From Candidatus Gastranaerophilales bacterium (GTDB lineage: Bacteria > Cyanobacteriota > Vampirovibrionia > Gastranaerophilales > Gastranaerophilaceae): DNA of 64,000 bases. The translations under genes were made by a program, and so were the position numbers. Positions 1 through 64,000 of this stretch are shown one piece after another; position 1 is the first letter of the stretch, and the number at the start of each line of letters is the position of its first letter. The stretch is taken from contig CALUVW010000008.1 of the NCBI GenBank assembly GCA_944324315.1, forward strand, positions 1 through 64,000. Direction: 5' to 3'. Below the pieces are notes generated by a model. That model had not been told where the DNA came from. It did not search any database and was given only the letters and a program-made list of their open reading frames with translations.

Positions 1-1037
1 GAACGTTTTGACCATACGCTTGAATTGTCGTAGACAAAACCTTTCGGATTGGTTATTTCTATATTTGCAAGTTTTTGCATCTCATCTATTGTTAGATTTC
101 TCGAACTTGGAAATCCGAGCGGATCTTCGCGGAAATTAACCGTTATAAAGAAATTTCCGTTTTCAATTATGTATTTGAGCATTTGTTTATTGTAATCATT
201 AAGTTCATACTCAGGATCTGCAAGATCTGAATAAAAAAGTACCAGCGGGCTTGCAAAATTTACAACCCCGAGAAATGTATCAGGCGGAGCGCAGGAAGTT
301 TTTGTTGCCTCCTGTAATTTTAAATAACTTTCTTCAAGCGAATTGTCATCAATTTTTTTTAAAAGCAGATGTCCATTTTGCGAAACAGTTCCGATTTGAG
401 CTTTTGAAAGTGCAGAAATACAAGTATTTTCAAGCGGATGTTCAAGTGCAAATTTTTTTACATTATCGCTTACTTCCAGTTCGTTAAACAAATCTTCCGG
501 ATTCAGATACGGAAGTTTGTTAAACATATATTCATAAGTTATGAAAGTTCCCGCTGAATACCCGTATAATATGACCTTGTTTCCTTTTTGTGCTTCTTTT
601 ATAACTGTTTCGTTTAATTCATCAAGTATAGGAAGCATGTTGTGCTGTTTCTGAACCCATATTGCATCGTGAAGGTAGGCTGTCAGCATTGAGCGGACTT
701 TATATGCAAGTGTGGGGCTGAAAGCTTTTGATAAATCAAGCTGCTGATGAACAAATTCCAGATCATTTTTGCTTTTGTCCCCCCAGAAAAAAATAACGGG
801 ATCTTCATTTATTTTGTATTGAGGTTTGTCTAAAAATGCTTCTTTTATTTCTTTACTTTTTTCAAATTTTTCTTTTATAACAGGATGAAGTTTTTGCACC
901 CCCTCAACATACCAGTTGCGCATTTTTTCGTCATTGTTGTTTGACCCGTTTATATAAACAAAACTTATACCTGTGTCGGCAAGACAAATATTCTGAAATA
1001 AAACTAAACCTAAAATAATCCCTAAAATCTTTTTCAT
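1..1037 (-). CDS. Secreted alpha/beta-hydrolase-like protein, 3' end outside window
   Basis: This reading frame starts with ATG at 1037 and stays open to the window edge, giving at least 345 residues; the stop lies outside. It begins with a clear signal peptide (MKKILGIILGLVLFQNICLA), so it is probably periplasmic or outer-membrane associated. Near residue 160 it has GYSAG, the nucleophile elbow GxSxG of serine lipases and esterases, followed by FITYEY. That supports a hydrolase of the alpha/beta fold, but the acid and histidine of the triad cannot be placed and the substrate is unknown. It is divergent from the small Cys-rich gene at 1069, with about 30 bp between start codons. Family identity is inference from the one motif. 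Confidence 0.75.
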   Translation of the reverse strand, partial: MKKILGIILGLVLFQNICLADTGISFVYINGSNNNDEKMRNWYVEGVQKLHPVIKEKFEKSKEIKEAFLDKPQYKINEDPVIFFWGDKSKNDLEFVHQQLDLSKAFSPTLAYKVRSMLTAYLHDAIWVQKQHNMLPILDELNETVIKEAQKGNKVILYGYSAGTFITYEYMFNKLPYLNPEDLFNELEVSDNVKKFALEHPLENTCISALSKAQIGTVSQNGHLLLKKIDDNSLEESYLKLQEATKTSCAPPDTFLGVVNFASPLVLFYSDLADPEYELNDYNKQMLKYIIENGNFFITVNFREDPLGFPSSRNLTIDEMQKLANIEITNPKGFVYDNSSVWSKR

Positions 1038-1068
1038 GTTAATATAATAGCACAAAGGAGTAATTTAT

Positions 1069-1302
1069 ATGAAAAAATTTTTATTCGTTTTTGCTTTAAT
1101 TGTATTTTTCTGTTTAGGAGTACAGGTTTTTGAAATTTTTAATTCTAATCAACCTTATAATTGTACACTTGCAGCTAGAGGTTGTTGTTCACGTCATGGA
1201 GGAGTATGTGGTTGTTCCGGCGGACGGACAAAATGCTGCGACGGCACTTTAAGTCCTACCTGTCAATGTTTTATGGATGAGAATAAAGGATTACATTTAT
1301 AA
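1069..1302 (+). CDS. Small secreted cysteine-rich protein
   Basis: This 77-residue protein has an N-terminal signal peptide or membrane anchor (residues 1-21, very hydrophobic). A compact Cys-rich core follows: RGCCSRHGGVCGC, then GRTKCCDGTLSPTCQC. The arrangement of nine cysteines suggests a small disulfide-bonded or metal-binding fold outside the cytoplasm. AAAGGAG sits before the ATG, and a hairpin with a T-run follows the stop, so it is a single-gene unit. I recall similar GCCS-HGGVCGC proteins in other bacteria, but I know of no function and assign none. Confidence 0.8.
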   Translation: MKKFLFVFALIVFFCLGVQVFEIFNSNQPYNCTLAARGCCSRHGGVCGCSGGRTKCCDGTLSPTCQCFMDENKGLHL

Positions 1303-1327
1303 AAAAAGCACCCTTAGGGTGCTTTTT
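1303..1327. terminator. Bidirectional intrinsic terminator
   Basis: An 11-bp perfect stem (AAAAAGCACCC / GGGTGCTTTTT) with a 3-nt loop sits between two convergent genes. T-runs on both strands allow it to end both the Cys-rich gene and the aquaporin gene. Confidence 0.85.
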
Positions 1328-1961
1328 AATCGTTTGAAGTTATTTTGTAAACTCCTGCAGCGGCAGCTCCTGCGACAAAGTTTGTCAGTAATGTCGCAAG
1401 TATCAGTTTTGTCTGTGTAATTCCCATTGTGAAAATTCCGAGAGCAACAGCAGGATTAAATGCGCCGTAGCAGGTTCCGTCAGTAGCCAGCAGGCCAACA
1501 AGTACAACAGCACCTATTGCAAGTCCGAAATAGGAATTTCCTTTTGTATCTTCAGATGTTGCAGTATGCAAAACAGTGTAGCAAAGTGCAAAAGTAAATA
1601 AAAATTCGCAAATAATCATCGGTATCATAGAATATGATGTTTCATTTGCATAAGGCGGGATTGCAACAATGTAACCTGCTAAAAGTGCTGCTAAGGCTCC
1701 GCCGATGAATTGTGCAACAATATATGGTACAAAATCTCTCCAGTTCAAGGCACCTCTTATTGCCGCTGCCAGTGATACCGCAGGGTTATAGTGCCCGCCG
1801 GAAATATGTCCGCCTGCATAGACCATTACCATTAATATAAATCCTATTGCCATTGGAGGAAAAGTTTTACCGCCGTTTGGGAACAGGGCGCATCCTATGG
1901 TAAATACCAGAAAAAAAGTCCCTACAAGTTCTACCAAACATTTTTTTAGTGTCTCTCTCAT
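1326..1961 (-). CDS. MIP-family aquaporin / glycerol channel
   Basis: This is a 211-residue inner-membrane channel. Both hallmark NPA boxes are present, HYNPAVSLAAA in the first half and AFNPAVALGIF in the second, within six hydrophobic segments. Length is typical of AqpZ-type channels. The ATG at 1961 is chosen because AAGGAGAT lies about 8 nt upstream; a longer open frame back to 2138 has no ribosome site and would overlap the divergent gene. It probably passes water, possibly glycerol or other small neutral solutes; the selectivity filter was not resolved. It converges on the Cys-rich gene through a shared terminator. Confidence 0.92.
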   Translation of the reverse strand: MRETLKKCLVELVGTFFLVFTIGCALFPNGGKTFPPMAIGFILMVMVYAGGHISGGHYNPAVSLAAAIRGALNWRDFVPYIVAQFIGGALAALLAGYIVAIPPYANETSYSMIPMIICEFLFTFALCYTVLHTATSEDTKGNSYFGLAIGAVVLVGLLATDGTCYGAFNPAVALGIFTMGITQTKLILATLLTNFVAGAAAAGVYKITSND

Positions 1962-2064
1962 ATAAGTATCTCCTTTTTTTTTGAATTTTAACATGTCATA
2001 TAAATTTACGCAATTAATCTTAATATTAATATCAAAAAAATTTTTTTCGTGTTTTATATGTGAT

Positions 2065-4101
2065 ATGAAAGTTAACTTTCTTAATTTTAATACTATAACA
2101 TTTCCCCGCATACCCCAATCCACACATATTAATTCCAATGCAGAGATTTATAAAAGTGGTTTTGAGCTGCCTTCATTTTATTATGCACCGGTATTCGGAA
2201 ACTTACAAACTCCGGACGGCGAGAATAACGATTTCGACAAAGAAATTGAGAGCTTGAAAGATGTTCATTGCCCGTTGTGTGGTGTTAAAATGGTTTCAAA
2301 AGAACAAAAGAAAGATGTTTTAGAAGAAGCTTCTCATATCAATGATTCAAAAGAGTTTGTTGAACTTCTTAAAAATCATAAAGAGAGATTTTATCCGAGA
2401 TTTAAACATCTATATGATTTTATTACGTCTGAATATGAAAAAAATCCTGATTTATCACCTCTGGAGCTTATAGAAAATACAAAAAATCATGGTAATCAGT
2501 TAATTAAGGCACAACTTGAAAGTTGTTTTCAATATTTGAATAATGTGCAAAAGAGTAAAGCCTTAAATTATGACGATAACAGGTTAATAGAATTGTGTAA
2601 ACATAAAATTAAGGCATTAGAACATAATCAGACTGATGAGTTTAGTTTTAAAGAATTTAAGTCAATATTACATGATACTATTGCTCAAATGAGTATTTAC
2701 GGGAAATGGGAAATTTATGACAATGTTAAACTCCCTGTCTGGGATCTTCATTTTGAAAAATTATCGTTTTGTATAGATAAATCCAAGCTTGATGAAGGAT
2801 GCACTCCTGCCTATTTGTTGATGAAAAATATACTTAAATTCTCAACTTCAAATATAAATTATATTTTTGGGGATACATCTTCTAAGGAAAATAAGTTTTA
2901 TAATAAATTACTGCTATGTAGACAATGCTCTTACGAGAAGGGCTCAGTCCGAAGATTCCTTAATTCTGATTCGCCTGAATCTGATATAAATTACAAAAAG
3001 TATATGTCTGATATAGCAAACCATATAGTAAATGATGATTTTAAAATTGAACCGCGTTATCCGCTCAATTTAGCAGGTTTTGTTGAAAAGGCAAGCAACG
3101 GACGCCACAAAATTGCAAAAGGGGCAGATATTTTTATACAATTGCGCGCAAAATTGTTTGATAATGATAAGGATATTGATTTTGATCTCGTAAATTTTGA
3201 CAATGTACCCTGTGCAGCCTGCGGTAAGGATTGTATTTCCCATAAACAGAAACTTGATATATTTGAAAGAATTGAAAAAGCTTCTTCAATGCAGGAATTG
3301 GAAACAATTATAGATGATAATATTGATGTTATAAGACCTAAATATATGCCTCTCATTGAAGTGTTTAAACGAGATTTACATTTTTATCCGCAAATATCTG
3401 ATGAAGAAATGATGAAGGATTTGTTTGAAAATTCTTCCATTAATATCGAAACACAACTGCGCAGGAATGTAAAAAGACTTGAAAAATTACTAAGAAGTAA
3501 TGAATATTCCGCTGCCGACAAACATAGAATAAGACAATGTATTGAGGGAATAAAAAATGATTTTTTAACTCAGGATAAAAATCATTTATTTGAATACGCA
3601 GATTATAGACAATTGATAAATACAACTCTTTTAAATCTTGATTCCAAAAACAGATACAAATATAACAACATTCTGAAAAATAATATAAAAGATGTTTTTC
3701 TCCCGCAAACAATGCTAAATGTGTCAGATGAGCTTAAGCAACGGTATCATTCGGCAACAAAAGTTGCAATACAAAACATTTTTAAAATGAGTGTGGCAAC
3801 TAGAGATCATGTTTTATCGAGAAATCATGACGGTTCGGATGATAAGTCTAACCTTGTGGTTCTGTGTAAAGACTGCAACCAGAATAAAAAAGCATATTCC
3901 TTAAAGTATGAGATGTATAATCACCATGAATATAAAAAGAATTTTGTAAAATATTTAAACTTTGTCAAAGACAAAATATCAAAAGGAGAGCTTGATGAAA
4001 GTTATATTGCTTATATAGACGATATTTCAAAACAGTATGCAAGATTGACAAAAAATTTAGTAAAAGCTCCTGACAATTTCTTATCTGATTTTATGGTATA
4101 A
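2065..4101 (+). CDS. Internally duplicated HNH-endonuclease-like protein
   Basis: About 678 residues from the ATG at 2065, which opens MKVNFLNF; start codons at 1981 and 1993 are also possible and none has a good Shine-Dalgarno. The C-terminus has an HNH-like zinc nuclease pattern: RDHVLSRNHDG (near residue 580), then SNLVVLC, then CKDCNQNKKA. An earlier CAACG pair lies near residue 383. The first half repeats the plan with CPLCG near residue 69 and LLCRQCSYEKG near 290, but there the RDH...N core is missing. The segments after each CxxCG align (VSKEQKKDVLEEA with ISHKQKLDIFERI). This suggests one active and one degenerate module. No phage or restriction genes adjoin it, so its role is unknown. 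Confidence 0.78.
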   Translation: MKVNFLNFNTITFPRIPQSTHINSNAEIYKSGFELPSFYYAPVFGNLQTPDGENNDFDKEIESLKDVHCPLCGVKMVSKEQKKDVLEEASHINDSKEFVELLKNHKERFYPRFKHLYDFITSEYEKNPDLSPLELIENTKNHGNQLIKAQLESCFQYLNNVQKSKALNYDDNRLIELCKHKIKALEHNQTDEFSFKEFKSILHDTIAQMSIYGKWEIYDNVKLPVWDLHFEKLSFCIDKSKLDEGCTPAYLLMKNILKFSTSNINYIFGDTSSKENKFYNKLLLCRQCSYEKGSVRRFLNSDSPESDINYKKYMSDIANHIVNDDFKIEPRYPLNLAGFVEKASNGRHKIAKGADIFIQLRAKLFDNDKDIDFDLVNFDNVPCAACGKDCISHKQKLDIFERIEKASSMQELETIIDDNIDVIRPKYMPLIEVFKRDLHFYPQISDEEMMKDLFENSSINIETQLRRNVKRLEKLLRSNEYSAADKHRIRQCIEGIKNDFLTQDKNHLFEYADYRQLINTTLLNLDSKNRYKYNNILKNNIKDVFLPQTMLNVSDELKQRYHSATKVAIQNIFKMSVATRDHVLSRNHDGSDDKSNLVVLCKDCNQNKKAYSLKYEMYNHHEYKKNFVKYLNFVKDKISKGELDESYIAYIDDISKQYARLTKNLVKAPDNFLSDFMV

Positions 4102-4108
4102 ATAAATT

Positions 4109-4849
4109 ATGTTTTATTTAGAAGAAATTAACGGTAAAAAAATATTAAAAAGTTCTATTCTTGATGGTCTAAATCATTTTTTCACGACAAGAGAAAGTAT
4201 TATAAAAACAAAAGAAATTGATTTTGAAAAATCTGTCGAAGAGAATAAGCAGGATATTTGCAAGTATCTCGAGATTGACGAAAAAAACTTAATTCATCCT
4301 TCTCAAACTCATACATCAAATGTTGATGTTGCAAAGATTGGATTATCCTCATATCCGGATACTGACGGTTTAATTCTTACAAATAACGAACAGGCTGTGT
4401 ATTTGAACTTTGCTGACTGTACGCCTGTTGTAATATATGATCCGGTAAATCATATTGCCGCAGTTTCGCATGCTGGATGGCGGGGGACTGCCGGTATGAT
4501 TGCATCAAAAACCGTTCAAAAAATGGAAGATGAATTTAATTCAAAACCGGAAAATTTAAAATGTGCAATAGGACCTGCAATTTCATTTTGTTGTTATAAT
4601 GTCGGAGAAGATGTATATAGAGAGCTTTCAAAAACAGTCAAGGATTTTTCACGATTGTATGAAATACGCAAGGGAAGTATTTATGTTGATTTAAAGGGGA
4701 TAAATAAGAGGCAGCTTATTGAGTCTGGAGTAAAAGAATTAAATATTGATGTTTGCCCGTATTGTACTGTTTGTAATAATAATCTGTTTTTCTCCTACAG
4801 AAAAGAGAATGCAACAACAAACCGTCATAGTGCAGTGATAAAATTATAA
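4109..4849 (+). CDS. pgeF: PgeF/YfiH-family multicopper-oxidase-like (LACC1) protein
   Basis: 246 residues with the family hallmarks: QTHTSNV, HAGWRGTAGM, AIGPAIS, CPYC and RKENATTNRH. The His, Cys and Asp/Asn residues that form the zinc-dependent active site in this family are in place. Characterised members act as purine nucleoside phosphorylases or adenosine deaminases (LACC1) or affect peptidoglycan precursor use (PgeF in Escherichia coli). A TATAAA box overlaps the stop codon of the upstream gene and lies 6 nt before ATG with no Shine-Dalgarno, so the message may be leaderless. Its tail overlaps the convergent HTH gene by 6 bp. Confidence 0.9.
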   Translation: MFYLEEINGKKILKSSILDGLNHFFTTRESIIKTKEIDFEKSVEENKQDICKYLEIDEKNLIHPSQTHTSNVDVAKIGLSSYPDTDGLILTNNEQAVYLNFADCTPVVIYDPVNHIAAVSHAGWRGTAGMIASKTVQKMEDEFNSKPENLKCAIGPAISFCCYNVGEDVYRELSKTVKDFSRLYEIRKGSIYVDLKGINKRQLIESGVKELNIDVCPYCTVCNNNLFFSYRKENATTNRHSAVIKL

Positions 4850-5053
4850 AAATACAGGCTCTACTATGCCTAATACTACTAAAATTATAATATAGTTGTT
4901 AAAACCCACTTTTGTACTTCCTCGTTCAGCTTGCCTGATAACTGAGACAGGAAGGAGAGTTCTTTCCGCAAGTTCTTCTACAGTATACCCTGCGAGTTTT
5001 CTTTCGGCTCTTATTCTTGCTGCAATCAATTTCATGTCTTTTTGTACATTCAT
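4844..5053 (-). CDS. Small XRE-type helix-turn-helix protein
   Basis: 69 residues, most of them a single Cro/C1-type HTH (AARIRAERKLAGYTVEELAE, then LPVSVIRQAERG), followed by a short hydrophobic tail (YIIILVVLGIVEPVFL). The start is fixed by CAGGAG before ATG. It is likely a DNA-binding regulator; the hydrophobic end could be a dimerisation helix or a membrane contact. It overlaps the 3' end of pgeF on the opposite strand and diverges from the 71-residue HTH-like gene at 5170. Confidence 0.75.
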   Translation of the reverse strand: MNVQKDMKLIAARIRAERKLAGYTVEELAERTLLPVSVIRQAERGSTKVGFNNYIIILVVLGIVEPVFL

Positions 5054-5169
5054 AATAAACTCCTGTTTAAATTTCTTAATATTATTCTCGTTTATGACTA
5101 ATTTGTATTAAATACAAGATAAATTATAGTTTATTGGAACTATTTTGTCAATAAAAATATAATTTAATT

Positions 5170-5385
5170 ATGGATAATGAAAATAAAAGCTATATCCGTT
5201 CATTATTAACTTTGCATAATGTTTCTGTAGAGAAATTAGCAGAATTGATGACTAAAGAATTAGGGAAATCGTATACAAGGCAAAGTTTGTATGGTAAATT
5301 TGACAGAGACTCTTTAACCCTGAAAGAGTGTCAGGCAATTGCCAAAATTTTGGGTTACCATATTGCTTTTATTAAAAATAAATAG
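5170..5385 (+). CDS. Small HTH-like DNA-binding protein (71 aa)
   Basis: 71 residues, soluble, almost entirely helical by eye. It has a two-part pattern: SVEKLAELMTKELGKSYT with RQSLYGKF, then SLTLKECQAIAKILGY. It is clearly paralogous to the 71-residue product at 41043-41258, with the same length and the shared frame LAE-M...Y..Q...K...L.LKE...IA..LGY. TATAAT lies exactly 6 nt before the ATG with TTGGAA 18 bp further upstream, and there is no Shine-Dalgarno, so the mRNA is probably leaderless. A repressor-like role is inference. Confidence 0.7.
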   Translation: MDNENKSYIRSLLTLHNVSVEKLAELMTKELGKSYTRQSLYGKFDRDSLTLKECQAIAKILGYHIAFIKNK

Positions 5386-5476
5386 AAAAGTTTTAATATT
5401 TGTAAAATTATAAGTTTATTGCGCAAAAATTTTCTTTTTCCTGTTTTACTACAGTTGTAAAAATTCAGGAGTAATT

Positions 5477-5848
5477 ATGAAAAAATTTTTGGTTTTGATT
5501 ATTTTAGTATGTTTCGGTATGTGTATGGCAGATTGTTCTGTATCAGCAAGAACAGTGAGAAAAGATCATCCTGTAGAAATTATAAATAAACATAACCATG
5601 GTAAAAGATACGCCCACAGGCGTCATCGCAGAACTCCGTATTATAACTATGTTTGCAAAAACGGTATTTGCCGCTGGACTAACAGACCGGCTCCTGCATA
5701 TACCCACAGTGCATCAACAACAACACCTCCGTATGCAAACGGAGCAGGATATGTAAGACCGAGACCTAAATACAGACCGCCTATGCCGGAAATAAAACCT
5801 CACGGTTTCAACAGGCCCGCTGTTACTTATTCGTTTTCCGCCAGATAA
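5477..5848 (+). CDS. Small secreted basic His/Pro/Arg-rich protein
   Basis: 123 residues with a signal peptide (FLVLIILVCFGMCMA). The mature part is rich in His, Arg, Tyr and Pro (HNHGKRYAHRRHRRTPYY, then RPRPKYRPPMPEIKP) with one cysteine pair (VCKNGICRW). CAGGAG precedes the ATG. Composition suggests a disordered cell-envelope protein that could bind metals or anionic polymers. I recognise no family. It ends just before the promoter of the poly-G mini-ORF. Confidence 0.7.
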   Translation: MKKFLVLIILVCFGMCMADCSVSARTVRKDHPVEIINKHNHGKRYAHRRHRRTPYYNYVCKNGICRWTNRPAPAYTHSASTTTPPYANGAGYVRPRPKYRPPMPEIKPHGFNRPAVTYSFSAR

Positions 5849-5859
5849 TTGTAAAAAAT

Positions 5860-5888
5860 TTGTACATTACAAAAAATTATATTATAAT
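5860..5888 (+). promoter_or_regulatory. Sigma70-type promoter of the poly-G mini-ORF
   Basis: TTGTAC at 5860 and TATAAT at 5883 are separated by 17 bp. The predicted transcript begins about 20 nt before the strong GGAGG ribosome site of the mini-ORF at 5918. Confidence 0.65.
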
Positions 5889-5917
5889 GTAACGGTAATA
5901 AAATAAGGAGGAAAACT

Positions 5918-5965
5918 ATGAAAAAGACAAGATTTAGCGTATCTTCGGGGGGGGGGCAAATTTAA
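5918..5965 (+). CDS. Poly-G mini-ORF, candidate phase-variable 5' end of the next pilin-like gene
   Basis: As read, this encodes 15 residues, MKKTRFSVSSGGGQI, and ends with TAA. AAGGAGG sits 7 nt before ATG and a good promoter lies upstream, so it is likely translated. The glycine codons are a run of ten G (5947-5956). With one more or two fewer G, the frame avoids the TAA and stays open for 32 codons into the ATG of the pilin-like gene at 6052. Two further cassettes of the same layout occur at 46882 and 62921. Whether the short peptide or the fused form matters cannot be told from one sequence. Confidence 0.5.
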   Translation: MKKTRFSVSSGGGQI

Positions 5966-5987
5966 GCTCCTTACAATCATTTTGGGG

Positions 5988-6015
5988 TTGTCAAAAAAAT
6001 AAAACCTGCTATAAT
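5988..6015 (+). promoter_or_regulatory. Promoter inside the open frame, before the pilin-like gene
   Basis: TTGTCA at 5988 and an extended -10 (TGCTATAAT, box at 6010) are 16 bp apart. This would drive the pilin-like gene at 6052 independently of the poly-G frame, so in this locus phase change may only switch between a short and an N-terminally extended form. Confidence 0.5.
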
Positions 6016-6051
6016 GGAGATGTATTACATCAACATTATAGAAAGGGTTAT

Positions 6052-6819
6052 ATGAAAAAACAAGCATTCACCTTAGCAGAGGTATTAATCACCCTCGGCA
6101 TAATCGGAGTTGTTGCAGCTATGACAATGCCTACATTGATAGCAAACCATCGGAAGCAGGTTTATGTTTCCGGTTTGAAAAAAGGTATGAGTACCATATC
6201 TAATATGTTTCAGAAAATGATAGCAGATGAGGAGGCGTCAGGCTTAAATTCAATAAGCCTTTTTTCAGACGGTATGTGTACACCAGGACTTGATGATACT
6301 ATAGGCGAAGGATGCGAAGATTTTTATGGCAATCCAAGTTTATTTGATAAATTAATTCCTAAATATATAAAGATTGTAAAAACTTGTACAAACTCCGAAT
6401 GTGATATTAAATATATTGATAACCATTTAAATTGCGATAATTCAGGCAAATGTTCTTTATATAAATTTAGCGCTGGTGATTCAATTAGTAACGCTTTATA
6501 TACTTCTGGGTATGTGTCTACAAGTTATAAAGGGTATTTTAGTGCTGATGGCATAATATACTATTTTGCGTTTGCAGGTTGGATTGGTTCTAATGTCTCG
6601 GATTCAGGGGCAATCAGTGTTTGTATGGATGTTAATGGTGAAAAAGGTCCAAATGCCCGTGGAAGAGATTTATTCTGTCTTGCATATTGTCAAAAGTTGA
6701 ATGGAAAAATATTGCCACGGCCAAATTATGATGTTTGTAATTTTCCTGCTGATGAGGATGATTATAAAACTTATCCATTATATTATTTGATGCAAAACGG
6801 ATATCAAATGGACTATTAA
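6052..6819 (+). CDS. Type IV pilin-like / pseudopilin protein
   Basis: 255 residues. A short basic leader (MKKQA) precedes the class III signal FTLAEVLITLG and the hydrophobic helix IIGVVAAMTMPTLIA, as in type IV pilins and type II secretion pseudopilins. Glu5 of the mature protein is present. The residue before the cleavage site is Ala rather than Gly. The globular part is Cys-rich and carries DVNGEKGPNARGRDLF, a motif shared by most paralogues here and plausibly a metal-stabilised loop. AAAGGG is close to ATG. Its stop overlaps the start of the GT2 gene at 6819 (TAATG), so the two may be co-translated. Confidence 0.85.
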   Translation: MKKQAFTLAEVLITLGIIGVVAAMTMPTLIANHRKQVYVSGLKKGMSTISNMFQKMIADEEASGLNSISLFSDGMCTPGLDDTIGEGCEDFYGNPSLFDKLIPKYIKIVKTCTNSECDIKYIDNHLNCDNSGKCSLYKFSAGDSISNALYTSGYVSTSYKGYFSADGIIYYFAFAGWIGSNVSDSGAISVCMDVNGEKGPNARGRDLFCLAYCQKLNGKILPRPNYDVCNFPADEDDYKTYPLYYLMQNGYQMDY

Positions 6820-7502
6820 TGACAGAGATTAGCGTTGTAATACCTTGTTATAACGAGGAAGCAAATATTCATACATGTATCTCAAAGGCTTTTAAAACCT
6901 TTGAGATACTTAATATAGCAGGAGAGATTATTGTTGTTGACAATAATTCTTCCGATAAAACAGCTCAAGTTGCAGCAAGTTCGGGAGCTAAAGTTGTTTT
7001 TTGCCCTGAAAAAGGTTATGGAAATGCTTTAAGATGCGGGTTTGCAAATGCTGACGGAGAATATATTATTATGGGCGACGGCGATGACAGTTATGATTTT
7101 AGCATAATTCCTGAGTTTTATAAGGAGATTAAAGATTGTGATATGGTTACCGGAACAAGATTAAAAGGTGTAATTCATAAAAATGCAATGCCGCCTTTGC
7201 ACAGATATATCGGAACCCCTGTACTTACGTTTATTATGAATGCACTCTATGGAACAAAAATTTCGGATTCTCAATGCGGTATGAGAATGTTTAGGAGAGA
7301 ATGTCTAAAGAATATACAGTTTAAAACTACCGGGATGGAATTTGCCTCAGAACTTTTTATCTGTTTTGCCCAAAAGAATTATACTATTAAGGAAATTCCT
7401 ATTCATCTTTATGCAGTTAACAACCGTAAATCCAAGCTTAATCCGTTACGTGACGGTTTCAGGCATTTGTGTTATATGATATTAGCTTTACATAACAAAT
7501 AA
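6819..7502 (+). CDS. GT2 glycosyltransferase, dolichol-phosphate-mannose-synthase-like
   Basis: 227 residues forming one GT-A domain: SVVIPCYNEEANI at the N-terminus, VVDNNSSDKTA, GYGNALRCG, and the metal-binding MGDGDDSYD. No membrane helices are evident at the C-terminus. The pattern matches bacterial polyprenyl-phosphate glycosyltransferases that charge a lipid carrier with a sugar. Translation is probably coupled to the pilin-like gene. The convergent gene downstream encodes a polytopic glycosyltransferase-like protein, the usual partner that consumes such lipid-linked sugar, so a shared glycan pathway is likely; that link is inference. Confidence 0.85.
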   Translation: MTEISVVIPCYNEEANIHTCISKAFKTFEILNIAGEIIVVDNNSSDKTAQVAASSGAKVVFCPEKGYGNALRCGFANADGEYIIMGDGDDSYDFSIIPEFYKEIKDCDMVTGTRLKGVIHKNAMPPLHRYIGTPVLTFIMNALYGTKISDSQCGMRMFRRECLKNIQFKTTGMEFASELFICFAQKNYTIKEIPIHLYAVNNRKSKLNPLRDGFRHLCYMILALHNK

Positions 7503-9154
7503 AAAGAACTTGTCCGTTTATTATTTATATTATTTTCAATTACTTTACACTCAGAGTCATCAAAATTTATGTTTGTATACTCTTTCAGAGCCTTTTTTGT
7601 AAGATTGAATGTTTTCAGGTATATTGCAAGATCCATAATAAAATATGTCTTGTCAGGATTTGCCTTAACTAAATCTTTTATTTCCTGTTGTTTTTTATCT
7701 GATAATATATTAACATTTCTTTCCGTAAATCTCGGCGCATTAAGATAAATATATCTTGCTGTAGGATTTTGAAAGGGGATTGTAATTCCGCATCCTGAAA
7801 CTGTTATTACAACTGAATTATCAGGGATATTTACATTATCAATGTAAAGTACTTTATCTTTTATCGGAATTCTTTTCAGCATATCAGGTTCTATTGTTTT
7901 CAGCATAATATACCCGCATACAGTAACGAGAATTATCGGTAGTACAGTTTTTTTATAATTAAAAGAAAAATTTATATTTTTGTAATTTATTTGTTGATTT
8001 TCCAAATTAAAATATTCTTTAATTATAGAGAAAAATTTAATTACGGATGCAAGAATTATTATTCCTGATATTGCAGAAATAGGCGTCAGATAACGCACTG
8101 TCGCAAATGTATTTATCCAGATAATGTATGTAAAAACGCATATTGTTAAAAGAAAATTTATATTGCTGAAATCTATACTGTAAGCTTTTTCAAAAGTTAT
8201 GTTATTAAATAATTTAAAAACCAATAAATTAATGATAAAAACAATATATATACCTGCAAATCTGAAGTCCTGATAATTTAATTCGAAACCTTTAGTCGGC
8301 AGATGCTGGTAAAAACAAAATGGAAAGAATAAATATTCAAAAACATTTTCTGGATAAAGATTTAGAAAATCTTCTTTTAACATGTTCTGCGTGTTTGTAT
8401 AATCCGAGTGGAATATATTATTAAAGTAAGGGAAAAACGGATTACTAAATAATGAATACAGCTTATACATCCAGAATCCGTTTGTGATTAAAAAGCCTGT
8501 TAAAATACTTAAACAAAATACGAATAAAGTTTTAATCGGTTTTTTGAATTTTGACTTAAAAAATATTAATGAGAAAAAAATTGATGCGGCAAAAATTCCT
8601 GCTGTAAGTTTTAACCCGCAAATGCCTCCTAGTAAAAATCCGGAAATTATTATATTATACGTTCTATATTTATCGAAAGTTTTTATTAAAAGATATAAGG
8701 ATATTAATATGATATCTCCGACAAAAATATCATGAGTTAAAGTCCCTATGTTATAAAGAGTTAATGCTCCCGTGCCGCCAATAAGTATTGACAGGGTTAT
8801 TAATAGATTTTTATGTATCCCCCTGAAAATTAATCTTGAGAACTTGTATATAATGAATAAAAGCAGTGCATAACTTAATCCCTGTATAAAACTCACTATA
8901 TAAGGATAATTATTCAAATATTTAACCATCAAATAATATGGAATATCAAGTATAGGATTAAAATATGATTGAATATCAGCAGGCATTATATCATAAGATA
9001 ATCTGTTATTTAAAAAAGCATAAGGATTATAAATATGGTAATTGCGGACATCAAAGCTTCTGTCCATTCCTTTTGCCATACTTATTATACCGGATATAAG
9101 AGTAAAATATATAAATAAAATCAGGCTTTTATGTTTTTGTATATGATAATACAT
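7472..9154 (-). CDS. Polytopic membrane glycosyltransferase-like protein (GT-C fold)
   Basis: 560 residues with about eleven hydrophobic segments and a soluble C-terminal domain from about residue 440. The first extracytoplasmic loop holds acidic residues (SFDVRNYHIYNPYAFL), matching the position of the catalytic Asp in GT39/GT83-type enzymes (ArnT/PMT/RgtA-like). Such enzymes transfer sugars from polyprenyl phosphate on the outer face of the inner membrane. Acceptor and sugar are unknown. The 3' end overlaps the GT2 gene by 31 bp on the opposite strand. Confidence 0.75.
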   Translation of the reverse strand: MYYHIQKHKSLILFIYFTLISGIISMAKGMDRSFDVRNYHIYNPYAFLNNRLSYDIMPADIQSYFNPILDIPYYLMVKYLNNYPYIVSFIQGLSYALLLFIIYKFSRLIFRGIHKNLLITLSILIGGTGALTLYNIGTLTHDIFVGDIILISLYLLIKTFDKYRTYNIIISGFLLGGICGLKLTAGIFAASIFFSLIFFKSKFKKPIKTLFVFCLSILTGFLITNGFWMYKLYSLFSNPFFPYFNNIFHSDYTNTQNMLKEDFLNLYPENVFEYLFFPFCFYQHLPTKGFELNYQDFRFAGIYIVFIINLLVFKLFNNITFEKAYSIDFSNINFLLTICVFTYIIWINTFATVRYLTPISAISGIIILASVIKFFSIIKEYFNLENQQINYKNINFSFNYKKTVLPIILVTVCGYIMLKTIEPDMLKRIPIKDKVLYIDNVNIPDNSVVITVSGCGITIPFQNPTARYIYLNAPRFTERNVNILSDKKQQEIKDLVKANPDKTYFIMDLAIYLKTFNLTKKALKEYTNINFDDSECKVIENNINNKRTSSFYLLCKANII

Positions 9155-9166
9155 TTATATGCTCAA

Positions 9167-9514
9167 TTAATATCCCATAAACATATTTTGCATACCACCC
9201 TGCATTAGCATCATTGTATTTGAACTGTCATAATTTTGCGGGAATTGGCTGTAAGTCATAGGTGTACTCGTATTATTCCGTGGAGTTATGTTACCCATTT
9301 CTTTTACGGATTTTGTACGTATAAATTCCTGTTCATTTTGTTCTTCTACAATATCCGCTGCAGAAAGAGGTTCTTTATGTAATTGCGGATAAGTTGGGCG
9401 TACTCCCCTGTTGTTGAAGCCTGAAAACGTATTTTTCGGTGTAAGATTGATTTCTTCCGAAAATACAGGTAATGCAAGAGACATTAGTAAAAAAGCTAAG
9501 ATAAAATTTTTCAT
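9167..9514 (-). CDS. Small secreted protein with Met-rich C-terminus
   Basis: 115 residues from the ATG at 9514; a start six codons upstream lacks a ribosome site, while AGGGA precedes the chosen one. A signal peptide (FILAFLLMSLALPVFS) is followed by a polar, probably disordered region. The C-terminus is rich in Met and Gln (NTMMLMQGGMQNMFMGY). The TPR protein at 59904 ends similarly. No family is recognised. It lies 13 bp upstream of the membrane glycosyltransferase-like gene on the same strand, so the two may be co-transcribed. Confidence 0.65.
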   Translation of the reverse strand: MKNFILAFLLMSLALPVFSEEINLTPKNTFSGFNNRGVRPTYPQLHKEPLSAADIVEEQNEQEFIRTKSVKEMGNITPRNNTSTPMTYSQFPQNYDSSNTMMLMQGGMQNMFMGY

Positions 9515-9581
9515 AATAAATTTTCCCTTCATATTTATTGATAATATTATAGCAGAAAAAAATTTCTGTTATAATATTTTT

Positions 9582-11189
9582 ATGGACTTAAATGTTGAAA
9601 TTAAGGATTCAAAAATAATTATTTCCTGGCAGGATATTGGTGCTGATTTTTACAGAGTGTTTTGTAAAAAAGACGGGATATTTTTGGAATGTGCAAAAGT
9701 TTTTGAGGGTACATCTTTAAGGCTTTCTCTTTTGCCTTACGGTGAAAACGAGTGTTTTGTTCAGGCTGTAAAAAATGGTTGTGTTATTGATGAATCTAAA
9801 AAACATGAATTTTTATTTGATATTGTTGATGTAGAGTACCGTTTGGAAGGTGATAATATAAAATTCTTTTACGGAAGCTGTAAAGGTGCTGAGGGATACA
9901 GATTATACAGAAATGAGGAAGGGGTAGGCTTTAACGGTTGTAAAAACTCGGATACCTGTTTTCTTTCAATAAAAAAAGGAGAAGAAAAAGAATTTAAAAT
10001 TAAACCGTTTATAAAAGACGGCGACGGAAGAAAATTTTTAGCTTCTTCAAAAGAAATTTCTGTTACCGAAAATAAATTTGAGTCATTATCGGTTTATAAA
10101 TCCTATAATTATAATCTGTTTTTATCCTGGAATTATAAGGGAAATGCCGATGGTTTTTTGATTTTCGCACAGCATTCAAATAAACCTGCTTTTGAAATCA
10201 ATGACGGTTTATGTCATTATCTTCCTATTTATGATTATAAAGGCAGTACAAAGTTTGTTGTAAAGGCTTTTGTTAATACCGTAAACGGGAGATTAATTCT
10301 GGCGGAATCAAACCCTGTTTCTTTGACTATAAGGCGGTATAAAAAGCCTTTAGTATCATTGATAATTCCTGCATATAACGCTCAGGATTATATCGCGAGA
10401 AGTATTGACAGTGCACTGGCATCAGATTTTTCTGATCTGGAAATCATAATAGTAAATGACGGCAGTACTGATGATACACAAAAAATTATTGACTGGTATG
10501 TTACAAATTATCCGAATGTCATATCTTTAGTTAAAGAAAACGGCGGGGTTGCAGATGCAAGAAATGTTGGTATAGAGGCTGCTAAAGGTGATTATATTGC
10601 ATTTATGGATAATGATGATTTAATCCGACCTGATATGATAAGCAAACTTTACAACTCAATTGAAAAAAATAATTGTGATGTTGCGGTTGCTCCATTATAC
10701 AGAATTTTGGATAACGGTTATACTACTCACTGTAATTTACCGTTTTTGGAAGATATTCCCATTAATATAGATAAATATTTAGAGATTATGTATACACCCG
10801 GTTATTATAACTGTGCTATCTGGAATAAACTTTATAAGGCATCAATAGTAAAAGAACATCCTTTAGGACTTTTGAAATATGAGGATGTATCCTGGACACC
10901 GTGTATTCTTTCGTATGCCAAAAAATTCTGCTTTTTAAAAACTCCTTTTTATGAGTGGGACAGAAAAACAAGGCCTCAAACTTTTGGAGATGTTCTTGCA
11001 AAAATGCCTGAAGATGAACTTTTTGAAAATCGAAAACAGGCTATGCTGTTTTTTGTGAAAAACGGTAATCCTGAAAAAATAGACTTTCTAAAAGAAATTG
11101 CAAAACGCAGATTAAAACGCTATGCTAAAAAATCTACAAATCCCGCTTACTATGAATTGATTGATATAATAGATGATGGCAGGTATTAG
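9582..11189 (+). CDS. GT2 glycosyltransferase with N-terminal beta-sandwich (FN3-like) repeats
   Basis: 535 residues. The first 240 look like two or three repeated beta-rich domains with the FN3-like rhythm (IIISWQDIGADFYRVFCK; FFYGSCKGAEGYRLYR; LFLSWNYKGNADGFLIF). From about residue 245 a GT2 domain follows: PLVSLIIPAYNAQDYI, IIIVNDGSTDDT, GGVADARNVGI, then the DxD-type MDNDDLI and KLYKASIVKEH. The ATG at 9582 is used because TATAAT ends 6 nt before it (probable leaderless mRNA); a longer frame to 9411 would overlap the divergent gene. The enzyme is cytosolic or peripheral; substrate unknown. Confidence 0.85.
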   Translation: MDLNVEIKDSKIIISWQDIGADFYRVFCKKDGIFLECAKVFEGTSLRLSLLPYGENECFVQAVKNGCVIDESKKHEFLFDIVDVEYRLEGDNIKFFYGSCKGAEGYRLYRNEEGVGFNGCKNSDTCFLSIKKGEEKEFKIKPFIKDGDGRKFLASSKEISVTENKFESLSVYKSYNYNLFLSWNYKGNADGFLIFAQHSNKPAFEINDGLCHYLPIYDYKGSTKFVVKAFVNTVNGRLILAESNPVSLTIRRYKKPLVSLIIPAYNAQDYIARSIDSALASDFSDLEIIIVNDGSTDDTQKIIDWYVTNYPNVISLVKENGGVADARNVGIEAAKGDYIAFMDNDDLIRPDMISKLYNSIEKNNCDVAVAPLYRILDNGYTTHCNLPFLEDIPINIDKYLEIMYTPGYYNCAIWNKLYKASIVKEHPLGLLKYEDVSWTPCILSYAKKFCFLKTPFYEWDRKTRPQTFGDVLAKMPEDELFENRKQAMLFFVKNGNPEKIDFLKEIAKRRLKRYAKKSTNPAYYELIDIIDDGRY

Positions 11190-12034
11190 TTTTTAAAATT
11201 ACGTTTTAGTTTAAATTGTAATCCAAAAATCCGGACAATTTTTTTGCTTCTGTCATTTCTAATTGAAAAAATATTCTGCAGAAAGGTTACGTCTTGTTGT
11301 GCAAATTTATTATAAAGTAATTTTTGAGTTTTTATGTTATCAGTGAGAAAATTTAATATTTCTTTCTGAATTTTTTCAGATTCACTGCTCATTTTTGATT
11401 TTTGATTGCTGGCATTGTTTTCATGTTTTCTGTATTTAAGCAATACCTCTTGAATGTTTGCCATATTTAAGTATTTTGCGGCTTTTGCAAATAGTGCATA
11501 ATCCTGTGCTCCGTAATAACCTTCTTCATAAATAAGGTTATATTTTTCAAAATCCGCTTTCCGCCACATACATGCTGGGTGTATAATTTCGCATCTTTTT
11601 AGAAAATCTAAATATCTGGGAGAAGGTTTAGTTTTCCATATTTTTTTTGTGTTTAATATTTCTATCCATCCAGATACCAGTGAAATTTGCGGATTGTTTT
11701 CAAGGTAGTTATATTCTTTTTCCAGCCTGTCAGCAAGTGAAATATCGTCGTGATCCGCAATAGCAATATATTTCCCTTGTGCAAGAGATAATAATTTGTT
11801 ACGTGTTTTGGTTATACCGCTATTATCTTGTTTATAATATTTTATTCTAGGATCATTATAAGAGAGTATGATTTCTTGTACATTATTTGTTGAACCGTCA
11901 TTTAAAATAACAAGTTCAAAGTTTGTAAAAGTCTGGTTTAAAATACTTTCAATACAGGCGCGTAAATATTCTTCTTTAGTGTTATAAACCGGCAGAAGAA
12001 CTGAAACTTCGGGGGGGGGGCACTCTTTTAGCAT
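11186..12034 (-). CDS. GT2 glycosyltransferase with a C10 tract at its start (candidate contingency gene)
   Basis: 282 residues with a canonical GT2 N-terminus: VSVLLPVYNTKEEYLRACIE, LVILNDGSTNN, GITKTRNKLL, IADHDDIS. Codons 5-8 (CPPP) are written in ten consecutive C on the coding strand (12011-12020). At ten the gene is in frame; loss or gain of one base would truncate the protein within a few residues. Homopolymeric G/C tracts in glycosyltransferase genes are the classical phase-variation device in Campylobacter and Neisseria. The ATG overlaps the stop of the upstream GT2 gene, so a frame change would silence only this enzyme. It converges on the FN3-GT2 gene with a 4-bp overlap. Confidence 0.85.
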   Translation of the reverse strand: MLKECPPPEVSVLLPVYNTKEEYLRACIESILNQTFTNFELVILNDGSTNNVQEIILSYNDPRIKYYKQDNSGITKTRNKLLSLAQGKYIAIADHDDISLADRLEKEYNYLENNPQISLVSGWIEILNTKKIWKTKPSPRYLDFLKRCEIIHPACMWRKADFEKYNLIYEEGYYGAQDYALFAKAAKYLNMANIQEVLLKYRKHENNASNQKSKMSSESEKIQKEILNFLTDNIKTQKLLYNKFAQQDVTFLQNIFSIRNDRSKKIVRIFGLQFKLKRNFKN

Positions 12035-12966
12035 CTCTTTAGTGCTCCGAATAATTTACCGCTGTTTTTGTAAGTCCGCGTTAACATATTGAAAAATATA
12101 GTTTTACCTCCAAGCAATGAAAATAAGGTTAATATAATATTACAAATAATAGTAGCACATTTTTCTAAAATGTAAATTATTCTTTTAAAAATATTTTTGT
12201 TATTTTTAAATTTTGAAATTGATACTGTATAACCGTTATTATAAGCTCGTTTTAAAATCCATTTAATGTGCGCTCTGTCATCATCTATAATTTCGTAATT
12301 TATTGCGTCGCAATTCCAGCCTATTTTATATCCTAGACTGCTTATCCTGCTGAAAAAGTCAGTATCTTCGCTCCCGCAAGTATTAAAAGCTTTAGAAAAA
12401 TATATGTTATTATCTTTTATAATATCTAAAGGAAAAAATACATTCCCGCTTGCACAAGTCTTTTTTATTGTTCCTGTTGTTTTTGATGAAGTTTTAAATA
12501 TTTTATTTTTAGTAATATGAGCCGGATATTTCTTTGCGAATTTTTTAATTGTCGGACCGCTGCTCACATATATTTCATCATAATTATTATAAAAATTTAT
12601 ATGATTTATTAACCAGTCATCATTGGCAATTTCATCATCATCAATAAATGCTATATGAGAAGCACCTAAATTTATGCCTTCTTGAATTGCCCTGTTGCGC
12701 ACATTTGATAATCCTTTTTCTGTTTCATTAGTGTAGTGTATCTTAATTGCACAAGAATTATTGTATTTGTCGTAAATTTGTTTTGAACTTTGTTCTATAT
12801 CGTTGTCAACAATTAATATTTCGCATTTGATATTTTCAGGATACTTTATATTCAATAAATTTTTAATGAGCCTATCAAGGAGTACAGGCCGTTTATATGT
12901 ACAACAGCTTATAAGAATATAGGTTATTAGACTTTTATTGTTAATTTTTTTATGATTTTGTGCCAT
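12028..12966 (-). CDS. GT2 glycosyltransferase
   Basis: 312 residues, GT2 fold: YILISCCTYKRPVLLDRLI, ILIVDNDIE, KGLSNVRNRAI, and the metal-binding IDDDEIAND; then a candidate catalytic region GSEDTDFFSRI and a hydrophobic C-terminal stretch (ATIICNIILTLFSLLGG) suggesting membrane attachment. It is translationally coupled to the C10-containing GT2 gene downstream, so both probably add sugars to the same surface glycan. Specificity unknown. The 250 bp upstream of it hold only AT-rich sequence with no other gene that I can see. Confidence 0.85.
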   Translation of the reverse strand: MAQNHKKINNKSLITYILISCCTYKRPVLLDRLIKNLLNIKYPENIKCEILIVDNDIEQSSKQIYDKYNNSCAIKIHYTNETEKGLSNVRNRAIQEGINLGASHIAFIDDDEIANDDWLINHINFYNNYDEIYVSSGPTIKKFAKKYPAHITKNKIFKTSSKTTGTIKKTCASGNVFFPLDIIKDNNIYFSKAFNTCGSEDTDFFSRISSLGYKIGWNCDAINYEIIDDDRAHIKWILKRAYNNGYTVSISKFKNNKNIFKRIIYILEKCATIICNIILTLFSLLGGKTIFFNMLTRTYKNSGKLFGALKRC

Positions 12967-13217
12967 TATATGTCCAACAAAATATATGTTTGTATAATAT
13001 TATTAATTTTATTTATTTGCAATATAATGTTAACTTTTTGATAAAAATACATATTAAATGTTAATTTTTATATTTTCTATTCTTAATATATCAGAATGAA
13101 TAAACTTAATTATTGCAACCATAAGAGTTATATTATCTATCAATACAAAAAAATAAAAAATTACCCGAACGGCTATAATAAAATATGTATTGAATTATTT
13201 TATTATATTTTATGCCC

Positions 13218-14027
13218 TTAAATTAAGTAACATTTAGGCTGCTGTCCTTCAACTCCTGCATAAAGTTCAACATATTGTTTTGCAGGACTTGAATCTATTT
13301 TAGTCAGTAAAACTTCTTCAATTTGGAAAAATCCCACATCACCGGACATTTCAATATCAATTCTTATAGGCTTTTTTTGTCCGTGGTGTATTCCTATTCT
13401 GTTAATTGCGTTGGCTGAGTATTTATGAATATCCCCTACTCTTGGGGTTGTGTTAATAGCCATAGGTATTCTTGCTCTTCCCTTGGTCATATCGCAGCCG
13501 TCAGCAATAAGTAAAATACCAGCTTCAATTGAATGGATTTTTCTTGATGACATGTGTCCTATAATAGCTTCTATTGCAAGGGATTTGATAATAGTGCGTC
13601 TATGCAGATTATCAGGAAAAACATGCATCAAAGTCCGTTCAATGATAGGTTTAGCAAGTATAACAGACATATCTTCATGTCCCTGCCTTCCAATCATCAT
13701 CCCCAGATCATGCATTAAACCGGCAACAATAACAGCGCACATACTATCTTCAAAAGTTCCGATTTCTTCGCGCTCAAGAGATGTTTTGATACCTGATTCC
13801 TGAAGAAGATTAAGCATTTTAATAGCATTGCTTGCCACCTGTCTCATGTGAACCGGACCGTGGTCATTGTATCCCAGACGTTTAATTGATACATTATTTG
13901 CATAATCCTGCATTTCCTGCAGTTCTTCATCCGCAAACAGGTAATTTACCAGTTTAGTGCAGATTTCATTGTTCTGGAGTCTTTGTAATATTTTTGATTC
14001 TAATGAGCGTTCTTTTATTGATTTCAT
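13218..14027 (-). CDS. HD-domain metal-dependent phosphohydrolase
   Basis: 269 residues. HD-superfamily metal ligands are visible: GPVHMRQV, GLMHDLGMMIGRQGHED, a later GHMSSRK and IADGCD. AAGGAATTAAT precedes the ATG. Members hydrolyse phosphate esters of nucleotides or second messengers. The C-terminal 80 residues (GDVGFFQIEEVLLTKID) are a separate beta-rich piece. Substrate is unknown. It is monocistronic between two AT-rich spacers. Confidence 0.8.
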   Translation of the reverse strand: MKSIKERSLESKILQRLQNNEICTKLVNYLFADEELQEMQDYANNVSIKRLGYNDHGPVHMRQVASNAIKMLNLLQESGIKTSLEREEIGTFEDSMCAVIVAGLMHDLGMMIGRQGHEDMSVILAKPIIERTLMHVFPDNLHRRTIIKSLAIEAIIGHMSSRKIHSIEAGILLIADGCDMTKGRARIPMAINTTPRVGDIHKYSANAINRIGIHHGQKKPIRIDIEMSGDVGFFQIEEVLLTKIDSSPAKQYVELYAGVEGQQPKCYLI

Positions 14028-14160
14028 ATTAATTCCTTTCTAAAAGTATATCCCCTGTAAATTTGCTTGTCAAGTAAATTATACCCGGTTTTGTTCAGTA
14101 TATAATATTTGATTTTTTTATCTGGTTTATATATATTTTTAAATACGTGGGAGATAAATT

Positions 14161-15048
14161 TTGAAAAAATATGCAAAAGGCGTTATTAACGGTGCTGTTG
14201 CTGCCGCAAGCTATGGAATGAATCCTTTATTTGCTCTGCCATTGTATGCCGGCGGTATTGGAGTTAATTCTGTACTTTTTTACAGGTATGCTTTTGCAGC
14301 TCTAATTTACGGATTGTGGTTGAAATTCGTGAAAAAAACATCTTTAAAAATTTCACTGAATGAATTTTTCCCTTTATTAATTCTTGGACTATTTTTTTCT
14401 CTTTCTTCGTTGACGCTTTTTGAAGCTTTCAAACATATTGAAGCAGGAATTGCCTGTACAATTTTATTTATATATCCTGTCATGGTCGCAGTTATAATGT
14501 CTCTCTTTTTTAAAGAAAGAATGACTAAAACTACTATGTCATCTATATTTTTAACTTTTTCAGGAATTTTATTATTATACAAAGGCAAACCTGATGAAAA
14601 TCTTAATCTGCATGGTGTTATGATTGTACTTTTATCAGCACTTTTATATGCTCTTTATATAGTAGGTGTAAAAAATATAAAAGCCGTGAGACATATTAAC
14701 AGAGGCAAAATGAGCTTTTATGTTATGTTATTCGGGCTTTTGGTTTATATTTATAATCTAAAATTTTGTACAAAGCTTCAAATTATTGACAAACCTGAAT
14801 TATGGCTTTGTGCAGTTGCTCTGTCGATTATACCTACAATAGTGTCTTTAGAAACATTAACTGTTTCAATTAAACTTATCGGTTCTACAACTACTGCAAT
14901 TTTAGGTGCATTAGAACCTTTGACAGCAATTTTTATTGGAGTTTTACTTTTCAATGAACATCTTACTCCTAGGATAGTTTTAGGTGTTATGATGGTGCTG
15001 TCCGGTGTATTTTTAATTGTAATTAGAAATCAAAAGAAATTGAATTAA
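14161..15048 (+). CDS. DMT-superfamily (EamA) transporter
   Basis: 295 residues with ten hydrophobic helices arranged as two EamA halves (AAASYGMNPLFALPLYAGG near the start; LGALEPLTAIFIGVLLFNEH near the end). The second EamA signature, with Glu-Pro followed by an acidic Asn-Glu loop, is clear. TTG is the start, backed by GGAGAT 6 nt upstream. It is an inner-membrane metabolite or drug exporter; substrate not predictable. Confidence 0.88.
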   Translation: MKKYAKGVINGAVAAASYGMNPLFALPLYAGGIGVNSVLFYRYAFAALIYGLWLKFVKKTSLKISLNEFFPLLILGLFFSLSSLTLFEAFKHIEAGIACTILFIYPVMVAVIMSLFFKERMTKTTMSSIFLTFSGILLLYKGKPDENLNLHGVMIVLLSALLYALYIVGVKNIKAVRHINRGKMSFYVMLFGLLVYIYNLKFCTKLQIIDKPELWLCAVALSIIPTIVSLETLTVSIKLIGSTTTAILGALEPLTAIFIGVLLFNEHLTPRIVLGVMMVLSGVFLIVIRNQKKLN

Positions 15049-15161
15049 AAAAATATATTTTATATTATTTCTTAATATTTCGTTATATTTAGGCAATTTT
15101 GTATCTCAAAAAAAACTTTAAGTTACTATAGGGGATACTAAAAACAATGGGGGAAAATATT

Positions 15162-16175
15162 ATGGGAAATGGAGTTGATTTTGAATCAATTAAACAAAAC
15201 GGTTATACAAATGTTTTGAAATATAGAGGGAAAAATAAACCTTCCGGTATAACTTATGATTATATGGAACAACTAGGGCAATATGTTGATAAAGGTATTT
15301 TTGAAGATGCAAAAAAAGATAGTTTTACCCGTAAAGAAAAACAAGCGTTGCAAAATGAATTATTTAATATTCATAAAGAGCATAACTATTCAACAAATTT
15401 TAATTCTATGCGTCCCGGTACAAAAACACAATACAGCTATGATGATTTTATCAGATTAGCAAATGCAGCAGGATATACATTAAAAGAAAAAATGTCTGAA
15501 GAAGTTAAGCCAGAAAATGTATTGAAAAATAAAGAAAAAACTCCTGTTTCTGCGGCTTCTACAACTCAACCTGAAGTACAAAAAATTATTTCTGCAGAAG
15601 AAAAAATTAAATCCGAATTAGATGCAGATCCTGAACTTAAAGGAAAAGACGGCAAAGAACGCAAGTCTATTTTAAAGGGTAAAATAGCAGATCTGAGCAT
15701 AGAACGGTATAATCTTGAAAAAACTACTACTACATACCAAACAAAAGGTTTTTTAGGAATGTTCAAAAAAACAAAAGAAAGGGATTTGACAGCAGAAGAA
15801 TTAACACAAAGAAAAGAAAAAATTGCTGAAATAGATAAAAAGTTGGATGAAACTCGTAAAAAATTTGCTTATGTATCATTAGTTGAAGCAAATGACTATT
15901 GGGTATATTTAATTGGTCCCCAGGAATTAAAGGATGAAAACGGAAATATAATAGCAGCTTATCCTCAGGTACGTCAAGTTACATTGAAAACTCCGGAAGG
16001 AAAAGAAATAAAATCTTTAAGAGTAGATGATTATGATCCAAGGACATTAAAATATAATTATAAATATTATTCAGTAGATGTCCAAAAAGTTGGCGATCCA
16101 AATATTGGGTATGGTCCGCGCTATTCAATAGTCCCTGATATGAATAATGAATTAGTAGGTTATGAAGAATTATAA
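15162..16175 (+). CDS. Unknown lysine-rich soluble protein
   Basis: 337 residues from the ATG at 15162, preferred because GGGGGA lies 7 nt upstream; ATG at 15147 is also possible. There is no signal peptide. The N-terminal 100 residues are mixed helical, then a charged linker, a coiled-coil segment (LTAEELTQRKEKIAEIDKKL) and a C-terminal domain with aromatic and Lys-Tyr clusters (KYNYKYYSVDVQK). No family recognised. It ends before a strong hairpin shared with tmRNA. Confidence 0.7.
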   Translation: MGNGVDFESIKQNGYTNVLKYRGKNKPSGITYDYMEQLGQYVDKGIFEDAKKDSFTRKEKQALQNELFNIHKEHNYSTNFNSMRPGTKTQYSYDDFIRLANAAGYTLKEKMSEEVKPENVLKNKEKTPVSAASTTQPEVQKIISAEEKIKSELDADPELKGKDGKERKSILKGKIADLSIERYNLEKTTTTYQTKGFLGMFKKTKERDLTAEELTQRKEKIAEIDKKLDETRKKFAYVSLVEANDYWVYLIGPQELKDENGNIIAAYPQVRQVTLKTPEGKEIKSLRVDDYDPRTLKYNYKYYSVDVQKVGDPNIGYGPRYSIVPDMNNELVGYEEL

Positions 16176-16178
16176 AAA

Positions 16179-16220
16179 ATACCGGTTAACTGTTATAGAA
16201 CAGTTAACCGGTATCAGATT
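16179..16220. terminator. Strong bidirectional terminator between the lysine-rich gene and tmRNA
   Basis: A 16-bp perfect stem (ATACCGGTTAACTGTT and its complement) with a 4-nt loop at 16179-16214. It is followed by ATTTTT on the plus strand and, read the other way, by TTTTTTATAA. It ends both the gene at 15162 and the tmRNA transcript. Confidence 0.85.
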
Positions 16221-16239
16221 TTTATTAAAGTAAATAAAC

Positions 16240-16631
16240 TGGAGACGAGGGGAGTCGAACCCCTGTCCAAAACGGATCTTGATAAACTTCTACGAGTGTA
16301 GATATTAATTATCTCGGATTATTAAGGGAATATCAAGACCTTTATATGTAATCCAAAGTGTTTTTTACGGAAACACTAACCTTTAACGGTTATCTTGATG
16401 CATCTACCGTCATCAATGCACTGCCGCTTGCATAATGGACCCATAAAACCGGCAAGCTGGGCTTTATGAGTAGCTATGAGCTGACTTATGCTGCTAAAGC
16501 TTGTGCTCTAGAGAAGTCTGCTTTAATTACATTGTTAGCATTTAATTTGTTTTGCTCGTTGATAAGCGGGAACAGCGCCCGCACTCGCAATCTATCTCAA
16601 CCGAACGTCCTGTCAAATCCAAAACGTCCCC
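16240..16631 (-). ncRNA. ssrA: tmRNA
   Basis: The minus strand reads from GGGGACGTTTTGGATTTGACAGG (5' end, 16631) to the T-arm and acceptor ACAGGGGTTCGACTCCCCT then CGTCTCCA (3' end, 16240), about 392 nt. The acceptor stem GGGGACG pairs with CGUCUCC; CCA is not encoded. The mRNA-like part encodes the tag ANNVIKADFSRAQALAA and a TAA stop (16486-16539), similar in its ANN start and ALAA end to cyanobacterial tags. It rescues stalled ribosomes with SmpB. It is one piece, not permuted as in some marine cyanobacteria. Its 5' end is preceded by an unusual co-transcribed leader. Confidence 0.95.
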
Positions 16632-16802
16632 ATGAATGCTTGTTTGGGACGTTTGCTCCTGTGGTACTCGGTTTACACCTGCGTTCCTACGTAGCTGTCG
16701 TTAAGTTTTATCCTCAGTTCGCTAGGCTCATCGCCGCCAAATTCGGATTTCACTCCGGCTAGCGCTTTTTAAAACGTCCCCATATTTAATTGTGAATGTA
16801 CT
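16632..16802 (-). promoter_or_regulatory. Structured 5' leader of the tmRNA transcript
   Basis: Between the promoter and mature tmRNA lies a segment visibly richer in G and C than its surroundings. GGGACGTTT near its 5' end (within 16771-16781) pairs with AAACGTCCC near its 3' end (16646-16654), closing about 115 nt that contain CGCTAG/CTAGCG, CGGA/TCCG and CTACGTAG hairpins. The 5' arm lies in ATGGGGACGTTTT, which is repeated exactly at the tmRNA 5' end, 150 bp away. The 3' arm can therefore pair with either copy. I do not recognise an Rfam class. It may be a precursor-processing switch or an unknown RNA. Confidence 0.6.
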
Positions 16803-16808
16803 AATTAC

Positions 16809-16836
16809 ATTATAAACTGTTTTTTATAAATTTCAA
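16809..16836 (-). promoter_or_regulatory. Promoter of the tmRNA transcript
   Basis: On the minus strand TTGAAA (16836-16831) and TATAAT (16814-16809) are 16 bp apart, placing the start near 16802. No other promoter is evident between here and the tmRNA 5' end, so the leader should be part of the primary transcript. Confidence 0.65.
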
Positions 16837-16837
16837 G

Positions 16838-17242
16838 CTATTCTGTTATGTGGAATGAACATTTTGAACAGTGCGCTTTAGGGTGAAGCATCAAGTTATC
16901 TTCCAGATCATAAAGTTTTGCAATTCTTGTAATTAAAGGCGCGCCGCATTTAGGACATTTAAGACCGCCGGCACCGTTTAAAATAAGTTCTTTCAGACTG
17001 TCGATTACTTCTTGTGAAACTGTATAACTTGTAAAATCTTTTTCAAGTGCTTTTATTTCTTTAGGGTCGCATTTAAGAACTTTTGCAAGATTTTGTCTGA
17101 CAGTAACAGGTAAAAATAATTCTTTGCCTGCTTCTATATCCTCAATTAAATTCAATGGCAAGTTGCATTCTTTGGCAAGACCTTTTGTTGAATAACCTGC
17201 TTCATCCCTTTTGTGTTGTATAAATTGAGCTAATGTTTTCAT
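16838..17242 (-). CDS. XRE-type HTH protein with C-terminal zinc ribbon
   Basis: 134 residues: a Cro/C1 HTH at residues 1-65 (LAQFIQHKRDEAGYSTKGLA), a helical linker, and a four-cysteine zinc ribbon (CPKCGAPLI ... HCSKCSFHITE) at the end. The combination suggests a DNA-binding regulator with a metal-stabilised second module. The gene ends about 2 bp before the -35 of the tmRNA promoter, on the same strand. Confidence 0.8.
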   Translation of the reverse strand: MKTLAQFIQHKRDEAGYSTKGLAKECNLPLNLIEDIEAGKELFLPVTVRQNLAKVLKCDPKEIKALEKDFTSYTVSQEVIDSLKELILNGAGGLKCPKCGAPLITRIAKLYDLEDNLMLHPKAHCSKCSFHITE

Positions 17243-17259
17243 AATTCATATTATATGCA

Positions 17260-17290
17260 GAAACACCCTCACTATTCAAGAGGGTGTTTC
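17260..17290. terminator. Hairpin between two minus-strand genes
   Basis: GAAACACCCTC pairs with GAGGGTGTTTC around a 9-nt loop. It lies downstream of the repeat-rich protein gene and upstream of the HTH/zinc-ribbon gene. The T-tract is weak, so it may be an imperfect terminator or an mRNA-end stabiliser. Confidence 0.55.
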
Positions 17291-17322
17291 AAAGTATAGA
17301 AAGGGGGACTGGTTAGTTAAGA

Positions 17323-18396
17323 TTAGTTTGACCAACCTGGTCGATTAGAGTCTTCACTTCTTTTTGCATAATCAGAATAGATTACAGCCTGATCAAAGTT
17401 ATAGCGAGCAAATTCAAGGTTACCTTCTTCATCATAAACAGGATTACCTGTTTCCGGATCAAGAATTACAGAGCCATACATGAAAGTTCCTGCTGCTTGA
17501 CCTTTTTCGTAATTGCCGCGATATAATAAATTATTGTTGTTATCAAATATTGATCTTATATTTTCTTTTCCGTTTCTTCCGTTTGTACGTACTTCATAGC
17601 CTGCATAATTCCATAAATATTGTTCGTTATCTGCTGGTTTTTTATTAGTATTGGCAATATATCTTGTAATTTTAATACCTTTGCCCGGAACATCGGTTAC
17701 AATACCTTTCAAGTAGTATGTTTTCGGGTTGTCCGTTTCATACATATCAATAACTTTTGTCACTACTGCTAATTGACGTTTATTTGTTTCTACGCTGTCA
17801 ACCATAGATTCATAAAATACGTTGTCGTATCTGTTGTGCGCTTTTGAACCTACGTACACAACGCTGTCACGACCTGAGCCGTTAGGAGTAGGTCCGTCAA
17901 TAGGAATACCGATATTTTCACCTTGTGCAATTAAAGAATCTCCTATATGGAAAGGATAATCTTTGATATAAATCGGTTTAATTTCTGTATGTATTATAGT
18001 ATCTCCAGGCATTACAACTGTGTCACCAGGCATATATATTGTGTCACCAGGCATGTATATCGTATCTCCTGGAGTATATATTGTGTCTGGTTTAATAATT
18101 GTAACAGTATCTTTATGTTCAGTATTACCACCTATTACAATAGCTGAAGCACTAGCGCTGGCGCTTGCACTGGCACTTGCTGATACTTCATAAGGTTCGC
18201 AAGATGCGGCACCGCCTGCTGCACCAAGAATCATTAAGCCATAAAGGAGATTTCTCATAGCTTTAGCGCCTTCAGGTGAAGTTATATTTTTTTGTTGAGG
18301 ATTGGTATTTAGTTGTTTTTGTTTTTTATCATCATTTTTAAATGTTTTACCTGCGAAATTAACAGATGAAATACTATTAATAGCTTTTACATTCAT
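17323..18396 (-). CDS. Repeat-containing protein with Ser-Ala and PGDTIYM repeats
   Basis: 357 residues, start set by GGAGG before ATG. The N-terminus NSISSVNFAGKTFKND carries a short FxGK motif resembling other large proteins here. A hydrophobic stretch (LLYGLMILGAAGGAASC) could be a membrane segment or lipoprotein-like anchor. Seven Ser-Ala dipeptides follow, then four heptad repeats of the form DTIYMPG, then a C-terminal domain of about 200 residues with MORN-like strands (YRGNYEKGQAAGTFMYG). The 6-bp and 21-bp DNA repeats are multiples of three and can change length without breaking the frame. No known family; a surface role is inference. Confidence 0.7.
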   Translation of the reverse strand: MNVKAINSISSVNFAGKTFKNDDKKQKQLNTNPQQKNITSPEGAKAMRNLLYGLMILGAAGGAASCEPYEVSASASASASASASAIVIGGNTEHKDTVTIIKPDTIYTPGDTIYMPGDTIYMPGDTVVMPGDTIIHTEIKPIYIKDYPFHIGDSLIAQGENIGIPIDGPTPNGSGRDSVVYVGSKAHNRYDNVFYESMVDSVETNKRQLAVVTKVIDMYETDNPKTYYLKGIVTDVPGKGIKITRYIANTNKKPADNEQYLWNYAGYEVRTNGRNGKENIRSIFDNNNNLLYRGNYEKGQAAGTFMYGSVILDPETGNPVYDEEGNLEFARYNFDQAVIYSDYAKRSEDSNRPGWSN

Positions 18397-18442
18397 ATTA
18401 AAATTTAACCTCCATTTCTACACTTTATTGTAAATATATAAA

Positions 18443-18492
18443 GTAAAAACATGTTTTTACTTGCTAGAAAATAATATCAAAAACATGTTTTT
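18443..18492. promoter_or_regulatory. Pair of palindromic candidate operator sites
   Basis: GTAAAAACATGTTTTTAC (18443-18460) is a perfect 18-bp palindrome. Its 14-bp core AAAAACATGTTTTT recurs at 18479-18492. Centres are 34 bp apart, upstream of the repeat-containing protein gene. The geometry fits a dimeric repressor bound on one DNA face. Confidence 0.5.
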
Positions 18493-18548
18493 TTATAAAT
18501 TTCTTATTATTATTGAATTTAAGGCTGTTTACAATTTGTAATATTATA

Positions 18549-19574
18549 TTAATTACTTGCCAGTTTTTCTCTTACAAGGGTTTCAATTGTTTGCAAGATA
18601 TCAGGATTTTCTGAAAGAAAATCTCTTGCCTTGTCTCTGCCCTGTCCAAGCTTTTCTTCATTAAAGCTGAACCATGAGCCTGCTTTTTTTACAATATCAA
18701 GATTAACTGCGACATCTAAAATATTACCGATTTTGCAAATACCTTTACCGAATATAATATCAAATTCTGCAGTTCTGAAAGGCGGTGCTACTTTATTTTT
18801 AACAACTCTTACTCTGACGTGGTTTCCTACATCACCTTCATCACCTTTTACACCTTCTGTACGTTTTATTTCCATACGCACTGATGCATAATATTTCAAG
18901 GCGTTTCCGCCGGTAGTTGTTTCTGGATTTCCGTACATAACGCCTATTTTCATTCTCAATTGATTGATGAAAATAACTGTTGTATTTGTTTTTCCGATAA
19001 TACCTGTTAATTTTCTCAAAGCTTTACTCATCAAACGAGCCTGCAGTCCCATTTGTTGATCTTCCATAGACCCTTCGATTTCGGCTTTTGGAACAAGAGC
19101 TGCAACAGAGTCAACAACAACAACATCGACAGCACCTGAGCGAACGAGTTCTTCTGTAATATCAAGAGCCTGTTCTCCTGTATCAGGTTGTGATATGAGT
19201 AAATCGTCAACCTGTACCCCTAAATTTCTTGCATATTCCGGATCAAGTGCATGTTCTGCATCTACATAGGCTGCTATACCGCCTCTTTTCTGACATTCAG
19301 CAACAATATGCTGCGCAAGAGTAGTTTTGCCGGAACTTTCAGGACCGTATATTTCAATTATACGACCTCTTGGAACTCCGCCTATACCAAGGGCTACATC
19401 CAGTGACAATGCGCCTGTCGGGATTGCATCAACGTTAACCGTTGCTTTATCGCCGAGTTTCATTATTGCGCCTTTGCCGAAATCTTTTTCAATTTTTTCT
19501 ATAGCAAGTTTTAAGGCTTTGCTTCTTTCATCTGTATTTGACGGTGTTTCAATTTCTTTATCTTTTACTGCCAT
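18549..19574 (-). CDS. recA: Recombinase A
   Basis: 341 residues, full length for RecA. Walker A GPESSGKT is at residues 77-84, Walker [11 protein letters not shown] follows, and the signature [14 protein letters not shown] and [14 protein letters not shown] are intact. It forms the presynaptic filament for strand exchange and triggers LexA-type autocleavage. AAGGAATT precedes the ATG. No LexA-like site is obvious immediately upstream, and it sits about 75 bp downstream of the MerR-like/coiled-coil gene on the same strand. Confidence 0.98.
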
Positions 19575-19647
19575 ATTTAATTCCTTTTTCTTTTATCTTG
19601 AAGGGCAAAGCCCGAAAATCCGTCTTAAAAATAATTCAAAACAAATA

Positions 19648-20145
19648 TTATTCCCAGGAATGTTTTTCTTTTTTCTTATAGAAACCAAGTCCTACAGGTT
19701 TGTATGAATGTAATTCATTTTTAAGCTGATAAATTTCTTTATTAAGATCAATAATTTTTTGTCTCAATGTTTCATTATCTGTTTTGCAACGAATAAGTTC
19801 AACAACAACTTCATCCATGCCTTCCAGTTTTTCGTCAATAAGTTTGGAAATTCTGTTGCTAAGTTTATTTTCCATATCTTTTAACGAATTTAATATGTTC
19901 ATTATTGCGGAAGGCTGTTTTGCCGGTGCAGCTGCAGGCGGCAATGAAGCAACTTTCATTGCTTGAACTCGTCGGAGATTTTTTACTTCTTCATAAGAAA
20001 AATAAGTTTGTCCTTTGCTGTTTTTTCTGGGTAATATGGAAGCTCGTTTGCATAATTCAACGATTTCCTTGTTATCTGTTTTTAAAATACTTCTCACTTC
20101 TTGCGGAGATAAAGTTTTCCCCTTCAACTCTTGTTCTAATATCAT
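19648..20145 (-). CDS. MerR-like HTH plus coiled-coil protein
   Basis: 165 residues. The N-terminal 60 resemble a MerR-type winged helix (LSPQEVRSILKTDNKEIVEL, then YFSYEEVKNLRRVQAMK), joined by an Ala/Pro linker (ASLPPAAAPAKQP) to a long heptad coiled coil (LKDMENKLSNRISKLIDEKL ... LNKEIYQLKNEL). This layout resembles MerR-like chromosome- or plasmid-associated DNA-binding proteins. The gene lies upstream of recA. A regulatory or DNA-architectural role is inference. Confidence 0.7.
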   Translation of the reverse strand: MILEQELKGKTLSPQEVRSILKTDNKEIVELCKRASILPRKNSKGQTYFSYEEVKNLRRVQAMKVASLPPAAAPAKQPSAIMNILNSLKDMENKLSNRISKLIDEKLEGMDEVVVELIRCKTDNETLRQKIIDLNKEIYQLKNELHSYKPVGLGFYKKKEKHSWE

Positions 20146-20285
20146 TGTATATCCCTCAAAATTTCTCCACTTATATTGTATTTTATATATAAAAAAAAGA
20201 CAAATAGATTTTATAATCTTGTAACATCACTTAATAAAATTTTTTATAATTTTATTATTAAGGGTTAAAGATAAATCCTATTAGT

Positions 20286-21017
20286 TTACTTACACACTGA
20301 GAGATATCTTTTTTGCGGTTTGTTAAATTTAATTTTGTCCAGCCGACTTTTTATAAATTCTGCTTTTTCACAAAAGGGTTTAAGCTGTAAAAATTTTCTG
20401 TAATATCTTTGAGCGTCTGATAATTTGCCTAACTTTTCAAAACATACGCCTATACCGGCATAGGCATTATAATAGTCAGGGTTAAGTTTTATAAGATGTC
20501 CGAGAATTTTTACGGCTTCTTTGTATCTGTTGAGCTTCATAAGAAGAGTTGATTTATGTTCGTATGCTTTTAAGAAACCTTTAGAATTTTCAATTAATTT
20601 TTGATAAATCATTAAGGCAAGTTCATATTCTTCACACATTTCATGTGCAATACCTAGCTGTAAAATTGCATCAGGGTTATCAGGATTGATTTGAATTGCT
20701 CTTACAAAGTTTTTTATTGCTCCGCATGAAATTCCTTCATTAAGATGACATATTCCGAGTTCAAAAAAGGCTTCGTAAAAATCTTCTTTTAAATTCGTTG
20801 CAATATCAAGATATTTTATGGCTTTTGAATATTTTTCCATGTTTTTGTAACACAAACCTAAGCCGTAATAATTTTCAGCATTATTTCTGTCAATTAAAAT
20901 TGCATTAAGATAGTTTGAGGCAGCTTCCTTGTATAATTTTTTGAAAAACAGGATATTTGCTTTTTCTCTAAAAATATTTGTGGCAGTGTTTGATAGTAAA
21001 TTTTTACCGGAGTTCAA
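20286..21017 (-). CDS. Tetratricopeptide-repeat protein
   Basis: 243 residues, about six TPR units in a row (NYYGLGLCYKNMEKYSKAIK; AFFELGICHLNEGISCGAIK; AILQLGIAHEMCEEYELALM; AYAGIGVCFEKLGKLSDAQR). No signal peptide, so probably cytosolic. TTG is used as start, with AAGG about 8 nt upstream. TPR arrays scaffold protein complexes; a partner cannot be named. It is divergent from the secreted paralogue pair at 21134. Confidence 0.85.
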   Translation of the reverse strand: MNSGKNLLSNTATNIFREKANILFFKKLYKEAASNYLNAILIDRNNAENYYGLGLCYKNMEKYSKAIKYLDIATNLKEDFYEAFFELGICHLNEGISCGAIKNFVRAIQINPDNPDAILQLGIAHEMCEEYELALMIYQKLIENSKGFLKAYEHKSTLLMKLNRYKEAVKILGHLIKLNPDYYNAYAGIGVCFEKLGKLSDAQRYYRKFLQLKPFCEKAEFIKSRLDKIKFNKPQKRYLSVCK

Positions 21018-21133
21018 TTTTCAACCTTCTTTCAATATTATGATAGTTTTTTTTAGGAATTTGAAGAACAACCGTTTGATGTATACTTTATCAATCATTG
21101 GATTTATAATTTCTGTTGTGTTATAAAATTGTT

Positions 21134-21946
21134 ATGAAAAAGTATTTTGTATGGTTATTAATCTTTTTAGCAATGCCTGTTATGGCAGATGAGGTTTCCC
21201 TTAAAGGAGTTGAACCGCAAAAGATTGAATTGCCTAAAACAAATGTAAATGCAAAGCAGTCATTAATTGTTAATGACAAACAGGTTTTGGAAGAGCTTGT
21301 AAAATTACAAAAAGAAAAGGATGTTGAAGATATTGAAAATCTCTGGAAGGGAACTGTCGAAAACAATCAGGTTATAGGTTTTGCACTAAAAAAACTTGCT
21401 ACACCAGAAAGTCAGAGAAGGATTCATTCATCGTTAATGGCAAAAACTTTATCTGCTGTTGTTGCCGGAGCTTCTCTTGCTCCTTCATTAATAGGGGCGG
21501 ATTATATGATGCAGTCATCGGCATTTGCTGCAGGACGCCTTGCCCAGAATTTGATTAACCGTAAAAATATGCCGACAGAAATTCCTCTTACCGATACTGA
21601 GTTGATAGAGCTGGCAGGTCTTGTTGAAACTTTACAGGATAAAATTATTACTGCATATTACAATTACAAAAGTTCTTTATCTCAGTTGAAAGAAACCCGT
21701 CAGAGACTTCTTTTATATAATAAAAATTACGCTAAAGCTCTTGATGAAGAAGATTTGATGGAGATTACAATTTCTTCGGCTTTGTATGATAATATGCGTG
21801 TTGAAGAATTTTATTATCTTGAAAGCGCAAAAAAATATCATTTGGAGTTACAAAGACTTGCCGGAAAAAAAGTTGTGGATAAATTAAATTTATATCAGTT
21901 CAATTATAATTCAACACTAGTTGGAGATAAGGCGGTGCAAAAATGA
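21134..21946 (+). CDS. Secreted helical protein, first of a tandem paralogue pair (TolC-like pattern)
   Basis: 270 residues with a signal peptide (FVWLLIFLAMPVMA). The mature protein has LWKGTVENNQVIGFALKKLA, a Gly/Ala-rich mid-section, then long helices (DKIITAYYNYKSSLSQLKET ... YYLESAKKYHLELQRLAG). The helical part resembles one half of a TolC-type efflux protein, but the length is about half. It aligns throughout with the next gene. TATAAA is 6 nt before ATG with no Shine-Dalgarno, so the transcript may be leaderless. Stop and next start overlap by 4 bp. Confidence 0.75.
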   Translation: MKKYFVWLLIFLAMPVMADEVSLKGVEPQKIELPKTNVNAKQSLIVNDKQVLEELVKLQKEKDVEDIENLWKGTVENNQVIGFALKKLATPESQRRIHSSLMAKTLSAVVAGASLAPSLIGADYMMQSSAFAAGRLAQNLINRKNMPTEIPLTDTELIELAGLVETLQDKIITAYYNYKSSLSQLKETRQRLLLYNKNYAKALDEEDLMEITISSALYDNMRVEEFYYLESAKKYHLELQRLAGKKVVDKLNLYQFNYNSTLVGDKAVQK

Positions 21947-22830
21947 AAAAGTGTTTAATCGCTGCTTTAATATTAAATTTATTTTTGCCTTCATTTGCAG
22001 TTAAATATGAGGATATAAAAATGCCAAAACCTCCGGCTTACAGAACGGGGCTTTCAGAAGATCCAGAAAAAGAGTATATGGAAGCTAAGGCAGAAAATAA
22101 AGTTCATCAGGAATATGTGAAAAAAGATGCAGAGCAGTTTGATTCCACAGATTTGACGTTTGCTGATTTGAGTATAAAACAGATTTCAAGAGAAGTTGCC
22201 GCTGATTTGGAATTGGATCAGGAAGATATGGTCGGAGATTTGTCAGTATTATGGCAAGGGGCTGCAAGCCAGAGCGATACAATAAATTTCGCCTTATATA
22301 AACTTGCCAATCCTGATGAGGATAAACCTGATGAAAAGTCAGTTAAAAAAGTCCTTACGACAATTGCGAGCATGTCAACACTTGTCGGAGCCGGCATGGG
22401 AAACCCGCTTCTTGCTACAGGATCAATCATTGGCGGAAATATTTTGGGGATTATGTCTCAAGATACAAAAGCTCTTAACTATAAGTATACAAAAGTAACT
22501 GATGCAGATATGATTATACTTGTAAGAAAAATTGAGGATCTTCAGCAAAAAACAGTTGATTTATATTATAACTATATGACTGCACGTAAAAAACTTAATA
22601 TGATTGAAAAAATCACTGCGGAACGCAAAAAGAATTATGATATTTCTCAGGATATGTCAAAGGAATTAATTCTTATAACAGATGCTTACTACAGAACTGC
22701 CCTTGATAACCAGATGAAGGCACGTTCCGATTATTATGCGAAACGCGCGGCACTTGAACAGTTTGTCGGAAATGATGTTTTTGCTCAATTTGAAAAGGAT
22801 TTAGAAAAACGTGAAGCAGGTGCTGAATAG
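21943..22830 (+). CDS. Secreted helical protein, second of the tandem paralogue pair (TolC-like pattern)
   Basis: 295 residues with a signal peptide (CLIAALILNLFLPSFA). It matches its upstream neighbour: VLWQGAASQSDTINFALYKL corresponds to LWKGTVENNQVIGFALKKLA, and LYYNYMTARKKLNMIEK to AYYNYKSSLSQLKE. It ends with YAKRAALEQFVG, the Ala-Arg-Ala-Leu-Glu type of sequence common in TolC family repeats. The pair could form a hetero-oligomer in the envelope; this is inference. It overlaps the neighbouring acyltransferase start by 1 bp (TAGTG). Confidence 0.75.
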   Translation: MKKCLIAALILNLFLPSFAVKYEDIKMPKPPAYRTGLSEDPEKEYMEAKAENKVHQEYVKKDAEQFDSTDLTFADLSIKQISREVAADLELDQEDMVGDLSVLWQGAASQSDTINFALYKLANPDEDKPDEKSVKKVLTTIASMSTLVGAGMGNPLLATGSIIGGNILGIMSQDTKALNYKYTKVTDADMIILVRKIEDLQQKTVDLYYNYMTARKKLNMIEKITAERKKNYDISQDMSKELILITDAYYRTALDNQMKARSDYYAKRAALEQFVGNDVFAQFEKDLEKREAGAE

Positions 22831-23489
22831 TGATATTCATCCCTTATGAAGTTAAAACAGGGTTTGAAAATATGCAGATTGATAACAATTTGCTTGAAAA
22901 TGCTATAAAAAATCAGCAAAAAGAGCCTGTTTTTCGATTATACGGCTGGTCTCCGGCATGTGTTTCTCTTGGGAGAAATCAAAAAAGCGATTTTATTGAT
23001 GAAAATTTTCTAAGAGAAAATAAAATTGATATAACAAAGCGTTTAACTGGAGGGCGTGCACTTTTGCACGATGATGAAATAACATACAGTTTTATCTGCC
23101 CTGTTTCTTATTTAAAAAACGGTTGCAGCGTTATAGAGTCTTATAAGGAAATCTCACAAATTTTAATTAAAGCTTTTCAGAAAGTTGGTATTGAACTGGA
23201 TTTTGGCGGAGTAAAAAAATATAAAGGTCATTTGGATTACTGCATGCTCGTATCAACCGGTGCCGATTTATGCTGGAACGGTAAAAAACTTATAGGTTCT
23301 GCACAATTTAGAAAAAATGATTATATTTTGCAGCATGGCTCAATTCTATATGATTATAAAATAGATTTGCTTGAAAAAATATTTAAAGAAAAGGTCGATA
23401 CATCTTTGATAACTTCATTAAAAGAAATTACTCCTTCTTTGAAAAAGCAAGATGTTATTGAATTGTTAAGTAATGTTAAATCGGTTTAA
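22830..23489 (+). CDS. Lipoate/octanoate--protein transferase family protein (LipM-like)
   Basis: 219 residues of the biotin/lipoate cofactor-transferase fold. Motifs: RLTGGRALLHDDEITYSF, DYCMLVSTGADLCWNGKK, LIGSAQFRKNDYILQHGS. The Cys in DYCM sits where LipM-type octanoyltransferases carry their catalytic cysteine. The enzyme would move octanoyl or lipoyl groups onto E2 or GcvH subunits. Start is GTG at 22830, overlapping the previous stop. Distinguishing LipM from a lipoate ligase needs a tree. Confidence 0.85.
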   Translation: MIFIPYEVKTGFENMQIDNNLLENAIKNQQKEPVFRLYGWSPACVSLGRNQKSDFIDENFLRENKIDITKRLTGGRALLHDDEITYSFICPVSYLKNGCSVIESYKEISQILIKAFQKVGIELDFGGVKKYKGHLDYCMLVSTGADLCWNGKKLIGSAQFRKNDYILQHGSILYDYKIDLLEKIFKEKVDTSLITSLKEITPSLKKQDVIELLSNVKSV

Positions 23490-23615
23490 ACACTAGTAAA
23501 ATAAAGGTTTTAGGTAGTTTTTGTTTTTCTTATCAATTATAAGAGGCAATTTTTATAAATAAAAATTCTTTATATAAATACGGGGAATAAAAAAGAATTA
23601 CAGGGGATAATAATT

Positions 23616-25088
23616 ATGTTTAACACAATTCCAATTGGATATCCAACAACGAACGGACCGGTAAATTTGCCGGCGTTCTGGGCTCTTGGTAACAGAGGCT
23701 GGATATCTAATTATGCACAATCTACTCAATATAATGTTTATCCTTCAGGAAATTCTGAATTATCTTATGCATTAGCTCAAGGTGTAGGAAATTCTTCTCA
23801 TATAGGTAATTGGAATCCGATGTTAATCGGTTTGGATTTGACAGGAGGTTCTCAAACTGATCCTGCTTTGATTGCTAAAGGAAATCAGGCAGCATATAAT
23901 TATGGCGCAACTTTAATGGCTCAAGCAATGTTTAGTTCTTCTGTAAGTAATCTTACAGGTCTTGAATCTCAAATTACAAATGTTATGAAATCTGATGATT
24001 TAACTGATGCTCAAAAACAGAAATTACAAGCTATACTTGATAAAATTACAGATTTAAAAGAACGTATTCAAAAAGCAGCACAAAATAATATGTCAACTGC
24101 TGATATGGAAGCTTTCCAGAAAGAGATTATTAATCTCAATGAAGAAGCTTCTAAAGTCGCTCAAGAAATTGCGGAAGAAGTTAAAGCTGCTCAAGCAAAA
24201 GACGGAGTTGATGATGGTACAACACCTTCTGACGGCACAGATTCTACAGATACCACTGATCCTGAGACTGCAATAAAAGAGCAAGAGAAAAAAGCTCTTG
24301 TTTATGAAATGAGTAAAGTTTGTGACAGAATAGACAAAGCAGTTAGAGGTCTGGGTACAAATTATGACGATGACGAAAATGGTATAAAAAATATTTTAGC
24401 AAATGATATTGATAAAGATAATGTTTTGGAACTTTTCGATAGCTGGAATAACAATTATAAAGGTCAAGCCCCCTATGATTCCGGAGATGACAAAAATTAC
24501 GGTCTTATAGGTACATTGATGAATGATTGTGAAGGCGATGAAAAAGAAGAAATAGCAACATATTTAATCGAAGCATTGGCAGACAAAGCTTTTGAACTTG
24601 GTATAGATGTATCAAAAGAAGTTACTGCTGCAAGACAAGCAACTCATTCTAATTTCTTAGGAATGAGAGATGATGATAAAATATGTAAAGCTGTAAATGC
24701 TCTATATGAAAAGGTCAAAGAAGGTGTATCAAGCACTGAAAAAGCAGCAACTGACAAAAAACAAAAAGCTGAAGCTGATAAAAAAGCAGAAGCGGATAAA
24801 GTTAAAAAAGATGCTGAACAACAGTTAGAAAAGGAAAAACAGGAAAAAACAATTCAATTTAGAGACGATATGAGAGAAATTTTAGGTGATGAAAATGCCG
24901 AAATTTCTGATAAAGTTGAATATAAAGACGGTAAATTTGTTATAAGAATTGAAGGCAAAAATTATTATGGCAAAGATTATCTTGAATTAACCGAAGCTAT
25001 TCAAAAAGGAATTGACAATGGAGCAATCAAGCATGGTTCAACTCCTGAGGCATTCCTAAAAAAAGCAACGGTTAAACAGGCAGCGTAA
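23616..25088 (+). CDS. Unknown 490-residue helical protein with an annexin-like motif
   Basis: 490 residues, no classical signal peptide, AGGGGATAATAATT before ATG. The first 110 residues are Asn/Gly/Ser-rich; then come coiled coil (QKQKLQAILDKITDLKERIQ), a Thr/Asp-rich linker, a middle domain, and a Lys/Ala-rich coiled coil (KKQKAEADKKAEADKVKKDA). The middle contains AVRGLGTNYDDDENGIKNIL, strikingly like the annexin signature GLGTDE..I..IL, though the calcium-site acid of a full annexin repeat cannot be confirmed. No family is recognised with confidence. A strong terminator follows. Confidence 0.72.
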   Translation: MFNTIPIGYPTTNGPVNLPAFWALGNRGWISNYAQSTQYNVYPSGNSELSYALAQGVGNSSHIGNWNPMLIGLDLTGGSQTDPALIAKGNQAAYNYGATLMAQAMFSSSVSNLTGLESQITNVMKSDDLTDAQKQKLQAILDKITDLKERIQKAAQNNMSTADMEAFQKEIINLNEEASKVAQEIAEEVKAAQAKDGVDDGTTPSDGTDSTDTTDPETAIKEQEKKALVYEMSKVCDRIDKAVRGLGTNYDDDENGIKNILANDIDKDNVLELFDSWNNNYKGQAPYDSGDDKNYGLIGTLMNDCEGDEKEEIATYLIEALADKAFELGIDVSKEVTAARQATHSNFLGMRDDDKICKAVNALYEKVKEGVSSTEKAATDKKQKAEADKKAEADKVKKDAEQQLEKEKQEKTIQFRDDMREILGDENAEISDKVEYKDGKFVIRIEGKNYYGKDYLELTEAIQKGIDNGAIKHGSTPEAFLKKATVKQAA

Positions 25089-25169
25089 AAAAGAATTAAC
25101 TTAGTGATTCCTCATATTTGGCAGAAAGAAAATCGTAGAAGAAAGTTAGTAGGTTAATGTGTGAAATTT

Positions 25170-25197
25170 GCCCCCTTTTTAAGGGGGCTTTTTTTTT
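25170..25197 (+). terminator. Intrinsic terminator
   Basis: Stem GCCCCCTT/AAGGGGGC with a 3-nt loop, followed by nine T. It ends the 490-residue protein gene; reversed, it has an A-run before the stem and few T after it, so it acts mainly on the plus strand. Confidence 0.9.
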
Positions 25198-25239
25198 AGG
25201 AATGATGTTTAACCGGTAATAGTTTATAATACACAATCT

Positions 25240-25896
25240 TTATTTTTCAAGATAAATTTTTGCAATTTCAATATCATTTTGTGTTGTAATTTTAATATTT
25301 TTATAACTGCCGTTAAGAATATAAACGGTTTCTCCCAGTGCTTCCAGCATTCCGGCATCATCGGTAAAATTTTGTCCGTATAGTTTCTGGTGTGCGTCTT
25401 TTATTAAATTGTATTCAAATGCCTGGGGGGTTTGTGTATTATATAATTTGGCACGATCAATAGTTTTTATGATTTTTCCGTCAATAACTTCTTTTATGGT
25501 ATCAATTGTTTTTGTTGCAACAGTTAGTGCTTTTTTGGTGATAACTTCTTCTATTGCCAGATTTATTAAATCAGTTGATATCATAGGTCTTGCGCCGTCG
25601 TGGATTAAGACATAATCACATTCGCAGGCCTGTAATCCGTTAAACACCGACTGCTGGCGCGTTGCGCCGCCTTCAATAATTTTAACCTTTGAACTGTTTT
25701 TGAATATTTTTTGTAATTCATCCATAATTGAAATGTTTGCACAGATGATTATTTCATCTGTATTAGAATATTCAAAAGCTTCTACAGTATATTTTATAAC
25801 TTCTTTATCATTAATTTTTTCTAAGAGTTTATTTTTGTTTCCAAAGCGTGATGACGTACCTCCTGCGGGAATTATTGCATTAACTTTGAAATTCAT
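25240..25896 (-). CDS. ispD: 2-C-methyl-D-erythritol 4-phosphate cytidylyltransferase
   Basis: 218 residues, usual for IspD. The nucleotide-binding IIPAGGTSSRFG, the conserved GGATRQQSVFNGL and VLIHDGARPMIS, and TQTPQAFEYNLI are all present. It catalyses CTP-dependent activation of MEP in the non-mevalonate isoprenoid pathway. AAGGAG precedes ATG. It is the last gene of a minus-strand run (ROK, GT9, GGDEF, thiL, ispD) with spacings of a few bases. Confidence 0.96.
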   Translation of the reverse strand: MNFKVNAIIPAGGTSSRFGNKNKLLEKINDKEVIKYTVEAFEYSNTDEIIICANISIMDELQKIFKNSSKVKIIEGGATRQQSVFNGLQACECDYVLIHDGARPMISTDLINLAIEEVITKKALTVATKTIDTIKEVIDGKIIKTIDRAKLYNTQTPQAFEYNLIKDAHQKLYGQNFTDDAGMLEALGETVYILNGSYKNIKITTQNDIEIAKIYLEK

Positions 25897-25901
25897 TTTT
25901 T

Positions 25902-26792
25902 TTACTCCTTAAAATGTTTATACAGTTTATTGTCTATATTAGTGTAAATTTTTCCGTCAAGATTTAAAACGGCTGCGCCTTTTTTTACATCTCCTATTAT
26001 TGTATAACCGGTTAGTTTTTTCAACAGGTATTCAGGGACGGCGGCAACAAGCTGGTAATCTTCACCGCCATATAAAACGGTTTCTATATCAACAAGAGGA
26101 TCATGCGGAATTTTCGAAGTATCAATATCTATTGTCACATTGCTTGCCAGTGCTATTTGTATAAGAGCATCGGCAAGTCCGTCTGATGTATCCATCATTG
26201 CGTAATCTTCTTTTATATTTTCTGATATAAGTTTTGAAAACTCTCTTTGCGCAACAGGCATGAGGTGAGCTTTGATAAAACGTTCCGGCTCATTTTTACC
26301 GTCTAAAAGCATATTTAATCCGTATGCACTGCTTCCATGTTCTCCGGAGACTATTATTTTGTAACCGGGTTTTGCATTTGACCTTGATGAAATTTTTCGC
26401 CCTTTAGCTGAACCGATTGCAGCTGCCGAAATATATATTTTATCCCCGCCTGTAAGGTCACCGCCTACTATTTTTACTTTTTCCGAGGCTTTTTGTGCAC
26501 CTTCATAAAAGTCTTTCACAAATTTTTCATCAATATAGTCAGGTAATGAGAGTGAGATTGTCAGGTATTCAGGTTCAGCTCCGGAGGCGCATACATCGCT
26601 TATATTTACCATAACGGTTTTAAATCCGAGTTGATACGGTGTAATAAAACTTGTTTTAAAATGAACATCTTCAACGAGGCTGTCCTGCGTTATCACTATA
26701 CCCAGATCAGGGAGGTAAGCGCAATCATCTCCGATATATTCGGAAGAATTTAGAGTTGATTTAATTAATTTTATAAGAGATTTTTCGTTCAT
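25902..26792 (-). CDS. thiL: Thiamine-monophosphate kinase
   Basis: 296 residues. Motifs: IGDDCAYLP and TQDSLVEDVHF at the N-terminus, VNISDVCASGAEPEYL, GGDLTGGDKI and MMDTSDGLADAL, which are the metal- and ATP-binding signatures of the PurM/ThiL fold. It phosphorylates thiamine monophosphate to the diphosphate cofactor. Its ATG directly follows the stop of the GGDEF gene (TAAATG), so translation is coupled. Confidence 0.95.
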   Translation of the reverse strand: MNEKSLIKLIKSTLNSSEYIGDDCAYLPDLGIVITQDSLVEDVHFKTSFITPYQLGFKTVMVNISDVCASGAEPEYLTISLSLPDYIDEKFVKDFYEGAQKASEKVKIVGGDLTGGDKIYISAAAIGSAKGRKISSRSNAKPGYKIIVSGEHGSSAYGLNMLLDGKNEPERFIKAHLMPVAQREFSKLISENIKEDYAMMDTSDGLADALIQIALASNVTIDIDTSKIPHDPLVDIETVLYGGEDYQLVAAVPEYLLKKLTGYTIIGDVKKGAAVLNLDGKIYTNIDNKLYKHFKE

Positions 26793-28688
26793 TTATATAT
26801 CGTGATCAATAAGTGAAATAAATTCTTGAACAAGGGCTGAATTCCATTTTTTCCCTGCATCTTGTTTTATGATTTCAACGGCTTGTTTTGGAGTAAGTTC
26901 CGCTCTGTAAGTTCTAGGTTCTATGAGAGCGTAATATGCATCAACTATAAGTATAATTTGTGAGGTCATAGGAATTTCTTCTTTTGCAATTTTAGAAGGA
27001 TAGCCTGTTCCGTCCCAATTTTCATGGTGGTGTTCAATTATTGGAATAATATCTTGAATGTATGTAATTGGTTTTAAAATTTCTCTTGCTGCAATAATAG
27101 GATGTTCTTTAATATGATTTCTTTCTTCTTCTGTCAGCGGAGTTGTTTTTTGAAGCAGTTCCGCAGGAATCATAAGATTCCCGATATCATAAAGCAGCAT
27201 TGCAATTCTTAGTTTGTCTATGTCATCTTTAGATAGGTCAAAGCGTTTTGCAAGACTTACTGCCAGAAGCATTTTAGATTTCATTACACCTTGATGGTGA
27301 AGCGGGTTATAAGTTTGAGTAAGCATATCTGCAACTGTAAATAATGCCTCTTTGGGAATATCATCTTTCGGATTTTGCAATTTATCTTTAAGTTTTTCGG
27401 ATATTTCTTTATCCAGAGGAATGTTATGTTTGGATAAAATATCCATAAATGTATTAATTGCAACTTCCTGCCAGCTTGTTTCTGTTACCGGTTTAGCAAG
27501 AGTCACGCGGTTTCTGCCGTTTCTTTTTGATTGGTACATTGCCTGATCTGTAAGTTCTAATATATCTTCAATATTATCCGAATGTTCAAGAAATGTTGCA
27601 ACGCCTATACTTGCCGTTATATGTCCGACAGTATCAAGCTGCTGTTCTTCAAGAGTTTTACGGATTCTTTCTGCTGCAATCATTGCGCCATTTGAATCGA
27701 CACCGGGCAAAATTACGTTAAATTCTTCACCGCCCATTCTTGCTGCCGTATCAATTGAACGTGCATTTTTTTTCAAGACATCTGCGACTGTTTTTATTGC
27801 AAGATCTCCATAGGCATGACCGTATTTGTCATTGATTTGTTTCAAATGATCAAGGTCAAGTCCTATTATACTGAACGGCTGCTGTTGACGAAGGGCACGG
27901 GTTACTTCTTTTTTCAAATATTCTTCAAAGTATCTTCTGTTGTACAAACCTGTAAGTGCATCAGTTACGGCTTGTTCTTTAACTTCTTCAAACAATCCGG
28001 CAATTGTTATAGCCATTTCAATTTGTTGTGCAAAAGTTGTTAAGAAATCGGTTTCGCCTGTTGTTAGTTCATTTCTGGATGAAAAAACGTTAAACCAGCC
28101 GTAATGTTGATTTCTTGTATATAAAGGAACGGTTATAATAGACTTGCTTAAACTGCCTTCAACAATTTCATCAATTATGTTATCGGAGACATCGGGGGCA
28201 ACCGATTTTAGAGTTCCGCCTATATCAACGGTCTGCATTATTATTTTTTCTGCTGCTGCTTTTGCATAGACGCTGTCTTCCTGATAGACAAGTTTTCTCG
28301 TTTGGAACGGTGTTTTTATTAATTTTTCTACCCGTTTTATGGATATGTCATTTGATTGTGCAAGAACAGTTAAATATATTCCCTTTTCATCCATACATTT
28401 TTTTATAATATTACAATGAAGGTAACCGAGTTCTCCCTGAATACTGTTTACAATAGTTTCAAGAACGCTGTGAAGCGGACGTGATGCGTTCATCATATCC
28501 CAGATGTGCTGTAGAGTCAGCATTCTTTTGTTGGCAAGATTCAGTTCTTTTGTACGTTCTTCTATTTCTTTTTCAAGTTCAAGATTGCGCTCATATATTT
28601 CAAGATAATCCTGTTTACCGTTATATATGGCGCTTTCTACTTCTGAAACTTTTCTGTAGATGTCTCTTAAATTATCGAAAAAACTCAT
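26793..28688 (-). CDS. GAF-GGDEF protein with a degenerate HD-GYP domain
   Basis: 631 residues. An N-terminal coiled coil (LELEKEIEERTKELNLANKR) leads to a GAF-like domain (about 55-230), a GGDEF domain with intact GGEEF and an inhibitory site RSID exactly five residues upstream, and a C-terminal HD-GYP-like domain. In the latter HHHENWDGTGYP is intact, but the usual HDIGK is YDIGN, losing a metal-ligand His. It is probably an active, product-inhibited diguanylate cyclase with an inactive or sensory HD-GYP module. ATG at 28688 is preferred; TATAAT lies 6 nt before it. Confidence 0.9.
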   Translation of the reverse strand: MSFFDNLRDIYRKVSEVESAIYNGKQDYLEIYERNLELEKEIEERTKELNLANKRMLTLQHIWDMMNASRPLHSVLETIVNSIQGELGYLHCNIIKKCMDEKGIYLTVLAQSNDISIKRVEKLIKTPFQTRKLVYQEDSVYAKAAAEKIIMQTVDIGGTLKSVAPDVSDNIIDEIVEGSLSKSIITVPLYTRNQHYGWFNVFSSRNELTTGETDFLTTFAQQIEMAITIAGLFEEVKEQAVTDALTGLYNRRYFEEYLKKEVTRALRQQQPFSIIGLDLDHLKQINDKYGHAYGDLAIKTVADVLKKNARSIDTAARMGGEEFNVILPGVDSNGAMIAAERIRKTLEEQQLDTVGHITASIGVATFLEHSDNIEDILELTDQAMYQSKRNGRNRVTLAKPVTETSWQEVAINTFMDILSKHNIPLDKEISEKLKDKLQNPKDDIPKEALFTVADMLTQTYNPLHHQGVMKSKMLLAVSLAKRFDLSKDDIDKLRIAMLLYDIGNLMIPAELLQKTTPLTEEERNHIKEHPIIAAREILKPITYIQDIIPIIEHHHENWDGTGYPSKIAKEEIPMTSQIILIVDAYYALIEPRTYRAELTPKQAVEIIKQDAGKKWNSALVQEFISLIDHDI

Positions 28689-28695
28689 ATATATA

Positions 28696-29754
28696 TTATA
28701 CACTATGTTTTGAGTTTTGTAATATATTGTTTACAATATTTATAATTTTTTCAGGTTTCGGATAATTTACGCACTGTTCAGCATCTTTACCTTCAAGCGG
28801 ACATTTTCTTGTGTGGCAGGGCTGGCATTTTAAATTCCCGTCAAGTGCAAAATATTTTTTATCATCTCCAAATGGACCATAAAGAGTAGGAGGTGTACAA
28901 CAAAATATTGAAATTACGGCCGGTTTTTCTGTAGCTCTTGCAAGGTGTGCACTGCCTGAATCTGGAGCCATAACCAGTGCAGCGCGTGAAAAGATTTCTA
29001 TTAAATCTTTTATGTTTGTTTTGCCTGCAAGGTTTATAAAATTGTTGCCGCCAATATAAGAAATTAACTCCTTATCAGATTCCATACCGGTAAAGACAAG
29101 AGAGCATTTATCTTTTATTGCATTTACTAATGTCTTCCAGTTGTCTTTGTTCCAGTGTTTAAGCCGCCAAGTTGTAGCAGGAGATATAACAACCATTGGT
29201 TTGGATTTGTCAACATTTTTTAGGAGTTGGTCAACTTTGTTTATTGTTTCTTGATTTGCCGGAGGAAGCGTGTATTTTACATTATCTGCGCCGTCTAAGC
29301 CTAAATATTTTGCATACCAGAGGTGATGAAATACTATGTTTTTTGAAAAATTCGGGTTTGGTATACGGTCAATAACTTCTGTTCCGCCCCAGCTTGAAAA
29401 TTCCCGCCCGTATTTTAAGCAAATTTTTCTTTTTGCTTTGCAGATTTTCATCCAAATCATGCTTTTGAACATCATTTGAGTGTCCAGTGCAACATCAAAA
29501 TTTTGAGAACGAACATCTTTAATGATTTTGATAAATTCAATCAGATTTTTAATGCTAAAACCTTCTTTTTTCCACTTTTTTAATGGTATAAGTATTGCTT
29601 TATCTACCGCAGGATTGTCTTTGACTATATCAATACCTTTTTCTGATACTATCCAAGTAACTTCGTAGCCGTTATTTTTAAGAACATTTGCAAGCGGGAG
29701 ATTGAAAATTATGTCCCCCAGAGAAGATAATCTTACAAGTAAAACTTTTTTCAT
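28696..29754 (-). CDS. GT9-family heptosyltransferase-like protein
   Basis: 352 residues, GT-B fold. The N-terminus KKVLLVRLSSLGDIIFNLPL is the GT9 signature; the C-terminal donor site reads APDSGSAHLARATEKPAV and TPPTLYGPFG. These enzymes build the inner core of LPS from ADP-heptose, which would imply a diderm envelope. A Cys cluster (CQPCHTRKCPLEG) near the end is common in the family. It could use a different sugar. It is 2 bp downstream of the ROK kinase gene and 7 bp before the GGDEF start. Confidence 0.88.
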   Translation of the reverse strand: MKKVLLVRLSSLGDIIFNLPLANVLKNNGYEVTWIVSEKGIDIVKDNPAVDKAILIPLKKWKKEGFSIKNLIEFIKIIKDVRSQNFDVALDTQMMFKSMIWMKICKAKRKICLKYGREFSSWGGTEVIDRIPNPNFSKNIVFHHLWYAKYLGLDGADNVKYTLPPANQETINKVDQLLKNVDKSKPMVVISPATTWRLKHWNKDNWKTLVNAIKDKCSLVFTGMESDKELISYIGGNNFINLAGKTNIKDLIEIFSRAALVMAPDSGSAHLARATEKPAVISIFCCTPPTLYGPFGDDKKYFALDGNLKCQPCHTRKCPLEGKDAEQCVNYPKPEKIINIVNNILQNSKHSV

Positions 29755-29756
29755 AC

Positions 29757-30716
29757 TTAAAAACCTCTATCCTCTAAAAATGCGGCGCCTGTTACACCAG
29801 AATAATCACCAAGTGCAGCTTTTTTAAATTGTATTTTGGATGCCGGAACAGGTAGAGATTTGGCTCTGGCTTTTTTAATTGTTTTCTGATAAAAGTAATC
29901 AACTGCTTCTATTAATCCACCGCCCAAAATTATCAATTCAGGATTGATGAAATTTATAATACTTGCAAGTCCTCCTGACAAATATTCGGATGCTTCCGTT
30001 ACGCATTGTAATACAAGTTCATCTTCTCTTTCTATTGATTTCTGTATCATACTTGATGTAATTGATTTGCCGGGTTCAAGGTAGTCTAAAATGCATGAGT
30101 TTCTTCCTTTTTTTAAAGCTCCCTCAATTCTTCTTTCTATAGCGGAACGTGATGCATAAGCCTCAAGACATCCGTGTGCTCCGCAGGCGCATTGTCTGCC
30201 GTTTAAATCAACTATTATATGTCCGATTTCTCCGGCAGTACCTGTTGCTCCAAGTATTATTTTCCCATCTTTTACAATTGCAGAACCAACGCCGGTTCCG
30301 ACAAAAACACATACAAAATCATTATATCCTTTGCCTGCTCCGAATTTTTGTTCCCCAATTGTCGCTATTTCTACATCATTACCTACAAATACGGGAATAT
30401 CAAATTTTTCATTCAAAAGTTTTTTTATATTTAAGTCATAACAGTCTAAATTAGGTGCAGCAATTATTATTCCGTTTTTTCTGTCAATTTGTCCTGCAGC
30501 GCCGACACCTATTGAACTTATTTCATCAAGCTGTTTTGATGTCAGCAAAAGAAGTTCTTCTATTCCGCAGACCATTTTTTTTATAATATTTTCGGGACCT
30601 TTTTCTTTTTTAGTCTTTTTTTTGACATGTTCGATAACGGTTCCGTTTTCTCTGTCAATTAGAGCAATTAAAATTTTAGTTCCGCCTAAATCAATTCCAA
30701 TCGAATATTTTTTCAT
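29757..30716 (-). CDS. ROK-family sugar kinase (glucokinase-like)
   Basis: 319 residues from ATG at 30716; a longer frame to 30776 adds non-conserved residues. DLGGTKI at the N-terminus binds ATP phosphate, VGNDVEIA has the catalytic Asp, and CACGAHGCLEAYAS is the ROK zinc motif. It likely phosphorylates glucose or an N-acetylated hexosamine. TATAAT lies 9 nt before the ATG. It heads the five-gene minus-strand run. Confidence 0.9.
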   Translation of the reverse strand: MKKYSIGIDLGGTKILIALIDRENGTVIEHVKKKTKKEKGPENIIKKMVCGIEELLLLTSKQLDEISSIGVGAAGQIDRKNGIIIAAPNLDCYDLNIKKLLNEKFDIPVFVGNDVEIATIGEQKFGAGKGYNDFVCVFVGTGVGSAIVKDGKIILGATGTAGEIGHIIVDLNGRQCACGAHGCLEAYASRSAIERRIEGALKKGRNSCILDYLEPGKSITSSMIQKSIEREDELVLQCVTEASEYLSGGLASIINFINPELIILGGGLIEAVDYFYQKTIKKARAKSLPVPASKIQFKKAALGDYSGVTGAAFLEDRGF

Positions 30717-30800
30717 ATACTTAAAATTATATATAAAAATATAAAATTTGCAAAAATTGGGATTATTTGATAGCATATAGTGTGAGAAGGGGGAAAAGAC

Positions 30801-32348
30801 ATGGGATTTATCAGGAAATTAGTTCTTATATCGGCATTAATTTGTTTTACGGTTCAAAATGCTTATTGTGCTGATGTTTGGGTGAATAATTTAAGAAGAA
30901 TGTTTTCAAAGCATTCTTCAATAATATATGAGATTAACTTAAGAACGTTTGGCGCTCATGATACTAATAAAAATGGTATAATTGAGTTTGATGAAGCTGA
31001 AGAAAGCGGTACATTTTTAAATGCCATTCCACGTCTTGATGAATTAGTACAAAAAGGTGTTAACACTATACATGTTATGCCGATTACTCCTGTCGGAAAA
31101 ACTAAAGCGCTTGGCACAGCAGGTTCTTTATATTCTGCGTCAAGTTTTAACAGTTTAAACCCTCAGCTTGCAAGTAAAGAGACTGCGCTTTCAATAGAAG
31201 ATCAGGCAAGAAAATTTATAAATGAAGCTCATAAAAAAGGAATACATGTAATAATTGATTTACCATCCTGCGGTTCATACGATTTATATATGCAAAGACC
31301 GGAACTGTTTGTTAAAGATAAATCCGGACAACCTGTTGTTCCTGCCGACTGGACAGATGTAAGATTGTTTGATGCCGGAACGGAAACCGCTGTTAATAAA
31401 AATGTTTATAATCTTTATAAAGAATTTGTTGATATGGTCATGGATCTTGGAGCAGACGGGATTCGGGCTGATGTTGCGACAAATAAACCTGCAAAATTCT
31501 GGAAAGATTTGATTGATTATTCAAGAAGTAAAGATCCTCAGTTTTTATGGCTTGCGGAAGCTTCCGAAAGTTGGACTACACCGATTTCAGGATATGCTGT
31601 TTTTACATCTTATGATAAATTGTTGGAAGCGGGATTTGACGGCTATTACGGCAGTTACTTTAATTTAAAAAATTACAAAAACGGACGGGAATTAATTAAT
31701 CAAATTTCTGCGACCAATGAAAACCTTGCAAAATTTACCGATGCTAAAGCTGTTATCGGAAGTTTTACAACTCATGATGAAATTAGTCCGATTTTAATAA
31801 ACGGCCAAAAATTCAGTGAAATGATAATGTGGCTGAACGCAACACTTCCTGTAAATTCATACTATGTAGACGGATTTGACACAGGAGATAATTATATTTA
31901 CCTGTGGGCTAATAAAAAAGCTCCTGCCACTTATACTGATGATGATTACTATTTTGTTCACCGCGGGAAACTTGATATTTTTAATTTTTCAAGACAACCG
32001 GGCGGAAAAAATGACAAACTGCTTTCCACATTTGCATTTACAAACGCTATGAAGCGGGAATTTGTCCCGATGATTAATAACGGTAAATTTATTCCTTTAA
32101 AGACTTCTGCCCCTTCTATGTTTGCTTATGCAATAAGTTACAAGGGCAGAAGTGTTATTGTAATAGGAAATTTGAATTTTAGAACTAATGTCGAGGGAGA
32201 AATTAGTGTTCCAAATCTGAAAACAAGTAATATTGTTATTCCTGTAAAAATTGACAGTATCCCTATTATAGATAGAGGGAAAATTAAAGTTGATATGGAA
32301 GCGGGAGAAACACAGCTTCTACTCTTAAATGATTTAGAAATTAAATAA
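30801..32348 (+). CDS. Secreted GH13 alpha-amylase-family protein with an EF-hand-like loop
   Basis: 515 residues with a signal peptide (residues 1-23, cleavage near AYCA-D). GH13 catalytic residues are identifiable: nucleophile D224 in DGIRADVA, acid/base E253 in WLAEAS, and D326 in TTHDE. Region I (HVIIDLPSCG) keeps the Asp but lacks the usual Asn-His. Residues 54-65, DTNKNGIIEFDE, match a 12-residue EF-hand/dockerin calcium loop. It probably acts on alpha-glucans or sucrose-like sugars in the periplasm. GGGGAAAAG precedes ATG. A terminator follows. Confidence 0.9.
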   Translation: MGFIRKLVLISALICFTVQNAYCADVWVNNLRRMFSKHSSIIYEINLRTFGAHDTNKNGIIEFDEAEESGTFLNAIPRLDELVQKGVNTIHVMPITPVGKTKALGTAGSLYSASSFNSLNPQLASKETALSIEDQARKFINEAHKKGIHVIIDLPSCGSYDLYMQRPELFVKDKSGQPVVPADWTDVRLFDAGTETAVNKNVYNLYKEFVDMVMDLGADGIRADVATNKPAKFWKDLIDYSRSKDPQFLWLAEASESWTTPISGYAVFTSYDKLLEAGFDGYYGSYFNLKNYKNGRELINQISATNENLAKFTDAKAVIGSFTTHDEISPILINGQKFSEMIMWLNATLPVNSYYVDGFDTGDNYIYLWANKKAPATYTDDDYYFVHRGKLDIFNFSRQPGGKNDKLLSTFAFTNAMKREFVPMINNGKFIPLKTSAPSMFAYAISYKGRSVIVIGNLNFRTNVEGEISVPNLKTSNIVIPVKIDSIPIIDRGKIKVDMEAGETQLLLLNDLEIK

Positions 32349-32350
32349 TA

Positions 32351-32378
32351 AAAAAAGCCTGTTACTTCAGGCTTTTTT
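32351..32378. terminator. Bidirectional intrinsic terminator
   Basis: Stem AAAAAAGCCTG/CAGGCTTTTTT with a 6-nt loop between convergent genes, the GH13 gene and the 1505-residue protein gene. T-runs on both strands. Confidence 0.88.
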
Positions 32379-32379
32379 G

Positions 32380-35300
32380 TTAGAATTTATATTGCATTTT
32401 AGATAAAGCTGCTACACGTCTGCGGTGTTTTTCAATAATTTCTTTTGCACGTTTCGTTAAACGTCCCGGAGGTGCCTGTTTTTTCTGATTTTGCTGCTGG
32501 TCATCCGTGTTACTGCTAAAAACCTGACTTACAACACTTGTTGCACCGCTTACGGCATTAAGTATATTTTCCCAGTTTTTGCCATTTGATTGTTTTAAGT
32601 CCAGAGGTTGTGCTGTTGCAATATCAATACCTTCAATCTTATGATCAAACGTTAATTCTTGTTTTTGAGTTCCGAGCCCCTGCATTTCCTGCATATCAAG
32701 TTCTTGCAGCGGAGTTTCAGATGGTTGTGCCGCTGTGTGTGTTTCTGTCGGAATTGTTTCCAAATTAAGAAATTCTTCAGGCTGGAACATTTCGGTTTGT
32801 GATTGCTGTTGAAGCTGTGTTAGTTCTGTCTGGAAATCTTTATCAATTTGAGCCTGCATTTCTTGCATTTTTTTGTCTAATGCAGCTTTTACTTCCGGAG
32901 AGTTTGCATCTTCCGTTGAATTTGATTCATTTGTGTTATTTGTTTTTGTGTTTTCTTTGTTTTCTGCTGATGCTTTAGACATTCTGGCATTTGCAATTTG
33001 ACCTATTCCGCTGACGGTATTTGCAATACCGCCAACCATGCCGATAATATTTGCGGCTTGACCGTCTGCTCCAAATTCTGTCATCAATTCACTCGTTGAG
33101 GATAATGCTGCACCTGCAAGCTGGGTTATTTTCATTGATTTGCCGAATTTATTTGTATCTTTAAATCCTGTGAATGAGTCTGCGGCACTTGTTAGTGCGG
33201 CTCCAGCTCCTGCAACTGCAGAGAGTTTGCTTGCAAAGCCGTTTGCCTCTTTACCTTGTACGGCTCTTACATTATTAACAAGATCTGCTGATGAGGATAC
33301 TACATTTAACCCTGCACTGACAGCTTGTAGTGTGCTGTTTACTGCTTCTCCCATTCCTGTAAGAGATGTTGCCGCAGATATTGCTGTTTGTCCAAGAGAC
33401 ATAAGGCCTGCCGCAAGATTGCCGTTTGCGATATTAATTGTAGCTTTAGTTACACCGCAGGCAATTGTTCCGTACGTACCTACCGTTGTTAAAGTTATAC
33501 CTGTTGTTTGTATAGGAGTACCTGCAGAAATTAATGCGGCACCGGCTGCAGCGGTAAGCGGGTTGCTTAACATTGCTGTACCGCTTGCGATCATACCGGT
33601 TCCGACTTTATTCATAATTATACCGGTTGATGTTGTAATTGAGAATACATTTTCTGCTATGCCGACAGCACCAAGTTGTTTAGATAATCTTTTTTCTTTG
33701 TTTTCTTCTGCTTTTTGTTCTTCTTTTACTTTTTTCTGAATTGTTTTTGTTTTTGTATCAAATTGTTTTTGGCGTTTGGTATTTGTCTTTTGAAGTCTTA
33801 AAATTCTTGTGCTGTTTCTGGTAATTGTGTTACCGTATGCGGTAAATGAAACACCAAGTTCATTTAATCTCGCATTGTTGCTGTCTATTTGTTTTGAATT
33901 TCCGCCTGAAGATGCAGCAGCTCCGATGATTATACCCATGCTGTTTGTCGCAAGTGCATTATCATTATCATTTTGTTGTGGCTGCGGCTGCGGTTGAGGT
34001 GCGTTGTTTTGATCTTCGGCAACTAACTGTTCATTTTCGGCTACCAGAGTTTCATATTCAGTTAAAATTTCCTCTTGTTTTTTTGCAGCTTCTGTTGACT
34101 CTTCTGTCATCTTGATGATTTCTTGTTCATCTTTTTTCATCAATTTAGTAAGAGTTTTTGTTTCTTTTTCAAGAGTTTTTTTGTCTTTTTCTGTATCTTT
34201 TTTTATATTTTTAGATTCTTTTGCGTCATCTTTTGCGCTGGCGTCAATATTATCAACGTCATCTTGGGCGCTGTCAGGATCTACATCTTCTTCCGTAGGT
34301 TCATCTGTAGTATCATCTGTGCTGCTGCCTCCTTGGGGTTGCGGAGCTGAAGATAAAGGCTCTTCGGATGAAATTTCCGGTACTAATTCATCAGGATTTT
34401 GGCCATCAGTAATCCGGGGTGCGTTGGTTGGTGTTATGATTGTCGGATTAACATCATTGTCTGTAGATTCCGGGTTTTGGCCTCCTGCAGGAGAATTTGC
34501 GGACGGAACAGTAGTCGGGATGTTGTTTAAACTTGCGTTAACATTAGTTCCCACAATATCTACAGCAGGCTCAGGATTTTCTTGCGGTTCTGTGTTTTGT
34601 GGTAAATCTTCATTATTTGTGTCTGTTCCTTCTGTTGGGGAATCTCCTGTGTCTTGTGCATTTTCTTGTGTGTCAACTGCTGTTTTATCCTGTGACTGTT
34701 GGTTATCGTATGAAGATTGTGTTGTTTCTTCGCCTGTAATTGATGATATTTGAGTATCAACTTTGTTTAAGCCTGTCAATGCCACGCTGCTTTCTGTCAC
34801 GGCTGAAGATGTTACAGTTTCTGCAGTTTTTGGAAGTCTTGTATCTGCAATTTCTTCTGCTGCAATTCCGATTGCTGCACTTGTACTGCCTTTAGAAATA
34901 TTATGCATTCCTTTTCTGTATTGCAAGTGCATAATTTGGAGTCTACCGATTTTTACACGGTATGTCCCCATTCTTTTTAGCGTTGTACCTGTATTACCGG
35001 TAAATTCCAGAGCTTGTGTATAAGCAGGAATTATATTTTGCAGGTAGTCACTGTTATTTGTCAGAGCATCATTTTCAGCAGGTACAGATTCTTGTATCAC
35101 TGTTTTCTCTTTTGTCGTATTTTGTTTAAATTCATTAACGGAAGCCTCTGAAATCTGTTGAATTTCGGCTATTCTCTGATTGTTATTTCTAATTATTGTT
35201 TTATGTTGTTCAATTTCTCTTTTTACTGATTCACTTACACCGCCCTGATTTTCAGATGTATTTTTATCATTTGATTCATTATTAATTTCCTTGTCAAGCT

Positions 35301-36897
35301 CATCACCTGATTTGCCTGTCAATTCTTCAAGTTTACTTTTAGATTTTTCATTTTCTTCTTCAAGTTTGGCGATTTCTTCTTCACGTTTTTCTTCCTCTTC
35401 ATTGTACTGTTTAACAAGTCTGGTAATTTTGAAGTCTGCTATTTTGGCAAATCTTTTATCTGTTCTTGCAACTTTAATATCGCTGAGAGCGTTTGATATT
35501 TGGCGTGCTAAATCAGCATTAATTATTTGTCCTTCTTCAATTAATCCGGTTACTGTTTCATCATTTACAATAAAATCTTCTTCTTTGGAAGCTTCAGGAT
35601 CAACAGCTTCCTGATCACCTTCTTGTGTTTCTTCATGTTCGTTGTTATCAGATTCTGTTATTGTTTCTTGTGCCGGTTGAGTTCCTGATTCTTCTGTAAC
35701 TGTTTCTGTTATATCTGTCGGCTCAGATTCCGGATTTTGTAATTCATTTGCGGAGACAACTCTGTTATCTATGTTTAATAATGATGCGATATCATTTACG
35801 GACTGTTTTGTATCCGAAACGTATTCTTTGGTGTCATAACCTATTTTTTCTGTTTCTTCCGCTAAGGTTTTACCTTGAGCCATGGCAATAATTGCACGTA
35901 AAAAACCTATCTGCTGGGCAGCCGTGTTACGTGTTTGTTTATAATTTGTTTCAGATGTATAGTCCGAAAGAGTGTCGCTGATTTCAATCGTTTCTTCGGC
36001 TAATTCATCGCCAAGGACAGATAATATATTTATATCATTCAATGTTCTTGCGATTTGATTTTTGTTAATTTCAAAATCTTCGGAATTGTTTTTATCTTCA
36101 AGCATTCCTGTAAGTTGCGCATAACGTGATGCTTCACTGTCAGAAAGAGCTTCGCCGCTGTTGATTTTATCCTGTAATTGTCTCCATTCTCTTATTCTGG
36201 CCTCGTATTCTTCAAGAGATTGTCTTTGTTCTTTTACTTTGTCGCTTAATCTTCTTTCTTGTTTTGTTTTTTCGGGTAAAAGTTCATCTATTTTATCGCT
36301 TATTTTTTCATTATTTTCGTTACATTTTTCAATTTTCTTTTTTGCTTTCGGAATAAGTTTTAAATACGGTTCTTTTTCTGTAACATCACCGTTGTCTTGA
36401 CTATCGTCTTCAGGATCTTCTGTTATATAGTTCGCACCTGTTGATTGCAAAATGGTGTTTGCAATATCTACAATATCCTGTGGAATATTAACGCCATTGT
36501 TTTTCATTGCAATAATTTCTTCTGCAGAATATCCGGACCAAATCGGATCAAGGACAAGTCCTTTACCTTTAGCGTAAGCTTCTATAGAATATTTTGTTGC
36601 AATATAACCGCGTTTTAATTTCCCTAAATTTGATATAACATTTCCGTTAGCGTCTCTTTTTACTTTGCCATTTTCATCTGTTTCAACAATAATTTCCGGT
36701 TCAAGGTTGTAGCCGTTTGAATAAATTATTTCGTAACCGGTTTCGTCTTTATAATATTTTTCAAACTCTGTTTTTTCATCGGCGTCTAACTGGGAAAAAA
36801 GACGAAGAGCTTCAGAATAGCTTATTTGTTCGCCGTTAACTTCCAGATAATATTCCTGAAATATTTCATATTTATTTGGAACGCCGTTTACTTGCAT
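32380..36897 (-). CDS. 1505-residue coiled-coil protein with glycine/alanine-rich hydrophobic domain
   Basis: The largest gene in the window. AAGGATAACT precedes ATG at 36897. Residues about 190-600 are charged coiled coil (LLPEKTKQERRLSDKVKEQR); about 640-880 is a Thr/Glu/Gln/Pro-rich, likely disordered region; about 880-1060 is Asp/Lys/Glu-rich coiled coil; about 1100-1310 is a Gly/Ala/Thr-rich hydrophobic region (MNKVGTGMIASGTAMLSNPL); the tail is Gln/Met-rich and ends in a basic patch (RLTKRAKEIIEKHRRRVAAL). There is no signal peptide. Composition resembles secreted effector-like or structural proteins, but no family is recognised. Confidence 0.75.
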   Translation of the reverse strand: MQVNGVPNKYEIFQEYYLEVNGEQISYSEALRLFSQLDADEKTEFEKYYKDETGYEIIYSNGYNLEPEIIVETDENGKVKRDANGNVISNLGKLKRGYIATKYSIEAYAKGKGLVLDPIWSGYSAEEIIAMKNNGVNIPQDIVDIANTILQSTGANYITEDPEDDSQDNGDVTEKEPYLKLIPKAKKKIEKCNENNEKISDKIDELLPEKTKQERRLSDKVKEQRQSLEEYEARIREWRQLQDKINSGEALSDSEASRYAQLTGMLEDKNNSEDFEINKNQIARTLNDINILSVLGDELAEETIEISDTLSDYTSETNYKQTRNTAAQQIGFLRAIIAMAQGKTLAEETEKIGYDTKEYVSDTKQSVNDIASLLNIDNRVVSANELQNPESEPTDITETVTEESGTQPAQETITESDNNEHEETQEGDQEAVDPEASKEEDFIVNDETVTGLIEEGQIINADLARQISNALSDIKVARTDKRFAKIADFKITRLVKQYNEEEEKREEEIAKLEEENEKSKSKLEELTGKSGDELDKEINNESNDKNTSENQGGVSESVKREIEQHKTIIRNNNQRIAEIQQISEASVNEFKQNTTKEKTVIQESVPAENDALTNNSDYLQNIIPAYTQALEFTGNTGTTLKRMGTYRVKIGRLQIMHLQYRKGMHNISKGSTSAAIGIAAEEIADTRLPKTAETVTSSAVTESSVALTGLNKVDTQISSITGEETTQSSYDNQQSQDKTAVDTQENAQDTGDSPTEGTDTNNEDLPQNTEPQENPEPAVDIVGTNVNASLNNIPTTVPSANSPAGGQNPESTDNDVNPTIITPTNAPRITDGQNPDELVPEISSEEPLSSAPQPQGGSSTDDTTDEPTEEDVDPDSAQDDVDNIDASAKDDAKESKNIKKDTEKDKKTLEKETKTLTKLMKKDEQEIIKMTEESTEAAKKQEEILTEYETLVAENEQLVAEDQNNAPQPQPQPQQNDNDNALATNSMGIIIGAAASSGGNSKQIDSNNARLNELGVSFTAYGNTITRNSTRILRLQKTNTKRQKQFDTKTKTIQKKVKEEQKAEENKEKRLSKQLGAVGIAENVFSITTSTGIIMNKVGTGMIASGTAMLSNPLTAAAGAALISAGTPIQTTGITLTTVGTYGTIACGVTKATINIANGNLAAGLMSLGQTAISAATSLTGMGEAVNSTLQAVSAGLNVVSSSADLVNNVRAVQGKEANGFASKLSAVAGAGAALTSAADSFTGFKDTNKFGKSMKITQLAGAALSSTSELMTEFGADGQAANIIGMVGGIANTVSGIGQIANARMSKASAENKENTKTNNTNESNSTEDANSPEVKAALDKKMQEMQAQIDKDFQTELTQLQQQSQTEMFQPEEFLNLETIPTETHTAAQPSETPLQELDMQEMQGLGTQKQELTFDHKIEGIDIATAQPLDLKQSNGKNWENILNAVSGATSVVSQVFSSNTDDQQQNQKKQAPPGRLTKRAKEIIEKHRRRVAALSKMQYKF

Positions 36898-37040
36898 AGT
36901 TATCCTTTTTTCCTTTTTACTTATTTATCGGATTTTTTGAGTTAAAACTTTAACAAATAACGGCAATCCCTGTATAAAAATGTAAAAAACCTTGCAATAT
37001 AAGTATTTGCAAGGCTTAATATAATGTAACAATTAATAAA

Positions 37041-37364
37041 TTATAAATGTTTTTCAATATTTGAAATAATTGTTGATTTTGGCATTAAACCGACAAGTCT
37101 TTCAAGAGCTTTTCCGTTTTTGAAAACAAGAAGGCTCGGCAGACCGCTGATTGAATAATCCTGTGCAGTTTTTAAATTTTCGTCTGTGTTAACTTTTACA
37201 AACTTAACTTTCCCTGCAAATTCAGTTGCCACCTCATCCAATATCGGACCGAGTTTTCTGCAAGGTCCGCACCATGGTGCCCAGAAATCAACTACAACAG
37301 GCTGCTCAGAATTTAATACTTCCTGCTCAAAGCTTGCATCATTAATATCAATTGCGTTAGACAT
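37041..37364 (-). CDS. trxA: Thioredoxin
   Basis: 107 residues, standard thioredoxin. Active-site WCGPCR at residues 31-36, the cis-proline SGLPSLLVFKNG, and Lys/Asp positions expected. AAAGGAG precedes ATG. A cytosolic disulfide reductase used by ribonucleotide reductase and others. It is divergent from the exonuclease gene. Confidence 0.97.
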   Translation of the reverse strand: MSNAIDINDASFEQEVLNSEQPVVVDFWAPWCGPCRKLGPILDEVATEFAGKVKFVKVNTDENLKTAQDYSISGLPSLLVFKNGKALERLVGLMPKSTIISNIEKHL

Positions 37365-37462
37365 TTTACATATCTCCTTTTATTTTCTAACTTAACTGAC
37401 TTATTCTATCACAGAAATTTTTTTTGTGCTATTATCTTAATAGAACTCTATAGGATAAGAAA

Positions 37463-38380
37463 ATGGGAAGAAAAAAGATAATAGAAATAGTTCTTGATAC
37501 CGAAACAACGGGTTTGGATTATACAAAAGAACGAATGGTAGAATTTGCTGCTGTAAGGCTTGAAAACGGTAAGATAAAAGATGAATTTCAGACACTTATT
37601 AACCCTGAACAGCATATAAGAAAATCAAGTATTGCAATACATGGAATTACTCAGGAGATGGTTGCCGACGCCCCGACAGAAGCAGAAGCAATGCCTAAAA
37701 TACTTGAATTTATAGGTGATTACCCTATAGTCGCTCATAATTGTATTTTTGATTATTCTTTTTTAAATGAGGCAAGCCTCAGAACAACCGGAAAAGAATT
37801 AAAAAATCCACGAATTGATTCTCAGCAGATGTTTAAGGAAGTGTATCCTGATTTATTCTCTCACGGGTTGGAAGCTTTAACCGAAAAATTCCACGTTGAT
37901 CTAAAAAATCATCACCGTGCAATGGCTGATACTATGGGGCTTGCGTTAGCTTATCCGAAACTTAAAAAATTATATCTTCAAAAATATGACTGGGAAGTTA
38001 AGCAGCTTGATAATGTTGAATATTTATTTGAAAGATTTTTGAGAATACAACAGACTGTAACTACACTTCAATCAGAACTTCAGGATTTAAAGTCGGTTTT
38101 TAAATTGTATTTCGAGCAGGGAGGAGAACCTATCATATCGCAATCCGGTGAAACTCTTGTTTATAATTCAAAACAATCTTTCGGATATGATTTACATCAG
38201 ATAAAAGATGTGTTGGAAGAAGTCGGTGCTTTTGATAAAGCCGTAAAGCTGAATACAGGTTTTATAGACAGGCTTGTGTGCGGATGCAGGCTCGATGACG
38301 AGAAAAAGGAATTAATTAAAGATGCCCGTCATGAAATTACGGAGACACGTAATATTCAGGTGATAAAAGCTGGGAAATAA
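37463..38380 (+). CDS. DnaQ-like 3'-5' exonuclease (DEDDh)
   Basis: 305 residues. Exonuclease motifs: VLDTETTGLD (motif I), AHNCIFDYSFL (motif II) and HHRAMADT (motif IIIe), giving the DEDDh set. The core is the epsilon-subunit fold. The remaining 130 residues (SELQDLKSVFKLYFEQGGEP ...) are a helical extension of unknown role. It could be the proofreading subunit of DNA polymerase III or a stand-alone nuclease. AGGATAAG before ATG. The OPA transporter gene follows after 12 bp. Confidence 0.88.
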   Translation: MGRKKIIEIVLDTETTGLDYTKERMVEFAAVRLENGKIKDEFQTLINPEQHIRKSSIAIHGITQEMVADAPTEAEAMPKILEFIGDYPIVAHNCIFDYSFLNEASLRTTGKELKNPRIDSQQMFKEVYPDLFSHGLEALTEKFHVDLKNHHRAMADTMGLALAYPKLKKLYLQKYDWEVKQLDNVEYLFERFLRIQQTVTTLQSELQDLKSVFKLYFEQGGEPIISQSGETLVYNSKQSFGYDLHQIKDVLEEVGAFDKAVKLNTGFIDRLVCGCRLDDEKKELIKDARHEITETRNIQVIKAGK

Positions 38381-38392
38381 GGAAGATAATAT

Positions 38393-39784
38393 ATGTTAGG
38401 CAAATTAGCACAATTTTTTAAAGAACCCCCTGTAAAAGAGACAATTCAAGATAAAGAACAAGTTAAGAGTATGTATGCACACTGGCGTCTTAGAATTTTT
38501 TACGCCTGTTTTATCGGGTATACTGTTTTCTATCTGTGTAAGAAAAATATTGCGGTAGCTTTACCCGGATTAAGTGCAGAATACGGGTATTCAAATACGG
38601 AATTAGGGCTTTTGGGAAGTTCATTATACCTGACTTACGGTATAGGCAAATTTGTAAACGGGGTATTTGCAGACGGTTCCGATGTGCGGAAATTTTTGCC
38701 GACTGCATTGGTTATGACAGCAATTGCAAATATCTGTTTTGCATTGTCTGCTGTGTTTATAACCCCCGGTCATGTTTCGTTTTTCGGACTACCGACAAAT
38801 ACAATATTGTTATGGTTGTTTGTATTTTTCTGGGGAGCTTCGGGTTGGTTTCAATCAGCCGGATTTCCTGCTGTCGCTAAGAGTTTGACTTACTGGTATT
38901 CAAATTCGGAGAGAGGAACGAAATGGTCTTTGTGGTCATGTTCTCACCAGACAGGTACTTTTTTAAGTGTAATTATATCCGGATTTTTAGTTGCGCACTG
39001 GGGTTGGAAAATGGCATTTTTTGTCCCCGGTACACTGGCAATAATTACTGCAGTATGGTTATATGACAGATTGCGCGACAGACCGCAGTCTTTAGGTCTG
39101 CCGGATATTGAAACTTACAATAACGAACCTGTTGCTAAAAAAGTTGATGATTGCGAAGAGGATAACAGATCTTATATTGAAATTTTTAAGCAAAATATTT
39201 TATACAATAAAACAATCTGGCTTCTTGCGATTGCTTATATATTTGTTTATATTATAAGATTTGGCGCAGAAGACTGGATGATTAAGTATTTGAGCGAGGC
39301 AAAACACAACTCGTTGGAAATTGCCGCTATGAAATTGAGTTCTTTGCCGCTTGTCGGAATAGCAGGAACAATTTGTGCAGGGCTGATTTCTGATAAGATT
39401 TTTAAAGGCCAGAGGGCAATCGTAAATTTAATTTACCTTACAGGCGTTGTAATTTGTCTTGTACTTTTGAAATTTAATACAATAAGCGCTGTAGATTTTG
39501 TTCTTATCGGACTTTTAGGCGCATTTACTTACGGTCCTCAAATGATGATAGGCGGGCTTTGTGCTGTTGAATCAAGCTCTAAAAAAGTCGCATCTGCCGC
39601 AACCGGCTTTACCGGAACTTTCGGGTATATCGGAGCAGTTTTATCATCTACGGGTACAGGGTTTATGGTAGATAAATTCGGCTGGAACGGTGCAATTGCA
39701 TTTTGGATTTTTTCAGCTCTTATTTGTATCGGAATTTGTACCGTGCTAATGTTTGATGAAAAGAAACGAAAACAATCTTCTTAA
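38393..39784 (+). CDS. MFS transporter of the organophosphate:phosphate antiporter family (GlpT/UhpT-like)
   Basis: 463 residues, twelve transmembrane helices. Diagnostic segments: IGYTVFYLCKKNIAVALPGL in helix 1, TYGIGKFVNGVFADGSDVRK between helices 2 and 3, WSCSHQTGTF, and RDRPQSLGLP. These are typical of glycerol-3-phosphate and hexose-6-phosphate antiporters. It would import a sugar phosphate in exchange for phosphate; substrate not decided. It probably shares a transcript with the exonuclease gene; a hairpin terminator follows. Confidence 0.9.
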   Translation: MLGKLAQFFKEPPVKETIQDKEQVKSMYAHWRLRIFYACFIGYTVFYLCKKNIAVALPGLSAEYGYSNTELGLLGSSLYLTYGIGKFVNGVFADGSDVRKFLPTALVMTAIANICFALSAVFITPGHVSFFGLPTNTILLWLFVFFWGASGWFQSAGFPAVAKSLTYWYSNSERGTKWSLWSCSHQTGTFLSVIISGFLVAHWGWKMAFFVPGTLAIITAVWLYDRLRDRPQSLGLPDIETYNNEPVAKKVDDCEEDNRSYIEIFKQNILYNKTIWLLAIAYIFVYIIRFGAEDWMIKYLSEAKHNSLEIAAMKLSSLPLVGIAGTICAGLISDKIFKGQRAIVNLIYLTGVVICLVLLKFNTISAVDFVLIGLLGAFTYGPQMMIGGLCAVESSSKKVASAATGFTGTFGYIGAVLSSTGTGFMVDKFGWNGAIAFWIFSALICIGICTVLMFDEKKRKQSS

Positions 39785-39792
39785 AAAATATT

Positions 39793-39827
39793 AAAAAAAT
39801 CATCTCATTTTTGAGATGATTTTTTTT
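39793..39827. terminator. Bidirectional terminator
   Basis: A 15-bp stem (AAAAAAATCATCTCA and its complement) with a 4-nt loop ends the transporter gene. Its arm contains the stop codon of the convergent histidine kinase gene. Confidence 0.85.
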
Positions 39828-40977
39828 GTGTGTATTGCGGTATTGTAAACCAGAATGTACTTCCGTAATGTAATCTTGATTTTACAAAAATTTTACCGCC
39901 ATGCGCATTAAGTATTTTTCTGCAAATAGCTAGACCAACACCTGAACCTTGTTGTCGTTTTAACTGATTTCTGTTTACCTGGGTAAAGAAATTAAAAATT
40001 TTTGCCATATCTCTTTTACTTATCCCATCACCTGTATCTTTTATTTCAAAAATAAATTCCTGTTTTCTGTTTACATAGGTTACGATAGAGATTGTGCTGT
40101 CAGGTTTACTGAATTTAATTGCATTTGAGACAAGATTGTAGACTAATTGTTTAAATCGTATAACATCAGCTTTTATAACAACGTCTGAAAGCGTGTAATT
40201 AAATGTTATATTTTTTTCTTTGCGCATCTCGTTAAAACTCCAGATTATATCATTGATAATCTGCTTGGTTCTTAATTTTTCAAGCTTTAATTCCATCGGA
40301 CTGTATTCGCTTCTTGCATAATCAAGAACATTTTTTATTAAATCCATAAGGTATATGGAACTTTGTGAGATATTATTTAAGTATTTTTCACTATCGGTGT
40401 CTTTATATTTTTCGGCAAGTAAATCAGAAAATCCTATTATTGAGTTTAATGGCGTTTTAAATTCATGTGACACACTTGCCAGAAATTCCATTCTTTCTTT
40501 TATCCCCTTTTTTCTTTCAGTGTAGAGAGAAAGAATTTCAAGCTTTGAACAAATATACTCCAACAGTAAATTTACGGTGGTAATATTTTTTTTATAAAAA
40601 TTATCATCAGAACTGATCAGCGCAATATAGCCCAGTGTATTATTTTTGTAAATAAGCGGTTTTAATATCTTATTTTTTTTTGATGCGTATTCAAGAAATT
40701 CATTAATATCTTCAATTTCAAAATTTTTGTAAGAATCTGATATTATCTGTTTAACTTTTTTAATTTCTGAAGTTAAGAATTTATTTTCTTCAAATTTTTC
40801 TGATAATTTTAGCCTGTTTAAGTCAAGCTGGTTATTCGTAAAATTAATTAGTCCCATCCAACTTGCGTATGCGCCTGTTATTTCTATAAATCCATGATTT
40901 GAAATCTCAATAAGTTCTTTTTCTGTATTTGCGGTATTAATTTTTTTGAGAAATTTATATATTGCTTTCTTGTTCAT
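39805..40977 (-). CDS. Sensor histidine kinase (GAF-like, HisKA, HATPase)
   Basis: 390 residues, no transmembrane segment, so cytosolic. Residues 1-150 are a GAF-like sensor. The phosphoacceptor box ASVSHEFKTPLNSIIGFSDL is near residue 170; N box LVYNLVSNAIKFS, G1 DTGDGIS, F box IFNFFTQ and G2 GSGVGLAI follow. All ATP-site motifs are intact. No response regulator adjoins it (orphan kinase). TATAAT sits 7 nt before ATG with no Shine-Dalgarno. Confidence 0.93.
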   Translation of the reverse strand: MNKKAIYKFLKKINTANTEKELIEISNHGFIEITGAYASWMGLINFTNNQLDLNRLKLSEKFEENKFLTSEIKKVKQIISDSYKNFEIEDINEFLEYASKKNKILKPLIYKNNTLGYIALISSDDNFYKKNITTVNLLLEYICSKLEILSLYTERKKGIKERMEFLASVSHEFKTPLNSIIGFSDLLAEKYKDTDSEKYLNNISQSSIYLMDLIKNVLDYARSEYSPMELKLEKLRTKQIINDIIWSFNEMRKEKNITFNYTLSDVVIKADVIRFKQLVYNLVSNAIKFSKPDSTISIVTYVNRKQEFIFEIKDTGDGISKRDMAKIFNFFTQVNRNQLKRQQGSGVGLAICRKILNAHGGKIFVKSRLHYGSTFWFTIPQYTQKKSSQK

Positions 40978-41042
40978 TGTCTAAATTATATTACGAACAA
41001 AAATAAAAGTTGTAATAAAAAATCTATACGTGTCATTTTTGT

Positions 41043-41258
41043 TTATTTACGTTCAATGAATTCTAAATCATACCCGAGCAAATCTGCGATAATATAAGCT
41101 TCTTTAAGTGATAATCTGCCAAGTCTCAATTTGTGCGAGATTCTTTGAAAGGTATATTTTTCTCCTGTTTTTTCACTCATCATTTCTGCAAGTTTTGTAA
41201 TTGTTAATCCCCTTAAAGACAGAAGGTATTTGATTTTTGCCCTTATTATATTCTCCAT
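41043..41258 (-). CDS. Small HTH-like DNA-binding protein (71 aa), paralogue of the one at 5170
   Basis: 71 residues. Same length and pattern as the product at 5170: KYLLSLRGLTITKLAEMMSE, YTFQRISHKL, SLKEAYIIADLLGYDLEFIE. It is divergent from the pilin-like gene at 41370 with 111 bp between the starts, a position typical for a local regulator. TATAAT is exactly 6 nt before ATG with no ribosome site, again suggesting a leaderless message. The regulatory role is inference. Confidence 0.75.
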   Translation of the reverse strand: MENIIRAKIKYLLSLRGLTITKLAEMMSEKTGEKYTFQRISHKLRLGRLSLKEAYIIADLLGYDLEFIERK

Positions 41259-41277
41259 AATGTAATTATATTGAAAC

Positions 41278-41305
41278 TTGACAAAACAAGTAGAAATATT
41301 ATATT
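41278..41305 (+). promoter_or_regulatory. Promoter region of the pilin-like gene at 41370
   Basis: A consensus TTGACA at 41278 lies in the divergent spacer. Candidate -10 boxes (TATATT or, slightly further, TATAAT) follow 16-21 bp downstream; the exact choice is uncertain. Confidence 0.45.
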
Positions 41306-41369
41306 ATAATTCTTAATATAATAATTTAATTAATATACGAATTAAATAATTAACAATAACGAGGTAAAT

Positions 41370-42035
41370 ATGAAAATAGAAGGGTTTACATTAGCTGAAG
41401 TTTTGATAACATTAGGTATAATTGGAGTTGTTGCTGCAATGACTATACCGGCTGTTATAAATAAATATAAAAGTGTGCAGCTAAAAGCACAGCTAAACAA
41501 ATCTTATTCAACATTATATCAGGCTATAAATATGATATATACAGATAGCGGTATGCCGGTTACTTCGGAAAGCTACCCCGAGCAAGGTTCATTTGTAAAG
41601 GATTTAAAAAAGTATGTAAAAGTATTAAAAGATTGTGGAAATAGGGAGTGTTCTGAAATAAATTCGGATGATAACACTCTTAACAATTATAAAAATTTTA
41701 CCAGGACTAGTAATATAACTTATACATTCTTTGACGACGGGCAGTTAATCTTAGAGGATGGAACTTTTATTATGATTGAAAACCTTAATGTCGGCGACCT
41801 TTTCATAACAGCTGACATTAACGGTTTAGAAAAAGGCCCAAATGCCTTGGGACAAGATTTATTTTTTTTTCAAGTCTTGAACAATAAGCTTGTACCAGGA
41901 GGTGCCCCGGGAACTAAATATGATATTGAAATTAACCAAGGTTATTGCAGTACTACCGGAAATCAGTCCACAAACGGTTTTGGATGTACTTATAAAGCTT
42001 TGACAGAGTCTGATTATTTTAAACATTTACCTTAA
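41370..42035 (+). CDS. Type IV pilin-like / pseudopilin protein
   Basis: 221 residues. Leader MKIEG then FTLAEVLITLG and a hydrophobic helix; this is the only one of the five with canonical Gly before the cleavage site and the cleanest short leader. The globular part has two probable Cys pairs, ADINGLEKGPNALGQDLFFF and a C-terminus (GFGCTYKALTESDYFKHLP) nearly the same as in the gene at 54961 (GVGCTYKALTDKNYWKQLPH), marking these two as the closest pair. GAGG before ATG. There is no poly-G tract here. The divergent small HTH gene may control it. Confidence 0.9.
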   Translation: MKIEGFTLAEVLITLGIIGVVAAMTIPAVINKYKSVQLKAQLNKSYSTLYQAINMIYTDSGMPVTSESYPEQGSFVKDLKKYVKVLKDCGNRECSEINSDDNTLNNYKNFTRTSNITYTFFDDGQLILEDGTFIMIENLNVGDLFITADINGLEKGPNALGQDLFFFQVLNNKLVPGGAPGTKYDIEINQGYCSTTGNQSTNGFGCTYKALTESDYFKHLP

Positions 42036-42066
42036 CATGTAATTTTTTTATTATATAATATTTTTA

Positions 42067-42630
42067 ATGAACAAAAAATTATTTGTAGTATCAGGATCAT
42101 CCGGTGTCGGAAAAGGCACTGTTTTAAAAAAGTTCTTGGAAAAGAACCAGGATTTTATGCTGTCAATTTCTTGTACCACGCGCGCTCCAAGAGAAGGCGA
42201 AGTTGACGGAGTTAATTATTTTTTTATTTCAAAGGATGAATTTAAAAACTGTATTGATAATGATAAATTTCTTGAATGGGCTGAATTTGCCGGAAATTTT
42301 TACGGGACTAAAAAGAAATTTATAAATCAGTGTCTGGAGGAAGGTAAAAATATTATTCTTGAGATTGACACACAGGGAGCATTAAAAGTAAAAAAACAAA
42401 TGCCTGAAGCTGTTTTGATATTTATTTGCCCGCCTTCTCTGGAGGCTCTTGAAAACCGCCTCAGAGGCCGCCATACAGAAGATGAAGAAACTATCCAAAA
42501 ACGCCTTAAAGAGGTGGAAGAAGAATTAAAGCGCGCGCAAAATTTTGACTATAAAATAGTGAATGATAATTTAGAAAATGCAGTTTGCGAGTTAGAAAAA
42601 ATAATATCCGGAGAGTTGAAAAATGCTTAG
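42067..42630 (+). CDS. gmk: Guanylate kinase
   Basis: 187 residues. P-loop GSSGVGKGT, SCTTRAPREGEVDGVNYFFI (GMP site), EIDTQGALKVKK and RLRGRHTEDEE lid are intact. It converts GMP to GDP. TATAAT ends 7 nt before ATG without a Shine-Dalgarno. The 3' end overlaps coaBC by 8 bp. The gmk-coaBC neighbourhood is common in bacteria, often with rpoZ, which here is elsewhere. Confidence 0.97.
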   Translation: MNKKLFVVSGSSGVGKGTVLKKFLEKNQDFMLSISCTTRAPREGEVDGVNYFFISKDEFKNCIDNDKFLEWAEFAGNFYGTKKKFINQCLEEGKNIILEIDTQGALKVKKQMPEAVLIFICPPSLEALENRLRGRHTEDEETIQKRLKEVEEELKRAQNFDYKIVNDNLENAVCELEKIISGELKNA

Positions 42631-43813
42631 CGGAAAAACAGTTCTTTTAGGGATAACAGGCGGGATTGCCGCATATAAAGTTTGCGAACTTATCAGAATG
42701 TATAAACGCGCAAACACGGAAGTACTTGTCGTCTGTACCCCGAATGCATTGAATTTTGTTACTAAATTGACTTTGCAAAATCTCAGCAAAAATCCTGTTG
42801 CGGTTGAAGAATTTGATGTACAAGATTTCAAACCAGAACACATATCTTACGCAGACAGAGCTGATATTATGGTTATTGCGCCTGCAACTGCCAATACGAT
42901 TTCTAAAATTGCGCAAGGAGTGTGTGACAATCTTTTAACTTCAATTGCCTGCGCTTTTACAAAACCTGTTATTATTGCGCCTGCAATGAATTGTAATATG
43001 TGGGAAAATCCGGTTTTACAGGAAAATTTGAATAAGCTTCACTATGAAATATTAGAACCAGAAAGCGGTTATCTTGCCTGCGGATATGAAGGTAAGGGCA
43101 GATTGTGCAGTTTGGACAAAATTTTTGACAAAACAGTGGAACTTTTAACATATAAACCTTTAAACGGTAAAAAAATAGTTATAACATCAGGCGGTACAAT
43201 TGAAGATATTGACCCTGTGAGATATATTTCAAATTATTCATCAGGCAAAATGGGGCTTGCACTTGCAGATGTGGCAAAAAATCTCGGCGCGGATGTTACA
43301 TTGATTACAACAAAAGATGTTTCACGTAAATACAATGTCATAAAAGTAAAATCCGCACTAGATATGAAAGCTGCTATAGAAAAGGAATTTGACAGCGCGA
43401 ATTGCATTATAATGGCCGCTGCTGTCGCTGATTACAGGGTAAAAGAGATTTCTCAGCAAAAAATGAAAAAAACATCAGATGATGAAATTTCGCTTACTCT
43501 TGTAAAAAATCCCGATATTTTGAAAGAGCTGTGTACAAGAAAGAAGGCTTGCCCTCCAGACCTCCTGCCCTCTTGCCCTATGATTGTCGGTTTTTGTGCG
43601 GAGAGCGAAAATTTGCTAGAAAATGCAAAAGAAAAAATTTCTAAAAAAGGCTGTGATTATTTAATCGCAAATGATATATCAAGAAAAGATATCGGATTTT
43701 CAAGCGATTATAATGAAATTACAATTCTTGATAAAAACGGCGGAACAAAAAAACTTGAGCGTGCAGATAAAAGAACAATTGCCCGCAAGATTTTTGAGGA
43801 AATCTATGGATAA
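42623..43813 (+). CDS. coaBC: Bifunctional phosphopantothenoylcysteine decarboxylase / phosphopantothenate--cysteine ligase
   Basis: 396 residues. CoaC half: GITGGIAAYKVCELIRM, the FMN-site PATANTISKIAQGV and the catalytic-loop PAMNCNMWENP. CoaB half: ITSGGTIEDIDPVRYISN, SSGKMGLALAD, MAAAVADYRV, KKTSDDEISL and VGFCAES. It makes 4'-phosphopantetheine from phosphopantothenate in CoA synthesis. A short Cys/Pro insert (RKKACPPDLLPSCP) near residue 310 is not typical. It overlaps both neighbours by 8 bp. Confidence 0.96.
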   Translation: MLSGKTVLLGITGGIAAYKVCELIRMYKRANTEVLVVCTPNALNFVTKLTLQNLSKNPVAVEEFDVQDFKPEHISYADRADIMVIAPATANTISKIAQGVCDNLLTSIACAFTKPVIIAPAMNCNMWENPVLQENLNKLHYEILEPESGYLACGYEGKGRLCSLDKIFDKTVELLTYKPLNGKKIVITSGGTIEDIDPVRYISNYSSGKMGLALADVAKNLGADVTLITTKDVSRKYNVIKVKSALDMKAAIEKEFDSANCIIMAAAVADYRVKEISQQKMKKTSDDEISLTLVKNPDILKELCTRKKACPPDLLPSCPMIVGFCAESENLLENAKEKISKKGCDYLIANDISRKDIGFSSDYNEITILDKNGGTKKLERADKRTIARKIFEEIYG

Positions 43814-44495
43814 ATATGAGATTGTAAAAAGAATTGAAGCTTTTGCACCGCCTGAAACCGCAGAAGATTGGGATTGTTCCGGCTGGCTTATTGAAACGTC
43901 ATTAAGTGATGTCAAAAAGATTATGATAGCTCTGACTGTAACTGATGATGTTGTAAGACAGGCAAAAGAGCAAAATTGTGATATGATAATTTCTCATCAC
44001 CCGTTGTTTGTCGTTCCTGTGGCTTACAAAGATATTGATATTTACTGCGCGCATACCAATATGGATAAAGCTCAAGGCGGTACAACAGACAAATTGATTG
44101 AAACACTTGGCTTGCCGGAAGGACATCACTGCGGTGAGTTTTTGAGAATTGTTGAACAAGAAACAGCGGTTGATGAATTCGCACACAAGCTTTTAAAATT
44201 ATCGTCCGGACTGCGCTATGTTAATAATCAAAGTGTAAATCACATAAAACGTATAGCTTTTTGTGGCGGCAGCGGTTCAGAATTTATACAAGAGGCTTTT
44301 GAAAATAACTGCGATGCTCTTGTTACAAGTGATATAAAATTTCATACAGCGCTTGAAAGTCCGATTGTTTTGTTTGATATAGGACATTTTGAAAGTGAGA
44401 TATTTGTTTTAGATGTTTTCAAATCACTTATCCCACACACTGTTGACGTAATCAAGGCTTTTGAAAACAGTCCGTTCAGGCAAATAAAATCTTGA
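43806..44495 (+). CDS. Nif3-like dinuclear metal centre protein
   Basis: 229 residues from ATG at 43806, chosen for GAGGAAAT upstream and agreement with family length; a longer frame begins inside coaBC. Motifs: AEDWDCSGWLIE, IISHHPLFVVP, AHTNMDKAQGGTTDKLIETL, CGGSGSEFIQEA, VTSDIKFHTAL, DIGHFESE. These supply the metal ligands of the YbgI/Nif3 family, annotated as GTP cyclohydrolase I type 2-like; the true reaction is unsettled. Part of the gmk-coaBC unit. Confidence 0.9.
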   Translation: MDKYEIVKRIEAFAPPETAEDWDCSGWLIETSLSDVKKIMIALTVTDDVVRQAKEQNCDMIISHHPLFVVPVAYKDIDIYCAHTNMDKAQGGTTDKLIETLGLPEGHHCGEFLRIVEQETAVDEFAHKLLKLSSGLRYVNNQSVNHIKRIAFCGGSGSEFIQEAFENNCDALVTSDIKFHTALESPIVLFDIGHFESEIFVLDVFKSLIPHTVDVIKAFENSPFRQIKS

Positions 44496-44537
44496 CAATA
44501 AAGTTTCAGCAAATAAAATAAAAAACGTAGCTCATAT

Positions 44538-44609
44538 TGGGGCGTCGCCAAGTGGTAAGGCACCTGGTTTTGGTCCAGGCATTCGGAGGTTCGAATCCTT
44601 CCGCCCCAG
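44538..44609 (+). tRNA. tRNA-Gln (anticodon TTG)
   Basis: Cloverleaf: acceptor TGGGGCG/CGCCCCA, D-arm region GTCGCCAAGTGGTAAGGC, anticodon arm CCTGG-TTTTGGT-CCAGG with anticodon TTG, T-arm GGAGG-TTCGAAT-CCTTC. Discriminator G; CCA not encoded. A hairpin terminator follows. Confidence 0.96.
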
Positions 44610-44620
44610 ATTTAGAATAA

Positions 44621-44655
44621 AAAAATCCTTCACTAAATAAGTGAAGGATTTTTTT
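44621..44655. terminator. Bidirectional terminator
   Basis: Stem AAAAATCCTTCAC/GTGAAGGATTTTT with a 7-nt loop ends the tRNA transcript and, on the other strand, the gene at 44655. Confidence 0.88.
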
Positions 44656-45146
44656 TATTTCATTGATTTTGTGATTAATTTTAAAATTCTTTTTACCATG
44701 GGAGAAAATTCTTTTCCGAGAGTAAGTTCAAATGTAGAAGTTGTTGCGGATCTTCCGGAAGAGCAGTTTATAGGCTCAGACATTTTTAAAACATCACTAT
44801 TCATTATGATACAGCGGTCATTTTTTTTAAGACGAGCCCTGATGTATGATTGTTCTTTTAATTCTCCTGTAGATACATCATACAATTCTTTTTTAATTTC
44901 CTGTACAGGGTCATTAAACAAGCTGTTATTTTTATATACACGTTCTTTATATTCATATTTTTTGCCAACAAGACGGAAAGTATCTAATCCGTCAACCTGA
45001 ACTTTTTTATATAATTTCAGATTTCTCATAGTAAAAGAATCGTCAGGCATAACCATATCTTTACCTTTTAAAACGTATTCTCCTTTTTGAGTTTTCAGAG
45101 TTTTGAAAGTATTCGGGGTATCAACATTACTAATTCTGTAAAGCAT
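44655..45146 (-). CDS. Unknown basic 163-residue protein
   Basis: ATG at 45146 is selected because AAGGAGA lies 6 nt upstream; the open frame extends ten codons further with no ribosome site. The protein is Lys/Tyr-rich with a beta-like centre (DTFRLVGKKYEYKERVYKNN) and a Ser/Thr-rich stretch (CSSGRSATTSTFELTLG) before a basic helix. No signal peptide or known domain. Confidence 0.7.
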   Translation of the reverse strand: MLYRISNVDTPNTFKTLKTQKGEYVLKGKDMVMPDDSFTMRNLKLYKKVQVDGLDTFRLVGKKYEYKERVYKNNSLFNDPVQEIKKELYDVSTGELKEQSYIRARLKKNDRCIIMNSDVLKMSEPINCSSGRSATTSTFELTLGKEFSPMVKRILKLITKSMK

Positions 45147-45277
45147 TATGTCTCCTTTAATTTTATAATAACGCAACTCTATTTTTGAAGATAAAGTTGT
45201 ATTATTAAATAAAACAATAAAAATAAAAATTTTTCAAAAATTATTTAGTTTTATGTAAATAATATTAATCGATTATT

Positions 45278-45313
45278 AAAATACCGGAGATATATTACCT
45301 CCGGTATTTTTAT
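45278..45313. terminator. Hairpin in the spacer between two minus-strand genes
   Basis: AAAATACCGGAG/CTCCGGTATTTT stem with a 9-nt loop, 40 bp after the stop of the gene at 45350. It probably ends that gene, although the T-tract on that strand is short. Confidence 0.65.
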
Positions 45314-45349
45314 GTTTGTTAGAATTTAGTGGCATTTTTTCTTTATTTA

Positions 45350-46186
45350 TTACTTTGTGAAATCGTCAATGTCTGTTTTCGAAAATAATTTTTTAGAATT
45401 GGTTTTTTGGTATTTTTTTAATTCATCTGTAGAAACTTTGAAGTCTTTAGATTCATTCGATTTTTTGAGTTTGAGATTTAGATGATCTTTGAACAATAAT
45501 TTTTTATCTGAAAATTTGAATTTTTTTATTTGTTCTGCGTCTTGTTCAAATTTTGTTGCTTTAATATAATCTTTGTGTTCGCCCTTCAAAGCTGTTCGTA
45601 ATTCAGTCATTGCGCGATCAAGACTTTGCTGCAGTCGGTTTGTGCCGGTCGCGTATAATTTTAGGAAGGTGTCAGCATCTTTGCCGCCGATTTGTTTTGC
45701 TAAATCAACAACATCTTGTTCATTGACTGATATATGATGTGCAGCTGCTTCACCTATTTCTAAATCTGATTTAACCTGTCCGCCTCTGCGTGACATACTT
45801 ACTGCAATATCCTTACTGTCAGCGATTTTCCCACCGTCAGCAAAACCGCTCAGCTGTAATGTTTTGCCGCCGTTACCTGTTGCACGATATTTTATTACAG
45901 CCTGTGATGAACCAGGATTTGTAATTGATACCGCTCCTTGACCGAGAACCTGTTTTCCGTCTCTTAATCTCATTCCGGCTATTGCATAATTTGACTCGGC
46001 TTTATATGCAATATCCAGTTTTGGATTTTTAGTGCCTGAAAGTCCTTTTTGTATAAGTTGAGCTGCTTTTTGGTCTTTTTTAGCAAGTTCCATAAGCTGT
46101 GTGCGTCCGAGTGTTATTCTGCCGGCTGCACCTTCTGTTTTCGGCAATACGCTGATGATTTTACTCATAATTTTTCCTAATGACAT
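45350..46186 (-). CDS. Unknown 278-residue basic protein
   Basis: ATG at 46186 has GGGGAAAAT upstream; the frame could be read from 46231 without a ribosome site. The N-terminal part has ITLGRTQLMELAKKDQKAAQ; the centre is beta-rich with many Gly and Lys (LRDGKQVLGQGAVSITN; GNGGKTLQLSGFADGGK); the C-terminus is Lys-rich and helical. No signal peptide, membrane segment or recognised domain. Confidence 0.7.
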   Translation of the reverse strand: MSLGKIMSKIISVLPKTEGAAGRITLGRTQLMELAKKDQKAAQLIQKGLSGTKNPKLDIAYKAESNYAIAGMRLRDGKQVLGQGAVSITNPGSSQAVIKYRATGNGGKTLQLSGFADGGKIADSKDIAVSMSRRGGQVKSDLEIGEAAAHHISVNEQDVVDLAKQIGGKDADTFLKLYATGTNRLQQSLDRAMTELRTALKGEHKDYIKATKFEQDAEQIKKFKFSDKKLLFKDHLNLKLKKSNESKDFKVSTDELKKYQKTNSKKLFSKTDIDDFTK

Positions 46187-46452
46187 AATTAATTTTCCCC
46201 TTTCGTTTTTGGTAACTTTACTTTTTATCAAATTTAATTAAGTTTTAATTTAACCAGTGATTCCTTTTTGTTTTGAAAATCGATTTTCCCTTACTCCTTT
46301 ATAAAAACTTTCAAAAAATAAAAATTGCTAAAATTTATGAAGTTTTAAGTATAAATTAGTATAATATAGAATTGACAATGCATTCCAGATTTACAAAACT
46401 TAATGTACAATACTTTTAAATACTAAATTGAGACATTTAAGAAGCTAAAATT

Positions 46453-46779
46453 ATGGGAATCAAACAGGAATTTGGCAGAAAAATAAAAAGAATGCGTATA
46501 AACCGTGGTTTGACGCAGGAAGAACTTGCTGAAGCCGTTGACTTATCTCAGCGTGCGATGAGCGGTATTGAAACCGGTGAAAATTTTGTGTCGGCAGAAA
46601 CTATTGATAAACTTGTAAAAGCTCTTGATACTTCCATGGAAGAATTATTTGCAACCGATCATTTAAAAGTCGGTGATGAATTAAGAAAAGAAATTGATGA
46701 CAAGCTTGATGTTCTGACAGATGATCCTTCAAAGTTGGTTATTGTTTATAATGTTGTAAAAAGTCTTTTGAAAGAGTAA
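46453..46779 (+). CDS. XRE-family transcriptional regulator
   Basis: 108 residues: a textbook Cro/C1 HTH (FGRKIKRMRINRGLTQEELA, LSQRAMSGIETG) in the first 65, and a helical C-terminal part for dimerisation. No clear Shine-Dalgarno. It is immediately upstream, same strand, of the poly-G cassette and pilin-like gene at 46882-47933, so regulation of that locus is plausible. Confidence 0.85.
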   Translation: MGIKQEFGRKIKRMRINRGLTQEELAEAVDLSQRAMSGIETGENFVSAETIDKLVKALDTSMEELFATDHLKVGDELRKEIDDKLDVLTDDPSKLVIVYNVVKSLLKE

Positions 46780-46820
46780 CAATTATATATATAATTGTTA
46801 AAAATCTTCTTGCCGCAAGG

Positions 46821-46849
46821 TTGAATTTTACTAAAAAAAATGTTAAACT
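46821..46849 (+). promoter_or_regulatory. Promoter of the second poly-G mini-ORF
   Basis: TTGAAT at 46821 and TAAACT at 46844, 17 bp apart. The same arrangement precedes each poly-G mini-ORF. Confidence 0.55.
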
Positions 46850-46881
46850 AATAAAGTATAAAAAAAAGAAAGGAATGATGT

Positions 46882-46938
46882 ATGAAGAGATTTATTATGC
46901 CTGAAACACGCGGGGGGGGGGCGATTCCGAGCTTTTAG
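46882..46938 (+). CDS. Poly-G mini-ORF, candidate phase-variable 5' end of the next pilin-like gene
   Basis: As read, 18 residues: MKRFIMPETRGGGAIPSF, with AAAGGAATG upstream of the ATG. The Gly codons lie in ten G (46912-46921). One more or two fewer G avoids the TAG and gives a reading frame uninterrupted for about 100 codons to FTLAE of the pilin-like protein. After the G tract the sequence resembles that of the 62921 cassette (GAGGTCAAGAAGTCAAGCAA, then GTCATCCTGAA). Start codon to the first codon of the downstream frame is 38 nt, as in the other two cassettes. Confidence 0.55.
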   Translation: MKRFIMPETRGGGAIPSF

Positions 46939-46988
46939 AAAGCAGTTTAGCTAAGAGGTCAAGAAGTCAAGCAAGTTTAAAAAATGTC

Positions 46989-47009
46989 ATCCTGAACTTG
47001 TTTCAGGAT
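46989..47009. repeat. Interspersed palindrome, ATCCTGAA/TTCAGGAT type
   Basis: ATCCTGAA and TTCAGGAT flank 5 nt. Related half-copies or variants lie near 48863-48921, 62786-62814 and 63020-63040. This family sits in spacers and, here, inside an open reading frame, where it reads VILNLFQDL. Confidence 0.7.
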
Positions 47010-47933
47010 CTGGTAATTAGATGCAAAGCAAATTTAGAAGGTAGGATAAGATATGATGGCAGGTTGTTAACTCCAATCTTCCTTCCCTTATTAGGGAAGG
47101 ATAAGAGGATGGGTAACTATTTCAGCTTATCCAAGTTGCTATCCATCCCTGTCCCCTCCCTGATTAGGGAGGGGAAATCAGATACTATCCCTTCACCCAA
47201 CAAAAAACGCAAAGCAGCATTTACTTTGGCAGAAGTTCTCATCACGCTTGGAGTCATCGGTGTAGTAGCGGCTTTAACAATGCCGTCATTAATAGCACAT
47301 TATCAGAAGAAAGTATTGGTTACGCAGATAAAAAAAGCGTATTCAACTTTAAATGAAGGTTTCAGGCAAATAATGATTAATGAAGGCTGTACAGATTTAA
47401 TTTGTGCCGGCTTAATATATACTGAGTATGGTTCCTCTGGTGAGTTTTATCTTGGTTCTATCATCATTAATGATTCTAACTTAAACAAACTTGCCACAAC
47501 TTTCAAACTATCAGATTTTTCAAATACAAAAAATATATTTGATTATGAAATCAAAAGCTTGAATGGCGATGTGTTTGATTTTGATCCTTTTTCTAATGGA
47601 CGGTACACCGGTGTAACTCCAGATGGTATGTTTTTACTTTTTAGTTCTGAGATGGAGCCATTAGTTTTTTTTGATGTCAATGGTAGAAAAGGGCCAAATG
47701 TTTTTGGAAGAGATATTTTTGGTGTAATGATTATAGATACTATGCTTACTCCAATGTACAGCCAGGCTTTTCTAAGATTTGCAGCTGGCTCGAACGTTAT
47801 TCCTGATGATATGTCTGAAGATGATAGGATTTCCTTAATCAAACAAGCATGTTCTCCAGAATCCGATGAAATTTCTCAATTGACTGTCTGTTTAGAACGC
47901 ATTATATTGGACGGATGGGAGATGAATTATTAG
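46998..47933 (+). CDS. Pilin-like protein with long repeat-derived N-terminal extension
   Basis: The class III signal AAFTLAEVLITLG starts near 47216 and is followed by GVVAALTMPSLIAHYQKK and a globular part with FFDVNGRKGPNVFGRDIFG. There is no conventional start close to it. The frame is open from the poly-G tract at 46912; the boundary given is the first start codon (TTG) after it, and ATG at 47109 (after AAGGATAAGAGG) is another candidate. The extension contains three palindromic repeats translated in frame. If the poly-G cassette supplies the start, expression would depend on tract length. A hairpin follows the stop. Confidence 0.75.
   Translation: MFQDLVIRCKANLEGRIRYDGRLLTPIFLPLLGKDKRMGNYFSLSKLLSIPVPSLIREGKSDTIPSPNKKRKAAFTLAEVLITLGVIGVVAALTMPSLIAHYQKKVLVTQIKKAYSTLNEGFRQIMINEGCTDLICAGLIYTEYGSSGEFYLGSIIINDSNLNKLATTFKLSDFSNTKNIFDYEIKSLNGDVFDFDPFSNGRYTGVTPDGMFLLFSSEMEPLVFFDVNGRKGPNVFGRDIFGVMIIDTMLTPMYSQAFLRFAAGSNVIPDDMSEDDRISLIKQACSPESDEISQLTVCLERIILDGWEMNY
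47081..47100. repeat. Palindromic repeat CCTTCCCT...AGGGAAGG
   Basis: An 8-bp inverted repeat with TATT loop, inside the N-terminal extension of the pilin-like gene and in frame with it. Same family type as 47152-47175. Confidence 0.7.
47152..47175. repeat. Palindromic repeat TCCCCTCCCT...AGGGAGGGGA
   Basis: A perfect 10-bp inverted repeat with GATT loop, translated as PSLIREGK. A related GC-rich palindrome is at 55806-55828, also inside a pilin-like reading frame. Confidence 0.75.
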
Positions 47934-47949
47934 ATAAATATAGTATCAA

Positions 47950-47991
47950 AATTGACATTTCCTTTCCAATTATGGAAGGGAAATGTCAATT
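47950..47991. terminator. Terminator between convergent genes
   Basis: AATTGACATTTCC and its complement form a 13-bp stem with an internal secondary pairing (TTTCC/GGAAG). It follows the pilin-like gene and includes the stop codon of the convergent gene at 47986. Confidence 0.7.
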
Positions 47992-48792
47992 ATTATTGTA
48001 TGGTGAAACTGTTAACGGCTGTGTTAATTTTAGTACAAAACTCGCTCCGTCAGGGATTTTTACATCTTCTCCACGCTGCATTACACCCCTGAGTCCTCCG
48101 CCGAGAGCCCCGACTCCTCCATATATTGCAAGATTTCTTCCCCAGTCATCACTTCCGCCGAGCGCTGTAAAAGCTGCCCCGATAAGCATACTGCCTAAAG
48201 CTCCTATTACTATATCACGTGTCATTTTTTTTGCCCGTTCGCTTTCGGCTTCCAGAATAATATTTTCTGTTGCAATATTTATAAAGTTTCCGTCAGGGGT
48301 TAATATCTGGTTAAAATTAATCTCCATTGCGCCGCTTCCGTATGCATATCCGGCAGCTTCAGCATCTTTTGCGCTTCCGTAAACCAGGCTTCCGGCAGGA
48401 GCAATTAACACTCCGTTGTATACAAAATCCTCTGTTAATTTTGCGGTTAATCTGTCATCCTTTTCAAGGCTTCCAGAACTTATTCCGGAGTCAAACGTTA
48501 TATAAAAAGAGGTGCCAGAAGGTACTTTTACAACTCTGCCTGTAAGTCTTTGCGGCTGTGAACTGTAAGTGTTATGAATTACTTCCTCTTGAATCAGGGG
48601 AGGTGTGTAGTTTGTCCTATCATTATTTTTTTGTCTTGTTTTTGAAAAATCGTTCTGGATTGGCTGTGATTGGATAGGTTGAAATCTTTTACGATCAAAT
48701 TCAGCCTGTGCTTCATCGCTGAAATCGTATGCAGCAAAAACAGGAACAGATAAAATTTGAAAACATATAAAACAAGCTAAAATCTTTTTCAT
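47986..48792 (-). CDS. Secreted protein with a TrbI/VirB10-like beta-domain pattern
   Basis: 268 residues with a signal peptide (MKKILACFICFQILSVPVFA). After a Gln/Pro-rich linker, a beta-rich domain reads GTSFYITFDSGISSGSLEK, LIAPAGSLVYGSAKDAE, then DGNFINIATE. The LLxPxGSxxxG core recalls TrbI/VirB10-type barrels, but I see no other type IV secretion genes, so this is weak. A Gly/Ala-rich segment (IVIGALGSMLIGAAFTALGG) follows and looks like a glycine-zipper membrane helix. TATAAT ends 9 nt before ATG. Confidence 0.7.
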   Translation of the reverse strand: MKKILACFICFQILSVPVFAAYDFSDEAQAEFDRKRFQPIQSQPIQNDFSKTRQKNNDRTNYTPPLIQEEVIHNTYSSQPQRLTGRVVKVPSGTSFYITFDSGISSGSLEKDDRLTAKLTEDFVYNGVLIAPAGSLVYGSAKDAEAAGYAYGSGAMEINFNQILTPDGNFINIATENIILEAESERAKKMTRDIVIGALGSMLIGAAFTALGGSDDWGRNLAIYGGVGALGGGLRGVMQRGEDVKIPDGASFVLKLTQPLTVSPYNNN

Positions 48793-48862
48793 TCTTATTA
48801 CATTATAATTGAATCTTGAATTATTACAATATCCTTGTTATAATTTGTAGTGAGTTTATTTT

Positions 48863-48921
48863 GTCATTCTGAATTTATTTTAGGGATTCTGATGAGATTC
48901 TGAAACAGGTTCAAGAATGAT
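48863..48921. repeat. Interspersed repeat copies upstream of plsY
   Basis: GTCATTCTGAATTTA and GAGATTCTGAAACAGGTTC resemble the ATCCTGAA/TTCAGGAT family at 46989 and the copy at 62786. They occupy most of the 175-bp spacer between 48792 and plsY. Confidence 0.55.
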
Positions 48922-48968
48922 ATAAATAACGACATTAGAAAATTCGGAAACGTATAAAGAGAGTGACA

Positions 48969-49574
48969 ATGGAAAAAATATTGGAATTATTGTGTGTACT
49001 TATAAGTGCTTATATAATAGGTTCTATACCTACAGGGTATATTATTGTAAAAGCATTCACCGGAGAAGATATCAGGACTATAGGTTCCGGTTCGACAGGA
49101 GCTACTAATGTAAAGCGTGTTATGGGTAAAAAATGGTTTTTTATCACATTGCTTTTAGATGCTTTTAAAGGAGCGCTTCCTGTTGTATTGACTGCGTTAT
49201 TTGCAAAAACGTTTACCAATATAGGACTATTGCCAGTATTGGCAGCTGTTGCGGTAATTATTGGACACAGTAAGTCGATATTTCTAAAGTTTACGGGCGG
49301 AAAATCTGTTGCATCAGGTGTGGGGACAATTCTTGCCTTAAACTGGCAGGTAGGATTAATAATTGCTGCTATATGGGCTGTTGTAACATTTTTTACAAGA
49401 TATGTTTCTGTCGGATCTATTACGGCTCTTGCATTTTCCCCATTTATTATGTGGGTGTTTAAGGCTCCTGCTGCTTATATCTGGTACTGCGCTCTGGGAG
49501 CTTTATACATAATTTATTTACACAGATCAAATATTCAAAGGCTTTTCAAAGGTGAAGAAAACAAGGTGAGATAA
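48969..49574 (+). CDS. plsY: Glycerol-3-phosphate acyltransferase
   Basis: 201 residues; ATG at 48969 is preferred to GTG at 48963 because of spacing from AAGAGAG. Five membrane helices and the PlsY motifs GSIPTGYII, GSGSTGATNVKRVMG, and the catalytic GHSKSIFLKFTGGKSVASGV are intact. It transfers acyl from acyl phosphate to glycerol-3-phosphate, the first step of phospholipid synthesis. Stop overlaps the next start (TAATG). Confidence 0.95.
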   Translation: MEKILELLCVLISAYIIGSIPTGYIIVKAFTGEDIRTIGSGSTGATNVKRVMGKKWFFITLLLDAFKGALPVVLTALFAKTFTNIGLLPVLAAVAVIIGHSKSIFLKFTGGKSVASGVGTILALNWQVGLIIAAIWAVVTFFTRYVSVGSITALAFSPFIMWVFKAPAAYIWYCALGALYIIYLHRSNIQRLFKGEENKVR

Positions 49575-49798
49575 TGAACTTTACGGTTTTATTAATTGCT
49601 TTAGGTATTATAATTGTTTTATTTGTTGTGGGAAAAATTTTTGCAATTCTGACAAAAATTTTATTTGTTATTCTCCTTGTAGCAATTCTTGCCGTAGGAT
49701 TTTTTATCTGGCAGAATAAAGATAACTATTTGAGTGAAACAGGGAAAACTAATTCATATATAATTCTTGTAAACGACTATGCTTCTCGATGCATATAA
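49574..49798 (+). CDS. Small membrane protein coupled to plsY
   Basis: 74 residues with two adjacent hydrophobic segments (VLLIALGIIIVLFVVG, then ILFVILLVAILAVGFFIW) and a short polar tail. It overlaps plsY by one base, so it is co-translated. No family recognised. It might modulate the acyltransferase or be an unrelated small membrane protein. Confidence 0.65.
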   Translation: MNFTVLLIALGIIIVLFVVGKIFAILTKILFVILLVAILAVGFFIWQNKDNYLSETGKTNSYIILVNDYASRCI

Positions 49799-49807
49799 AT
49801 AGCTTTT

Positions 49808-52318
49808 TTACCCTTTTACCATTTGTCTTAGCACACTGTTGTTCGTAAAATTAATCTCTTGATTTTGTGGTGTGTTTTGCTGTTCATTTTTTGCAGGAAC
49901 TTGATAAGATTGTATTGAACGTTTACCTGTCAGGCGTTTCATAAAGTTGTAGTATTTTTTCAAGAAACCTGTAGCATTATTTTGTTTTTCTTCAATAGCA
50001 AGCAGCTGGTCACGAGAATGCGTACCTACAGGCATTCCAACTGATTTTCTGGTCAGCCATTCTCCGAGTGTTGTATTTGTTAATGTAATCCAGCTCATAC
50101 CGAATAACGATTGATGATATTGTTTGCTGAATGTACTGTTAAACAAATCAATCAGCAGTGTCTGATAGAACAATCTTGAACCTTCCTGAACAAATCTTTC
50201 TTTGAATTTTGTTTTAGCACCTTCCACATCATTCCCGTTTGATTTTAACATAACCATGTTATAGTTATCTGTCATTAAAAACCATATAGTTGCGGCAAGT
50301 GCAGCTGTTTTAGCCAAATTTGACAGGTCGCTGTTCGACAGATTTGACATTGTATCGACATTAAATGCCTTTAATACATTATCTTTTACATAGTCTTGGA
50401 AAGTTTTTTCATTTATTTTGCCTTTAGCAAATTTTTCTGCTTGACGTCCGATATTTTCAACACTTTTTGAAAGCGAAGATATATTCGACAATCTTAGTAA
50501 AATTTCTTGTTGTTCCGGCGAAAGTTTCATATTCGCACTGATTTTTTTATTTTTAACTTGTTCTATAAAGTATTCAAGAGTTTTTGTGTCTTTAATATTT
50601 TTTTCTTTGGCATAATTATTTATTATTGTACTGATTATATTTTTGTCGTTTGTTGCCAGTTTAACCAATTTTGCCTTTTTACCGATTGATTTAATTGCAT
50701 CATCTATAACCGTGTATGGAAGTGTTCCGTATTTCCAGACAAATTTGAACGGTGCAAGGAAAAAGTTTACAAGCGGCTTAATTTTTTTATCTTTAGCCAC
50801 AAGACATATTGTGCCATCTTGATTTTTGGATGTTTGAGCGATGTTTCTGTATTGTTCTGCAAGATTTGTAAAATCATTTTTCTCAAGTACATCAACTATT
50901 TTATTAAATTTTTCTTGTGAGATATTGTAATCTTTAATTTGAGTCAGATTATTGTATATATTTTTAAAATAACCTGAGAAATTTTTCCACGCAGATTCTA
51001 CAAACTGTATTTTTCTTAAACCTTTTATAGCAAAGCCGCCGCCGATTATTACAGCAAGAGCTTTTGTTATTGTATCAAATGATAACAACGGTTTTTGTGC
51101 CTTTTCCTTATCATCTTTTTTATTTTCTGATGCTTTGAACGACAAATCAGGTTTTATTTCTGCTTCAGGAGCTTGGTTTTTTTCATTTTCGGCACGTGCT
51201 TGTTCAGGAGTCAATCTTGTAATATGTTTTCCGTTAATTACACGTGAAAATGCTTCTGTAACAAGTGTTGTTAATGCAGTCATTAACATAATACCCATTT
51301 TAGAGTTGTTTATAGATTTATTAAGAGCTCCAAGAGTTACAAGGGTTATATAGGCATTGAATCCGATTCTGGCCATTTCTTGTTTGAACCTTACTTTTTG
51401 TTCATGTGATGCAGCAGTTTTGTCATCATCCATCATTCGTGAAAGGTTGTATGCATCATTTGCAAGAAATATTGCAGGCGGAATACCGGAAACTATTCTG
51501 TTTAAAGATCTTTCGTGTTTGGTATCATAATTACCTGTTTTCGGATCAAACATTTTTATTGATCGTTCAAGTATTTTTGATTTGATTTCATTTGTTGATT
51601 TATCTTTCATATCACTCATTGTTTCAAAAAGTCCGCGTAAGGAATTTACTTCCGCATCAATTTTGGAACGCTGTCTGATATTTTGAAACATTGAATTTTT
51701 TAAAGTTTTTTTAGCCCAGCCTTTAAAAGGCTTTATTTTCCCGATTAGTGTTACAACTCCGTTTGCTATATCTGCAGGGAGAATTTTAAACGGATATATT
51801 AAGCCATCCCAGATTAGTTGAGGAATGGTTTTTTTATAGAATAAAATATTATCTCCGTCAATTTTTACAAGATGTTTTTGAGCTAATTTTGATTTTTTAA
51901 TATGTTCAAGAAGCTCTTCGCCTATAGATGTTTCGACAGCCCCCCCGGTGGACTTTTTCATTCCAAGATAGGTTCTGGAGAATTCTCTGAACTTATTTAT
52001 GCTGTATGGTTTGCCTGCTTCTTTGTAGCTTCTTGCAAATCTTAAGGCAAGTCCGATTCCGGCAATTGTACCAAATAAAGCAAGTGACGGCGCAAGGCTT
52101 GAAGGTTTTTTACCAGCTTCTTTTTGTTGAGAATTATCCCCGGTAAAAGAAAGACCTTTAAAAGATAAATCATTTGAAATACTTTTTAAAGGTCTCTCGT
52201 TTATTTGATTTTTTAAAGACATGAACTCGGAAGAATGAGGAATGCGTCTTGGAGATAAATCTCCGGTTGACTTCTGTCGTTGTTTCACCGCATCGTATGT
52301 TAATCTTCCTACTAACAT
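49808..52318 (-). CDS. 836-residue protein with an internal duplication and hydrophobic segments
   Basis: After a polar N-terminus with FKGLSFTGD, two similar modules follow (about 75-390 and 425-800). Each has a hydrophobic start (FGTIAGIGLALRFA; ALAVIIGGGFAIKGLR), a mid-section with PFK (LIYPFKILPADIANGV; LAPFKFVWKYGTLPYTVID), and a matching end: FLANDAYNLSRMMDD...VRFKQEMARIGF against FLMTDNYNMVMLKSN...TKFKERFVQEGS, then TLVTEAFSRVINGKHI against TTLGEWLTRKSVGMPV. No known domain. A C7 tract lies in frame at 51940. It may be a membrane-interacting structural protein. Confidence 0.75.
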   Translation of the reverse strand: MLVGRLTYDAVKQRQKSTGDLSPRRIPHSSEFMSLKNQINERPLKSISNDLSFKGLSFTGDNSQQKEAGKKPSSLAPSLALFGTIAGIGLALRFARSYKEAGKPYSINKFREFSRTYLGMKKSTGGAVETSIGEELLEHIKKSKLAQKHLVKIDGDNILFYKKTIPQLIWDGLIYPFKILPADIANGVVTLIGKIKPFKGWAKKTLKNSMFQNIRQRSKIDAEVNSLRGLFETMSDMKDKSTNEIKSKILERSIKMFDPKTGNYDTKHERSLNRIVSGIPPAIFLANDAYNLSRMMDDDKTAASHEQKVRFKQEMARIGFNAYITLVTLGALNKSINNSKMGIMLMTALTTLVTEAFSRVINGKHITRLTPEQARAENEKNQAPEAEIKPDLSFKASENKKDDKEKAQKPLLSFDTITKALAVIIGGGFAIKGLRKIQFVESAWKNFSGYFKNIYNNLTQIKDYNISQEKFNKIVDVLEKNDFTNLAEQYRNIAQTSKNQDGTICLVAKDKKIKPLVNFFLAPFKFVWKYGTLPYTVIDDAIKSIGKKAKLVKLATNDKNIISTIINNYAKEKNIKDTKTLEYFIEQVKNKKISANMKLSPEQQEILLRLSNISSLSKSVENIGRQAEKFAKGKINEKTFQDYVKDNVLKAFNVDTMSNLSNSDLSNLAKTAALAATIWFLMTDNYNMVMLKSNGNDVEGAKTKFKERFVQEGSRLFYQTLLIDLFNSTFSKQYHQSLFGMSWITLTNTTLGEWLTRKSVGMPVGTHSRDQLLAIEEKQNNATGFLKKYYNFMKRLTGKRSIQSYQVPAKNEQQNTPQNQEINFTNNSVLRQMVKG

Positions 52319-52429
52319 TTCTTATTTCCTTCCCGTCATGTATTTTTAACTGAAAACTTTTTTTTTACAAGTGGGAGTATATACAAAATTTACATTTTTT
52401 TATAATTAATATTAGCAGTCTCTCTCTGA

Positions 52430-52450
52430 CTCTCTACATTGGAGAGAGGA
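52430..52450. repeat. Palindrome in spacer downstream of punA
   Basis: TCTCTACATTGGAGAGA with flanking CTCTC/GAGAG, an inverted repeat of the short GC-skewed type seen in the pilin-like loci. It may also help end punA transcription. Nothing else is visible in the 172-bp spacer. Confidence 0.5.
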
Positions 52451-52490
52451 TATTCATCAGCTCCAAGCTTTTGAGATGAGAATAATATAT

Positions 52491-53291
52491 TTAAAGTTTT
52501 TTCAAAATTTCCAGAATCAAAGACTTAAATTTTGTTTTAGCATTTGCAGCGGCTTCTATAACTTCTTTATGTGATAATTTTGCACCTGTAGACGAGCTTG
52601 CAGCATTTGTTATGCAGCTTATGCCAAGAACGTCTATCCCGCAGTAATTAGCAACGATTGCCTCGGGAACTGTTGACATTCCGACAGCATCACCGCCAAG
52701 TTTGCGTATCATATTGATTTCTGCGGGAGTTTCATAAGATGGTCCTGAATTTGCCCAATATATACCTTCTGTTAAATCCACCTTCAAATCATTGGCGCAC
52801 TTTTTTGCTATATCAATAAGATTTTTTTTATAAATATTTGACATATCAGGAAATCTTTCGCCAAAAGTTTCATCGTTTATACCAATTAAAGGATTTGATC
52901 CCATGAAATTTATATGATCGGTTATAATCATCAAATCAGCAGGTTTAAAACTTTCATTGACAGCTCCTGCTGCGTTTGTAAGTATCAGAGTTTTTATGCC
53001 GAGTGCTTTCATAACCTTTACGGGATAAGTTATTTCCTGCATTGTATGTCCTTCGTAAAAATGGTTTCGCCCCTGCATCATCATTACTTTTTTACCGGAA
53101 ATATCTGCAAATACCAATCTCCCTTTGTGTCCTTGAACTGTTGATTTTACAAAGTTGGGGATTTCATTGTAGGGGATTGCGTAGTCACAGTATTCATCAG
53201 CAAGTTCCCCTAGACCTGAGCCTAGGATGATTCCGATTTCAGGCTGAAAATCGTTTGTTTTTTCTTTTATAAAATTTACTGTGTTTTTCAT
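52491..53291 (-). CDS. punA: Purine-nucleoside phosphorylase
   Basis: 266 residues of the trimeric PNP family. Phosphate-site GSGLGELAD, the loop VQGHKGRLV, GRNHFYEGH, NAAGAVNESFKPAD, the purine-site YETPAEI and GMSTVPEAIVA are conserved. It cleaves inosine and guanosine for salvage. It is a separate unit; upp, another salvage enzyme, is 1 kb away. Confidence 0.95.
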   Translation of the reverse strand: MKNTVNFIKEKTNDFQPEIGIILGSGLGELADEYCDYAIPYNEIPNFVKSTVQGHKGRLVFADISGKKVMMMQGRNHFYEGHTMQEITYPVKVMKALGIKTLILTNAAGAVNESFKPADLMIITDHINFMGSNPLIGINDETFGERFPDMSNIYKKNLIDIAKKCANDLKVDLTEGIYWANSGPSYETPAEINMIRKLGGDAVGMSTVPEAIVANYCGIDVLGISCITNAASSSTGAKLSHKEVIEAAANAKTKFKSLILEILKKL

Positions 53292-53311
53292 CGTAACCCC
53301 TTATCTAATTA

Positions 53312-53339
53312 AAAAAGTTAGAGTTTTCTCTAACTTTTT
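53312..53339 (-). terminator. Terminator of the rpoZ-like gene
   Basis: Stem AAAAAGTTAGA/TCTAACTTTTT with a 6-nt loop, 30 bp after the stop of the gene at 53371. Confidence 0.75.
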
Positions 53340-53370
53340 ATATATAACCTATGTGGCAGTGTGCGCAGCA

Positions 53371-53613
53371 CTAGCCGACTAATCTGTCATCATCTGCTTC
53401 AGCAGCTTTTACCATAATGGCATGTTCGACAGGATTTTCTTTTTTGTATGTTGTATCAAAATTTTCTTCAAAATTAAAATCATCATGGGCTTTTTTAGCC
53501 TGATTTTCGTCTACAAGTTTTTTTGCAAGTTCTGCTATTTCGTAAACAAGCTGATATCTGTTATCTGTATTTTCGTTTAAGTCCCATGCGACTCTTATTA
53601 TTTGATCCATCAT
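53371..53613 (-). CDS. rpoZ: RNA polymerase omega-subunit-like protein
   Basis: 80 residues. The central NRYQLVYEIAELAKKL and the later KENPVEHAIMVKAAE match the two conserved patches of omega (NR[YF]xLV..AxxRA and KPxxxAxxE), with a 23-residue acidic insert between them. Length fits. Omega assists assembly of the RNA polymerase beta' subunit. The N-terminus (MMDQIIRVAWDLNENTD) is atypical, so the symbol is given with reserve. Confidence 0.62.
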   Translation of the reverse strand: MMDQIIRVAWDLNENTDNRYQLVYEIAELAKKLVDENQAKKAHDDFNFEENFDTTYKKENPVEHAIMVKAAEADDDRLVG

Positions 53614-53712
53614 AAATTAGCAACCTCACTTTTTGTTTCCACAAATAATAGTATAATACAAAAACTTTTTTGGCAAGTGGCAAAAAATCATGTATTGTTG
53701 TATAATTGACTT

Positions 53713-54345
53713 ATGAAAATATTTGAAGGTATTCATAAATATATTTTTATAGAATTCGGGATATGGTTTTTGATATTATGTATTGCTGTTGGAGCATTCA
53801 GGATTTACCATTATAACAAAGAAAAAGAGCTTGTTACTTATCAAATTTTTATGCCGGATGTTGACGGTCTGATTGCGGGCTCTCCGGTTAAATTTATGGG
53901 TGTTCAGGTTGGTTATATTGAGAAGGTTAAAATTGTTGCAAATGACGTTTATCTTAAAATTGTTATTACCAATAAAGATGTTGAGCTGCCGAAAGGTTCG
54001 CTTGCAACAGTTGAATTTAACGGCATGGGCGGATCAAAATCTTTGGAAGTTTATCCTCCGACAAAAGAAAGTCTTGCTTCAAATAAATTAATTGTTGTCC
54101 AAAACCCGAAAAGACTTCATGATTCGTTAGGGCTTTTGAATGATATGTTTGATAAAATAGGTTCAATTTCTACAAAATTATCATTTTTTGCAAAAGAAAC
54201 AGGTGTTTCTGATATGAGTAAAGGTATTCATACAGATGAAATCCAGACAAATATGACAGCTCTTGATAAGTTAATAAGAAGTGTTGCGGATATAAGAAAA
54301 GAAGGAGTCAAATATGGACAAGGCGAAGGTCAGATTAATCAATAA
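53713..54345 (+). CDS. MlaD/MCE-domain protein
   Basis: 210 residues: one N-terminal transmembrane helix (FGIWFLILCIAVGAF), then an MCE domain (VTYQIFMPDVDGLIAGSPVK, FMGVQVGYIEKVKI, LATVEFNGMGG, SKSLEVYPP) and a helical tail. MCE proteins bind lipid for transport between inner and outer membranes, implying a diderm cell. The Mla ATPase and permease are not nearby. TATAAT ends 6 nt before ATG with no Shine-Dalgarno. It overlaps upp by 32 bp. Confidence 0.9.
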   Translation: MKIFEGIHKYIFIEFGIWFLILCIAVGAFRIYHYNKEKELVTYQIFMPDVDGLIAGSPVKFMGVQVGYIEKVKIVANDVYLKIVITNKDVELPKGSLATVEFNGMGGSKSLEVYPPTKESLASNKLIVVQNPKRLHDSLGLLNDMFDKIGSISTKLSFFAKETGVSDMSKGIHTDEIQTNMTALDKLIRSVADIRKEGVKYGQGEGQINQ

Positions 54346-54964
54346 TCCTGTGGTTTTATTGAATTTATGCACAATGCGTGACAAAAATACTGACAGTCAA
54401 GGAGTCAGAATTGCCACAAGAAAAATAACAAGATGCCTTTTGTATGAAGCTGCAAAAAATCTTCCGCTTGTTGATAAAGAAATAACAACTCCTTTAACAA
54501 CGTTTACCGCAAAAACGGTTGACCCGAATATAAACCTTATAATATCTCCGATTTTGCGTGCCGGTTTGATTTTTACTGATGAGGCTATTGATATTCTGCC
54601 TCAGGCCTGCATAAGACATATTGGCATGTACAGGGATGAAAAAACTCTGAAGCCCGTATGGTACTATAACAAAGTTCCTATGGAAGCTCCGAACCCTGAA
54701 AAATTTTATATTTATATAACTGACCCTATGCTTGCAACAGGTAATTCGTTGATAGAAGCAATAAAACTTTATGCAGATAAAGGAATTCCTATTGAAAATA
54801 TAAAAGTAATTTGCATAATTGCCGCACCTCAGGGGATTGAAAATATCCAGAAACACTATCCTGATATAGAAATTATAACAGCTGCAGTGGATGACCATTT
54901 AAACGAAAAGGGTTATATAGTTCCGGGCATGGGTGATGCAGGAGACAGGATTTTTAATACTTAA
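54314..54964 (+). CDS. upp: Uracil phosphoribosyltransferase
   Basis: 216 residues. Motifs: RDKNTDSQGVRIATRKITR, ISPILRAGLIFTDE, the PRPP loop ITDPMLATGNSLIEAI, and CIIAAPQGI with the C-terminal uracil-binding YIVPGMGDAGDR. It makes UMP from uracil and PRPP. AGAAGGAG precedes the ATG within the MlaD gene. The 3' end overlaps the convergent pilin-like gene by 4 bp. Confidence 0.96.
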   Translation: MDKAKVRLINNPVVLLNLCTMRDKNTDSQGVRIATRKITRCLLYEAAKNLPLVDKEITTPLTTFTAKTVDPNINLIISPILRAGLIFTDEAIDILPQACIRHIGMYRDEKTLKPVWYYNKVPMEAPNPEKFYIYITDPMLATGNSLIEAIKLYADKGIPIENIKVICIIAAPQGIENIQKHYPDIEIITAAVDDHLNEKGYIVPGMGDAGDRIFNT

Positions 54965-55932
54965 TGCGGCAGTTGTTTCCAGTAATTCTTATCTGTTAAT
55001 GCTTTATAGGTACACCCTACACCATTTTCGGTGCTAGAGCTTTTGCTATCACAAAGATCTGTTCTTGTCCCGTCTGCTCCCATTGGAACTAATTTCCCAT
55101 TATCCATAATTTGGAATGTGAATAGGTCATGTCCCCACCTGTTAGGTTTATTGTTTTTACCATTAACATCAACTGTTAACTCCATTCTGTTGTCACCGAG
55201 TTCCATTATAACAAATGTTCCGTCCTGCAAAATAAAATCGCCGTCATCAAAACGTAAAGTATAAAGTTCGTTTCCATTAAATGTTTTATACTCTACAGGC
55301 CTCCAAGTGTCTGTCAAACAGGTTTTTGTTTGCTCATTTCTACAGTCATAAGTATTTGCAAATTGTTTTATATAAGTATCTTTGAAAGGTGTATTGCCAT
55401 ATGTGTTATTATAATTTATGGTATATCCCAATTCGTTTTGTGCAGATGACAGCGCCTGCCCCAATATCGAATAACTTTTTTCTAGCTGTGCTTTTAATTT
55501 TTTACCTTTTGCATCATTGATAACTGATGGCAAAGTTATTGCCGCAACCACACCGATTATGCCGAGAGTGATGAGAACTTCCGAAAGAGTGAAGGCAGCT
55601 TTTTGTTTTAGTGAAGGGTGAAGGGTGAAGGGTGAAGAGAATTTATTTTTTAGTCGATAAGACGATAAGACGTTAGGACGATAAGTTCGTTTCGTGTCAT
55701 TACGAGGAGAATGCGGAGCATTCGACGTAGTAATCTCATTCATATTGCAGCTATTATGCGATTGCGACGGTCGTTTCACTCCCTCGCAATGACAGAATTG
55801 CGTAGCTCCCTCTCCTATGGGAGAGGGGTGGGGTGAGGGCTGATTTGTTTTAGAAATATCTTGCGATTGCGGATCAGTTACGCTCCCTACATGTGAGGCA
55901 TCTTCTGCCAGTGTAAAAACTTCCTTCTTCAT
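54961..55932 (-). CDS. Pilin-like protein with duplicated leader and repeat-built extension
   Basis: 323 residues. It starts MKKEVFTLAED, itself a leader start, then about 100 residues of repeat-derived sequence before a second full signal KAAFTLSEVLITLG at residue 111. The globular end has TVDVNGKNNKPNRWGHDLF and GVGCTYKALTDKNYWKQLPH, close to the gene at 41370. There is no ATG near the second signal, so the extension must be translated. It contains 7-bp and 8-bp tandem repeats whose change in number would shift the frame. AAGGATA precedes ATG. It is divergent from the AbrB-like gene at 56035. Confidence 0.78.
   Translation of the reverse strand: MKKEVFTLAEDASHVGSVTDPQSQDISKTNQPSPHPSPIGEGATQFCHCEGVKRPSQSHNSCNMNEITTSNAPHSPRNDTKRTYRPNVLSSYRLKNKFSSPFTLHPSLKQKAAFTLSEVLITLGIIGVVAAITLPSVINDAKGKKLKAQLEKSYSILGQALSSAQNELGYTINYNNTYGNTPFKDTYIKQFANTYDCRNEQTKTCLTDTWRPVEYKTFNGNELYTLRFDDGDFILQDGTFVIMELGDNRMELTVDVNGKNNKPNRWGHDLFTFQIMDNGKLVPMGADGTRTDLCDSKSSSTENGVGCTYKALTDKNYWKQLPH
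55611..55638. repeat. 7-bp tandem repeat, four units of GTGAAGG
   Basis: Three perfect and one imperfect GTGAAGG units inside the coding region of the pilin-like gene. Seven is not a multiple of three, so slippage by one unit would shift the frame between extension and pilin domain. Confidence 0.85.
55653..55684. repeat. 8-bp tandem repeat, four units of GACGATAA
   Basis: Four imperfect GACGATAA-like units in the same N-terminal extension. Unit length again is not a multiple of three. Confidence 0.8.
55690..55865. repeat. Cluster of interspersed repeats within the pilin-like reading frame
   Basis: This stretch includes a palindrome CCCTCTCC/GGAGAGGG (55808-55827) with GTGGGGTGAGGGC after it, and a segment (CTCCCTCGCAATGACAG type) resembling intergenic repeats known from many genomes. 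All are read in frame, giving Pro/Ser/His-rich peptide. They appear to be insertions between the original leader (FTLAED) and the functional one. Confidence 0.65.
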
Positions 55933-56034
55933 ATTTATCCTTATTTTATACTTACATAATACTTATATTATATAAGTATAACTATTTAAAATGATTTTGT
56001 AAAGTATTTATATATACAAAATCATGGAGATATA

Positions 56035-56196
56035 ATGATGAAGAAGAAATTATCCCGTTCCGGAAGCGGATGGGCACTGTTTATGCCAAAGACTTTACTT
56101 GAACTTATAGATGTAAATCCTGAAGAAGATTTGCTTGAGGTAAAAGTCGAAAATAATGTTGTGAAGATTACAAAGGCGCAAGAAACTAAACAGTAA
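56035..56196 (+). CDS. Small SpoVT/AbrB-like DNA-binding protein
   Basis: 53 residues, MMKKKLSRSGSGWALFMPKT then LLELIDVNPEEDLLEVKVE. The pattern basic-SGSGWALFMPK-LLEL-ID-.P-ED.L.V.VE..VV.I matches the swapped-hairpin AbrB fold of transition regulators and antitoxins. GGAG precedes the ATG codons. No toxin gene adjoins it. It is divergent, about 100 bp, from the pilin-like gene at 54961, so it may regulate that gene. Its 3' end overlaps the asparaginase gene by 11 bp. Confidence 0.75.
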   Translation: MMKKKLSRSGSGWALFMPKTLLELIDVNPEEDLLEVKVENNVVKITKAQETKQ

Positions 56197-57142
56197 CCTT
56201 TATTTCTCCGACAATTTTCCCGTTAATAGTTTTTATTTCGTTATCAAATTCAATATCAGCCCAGTGAAGATTTTTCAAAATCTGTAAAACAACCATTTCT
56301 CGTGCTTTCATATCACAGTCTGCGATTTTTACAACAAAAGCTTCTTCGCTTTCTGTATTAACAACTATACAAAGTCCGCCCGCCCCGACTTTTGCAATAA
56401 TTCCTTTAGAGTTTTCAATAATTTTTGTATCAGTTCTGTCTTCTCCCCCGATTATATAAGGATGATTTAGAAAAGCATTTTTAATTTTTTCATACTCGCG
56501 ATTACAAAATACATTCAAATATCCGTGGAGCATATTAGTCAGCGGCATAGACATTATCGGAACCCCGCATCCGTCTGTTGTTTGCGGATATTCTTTTGTA
56601 AGATGACATAATTTTGTTATTTTTTCTTTTATTGCTTTTTGGAGCGGATGATCAGGGCTGTCATAAGTTTTTAAATCCCAGTTTTTCATCTTGCAAAGCC
56701 CTAGCATCATAATGTGTTTGCCGGAACAGTTGTTTTGTAAAATATTTACACTTGCGCCTGATAGCAGCATTTTCGCCTGTTCTGTTTTTGATAAAGGCTT
56801 ATGCATACCGCATTTTAAATAGCTTTCATCGAGGTCTATTTTTTTTAGGAGGCGCATTGCTGTGTTTACGTGAATTTCCTCACCGGCATGAGAAGCGCAG
56901 CAAAGGGCAATTTCATCTTCTGTCATGTGATAAAATTTGTCCATTCCGTAATCTATTATCAGGCTTGCCTGCAATGGTTTTGCACATGACCTCAAATAAA
57001 ACGGATAGTTTTTAGCATCACCGGTAAAATCAAATGCGCGGTTTTTATCGGACAAAACAATAAACCCGTAATGTTCCTGTTCAACGAGTCCATCCCGTAC
57101 ATATTCTACTAAAAGTTCCGGCTCTGTATTATTGCTGACCAT
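56186..57142 (-). CDS. L-asparaginase II family protein (Rhizobium etli type)
   Basis: 318 residues. Motifs of this third asparaginase class: FYLRSCAKPLQASLI (Ser and Lys of the Ser-Lys dyad), ALCCASHAGEE, QNNCSGKHIMML and YPQTTDGCGVPI. These enzymes hydrolyse asparagine to aspartate and ammonia and carry a zinc site using Cys and Lys. No signal peptide, so cytosolic. Overlaps the upstream MshEN-like gene by 14 bp. Confidence 0.9.
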   Translation of the reverse strand: MVSNNTEPELLVEYVRDGLVEQEHYGFIVLSDKNRAFDFTGDAKNYPFYLRSCAKPLQASLIIDYGMDKFYHMTEDEIALCCASHAGEEIHVNTAMRLLKKIDLDESYLKCGMHKPLSKTEQAKMLLSGASVNILQNNCSGKHIMMLGLCKMKNWDLKTYDSPDHPLQKAIKEKITKLCHLTKEYPQTTDGCGVPIMSMPLTNMLHGYLNVFCNREYEKIKNAFLNHPYIIGGEDRTDTKIIENSKGIIAKVGAGGLCIVVNTESEEAFVVKIADCDMKAREMVVLQILKNLHWADIEFDNEIKTINGKIVGEIKVTV

Positions 57143-57884
57143 TTCTTTTTACAAGCTCCAAAAGCTGCAGCATTTTTCGTTTTAATTTAATATTTTCATC
57201 TTTTAATGCAGCTACTTCTTCTTCATATTTTTGGCTGTCATTTGAGAATGTTGTATCTGTCTGCGGAACGGTATTATAATCAAGGATAAATCTTTTTTTT
57301 GCTTCTTCTTTTAATATAAAAAGAGCTTTTACATCATTTTCTGTAATATATCCCAGTGATATCAGGATTTCTCCAAATCTTGCAGTATTACCGTTTTGAT
57401 TTGCATCTCTGTGCGCCAGAATTGCATGCTGCAGCTGGTCTACATCTATTGCACCTTTTTGCTTAAAATATTCACCGGTTCTGAATTTACCTGCGATAAA
57501 ACCTGCCATTGCATGAATTTCAAGCGAATCAGGTTTTTTAATAAAATTTTGTTCCAGACATAATTCATAGTATTTGGCAACTTCTTCCATTGAAAGGAAA
57601 GTATTTATGGAAATTTCCAACATACTATATTCATTTGCACAGGCTTGTAAGAAATTATATATATTATTATCCAACCCGCATTTTCTTTCGATTAATTCTG
57701 TTTTTCCTTTGAAGGTTAATGTAGGGACAAATGTGGAAAAAAGTTCGTCATTATGATTTCTCAGAAATTCTTCACAAGCTTTATCTCTCATTTCAGCAGC
57801 CAATTTAAGATACATGACCTGTTTAATCCAAAAAGGTACGTTGAAAACTTTATCCAAAAATAAATTAAAAATGTTTTGTTTCAA
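57129..57884 (-). CDS. MshEN-like (GspE/PilB N-terminal type) domain protein
   Basis: 251 residues, start TTG with GAGAGG upstream. The core has the doubled MshEN pattern: GEYFKQKGAIDVDQLQHAIL and RFGEILISLGYITENDVKAL, followed by a coiled coil to the end (ALKDENIKLKRKMLQLLELV). MshEN units normally lie in front of pilus-extension ATPases and bind cyclic di-GMP; here no ATPase follows. It could couple c-di-GMP to the pilus system indirectly. The N-terminal 130 residues are a helical domain with FKGK. Confidence 0.75.
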   Translation of the reverse strand: MKQNIFNLFLDKVFNVPFWIKQVMYLKLAAEMRDKACEEFLRNHNDELFSTFVPTLTFKGKTELIERKCGLDNNIYNFLQACANEYSMLEISINTFLSMEEVAKYYELCLEQNFIKKPDSLEIHAMAGFIAGKFRTGEYFKQKGAIDVDQLQHAILAHRDANQNGNTARFGEILISLGYITENDVKALFILKEEAKKRFILDYNTVPQTDTTFSNDSQKYEEEVAALKDENIKLKRKMLQLLELVKRNGQQ

Positions 57885-58071
57885 ATCAACCTCTCAAAAA
57901 ATGCTCTTATATTCTATTATAACATAATTTAACTATTTTTCAAGTCTGTAACTTTTTTATATGTATCAAAAGGGATTGCCTAATCGGCGGATTTTATTAT
58001 TCTTCTTTCAGCTATTGATTTATACAATTTAAAATTGTATTATAAATTTATATAATAGGAGATTAATGAGT

Positions 58072-59268
58072 ATGGAAAAAGAGATGAAAAAGAAGGTATC
58101 TATTGCAGTTATTGCGTTAATAGGAATAATAACAACCATAAAACTCGCAATAATTTACTATAATGCAAATTTCAATCCTTATGCACTTTCAAGTTTTTGT
58201 TCTGTTAATGAATTTATTGACTGTGACGGAATTGCAAGAACAACGGAATCGCAGCTTTTTGGTATTCCTCTGGCATACTGGGGTTTATTCTTTTATTCTT
58301 TTGTATTCCTTATGCTTTTTGCAAAAAAACTCAAAAATATAAAACTTTTTAAATTTATGGAGGTATTTAAAAATCCTCTGGATTATATAGCTTCACTTGG
58401 TTTACTGGCATTTCTGATTTCAGTATCTTTGCTATGTATAAGTTTGTTTGAAATTAAAAAATTATGTGTTCTCTGCGCTTTTACATATATTTTAAATCTT
58501 TTAATAGGCTGTATTGCAACTGATTTTAAAAACGGCGGATTTCTACATTCAATCAAACAAAGTTTTGTGGATTTTCTTGATGCGGTTAAAATAAGAAAAT
58601 ATCTGATAGCTTTTATTATAGTTGCTTTGGCAGCAATCGGATTTTTAACTTACACAGGCGTAACATATAAATTTACTCCTCAGGTTAAAAGGCAACTTGA
58701 ATTTAAAGAATTTGTAAAAGCAAAACATAATAAATATGCAGTAACCGGTAATATATTAGGGGATAAAGATGCAAAGATAGTTATATATGTATATTCAGAC
58801 TATCAGTGTCCTATTTGTCCGGCTCATAATATTATGATGCATAAACTTGCTAAAGAGATTAAAGGAATAAAAATTGTTCATAAAAATCTCCCTCTGGATA
58901 CCGATTGTAATCCTTATCTTCAAGCACCTTTCCATCAAGGATCCTGTATAGATGCTCAATATGCTATTGCTGCTGAAAAACAAGGAAAGTTCTGGGAGAT
59001 GAATAACATTTTATTTGAGAAAAAACCTCAAACAGAACAGGCTATATTAGATCTTGTTAAATATATGGGATTTGATATTGAGAAACTTCAGCGTGATGCA
59101 AATAGTCCGGAAACAGCAAAAGAAATAAAGGAAGAAATTGATTTTGCTTATAACAAAGGGATAAACGGCACTCCGGCTACTATGATTAATAATGACGCCT
59201 ATGTTGGTATGAAAGCATACAAAGAATATATTGATTGGGTGAAAAAACTTGGAGCAGAAGAAAGATAA
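58072..59268 (+). CDS. VKOR-DsbA fusion, disulfide-forming membrane protein
   Basis: 398 residues; ATG at 58072 is chosen for distance from GGAG (58066 is too close). The N-terminal part has membrane helices and the VKOR cysteines: SSFCSVNEFIDCDG and KKLCVLCAF. The C-terminal part is a DsbA-like thioredoxin domain with YSDYQCPICPAHN and the cis-Pro INGTPATM. VKOR passes electrons to quinone and oxidises the attached thioredoxin, which forms disulfides in envelope proteins. The many Cys-containing pilin-like proteins here are likely clients. Fusions are known in cyanobacteria. Overlaps queH. Confidence 0.92.
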   Translation: MEKEMKKKVSIAVIALIGIITTIKLAIIYYNANFNPYALSSFCSVNEFIDCDGIARTTESQLFGIPLAYWGLFFYSFVFLMLFAKKLKNIKLFKFMEVFKNPLDYIASLGLLAFLISVSLLCISLFEIKKLCVLCAFTYILNLLIGCIATDFKNGGFLHSIKQSFVDFLDAVKIRKYLIAFIIVALAAIGFLTYTGVTYKFTPQVKRQLEFKEFVKAKHNKYAVTGNILGDKDAKIVIYVYSDYQCPICPAHNIMMHKLAKEIKGIKIVHKNLPLDTDCNPYLQAPFHQGSCIDAQYAIAAEKQGKFWEMNNILFEKKPQTEQAILDLVKYMGFDIEKLQRDANSPETAKEIKEEIDFAYNKGINGTPATMINNDAYVGMKAYKEYIDWVKKLGAEER

Positions 59269-59794
59269 AATAGTTTTGCATACATGTTGTGCTATATGTT
59301 CAGGGTATCCCGTATCTTGTCTACAGGATATGGGATATGAGGTTATTGCATATTTTTTTAATCCTAATATATATCCTGAAGAAGAGTATATTAAAAGGCT
59401 TGAGGCTGAAAGAACGCTTTGTGGCCATCTTGGCTGTAAGCTTATAGAAGCAGACTATAATCCGTCTGAATACTATGAGTCGGTTGCAGGTTTTGAAAAT
59501 GAACCGGAAAAAGGTGCCCGCTGCGATAAATGCTTTGAACTCCGTTTAGATAAAACAGCAGAATTTGCAAAATCAATCGGTATTGAAAATTTTACAACAT
59601 CTATAGTTATAAGCCCGCATAAAAATTTTGAAAAATTAAAACAAATCGGAGAAAAAATTGCTAAGGATAAAAATTTACATTATGTTGCCATAGATTTTAA
59701 AAAGAAAGACGGATTTTTGAAAACAAATAAAATTTCAAAAGAGCTTAATTTATACAGACAACGTTATTGCGGTTGTAAATTTGCAATGAGATAA
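59249..59794 (+). CDS. queH: Epoxyqueuosine reductase QueH
   Basis: 181 residues; TTG start within the upstream gene (20-bp overlap). LHTCCAICSGYPVSCLQDMG, YFFNPNIYPEEEYIKRLEAE, GARCDKCFELRLDKTAEFA and the C-terminal RQRYCGCKFA give the QueH set of Cys residues for an iron-sulfur cluster. It reduces epoxyqueuosine to queuosine in tRNA, in place of QueG. No other queuosine genes are adjacent. Confidence 0.93.
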   Translation: MEQKKDKIVLHTCCAICSGYPVSCLQDMGYEVIAYFFNPNIYPEEEYIKRLEAERTLCGHLGCKLIEADYNPSEYYESVAGFENEPEKGARCDKCFELRLDKTAEFAKSIGIENFTTSIVISPHKNFEKLKQIGEKIAKDKNLHYVAIDFKKKDGFLKTNKISKELNLYRQRYCGCKFAMR

Positions 59795-59903
59795 ATCATA
59801 TATTTACATTATGATTAATAAAAAAAATGTTATATAATAAAATAAAAACTTGATTTTAGTAAAAAAAATATTAATATAAAGATAAGAAGAAAAAGGATGA
59901 ATT

Positions 59904-60887
59904 ATGGATAAGAAGATTATTATTACACTGTCAGCTTTATGTTTATTCGGATACTTACCGGTAAATGCAGCCGGTGTTGATAAACTGGAACCGATTAACC
60001 CGCCATCGGGTGCAAAACAGCAGCCTGCAGCTCCGGCTTCATCTTCAAATTCATTGGATACAGTTACGGTGTATTATCCTAATGCAAATATAAAAAGTGT
60101 AATATCCAAATATAAAGCAGGCAATTATACAGGATGTTTGCAGGAACTTTTTTCTTTAGTCCAGAAAGATCCTTCAAATGCTCTTGCTTACTATTACATG
60201 GCAATGTCATACACCCATATTAATATGCAAAATGAAGCAGTTAATGCTTATGAAAAAGTTATTTCTTTAAATCCAGGAGGTTCTCTTGTTGAATATGCAA
60301 CAAGGGGAAGGGATTGTTTAACCGGCGGACCGGCATGTAAATCTCCTGAGGCTGTAAAAGAACAGGAAGAACAACTTACAGAGCTGGATAAATTTATCAA
60401 TGCTCCCTATGGCAACGGCTTATCGCCTCAGCTTACAGAAGAAGTAAAACAAAAACAGTTAATAAATATTCAGCAGACAATAAATACCAAAGAACAGCTG
60501 GAAAAAAATGATATCCAAAGAATAAAGAAATTTGATTCTAAGAATAAATCTTCGGCGGATACAGATGAAAAAATTGCACAGGTCAGCGATGAAGATGTAT
60601 TGAATGCCATAAAAACACTCAAAGATGCAGGTTTAAATCTTTCTGTACAAACAGAAAATCCCTATAATCAAATGATGCAGTATCAGGATCCGCAGATGCT
60701 TCAAATGAGTATGTTGCTGGGCGGGAATAACAATAATAGCGGGAATATGATGAATATGCTCCCGATGCTTATGAGTCAGGCTCAAAAAGGCGAAAATAAA
60801 AATATTGATCCGCGCTTGATGCAGGCAATGATGATGAACTCTATGATGTCTGATTTCAGTTTTACAAATGACAATAATAAATACTAA
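59904..60887 (+). CDS. Secreted TPR protein with Met/Asn/Gln-rich C-terminus
   Basis: 327 residues. Signal peptide (IIITLSALCLFGYLPVNA), a Pro/Ala/Ser linker, two or three TPR units (NYTGCLQELFSLVQKDPSNA, YYYMAMSYTHINMQNEAVNA), a charged helical region and a tail rich in Met, Gln and Asn (QMLQMSMLLGGNNNNSG). AAAAGGATG precedes ATG. An envelope scaffold is likely; no partner can be named. The next TPR-like gene begins 2 bp after the stop. Confidence 0.8.
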   Translation: MDKKIIITLSALCLFGYLPVNAAGVDKLEPINPPSGAKQQPAAPASSSNSLDTVTVYYPNANIKSVISKYKAGNYTGCLQELFSLVQKDPSNALAYYYMAMSYTHINMQNEAVNAYEKVISLNPGGSLVEYATRGRDCLTGGPACKSPEAVKEQEEQLTELDKFINAPYGNGLSPQLTEEVKQKQLINIQQTINTKEQLEKNDIQRIKKFDSKNKSSADTDEKIAQVSDEDVLNAIKTLKDAGLNLSVQTENPYNQMMQYQDPQMLQMSMLLGGNNNNSGNMMNMLPMLMSQAQKGENKNIDPRLMQAMMMNSMMSDFSFTNDNNKY

Positions 60888-60889
60888 TT

Positions 60890-61492
60890 ATGGTCTCTGA
60901 ATACAAACAAGCTAAAGAAAAATTGTTGGCGGCATTTGATAATGACTGTCGGCAATTTTTTGTGAAAAACGGTTATATGCTGGAAAATGCATACTGTGAA
61001 TTGTTGTCGGATAATATTTCTAAAGCAAAAAATTTGTTTGCTGTGTTGAAAGATAATGATATCCGTGCGCATTGGGCGTATTGTATGATTTCTATGATTG
61101 AGAATAATATTAGAGAATACCCTTCATATTTTGAACTTAGAAATTTTCTTGAAATTGACCTTAATATATTAATAAATTATTTTAAAGGTGATTATGTAGA
61201 GAGTATAATTCGTTATTCTGATTTTATGTATACGATAAATCCAGAGGTATATAAATTTATAGGTCGTGTATTCTATAACAACGGGTTGAAAGAGCAGGGG
61301 ATTTTTTTTCTTGAAAGGGCAAAGAATTATTTTTACCATGACCCTGAATTACATTTTTTGATAGCTTATATTTATTATAACAATAAAGATTTTAAAAGAG
61401 CCGAAAAAGCTTTGACAGATTGCCTTTATATATTGCCGGCTTATTTCCCAGCAGTAGATATGCTAAAAAAGATTAAGATGCTAAGTTGTTAA
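60890..61492 (+). CDS. TPR-like protein
   Basis: 200 residues without a signal peptide. Helix-turn-helix repeats of the TPR type in the second half (PEVYKFIGRVFYNNGLKEQG, ELHFLIAYIYYNNKDFKRAE). It is 2 bp after the secreted TPR gene, so co-transcribed, and the two may interact across or near the membrane. No domain family beyond TPR. Confidence 0.75.
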   Translation: MVSEYKQAKEKLLAAFDNDCRQFFVKNGYMLENAYCELLSDNISKAKNLFAVLKDNDIRAHWAYCMISMIENNIREYPSYFELRNFLEIDLNILINYFKGDYVESIIRYSDFMYTINPEVYKFIGRVFYNNGLKEQGIFFLERAKNYFYHDPELHFLIAYIYYNNKDFKRAEKALTDCLYILPAYFPAVDMLKKIKMLSC

Positions 61493-61555
61493 TTTGAGCT
61501 AAAAAGTTGTTCATGCTACACTTATTGTTGCTAAAAAATAACAGGAGAAATATTT

Positions 61556-62605
61556 ATGATTATAATAATGGAGCGTAATGCTACCAAAGTTCAAGTTCAA
61601 AAAGTTATAGATTTTTTAAAGGATAACGGTTTTGATATAAGATTTAATCAAGGCCAGGTTCATACAGTAATAGATGCAATAGGTGATAAAACGACAGTTA
61701 CCCCCGGCAGAATTGCTGCATTTGACGGAGTTAAGGAAGTAAAAATTATCAGAGAACCTTTCAGACTTGCTTCCCGTGACCGAAAACCGGATGATACAGT
61801 CATAGAATTTGCAAATGGAGTAAAAATCGGCGGGAATAATAAGCCGGTCTCAATGGTTGGTCCCTGCTCGGTTGAAGAAGATTACGACGGACTTATAAAG
61901 GTTGCACTTGCCGCTAAGGAAATGGGCTGTGAATTTTTAAGAGGCGGAGCATTTAAGCCTAGAACATCACCTTATGATTTCCAGGGGTATGGAGAAAAAG
62001 CCTTGAAATATTTAAAAAGAGCTAGTGAAGAAACTGGACTTTTAACAGTATCAGAAGTTATGGATGCGTCTGATTTGGACATGATGTGCGAATATATTGA
62101 TGTTTTGCAAATAGGTGCAAGGAATGTTCAAAACTTTAAACTTCTCCACGCAGTCGGCAGATGCAGAAAGCCTGTAATTTTGAAACGCGGTCTTGCAAGT
62201 ACTATAAGAGAATTTTTGCTGGCTGCAGAACATATTATGTATAACGGAAATCCTAACGTAATTCTTTGTGAACGCGGAATAAGAAGTTTTGACAGTGCAT
62301 TTACACGTAATGTTATGGACATAGCTTCAATACCTGTTATAAAGAAATATTCTCATTTACCGATAATAGTTGATCCGAGCCACGGAACAGGGCAAAGGTA
62401 TCTGATAGAACCTATGGCAAAGGCGGGGCTTGTTGTAGGGGCTGACGGTATAATGATAGAAGTCCACCATGACCCTGAAAATGCTCTTTCTGACGGGAAG
62501 CAGAGTTTGCCTATTCCGATGTTTAAAGAAGTTATGGGAAGGATTAACCAGTTTAACAACAGACTTCATTATGAGAAAAATTGTTTGTCCGTAAATGTTG
62601 AATAA
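61556..62605 (+). CDS. aroF: 3-deoxy-7-phosphoheptulonate synthase (DAHP synthase, type I-beta)
   Basis: 349 residues. An N-terminal regulatory ferredoxin-like domain (about 1-70) precedes the barrel. Catalytic motifs: MVGPCSVE, LRGGAFKPRTSPYDFQG, LQIGARNVQNF, VILKRGL, ILCERGIRSF, VDPSHGTGQR, and the C-terminal DGIMIEVHHDPENALSDGKQ. It condenses PEP and erythrose 4-phosphate, opening the shikimate pathway. CAGGAG precedes ATG. A 209-bp inverted-repeat element follows. Confidence 0.96.
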   Translation: MIIIMERNATKVQVQKVIDFLKDNGFDIRFNQGQVHTVIDAIGDKTTVTPGRIAAFDGVKEVKIIREPFRLASRDRKPDDTVIEFANGVKIGGNNKPVSMVGPCSVEEDYDGLIKVALAAKEMGCEFLRGGAFKPRTSPYDFQGYGEKALKYLKRASEETGLLTVSEVMDASDLDMMCEYIDVLQIGARNVQNFKLLHAVGRCRKPVILKRGLASTIREFLLAAEHIMYNGNPNVILCERGIRSFDSAFTRNVMDIASIPVIKKYSHLPIIVDPSHGTGQRYLIEPMAKAGLVVGADGIMIEVHHDPENALSDGKQSLPIPMFKEVMGRINQFNNRLHYEKNCLSVNVE

Positions 62606-62641
62606 ATTATAAAAAAGATGTTTTTCAACCTCTTTTGGGGA

Positions 62642-62850
62642 ACTAATATAGCAGTTTATACCAAATAATATCTAATTGTTCCCCCTGAAATAAATTCATG
62701 GCAGGCTCTAAACTCGTTTGACTGCTTTTGCCGAAATCTCTGATTTCGAGCAAAATGTCCCAATGCGGGCAGGGGCTGACTGCCACGAGATTCTGAAACT
62801 AATTCAGCATGACGTTTTTACCCATATTTGGTATAAACGGTGATATTAGT
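62642..62850. mobile_element. MITE-like non-coding element with 26-bp imperfect terminal inverted repeats
   Basis: ACTAATAT-nnnn-GTTTATACCAAATA at 62642-62667 is inverted at 62825-62850 (22 of 26 positions pair). The 209-bp interior has no gene. It contains a copy of the CGAGATTCTGAA...TTCAGCATGACG interspersed repeat (62786-62814). Together with its edges it fills the spacer between aroF and the promoter of the third poly-G cassette. Length and ends fit a miniature transposable element; a target duplication is not obvious. Confidence 0.55.
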
Positions 62851-62861
62851 CTTTTTTTGTA

Positions 62862-62890
62862 TTGAAAAATGTATCTTAATATGTTATAAT
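62862..62890 (+). promoter_or_regulatory. Promoter of the third poly-G mini-ORF
   Basis: TTGAAA at 62862 and TATAAT at 62885 are 17 bp apart, a near-consensus sigma70 promoter just outside the inverted-repeat element. Confidence 0.65.
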
Positions 62891-62920
62891 AAAAAAGTAA
62901 AGTAAAAGAGGAGCAAAAGT

Positions 62921-62974
62921 ATGAGAGAATTATTAAGAACTGTAAACCTCGGGGGGGGGGCGATTTTGAGCTAA
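62921..62974 (+). CDS. Poly-G mini-ORF, candidate phase-variable 5' end of the next pilin-like gene
   Basis: As read, 17 residues: MRELLRTVNLGGGAILS, after a strong AGAGGAG. The Gly codons lie in ten G (62951-62960). One more or two fewer G continues the frame through about 114 uninterrupted codons to FTLAE of the pilin-like protein at 63229. The early extension (GGGGDFEL) matches GGGGDSEL of the 46882 cassette. The short as-read C-terminus GGGAILS also resembles GGGAIPSF there. Confidence 0.55.
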   Translation: MRELLRTVNLGGGAILS

Positions 62975-63163
62975 ATAGAGGTCATGAAGTCCGGAGGTCA
63001 AGAAGTCAAGCAATTAAAGTCATCCTGAATTTATATCAGACAGTGTTAATCGGATACAAAAACGCTAATAGTCATATATTCAAAGTGTTTACCACAAGAA
63101 ATCGCTGCAATATTAATATCTCAAATGGGACACCCTTTGCACGTTTCAAGATATTCCAGAGGG

Positions 63164-63192
63164 TTGTAAGAACAACAAAAATCTGTTATAAT
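63164..63192 (+). promoter_or_regulatory. Internal promoter of the pilin-like gene at 63229
   Basis: TTGTAA at 63164 and TATAAT at 63187, 17 bp apart, followed by GAGGAG before ATG 63229. It lies inside the frame that would connect the poly-G mini-ORF to the pilin-like gene. Confidence 0.6.
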
Positions 63193-63228
63193 AATGATAT
63201 ATTACACTATAAAAGGAATGAGGAGTTT

Positions 63229-63984
63229 ATGGAAAAAATATTGTTATGCAAATTTTTAGATTATGCTGCGTACATAGAAACTTGTAACAAGCTTCGTCGT
63301 TGTGCCTTTACCCTTGCCGAAGTCTTAATTACGCTCGGCATCATTGGTGTAGTTGCGGCTTTAACAATGCCAACCCTTATAGCAAAGCACCAGAAACAGG
63401 TCTTTGTAAACAGAGTAAAACAAACATACAGCATAGTATCTAATGCAATGATATCTGCTGTAGCCGAGTATGGCGAACCTAATACCTGGGATGCATTTGG
63501 CAATTTTGATACATCAGATCCAAATTATAATGTAAACCATCAAAATAATATGAAAAATGTAGCAACCAAATATTTTAAGCCATATTTAAAAGTTATAGGT
63601 GAAGGTCAAGAAGGTTATCAATATTATTTGGTATTAAGTAACGGTGTAACGCTGACCTTTTATCCCGATGGTGGTACAACACCGGATGACAGTGTATTTG
63701 TGCAGACACGCGTATATATAATCGGTAGTTTAAATAATAATCATTCAACATTTACCGGTCCATCTCGTGATTATTCCCGACGTGATTTTTTGATGTCTTT
63801 TAATGTCCGCAGTACTGATTATCGCTTGAAATTTTTTAACACAGATGAGGGCAAAACAAGAGATGAGTATAAAAATGATGGACAGTACGGCTGTAACAAA
63901 GATGTACCAAAGAATAAACGATTATATTGCGGCAGTATGTTATTCTATGACAACTGGCAGTTAAAAGACGATTATCCGTGGTAA
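63229..63984 (+). CDS. Type IV pilin-like / pseudopilin protein
   Basis: 251 residues from ATG 63229 (GAGGAG upstream). The leader is unusually long (about 30 residues with four Cys) before CAFTLAEVLITLG, so its processing is uncertain; the frame is open much further upstream, to the poly-G tract at 62951. The globular part is divergent: the DVNG...GPN motif is replaced by NHSTFTGPSRDYSRRDFL, and it ends with a Cys pair (GCNKDVPKNKRLYCGSM). Its stop lies 16 bp before the window edge. It is probably a minor pilin or an adhesin-type pseudopilin. Confidence 0.82.
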   Translation: MEKILLCKFLDYAAYIETCNKLRRCAFTLAEVLITLGIIGVVAALTMPTLIAKHQKQVFVNRVKQTYSIVSNAMISAVAEYGEPNTWDAFGNFDTSDPNYNVNHQNNMKNVATKYFKPYLKVIGEGQEGYQYYLVLSNGVTLTFYPDGGTTPDDSVFVQTRVYIIGSLNNNHSTFTGPSRDYSRRDFLMSFNVRSTDYRLKFFNTDEGKTRDEYKNDGQYGCNKDVPKNKRLYCGSMLFYDNWQLKDDYPW

Positions 63985-64000
63985 TTATGCATTTCTCTGA

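Follow-up and report, generated by a model that had tools for sequence, protein, structure and literature searches.

Results

The window, that is the whole 64-kb stretch of DNA analysed here, opens contig 8 of a genome of 1.88 Mb in 49 contigs. On its minus strand lie two genes which both match PF00535 and are therefore family 2 glycosyltransferases (GT2), the upstream one overlapping the start of the other by seven bases (Table 1). The ORF of the latter begins with ATG CTA AAA GAG TGC CCC CCC CCC GAA, the ten C making up the last base of codon 5 and codons 6 to 8, and reading of the sequence bore out the description in the earlier note of a C10 tract that is in frame at ten. A long, uninterrupted homopolymer thus lies towards the 5′ end of the ORF, and a one-base change in it truncates the product: when the tract length was edited, the ORF fell to 31 codons with nine C and to 17 codons with eleven. 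The upstream GT2 gene would be spared by such a change, as that note had also proposed, because its stop codon precedes the tract.

Four C10 tracts were present on the minus strand of the window, each of exactly ten bases and always with the G on the plus strand, while G runs of 7–9 were absent from the window and a single C run of 7 was found. C8 matches numbered 12 in the window as against 0.16 expected from 100 dinucleotide shuffles. The other three tracts lie in prepilin leaders, where the frame opened at ten G is short (Table 1). The pilin frame at 5959 joins the ATG at 5918 only with a tract one base longer, giving 300 aa, and has an internal Met immediately before FTLAE. A poly-G pilin gene is thus present near the GT2 tract, about 6 kb away, as the earlier note had pointed out; this is not a special association, tracts occurring every ~17–19 kb throughout the genome.

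Table 1. Coordinates of the tracts, glycosyltransferase genes and pilin frames in the window
Feature	Position	Strand	Remarks
C10 tract (G10 on plus strand; ..CTTC-G10-CACTC..)	12011..12020	−	GT2 codons 5–8, in frame at ten
GT2 glycosyltransferase gene with tract	11186..12034	−	282 aa, ATG, PF00535 106 bits
Overlapping upstream GT2 gene	12028..12966	−	312 aa, PF00535 48 bits; stop precedes tract
G10 tract in prepilin leader	5947..5956	+	
Short ORF at ten G	5918..5965	+	MKKTRFSVSSGGGQI, then stop
Pilin frame	5959..6819	+	PF07963 match 6052–6126
G10 tract in prepilin leader	46912..46921	+	
Short ORF at ten G	46882..46938	+	18 aa
Pilin frame	46923..47933	+	PF07963 47202–47279; off by one at G10; 350 aa joined
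G10 tract in prepilin leader	62951..62960	+	
Short ORF at ten G	62921..62974	+	17 aa
Pilin frame	62962..63984	+	PF07963 63295–63366; off by one at G10; 354 aa joined
Comparison pilin without tract	41370..42035	+	ordinary short leader MKIEGFTLAEVL

The earlier note had taken the GT2 gene for a phase-variable glycan locus and had stated that interruption of the tract, or its replacement by other Pro codons, in close relatives would speak against this. In four other species (G001, G007, G013 and G019) the GT2 orthologues, which are 63–66% identical and hence not very close relatives, have a single Pro codon and no tract, and a conserved locus of that kind is not supported. Their N-termini read MGNKNPEISV (G001), MENNRPEISV (G007), MNSEYPKISV (G013) and METTMPEISV (G019) as compared to MLKECPPPEVSV in the window. 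No G/C run of at least six was noticed near the GT2 start in G001, G007 and G013, the G019 orthologue having been examined as protein only, and relative to the former three the tract inserts two codons where Pro-Glu or Pro-Lys is already present. Retention of the tract with varying length was not found among these four species at 63–66% identity. Judged from these sequence comparisons, the GT2 tract is species-level and probably young. An account specific to the GT2 gene was dropped, the tract being genome-wide and absent from GT2 orthologues.

The genome contains 97 exact-ten G/C runs, 10 runs of at least 11 and about nine runs of nine (derived from 234 nine-mers in total). In 331,555 bases fetched from the same genome, which are loci picked for having tracts, runs of length 6, 7, 8, 9 and 10 numbered 13, 0, 1, 0 and 91, respectively. 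The typical form is (T/G)C-G10-C(A/G), and nearly all exact-ten runs read, by eye, GC10G on the C strand. When flanks were aligned on the G strand, C preceded the run in 100, 95 and 95% and followed it in 98, 95 and 95% of the pilin tracts running along the G strand (50 distinct flanks), the pilin tracts running against it (19) and the rest (22), respectively; usually T stood ahead of the first C and A or G behind the second. Since this flank sits on the DNA strand and not on the coding strand, inherited coding sequence alone cannot account for it.

The orientation of the tracts agreed in 62 of 63 neighbouring pairs on the same contig. Among relatives, it flipped once, on C1, in G007 (54 tracts), and once each on C1 and C2 in G043 (45 tracts), where no other within-contig flip occurred. 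GC skew of the G strand was positive in 62 of 80, 30 of 37 and 33 of 37 regions, and its sign, noisy per 10 kb, reversed noisily around the flips in G043; dnaA was not located at the orientation flip in that genome. Resting on GC skew, the G strand of the tracts is most likely the leading strand. Some contigs end within ~20 bases of a tract (G000:C27:12, C38:21, C11:11), suggesting that assemblies break at tracts, and longer tracts may be under-counted. On contig 2, two tract pairs (L012/L014 and L013/L015), ~11 kb apart, have identical tract flanks, pointing to a recent duplication.

Runs of at least ten were found in 21 of 23 same-genus relatives, at 4 to 137 per genome, and numbered 0–3 in 15 members of other genera of the order. 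In a wider draw the motif TCG10CR occurred in 39 of 240 genomes and 12 of 82 genera, reaching 113 per genome in the own genus and 12 in other genera of the family, with one match in the rest of the class and 0–2 for the backward control. The motif is thus concentrated in the own genus and sparse elsewhere in the class. In a sample of 33 same-genus genomes drawn by the motif, the listed lengths were nearly all ten, with a few of eleven and nine. Among named records the strict motif was found in a 'Candidatus Melainabacteria' MAG only, and a search of viral_contigs for phage carriage gave no match to the strict 18-base motif. The window presumably comes from the group of this MAG, and from a gut.

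For frame analysis we considered 97 tracts, namely 95 of exactly ten, including those of the window, and two of eleven, with the exact-ten sites on C38 and C39 left out. Seventy-two of them are followed by an open frame whose N-terminus is of the prepilin type ([AG]FTLAEVLITLGIIGVVAA or a variant of it), mostly lying ~20–85 nt downstream of the start codon of the prepilin-like gene. In 69 of these 72 an ATG comes in frame only at the recorded length plus one; a single tract (L033) has one in frame at the recorded length too, and two have none at either length. At 13 of the 72 an ATG is also in frame at one base less, mostly without a ribosome-binding-like site. Genes of either strand (52 and 20) and tracts of all three codon phases obey this one-base rule, which must therefore have been kept or re-made several times rather than be one inherited accident. 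An upstream alternative start which rescues the pilin frame at ten was found only at L033, i.e. in one of 72, and at L154 in G007.

PF07963 gave 107 matches in the genome, 106 of them above the cut-off, which for 1.88 Mb makes a very large family of prepilin-type N-termini. A tract lies within 650 bp on the 5′ side of 74 of these matches and is lacking from 33, a few of which are at contig ends. Ordinary prepilins are among these 33. Among seven tract-less control prepilin loci, one of which (L198) yielded no row, five start with a ribosome-binding-like site 4–23 codons ahead of FTLAE, and the only ATG of another (L204) is without such a site. In some pilins (that of the tract at 5947 in the window, L038) an internal Met is found close to the N-terminus of the mature protein, and these may need no tract. 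The leaders between tract and mature pilin are often 60–170 codons long and contain a dispersed repeat read in frame (L024, L036, window 46923–47200), with strings such as ...NVILNLFQDL... and ...FLPLLGKDKRMG...YPPLPSLIREG..., reminiscent of coding palindromic repeats.

Tracts of other lengths in the own genome were few and mixed. Two of the nines (L193, L197) are tens with one G substituted and their offset unchanged, two others (L194, L196) are off by another amount, and L195 is not motif-like. Two elevens (L186, L192) are open at ten or thirteen and a third (L048) is in frame, whereas no pilin was within reach of the eleven of L069 or of L187–L191. A twelve (L185) is at a contig end, with no start within reach.

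Similar observations were made in other species. Out of 55 pilin tracts in G007, 49 are of ten with a Shine–Dalgarno-preceded ATG (SD-ATG) in frame only at eleven; the remaining tens have an SD-ATG at both lengths in one case and at neither in the other, and the non-tens are two of nine and one of twelve, which are open at eleven, and one of eleven, open at ten. In G043 (41 pilin tracts) 32 of ten are open only at eleven, two are open also at nine, two further tens are in frame at ten and one is without a start, and three of four G11 pilins are in frame. Further G11 sites, fetched from four other species for being eleven long, were in frame in four of five. One divergent gene, recognized by FTLAEMMVV, is in frame at G11 in the own genome (L048) and at G10 in G043 (L091); its ORF is pseudopilin-like and comprises at least 600 codons in L048. 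In the pilin family in-frame and out-of-frame lengths hence both occur, mostly ten (OFF) and also 9, 11 and 12, and being off by one at G10 is a conserved design.

The 25 tracts without a detected pilin were sorted by hand and their genes named by sight. Thirteen are accompanied by a leader of the pilin type or by a pilin that is divergent or cut. Another six are within ORFs of other kinds which are in frame at ten, namely the window GT2 gene, L011 (GT-like), L029, L060, L082 and L086 (GT2-like), so that the GT2 gene belongs to a minority class which is ON at ten. Three are off by one (L009, L075 and the GT2-like L078), and three have no spanning ORF, one of which (L056) is also without the motif. 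The L060 gene, of more than 830 codons, carries its C10 in frame within a variable linker; no G/C run of at least six was found in the first 400 bases of four L060 relatives (family L237–L241), the linker being too divergent for an empty site to be defined.

L075 encodes a protein with, by eye, an HExxH-type motif, and relatives of it were found in 10 of 31 other genomes searched; the tract counts that follow cover these relatives other than G006 and L235. In all six species with G10, including the own, the gene has the exact G10 and an SD-ATG in frame only at eleven; in G004 an additional ATG, without an SD-like site, is in frame at ten. The G008 orthologue has G8 and is out of frame too, and G047, G010 and G013 show no tract and an open frame, near the start of which a Met was seen in two of them. 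Among the six G10 species, which make 15 pairs, dN/dS downstream of the tract was 0.137–0.318 throughout, and in the 19–24 codons upstream it was 0.17–1.06 where defined. The low ratio in six species in which the gene is out of frame indicates that it is still selected as a protein.

Discussion

Tracts are of length ten at out-of-frame, in-frame and ORF-less sites alike, and this, together with their flanks and orientation, argues that the length is determined in the DNA itself. Ten also rules where the frame constraint differs, as in the six in-frame non-pilin genes and the two ORF-less tracts which bear the motif. On the other hand, the uniform offset and its conservation argue for selection of the off-by-one state at ten. 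Both would be satisfied by a pilin repertoire which is OFF by default and switched by slippage, with ten as a length set point at the level of DNA, and we prefer this explanation, while giving it an even chance of being right. According to this reading, ten G would be the stable resting length of the tract, and the pilins and a few other genes would have evolved frames that are OFF at ten. A full pilin would need a reading one base longer (11, or 8), and rare DNA slippage to 11 would switch one pilin ON temporarily and readily revert. The outcome would be a large, mostly silent repertoire of putative pilins whose members can be activated individually. The GT2 gene at 12011 may be a recent species-level gain of the tract, ON at ten and turned OFF by slippage. 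On such a reading, a probable gut bacterium would keep a large reserve of surface fibres, most of them switched off.

Some observations do not sit easily with a slippage switch. Were slippage free, OFF loci should over species time have become spread over 9, 10, 12 and 13, and the near-uniform ten demands a strong set point. In Bifidobacterium breve the main minor class at G10 is G9 and not G11. Furthermore, L075 being off by one in all six G10 species fits a programmed RNA mechanism more directly. Such a mechanism, the main rival, would make G10/C10 the working allele, with low-level full pilin from every locus, either because RNA polymerase adds one base in some transcripts or because ribosomes shift −1 on the run; we consider it possible, though we lean against it. 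Homopolymers allow slippage in the needed direction with G10 or C10 in the mRNA. The recurrence of length ten and offset −1 over loci and species, L075 included, and the purifying selection on the L075 frame past the tract are both in its favour. However, RNA slippage cannot be efficient, because the identical G10 leaves six non-pilin genes in frame, and the FTLAEMMVV gene keeps its frame in two species at differing lengths. Moreover, recoding does not account for the G strand being tied to replication instead of to the gene strand. Scanning 60 nt past the tract against mononucleotide shuffles revealed no outstanding downstream mRNA structure (mean z of −0.27 at 52 sense loci and of +0.42 at 20 antisense loci), and a stimulator of ribosomal −1 shifting was rejected for want of excess stability in these 60 nt. 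As compared to a DNA switch, RNA-level slippage thus fits the selected offset better and the DNA-set length worse.

The flanks and orientation, which belong to the DNA strand irrespective of the direction of the gene, and the ~107 pilin-like genes as substrate would also agree with the tract being a DNA recombination or replication element, for instance a G-rich site provoking gene conversion among pilins in the manner of the pilE G-quadruplex of Neisseria, with the frame offset secondary. We regard this as improbable, since selection for a DNA function alone would not produce the identical one-base offset in all codon phases; besides, the tracts are a single G10 run without the four G-runs of the pilE element. 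That the tracts are truly eleven and were called ten is very improbable. Homopolymers are indeed error-prone, Illumina struggles in reading through G tracts ('G's end' in the passages considered of PMC9187656), and some contigs end beside tracts (C27:12, C38:21). Yet six genes of the same assembly, in frame at ten, would break at 11, and for this reason homopolymer under-calling was rejected; lengths 9, 11 and 12 were also called, the nines cut by substitution (L193, L197) retain the offset, and the assemblies of many species concur, some of them in only 5–8 contigs. Decay of the pilins into pseudogenes, with the tract as a neutral expansion, is scarcely credible, too. At the recorded length the pilin is not in frame with most of the start codons, as decay would have it, but none of the 107 pilin matches has a flagged internal stop and most lie in open frames of more than 200 codons, the offset is uniform and not random, and dN/dS is well below 1 in the non-pilin L075 gene.

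If slippage switches the pilins, a very large default-OFF surface repertoire would exist in a little-studied lineage; if the release is at the RNA level, it would be a genome-wide recoding regime. A broader version, which we hold to be doubtful, is that a DNA system writes or holds exactly G10 at ~100 replication-oriented sites and thereby gates the whole pilin repertoire and some other genes, keeping them one base out of frame, with a +1 release. The release would then possibly take place in RNA, at all loci together under common control and not locus by locus, and this, if true, would constitute a genome-scale reading-frame regulon. In both cases gene callers will probably shorten tract-bearing pilins or misplace their starts. 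In the open-access literature, that is outside subscription journals and preprints, we found no report of these tracts in Gastranaerophilales or Melainabacteria, nor poly-G or slippage papers on them, and the passages searched of PMC3711429 contain no mention of pilin.

Among known systems, the Neisseria pilE G-quadruplex consists of four G-runs and acts via recombination. The tracts studied here, each a single G10 run, differ from a pilE-type G-quadruplex with its four spaced G-runs. In Mycoplasma the vlhA genes form a large paralogous surface family in which most members are OFF by the length of a GAA repeat; their switching is promoter-level and trinucleotide, and their OFF lengths vary widely. 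Here, in contrast, the OFF members have one common length. Phase-variable G-tracts are known from a handful up to some tens of loci and vary in length, whereas here ~100 are alike.

Phase-variable surface genes of Neisseria (PMC5084427) similarly have simple repeats, including G-tracts, tied to pili and glycans; there, however, repeats are of many kinds, whereas here there is one uniform tract. The system of PMC4965091, as described in the part considered, is alike in having many poly-G/C tracts inside the reading frames of one genome and frame switching by slippage. It differs from the present one, in which a single length prevails, the members of one gene family share the same one-base offset, the flanks are fixed and the G strand tracks replication.

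The closest parallel is offered by the sortase-dependent pilus genes of B. breve, in which G-tract replication slippage has been described (Penno et al. 2022, PMC9187656). In the parts of that paper considered here, as in our genome, pilus genes of a gut bacterium contain a G-tract of about ten inside the ORF, the recorded lengths split the ORF in two, and a one-base change turns it ON. G10 is dominant and fairly stable at one locus there, amounting in culture to 93.4% with 6.5% G9 and ~0.1% G11. Two loci are concerned in B. breve as compared to ~70 here, and the pili are sortase pili there and type IV-like prepilins here. The gene bbr_0113 is turned ON when its G11 loses a base and becomes G10. 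Neither fixed flanks nor an orientation relative to replication, both present here, was found in those passages (PMC9187656). Thus, slippage-gated pili are already known, whereas the scale, the single length, the common one-base offset and the orientation with respect to replication were not encountered in the open-access papers searched.

Follow-up and report, generated by a model that had tools for sequence, protein, structure and literature searches.

A G10 tract ahead of a prepilin gene is one member of a genus-wide tract family in Candidatus Gastranaerophilales

The prepilin cassette and its G10 tract

The window, i.e., the whole stretch of 64,000 nucleotides that was analysed (contig C8), carries a pilin cassette at 46780..47985, between two conserved convergent genes: an HTH gene (46453-46779, + strand) and a TrbI-like gene (47986-48792, − strand). 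In seven relatives, these two genes adjoin, with neither pilin nor tract between them; judged by this gene order, the cassette is an insertion. It is closed at the 3′ end of the pilin gene, between the convergent genes, by a terminator-like hairpin with a strong, 19-pair stem (47950..47991, + strand).

The elements at the 5′ end, described in the initial annotation, are all present. The start codon ATG and the ten-codon leader MKRFIMPETR (46882..46911, + strand) are preceded by a ribosome site that reads GAAAGGA and followed by ten consecutive G (46912..46921, + strand), located on the G-rich (leading-like) strand by skew; identical or similar leaders occur at other tracts of the family. The -10-like element (TGTTAAACT) and the ribosome site of the leader (AGAAAGGA) belong to a block (46834..46881, + strand) that recurs in paralogous loci, with 85-93% identity from 46834 to the start codon across about nine of them. 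The promoter with a 17-bp spacer proposed earlier is weak by consensus: its hexamers (TTGAAT-17-TAAACT) score 8/12, under the scan threshold, and a sigma-70 consensus scan of the region yielded five promoter-like matches against 5.1 expected, which is not above chance.

As had been noted before, the zero frame through the ten G stops after 18 residues, and a tract of 11 G (or 8) joins the leader to a 350-codon open frame, which runs through KRKAAFTLAEVLITLG (FTLAEVLITLG) to a stop at 47933. The latter motif is the class III signal (N_methyl, PF07963; C8:47202-47279, 26.7 bits against a curated cut-off of 21.2) of a prepilin with a mature pilin-like domain (47202..47933, + strand). The signal is thus of the N_methyl type, not of the LPXTG/sortase type, and no Pfam domain was found in the mature part. 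The sole in-frame ATG between tract and signal, at 47109 (MGNYFSLSK...), would give the 36-residue leader already recognised as the nearest alternative, and it lacks a well-spaced ribosome site.

The tract is directly followed by the flanking DNA motif CGATTCCGAGCT (46922..46933, + strand; pattern C[AG]N1-2T[TC]N2-6[AG]GC), found after most tracts, and then by an open, repeat-bearing stretch (46934..47201, + strand; palindromic repeats, e.g., CATCCTGAACTTGTTTCAGGATC) that continues the leader frame only with 11 or 8 G. This stretch is long here and made partly of repeats; in other paralogues, only 6-30 residues lie between tract and signal, which places the tract within the cleaved leader peptide. 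Palindromic repeat families are present at 46976-47200 of the window and in most of the loci L047-L112, where they are read in frame as V(I/M)LNLFQ(D/H)L and LPSLIREG; we take them to resemble the coding palindromic elements of Rickettsia.

A family of tracts in the genome and its relatives

The tract at 46912-46921 is not a lone locus but one member of a genus-wide family. The genome of 1.88 Mb contains about 115 runs of at least nine G, against about 0.5 expected at the same composition. Runs of G9, G10 and G11 number 9, 97 and 9 in this genome, 11, 126 and 6 in G004, and 2, 73 and 1 in G007; per relative in the same genus, G10 runs range from 0 to 126, and in relatives from six other families from 0 to 3 each. 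Named records bearing the motif are Candidatus Gastranaerophilales MAGs, other uncultured MAGs and one record labelled Fusobacterium sp. CAG:439. About 80 of the 107 prepilin genes in the source genome carry a tract and about 25-30 do not. The window itself harbours two further G10 leader-prepilin loci: MKKTRFSVSS-G10 (5947..5956, + strand), with its own in-frame start further down, and MRELLRTVNL-G10 (62951..62960, + strand), which also needs one additional G.

A tract length constant at ten had been named in the initial annotation as speaking against a switch, and at the level of consensus assemblies (all genomes compared are consensus MAGs) this is largely what we see: 92 of 111 tracts in the source genome, 73 of 77 in G007 and 207 of 235 over the three species have exactly ten. 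Amongst the prepilins of these species, length 11 (ON) is nearly absent, and lengths 9 and 12 do occur. The basal relative G002 is variable. In a MutS tree, G002 branches first and G006 next. The leader-tract-prepilin genes of G002 have tracts of 9-16 G and mixed needed lengths, with three of nine in frame, in a sample that is small and partly chosen by tract length; they look like ordinary contingency loci. It is the other lineages that have the uniform, off-by-one G10 state. Several tracts of G002 (L269-L288) lie inside other genes or between genes, six of them within 16 kb in L282.

Some tracts lie near the start of surface genes other than pilins (glycosyltransferases), of which some are ON and some OFF. 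In the window, a glycosyltransferase gene carries C10 close to its start (12011..12020, − strand, the G run being on the + strand; MLKEC-PPP-EVSVLLPVYN) and is in frame at ten (12005-12030); similar genes in L058 (8487) and L066 (2351) need eleven. The variable N-terminus of a glycogen-synthase-like gene (orthologues L175, L177, L178, L179 and L185) includes a C10 (PPP) that is in frame in four species; a fifth species has C5AC4 at this place, and a sixth has different codons of the same length. These sequences indicate that the C10 arose in place, by substitution; insertion of ten bases was considered and rejected, the orthologues with and without the tract aligning gap-free at the site. They also argue that the length of ten is real in this gene.

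Leaders and cassettes occur in varying combinations at the tract: one leader is found with different cassettes and vice versa (L053/L093, L055/L065). L077 (C2:92001-111741) holds a near-identical 11-kb tandem duplication with two tract loci, where the frame of one leader is disrupted by an additional run of A8. The ends of several contigs in G000 (C11, C12, C25, C27, C31 and C38) are often less than 300 bases from a tract, and several of the end copies read G11 or G12. A phage origin was discarded, the motif having no match in IMG/VR. Loss of mismatch repair was likewise discarded, as nearly all members of the genus have MutS, and an apparent MutS “extension” in tract-rich species proved to be an upstream open frame, the start codon being unchanged.

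Reading frame, strand polarity and flanking motif

For 111 loci in the source genome, 77 in G007 and 47 in G004, we took the surroundings of the tract and computed, wherever a prepilin signal follows, the length that would join leader and signal. The needed length is 2 mod 3 (i.e., 11) in 72 of 77 cases in the source genome, 73 of 75 in G007 and 31 of 32 in G004, altogether 176 of 184; as assembled, one, one and none are in frame, respectively (2 of 184 tract-bearing prepilins). G-sense genes, C-sense genes and leaders of all three phases relative to the run share this +1 requirement, which, therefore, is not one inherited junction. Many of the copies are paralogous and are better counted by classes (species × sense × phase), about sixteen in number. 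In further MAGs, +1 is needed by 12 of 12 loci in CALVEU and by 11 of 12 loci taken from six other MAGs, the exception, in CALUVP, being ON; all of these loci had been chosen for exactly ten G.

Stops in the extended frame, which had also been named as evidence against a switch, are all but absent: the frame is open in essentially all paralogues. No in-frame ATG, GTG or TTG occurs between tract and signal in 20 of 77 genes in the source genome, 44 of 75 in G007 and 20 of 32 in G004, and these prepilins can, therefore, not be produced at ten without a change of frame. The mature pilin ORFs are intact, with one short amongst those with a visible stop, and the mature paralogues are under purifying selection (dN/dS medians 0.23-0.30), from which it follows that the genes are used. 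The tract thus sets the reading frame inside the gene, as slippage loci do, and the products are surface or surface-modifying proteins (prepilins and, by sequence, glycosyltransferases). At the same time, a conserved slippery run with a conserved offset over homologues (+1 in 176 of 184) is what a gene with programmed frameshifting or transcriptional slippage would show.

The orientation of the tracts follows the DNA strand. In the large contigs C1-C3 of G007, all 71 of 71 tracts have their G on the strand that GC skew, taken at sampled positions along the contigs, marks as G-rich, whichever way the gene points; oppositely oriented genes carry C10 instead of G10. On C1, the tract strand switches between 176 and 349 kb, with the cumulative skew minimum at 319 kb, and on C2 between 581 and 638 kb, with the maximum at 631 kb. 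In the source genome, local skew agrees with the tract strand in 99 of 112 instances. This strand lock, independent of gene direction and tracking the turning points of the skew, points to replication rather than RNA.

The sequence downstream of the run shows the same polarity. Read on the G strand, the flanking pattern given above follows the run in 49 of 55 G-sense and 17 of 22 C-sense genes in the source genome, in 39 of 54 and 13 of 21 in G007, and in 18 of 23 and 6 of 9 in G004, against means below one in shuffled controls; as the gapped pattern was written after seeing these data, the counts demonstrate sharing between the senses and are not an independent prediction. Without gaps, a PWM comparison between the two gene senses did not match the flanks best at offset 0, owing to their variable spacing, whereas the gapped pattern was clear. 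A context signal in the transcript is not apparent here: the flank tracks the G strand in both gene senses and not the mRNA. Hairpin pairing of the two flanks (CTC...GAG) was set aside, since by eye it fits only some copies.

Proposed slippage switches and competing explanations

The initial annotation had read the locus as a contingency switch in its OFF state. This is still the best reading, although a simple, free-running locus fits poorly, with some 180 genes sharing one +1 offset and hardly any of them ON. Considering the sequences, we lean towards a large set of replication-slippage (contingency) switches, OFF by default and ON at +1; the frame logic, the purifying selection, the replication polarity and the contrast with G002 all favour slippage. 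In each cassette, a short leader with its start codon, ribosome site and promoter leads into G10 (or C10) within the cleaved prepilin leader. At ten, the ribosome would be out of frame and would meet a stop within about 13-20 codons; the gain of one G (or C) would fuse leader and prepilin, so that rare cells might make one or a few of the about 80 pilins before soon falling back to OFF. The run of G would stay on the template of the lagging strand, the place where slippage is expected, and in a flanking context that favours it. Length change in living cells, 11 as the expressed state, flanks that set the rate of slippage and the function of the pili are the inferred parts of this proposal.

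Some of the findings do not sit well with slippage. With ten in 207 of 235, the tract is too uniform for a freely drifting run, and ON is almost never reached at 9, although +1 and −1 should serve equally; MutS is present, and slippage does not need a shared DNA motif around the tract. If 11 shortened faster than 10 lengthened, the ON state would be brief, which would account for 11 being so rare and for there being hardly any genes with their ON state at nine. We also entertain, albeit with clear doubt, a dedicated replication-coupled or recoding system that would recognise the C-G10-C motif and hold the length at ten, with about 80 prepilins per genome off by one base and expressed via a +1 event that is programmed, at the DNA or the RNA level, and not by free slippage.

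Rather unlikely, in our estimate, is programmed recoding, where the DNA stays at ten and a low, set level of the about 80 prepilins would be made through transcriptional slippage, with RNA polymerase adding a base, or a −1 slip of the ribosome on GGGGGGG/CCCCCCC. One length and one offset over gene senses, leader phases and species have the look of a programmed frameshift family, the genes are intact and conserved despite being out of frame, and the fixed length and offset are better accounted for in this way than by slippage. As in known programmed frameshifting and transcriptional slippage (PMC3711429, PMC1088944), a slippery run and its offset are conserved in homologous genes; the known bacterial slippage runs are mostly A/T. 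Furthermore, run and flank motif keep to the DNA strand and the direction of replication, not to the mRNA; an RNA mechanism gives no reason for C10 in lagging-strand genes, and G002 mixes in-frame and out-of-frame genes.

The strict strand polarity and a DNA motif common to both gene senses would also suit a site for protein binding or recombination (resembling Chi, KOPS or uptake sites, or a junction for swapping leaders and cassettes), of which the frames are a by-product; the exchange of leaders between cassettes and the in-place origin of C10, with a similar flank, in the glycogen-synthase-like gene would agree with it. We regard this as improbable: the same +1 offset of almost every prepilin would be left unexplained, tracts cluster within the first codons of prepilin genes, and a genome-wide Chi or KOPS role is at odds with only three sites on the 253-kb contig C1. 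Very improbable is a systematic length error in these consensus MAGs, with true tracts of 11 and genes simply ON: database G-tract lengths may be off by one, as in Bifidobacterium breve, where a locus annotated as G11 was about 60% G12 in cells (PMC9187656), but G002, likewise a MAG, shows 11-16, so assemblies can report other lengths, the glycogen-synthase-like C10 is in frame in four species, with an interrupted C5AC4 of equal total length in a fifth, and the glycosyltransferase in the window is in frame at ten.

The closest known system is the pilus switch of B. breve, a gut commensal in which ON/OFF switching of sortase-dependent pili by replication slippage in G tracts has been reported (PMC9187656); there too, a short leader ORF, a G tract and a pilin ORF out of frame by default are fused upon a change in length. 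It comprises one or two clusters of sortase pilins with a measured length spectrum, as compared to about 80 type IV-type prepilins here, with one length and offset, G and C versions, a strand lock and a flank motif. For phase variation in non-photosynthetic gut relatives of cyanobacteria, no report was found in the literature searched, a body that left out most subscription papers.

In Neisseria, Campylobacter and Helicobacter, tract lengths are spread out, with some genes ON and others OFF. Poly-G/C contingency loci in these genera (e.g., 115 genes in N. meningitidis; PMC5084427) likewise place many frame-determining homopolymeric tracts near the starts of surface genes; in the present family, in contrast, the length is ten almost everywhere, nearly all prepilins are OFF by +1, and there is a conserved flank with replication polarity. 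If the proposed switching holds, this would be one of the largest sets of frame-switched genes in a single genome. The uniform +1 offset and single strand polarity amount to about 180 natural replicates for weighing free slippage against a controlled event, between which ordinary stool metagenome reads could decide. The prepilins themselves resemble other type IV prepilins in their class III signal (N_methyl), which scores above the curated cut-off, and differ in the frame-determining tract before the signal and, in many copies, in leaders that bear repeats and reach up to about 167 residues.
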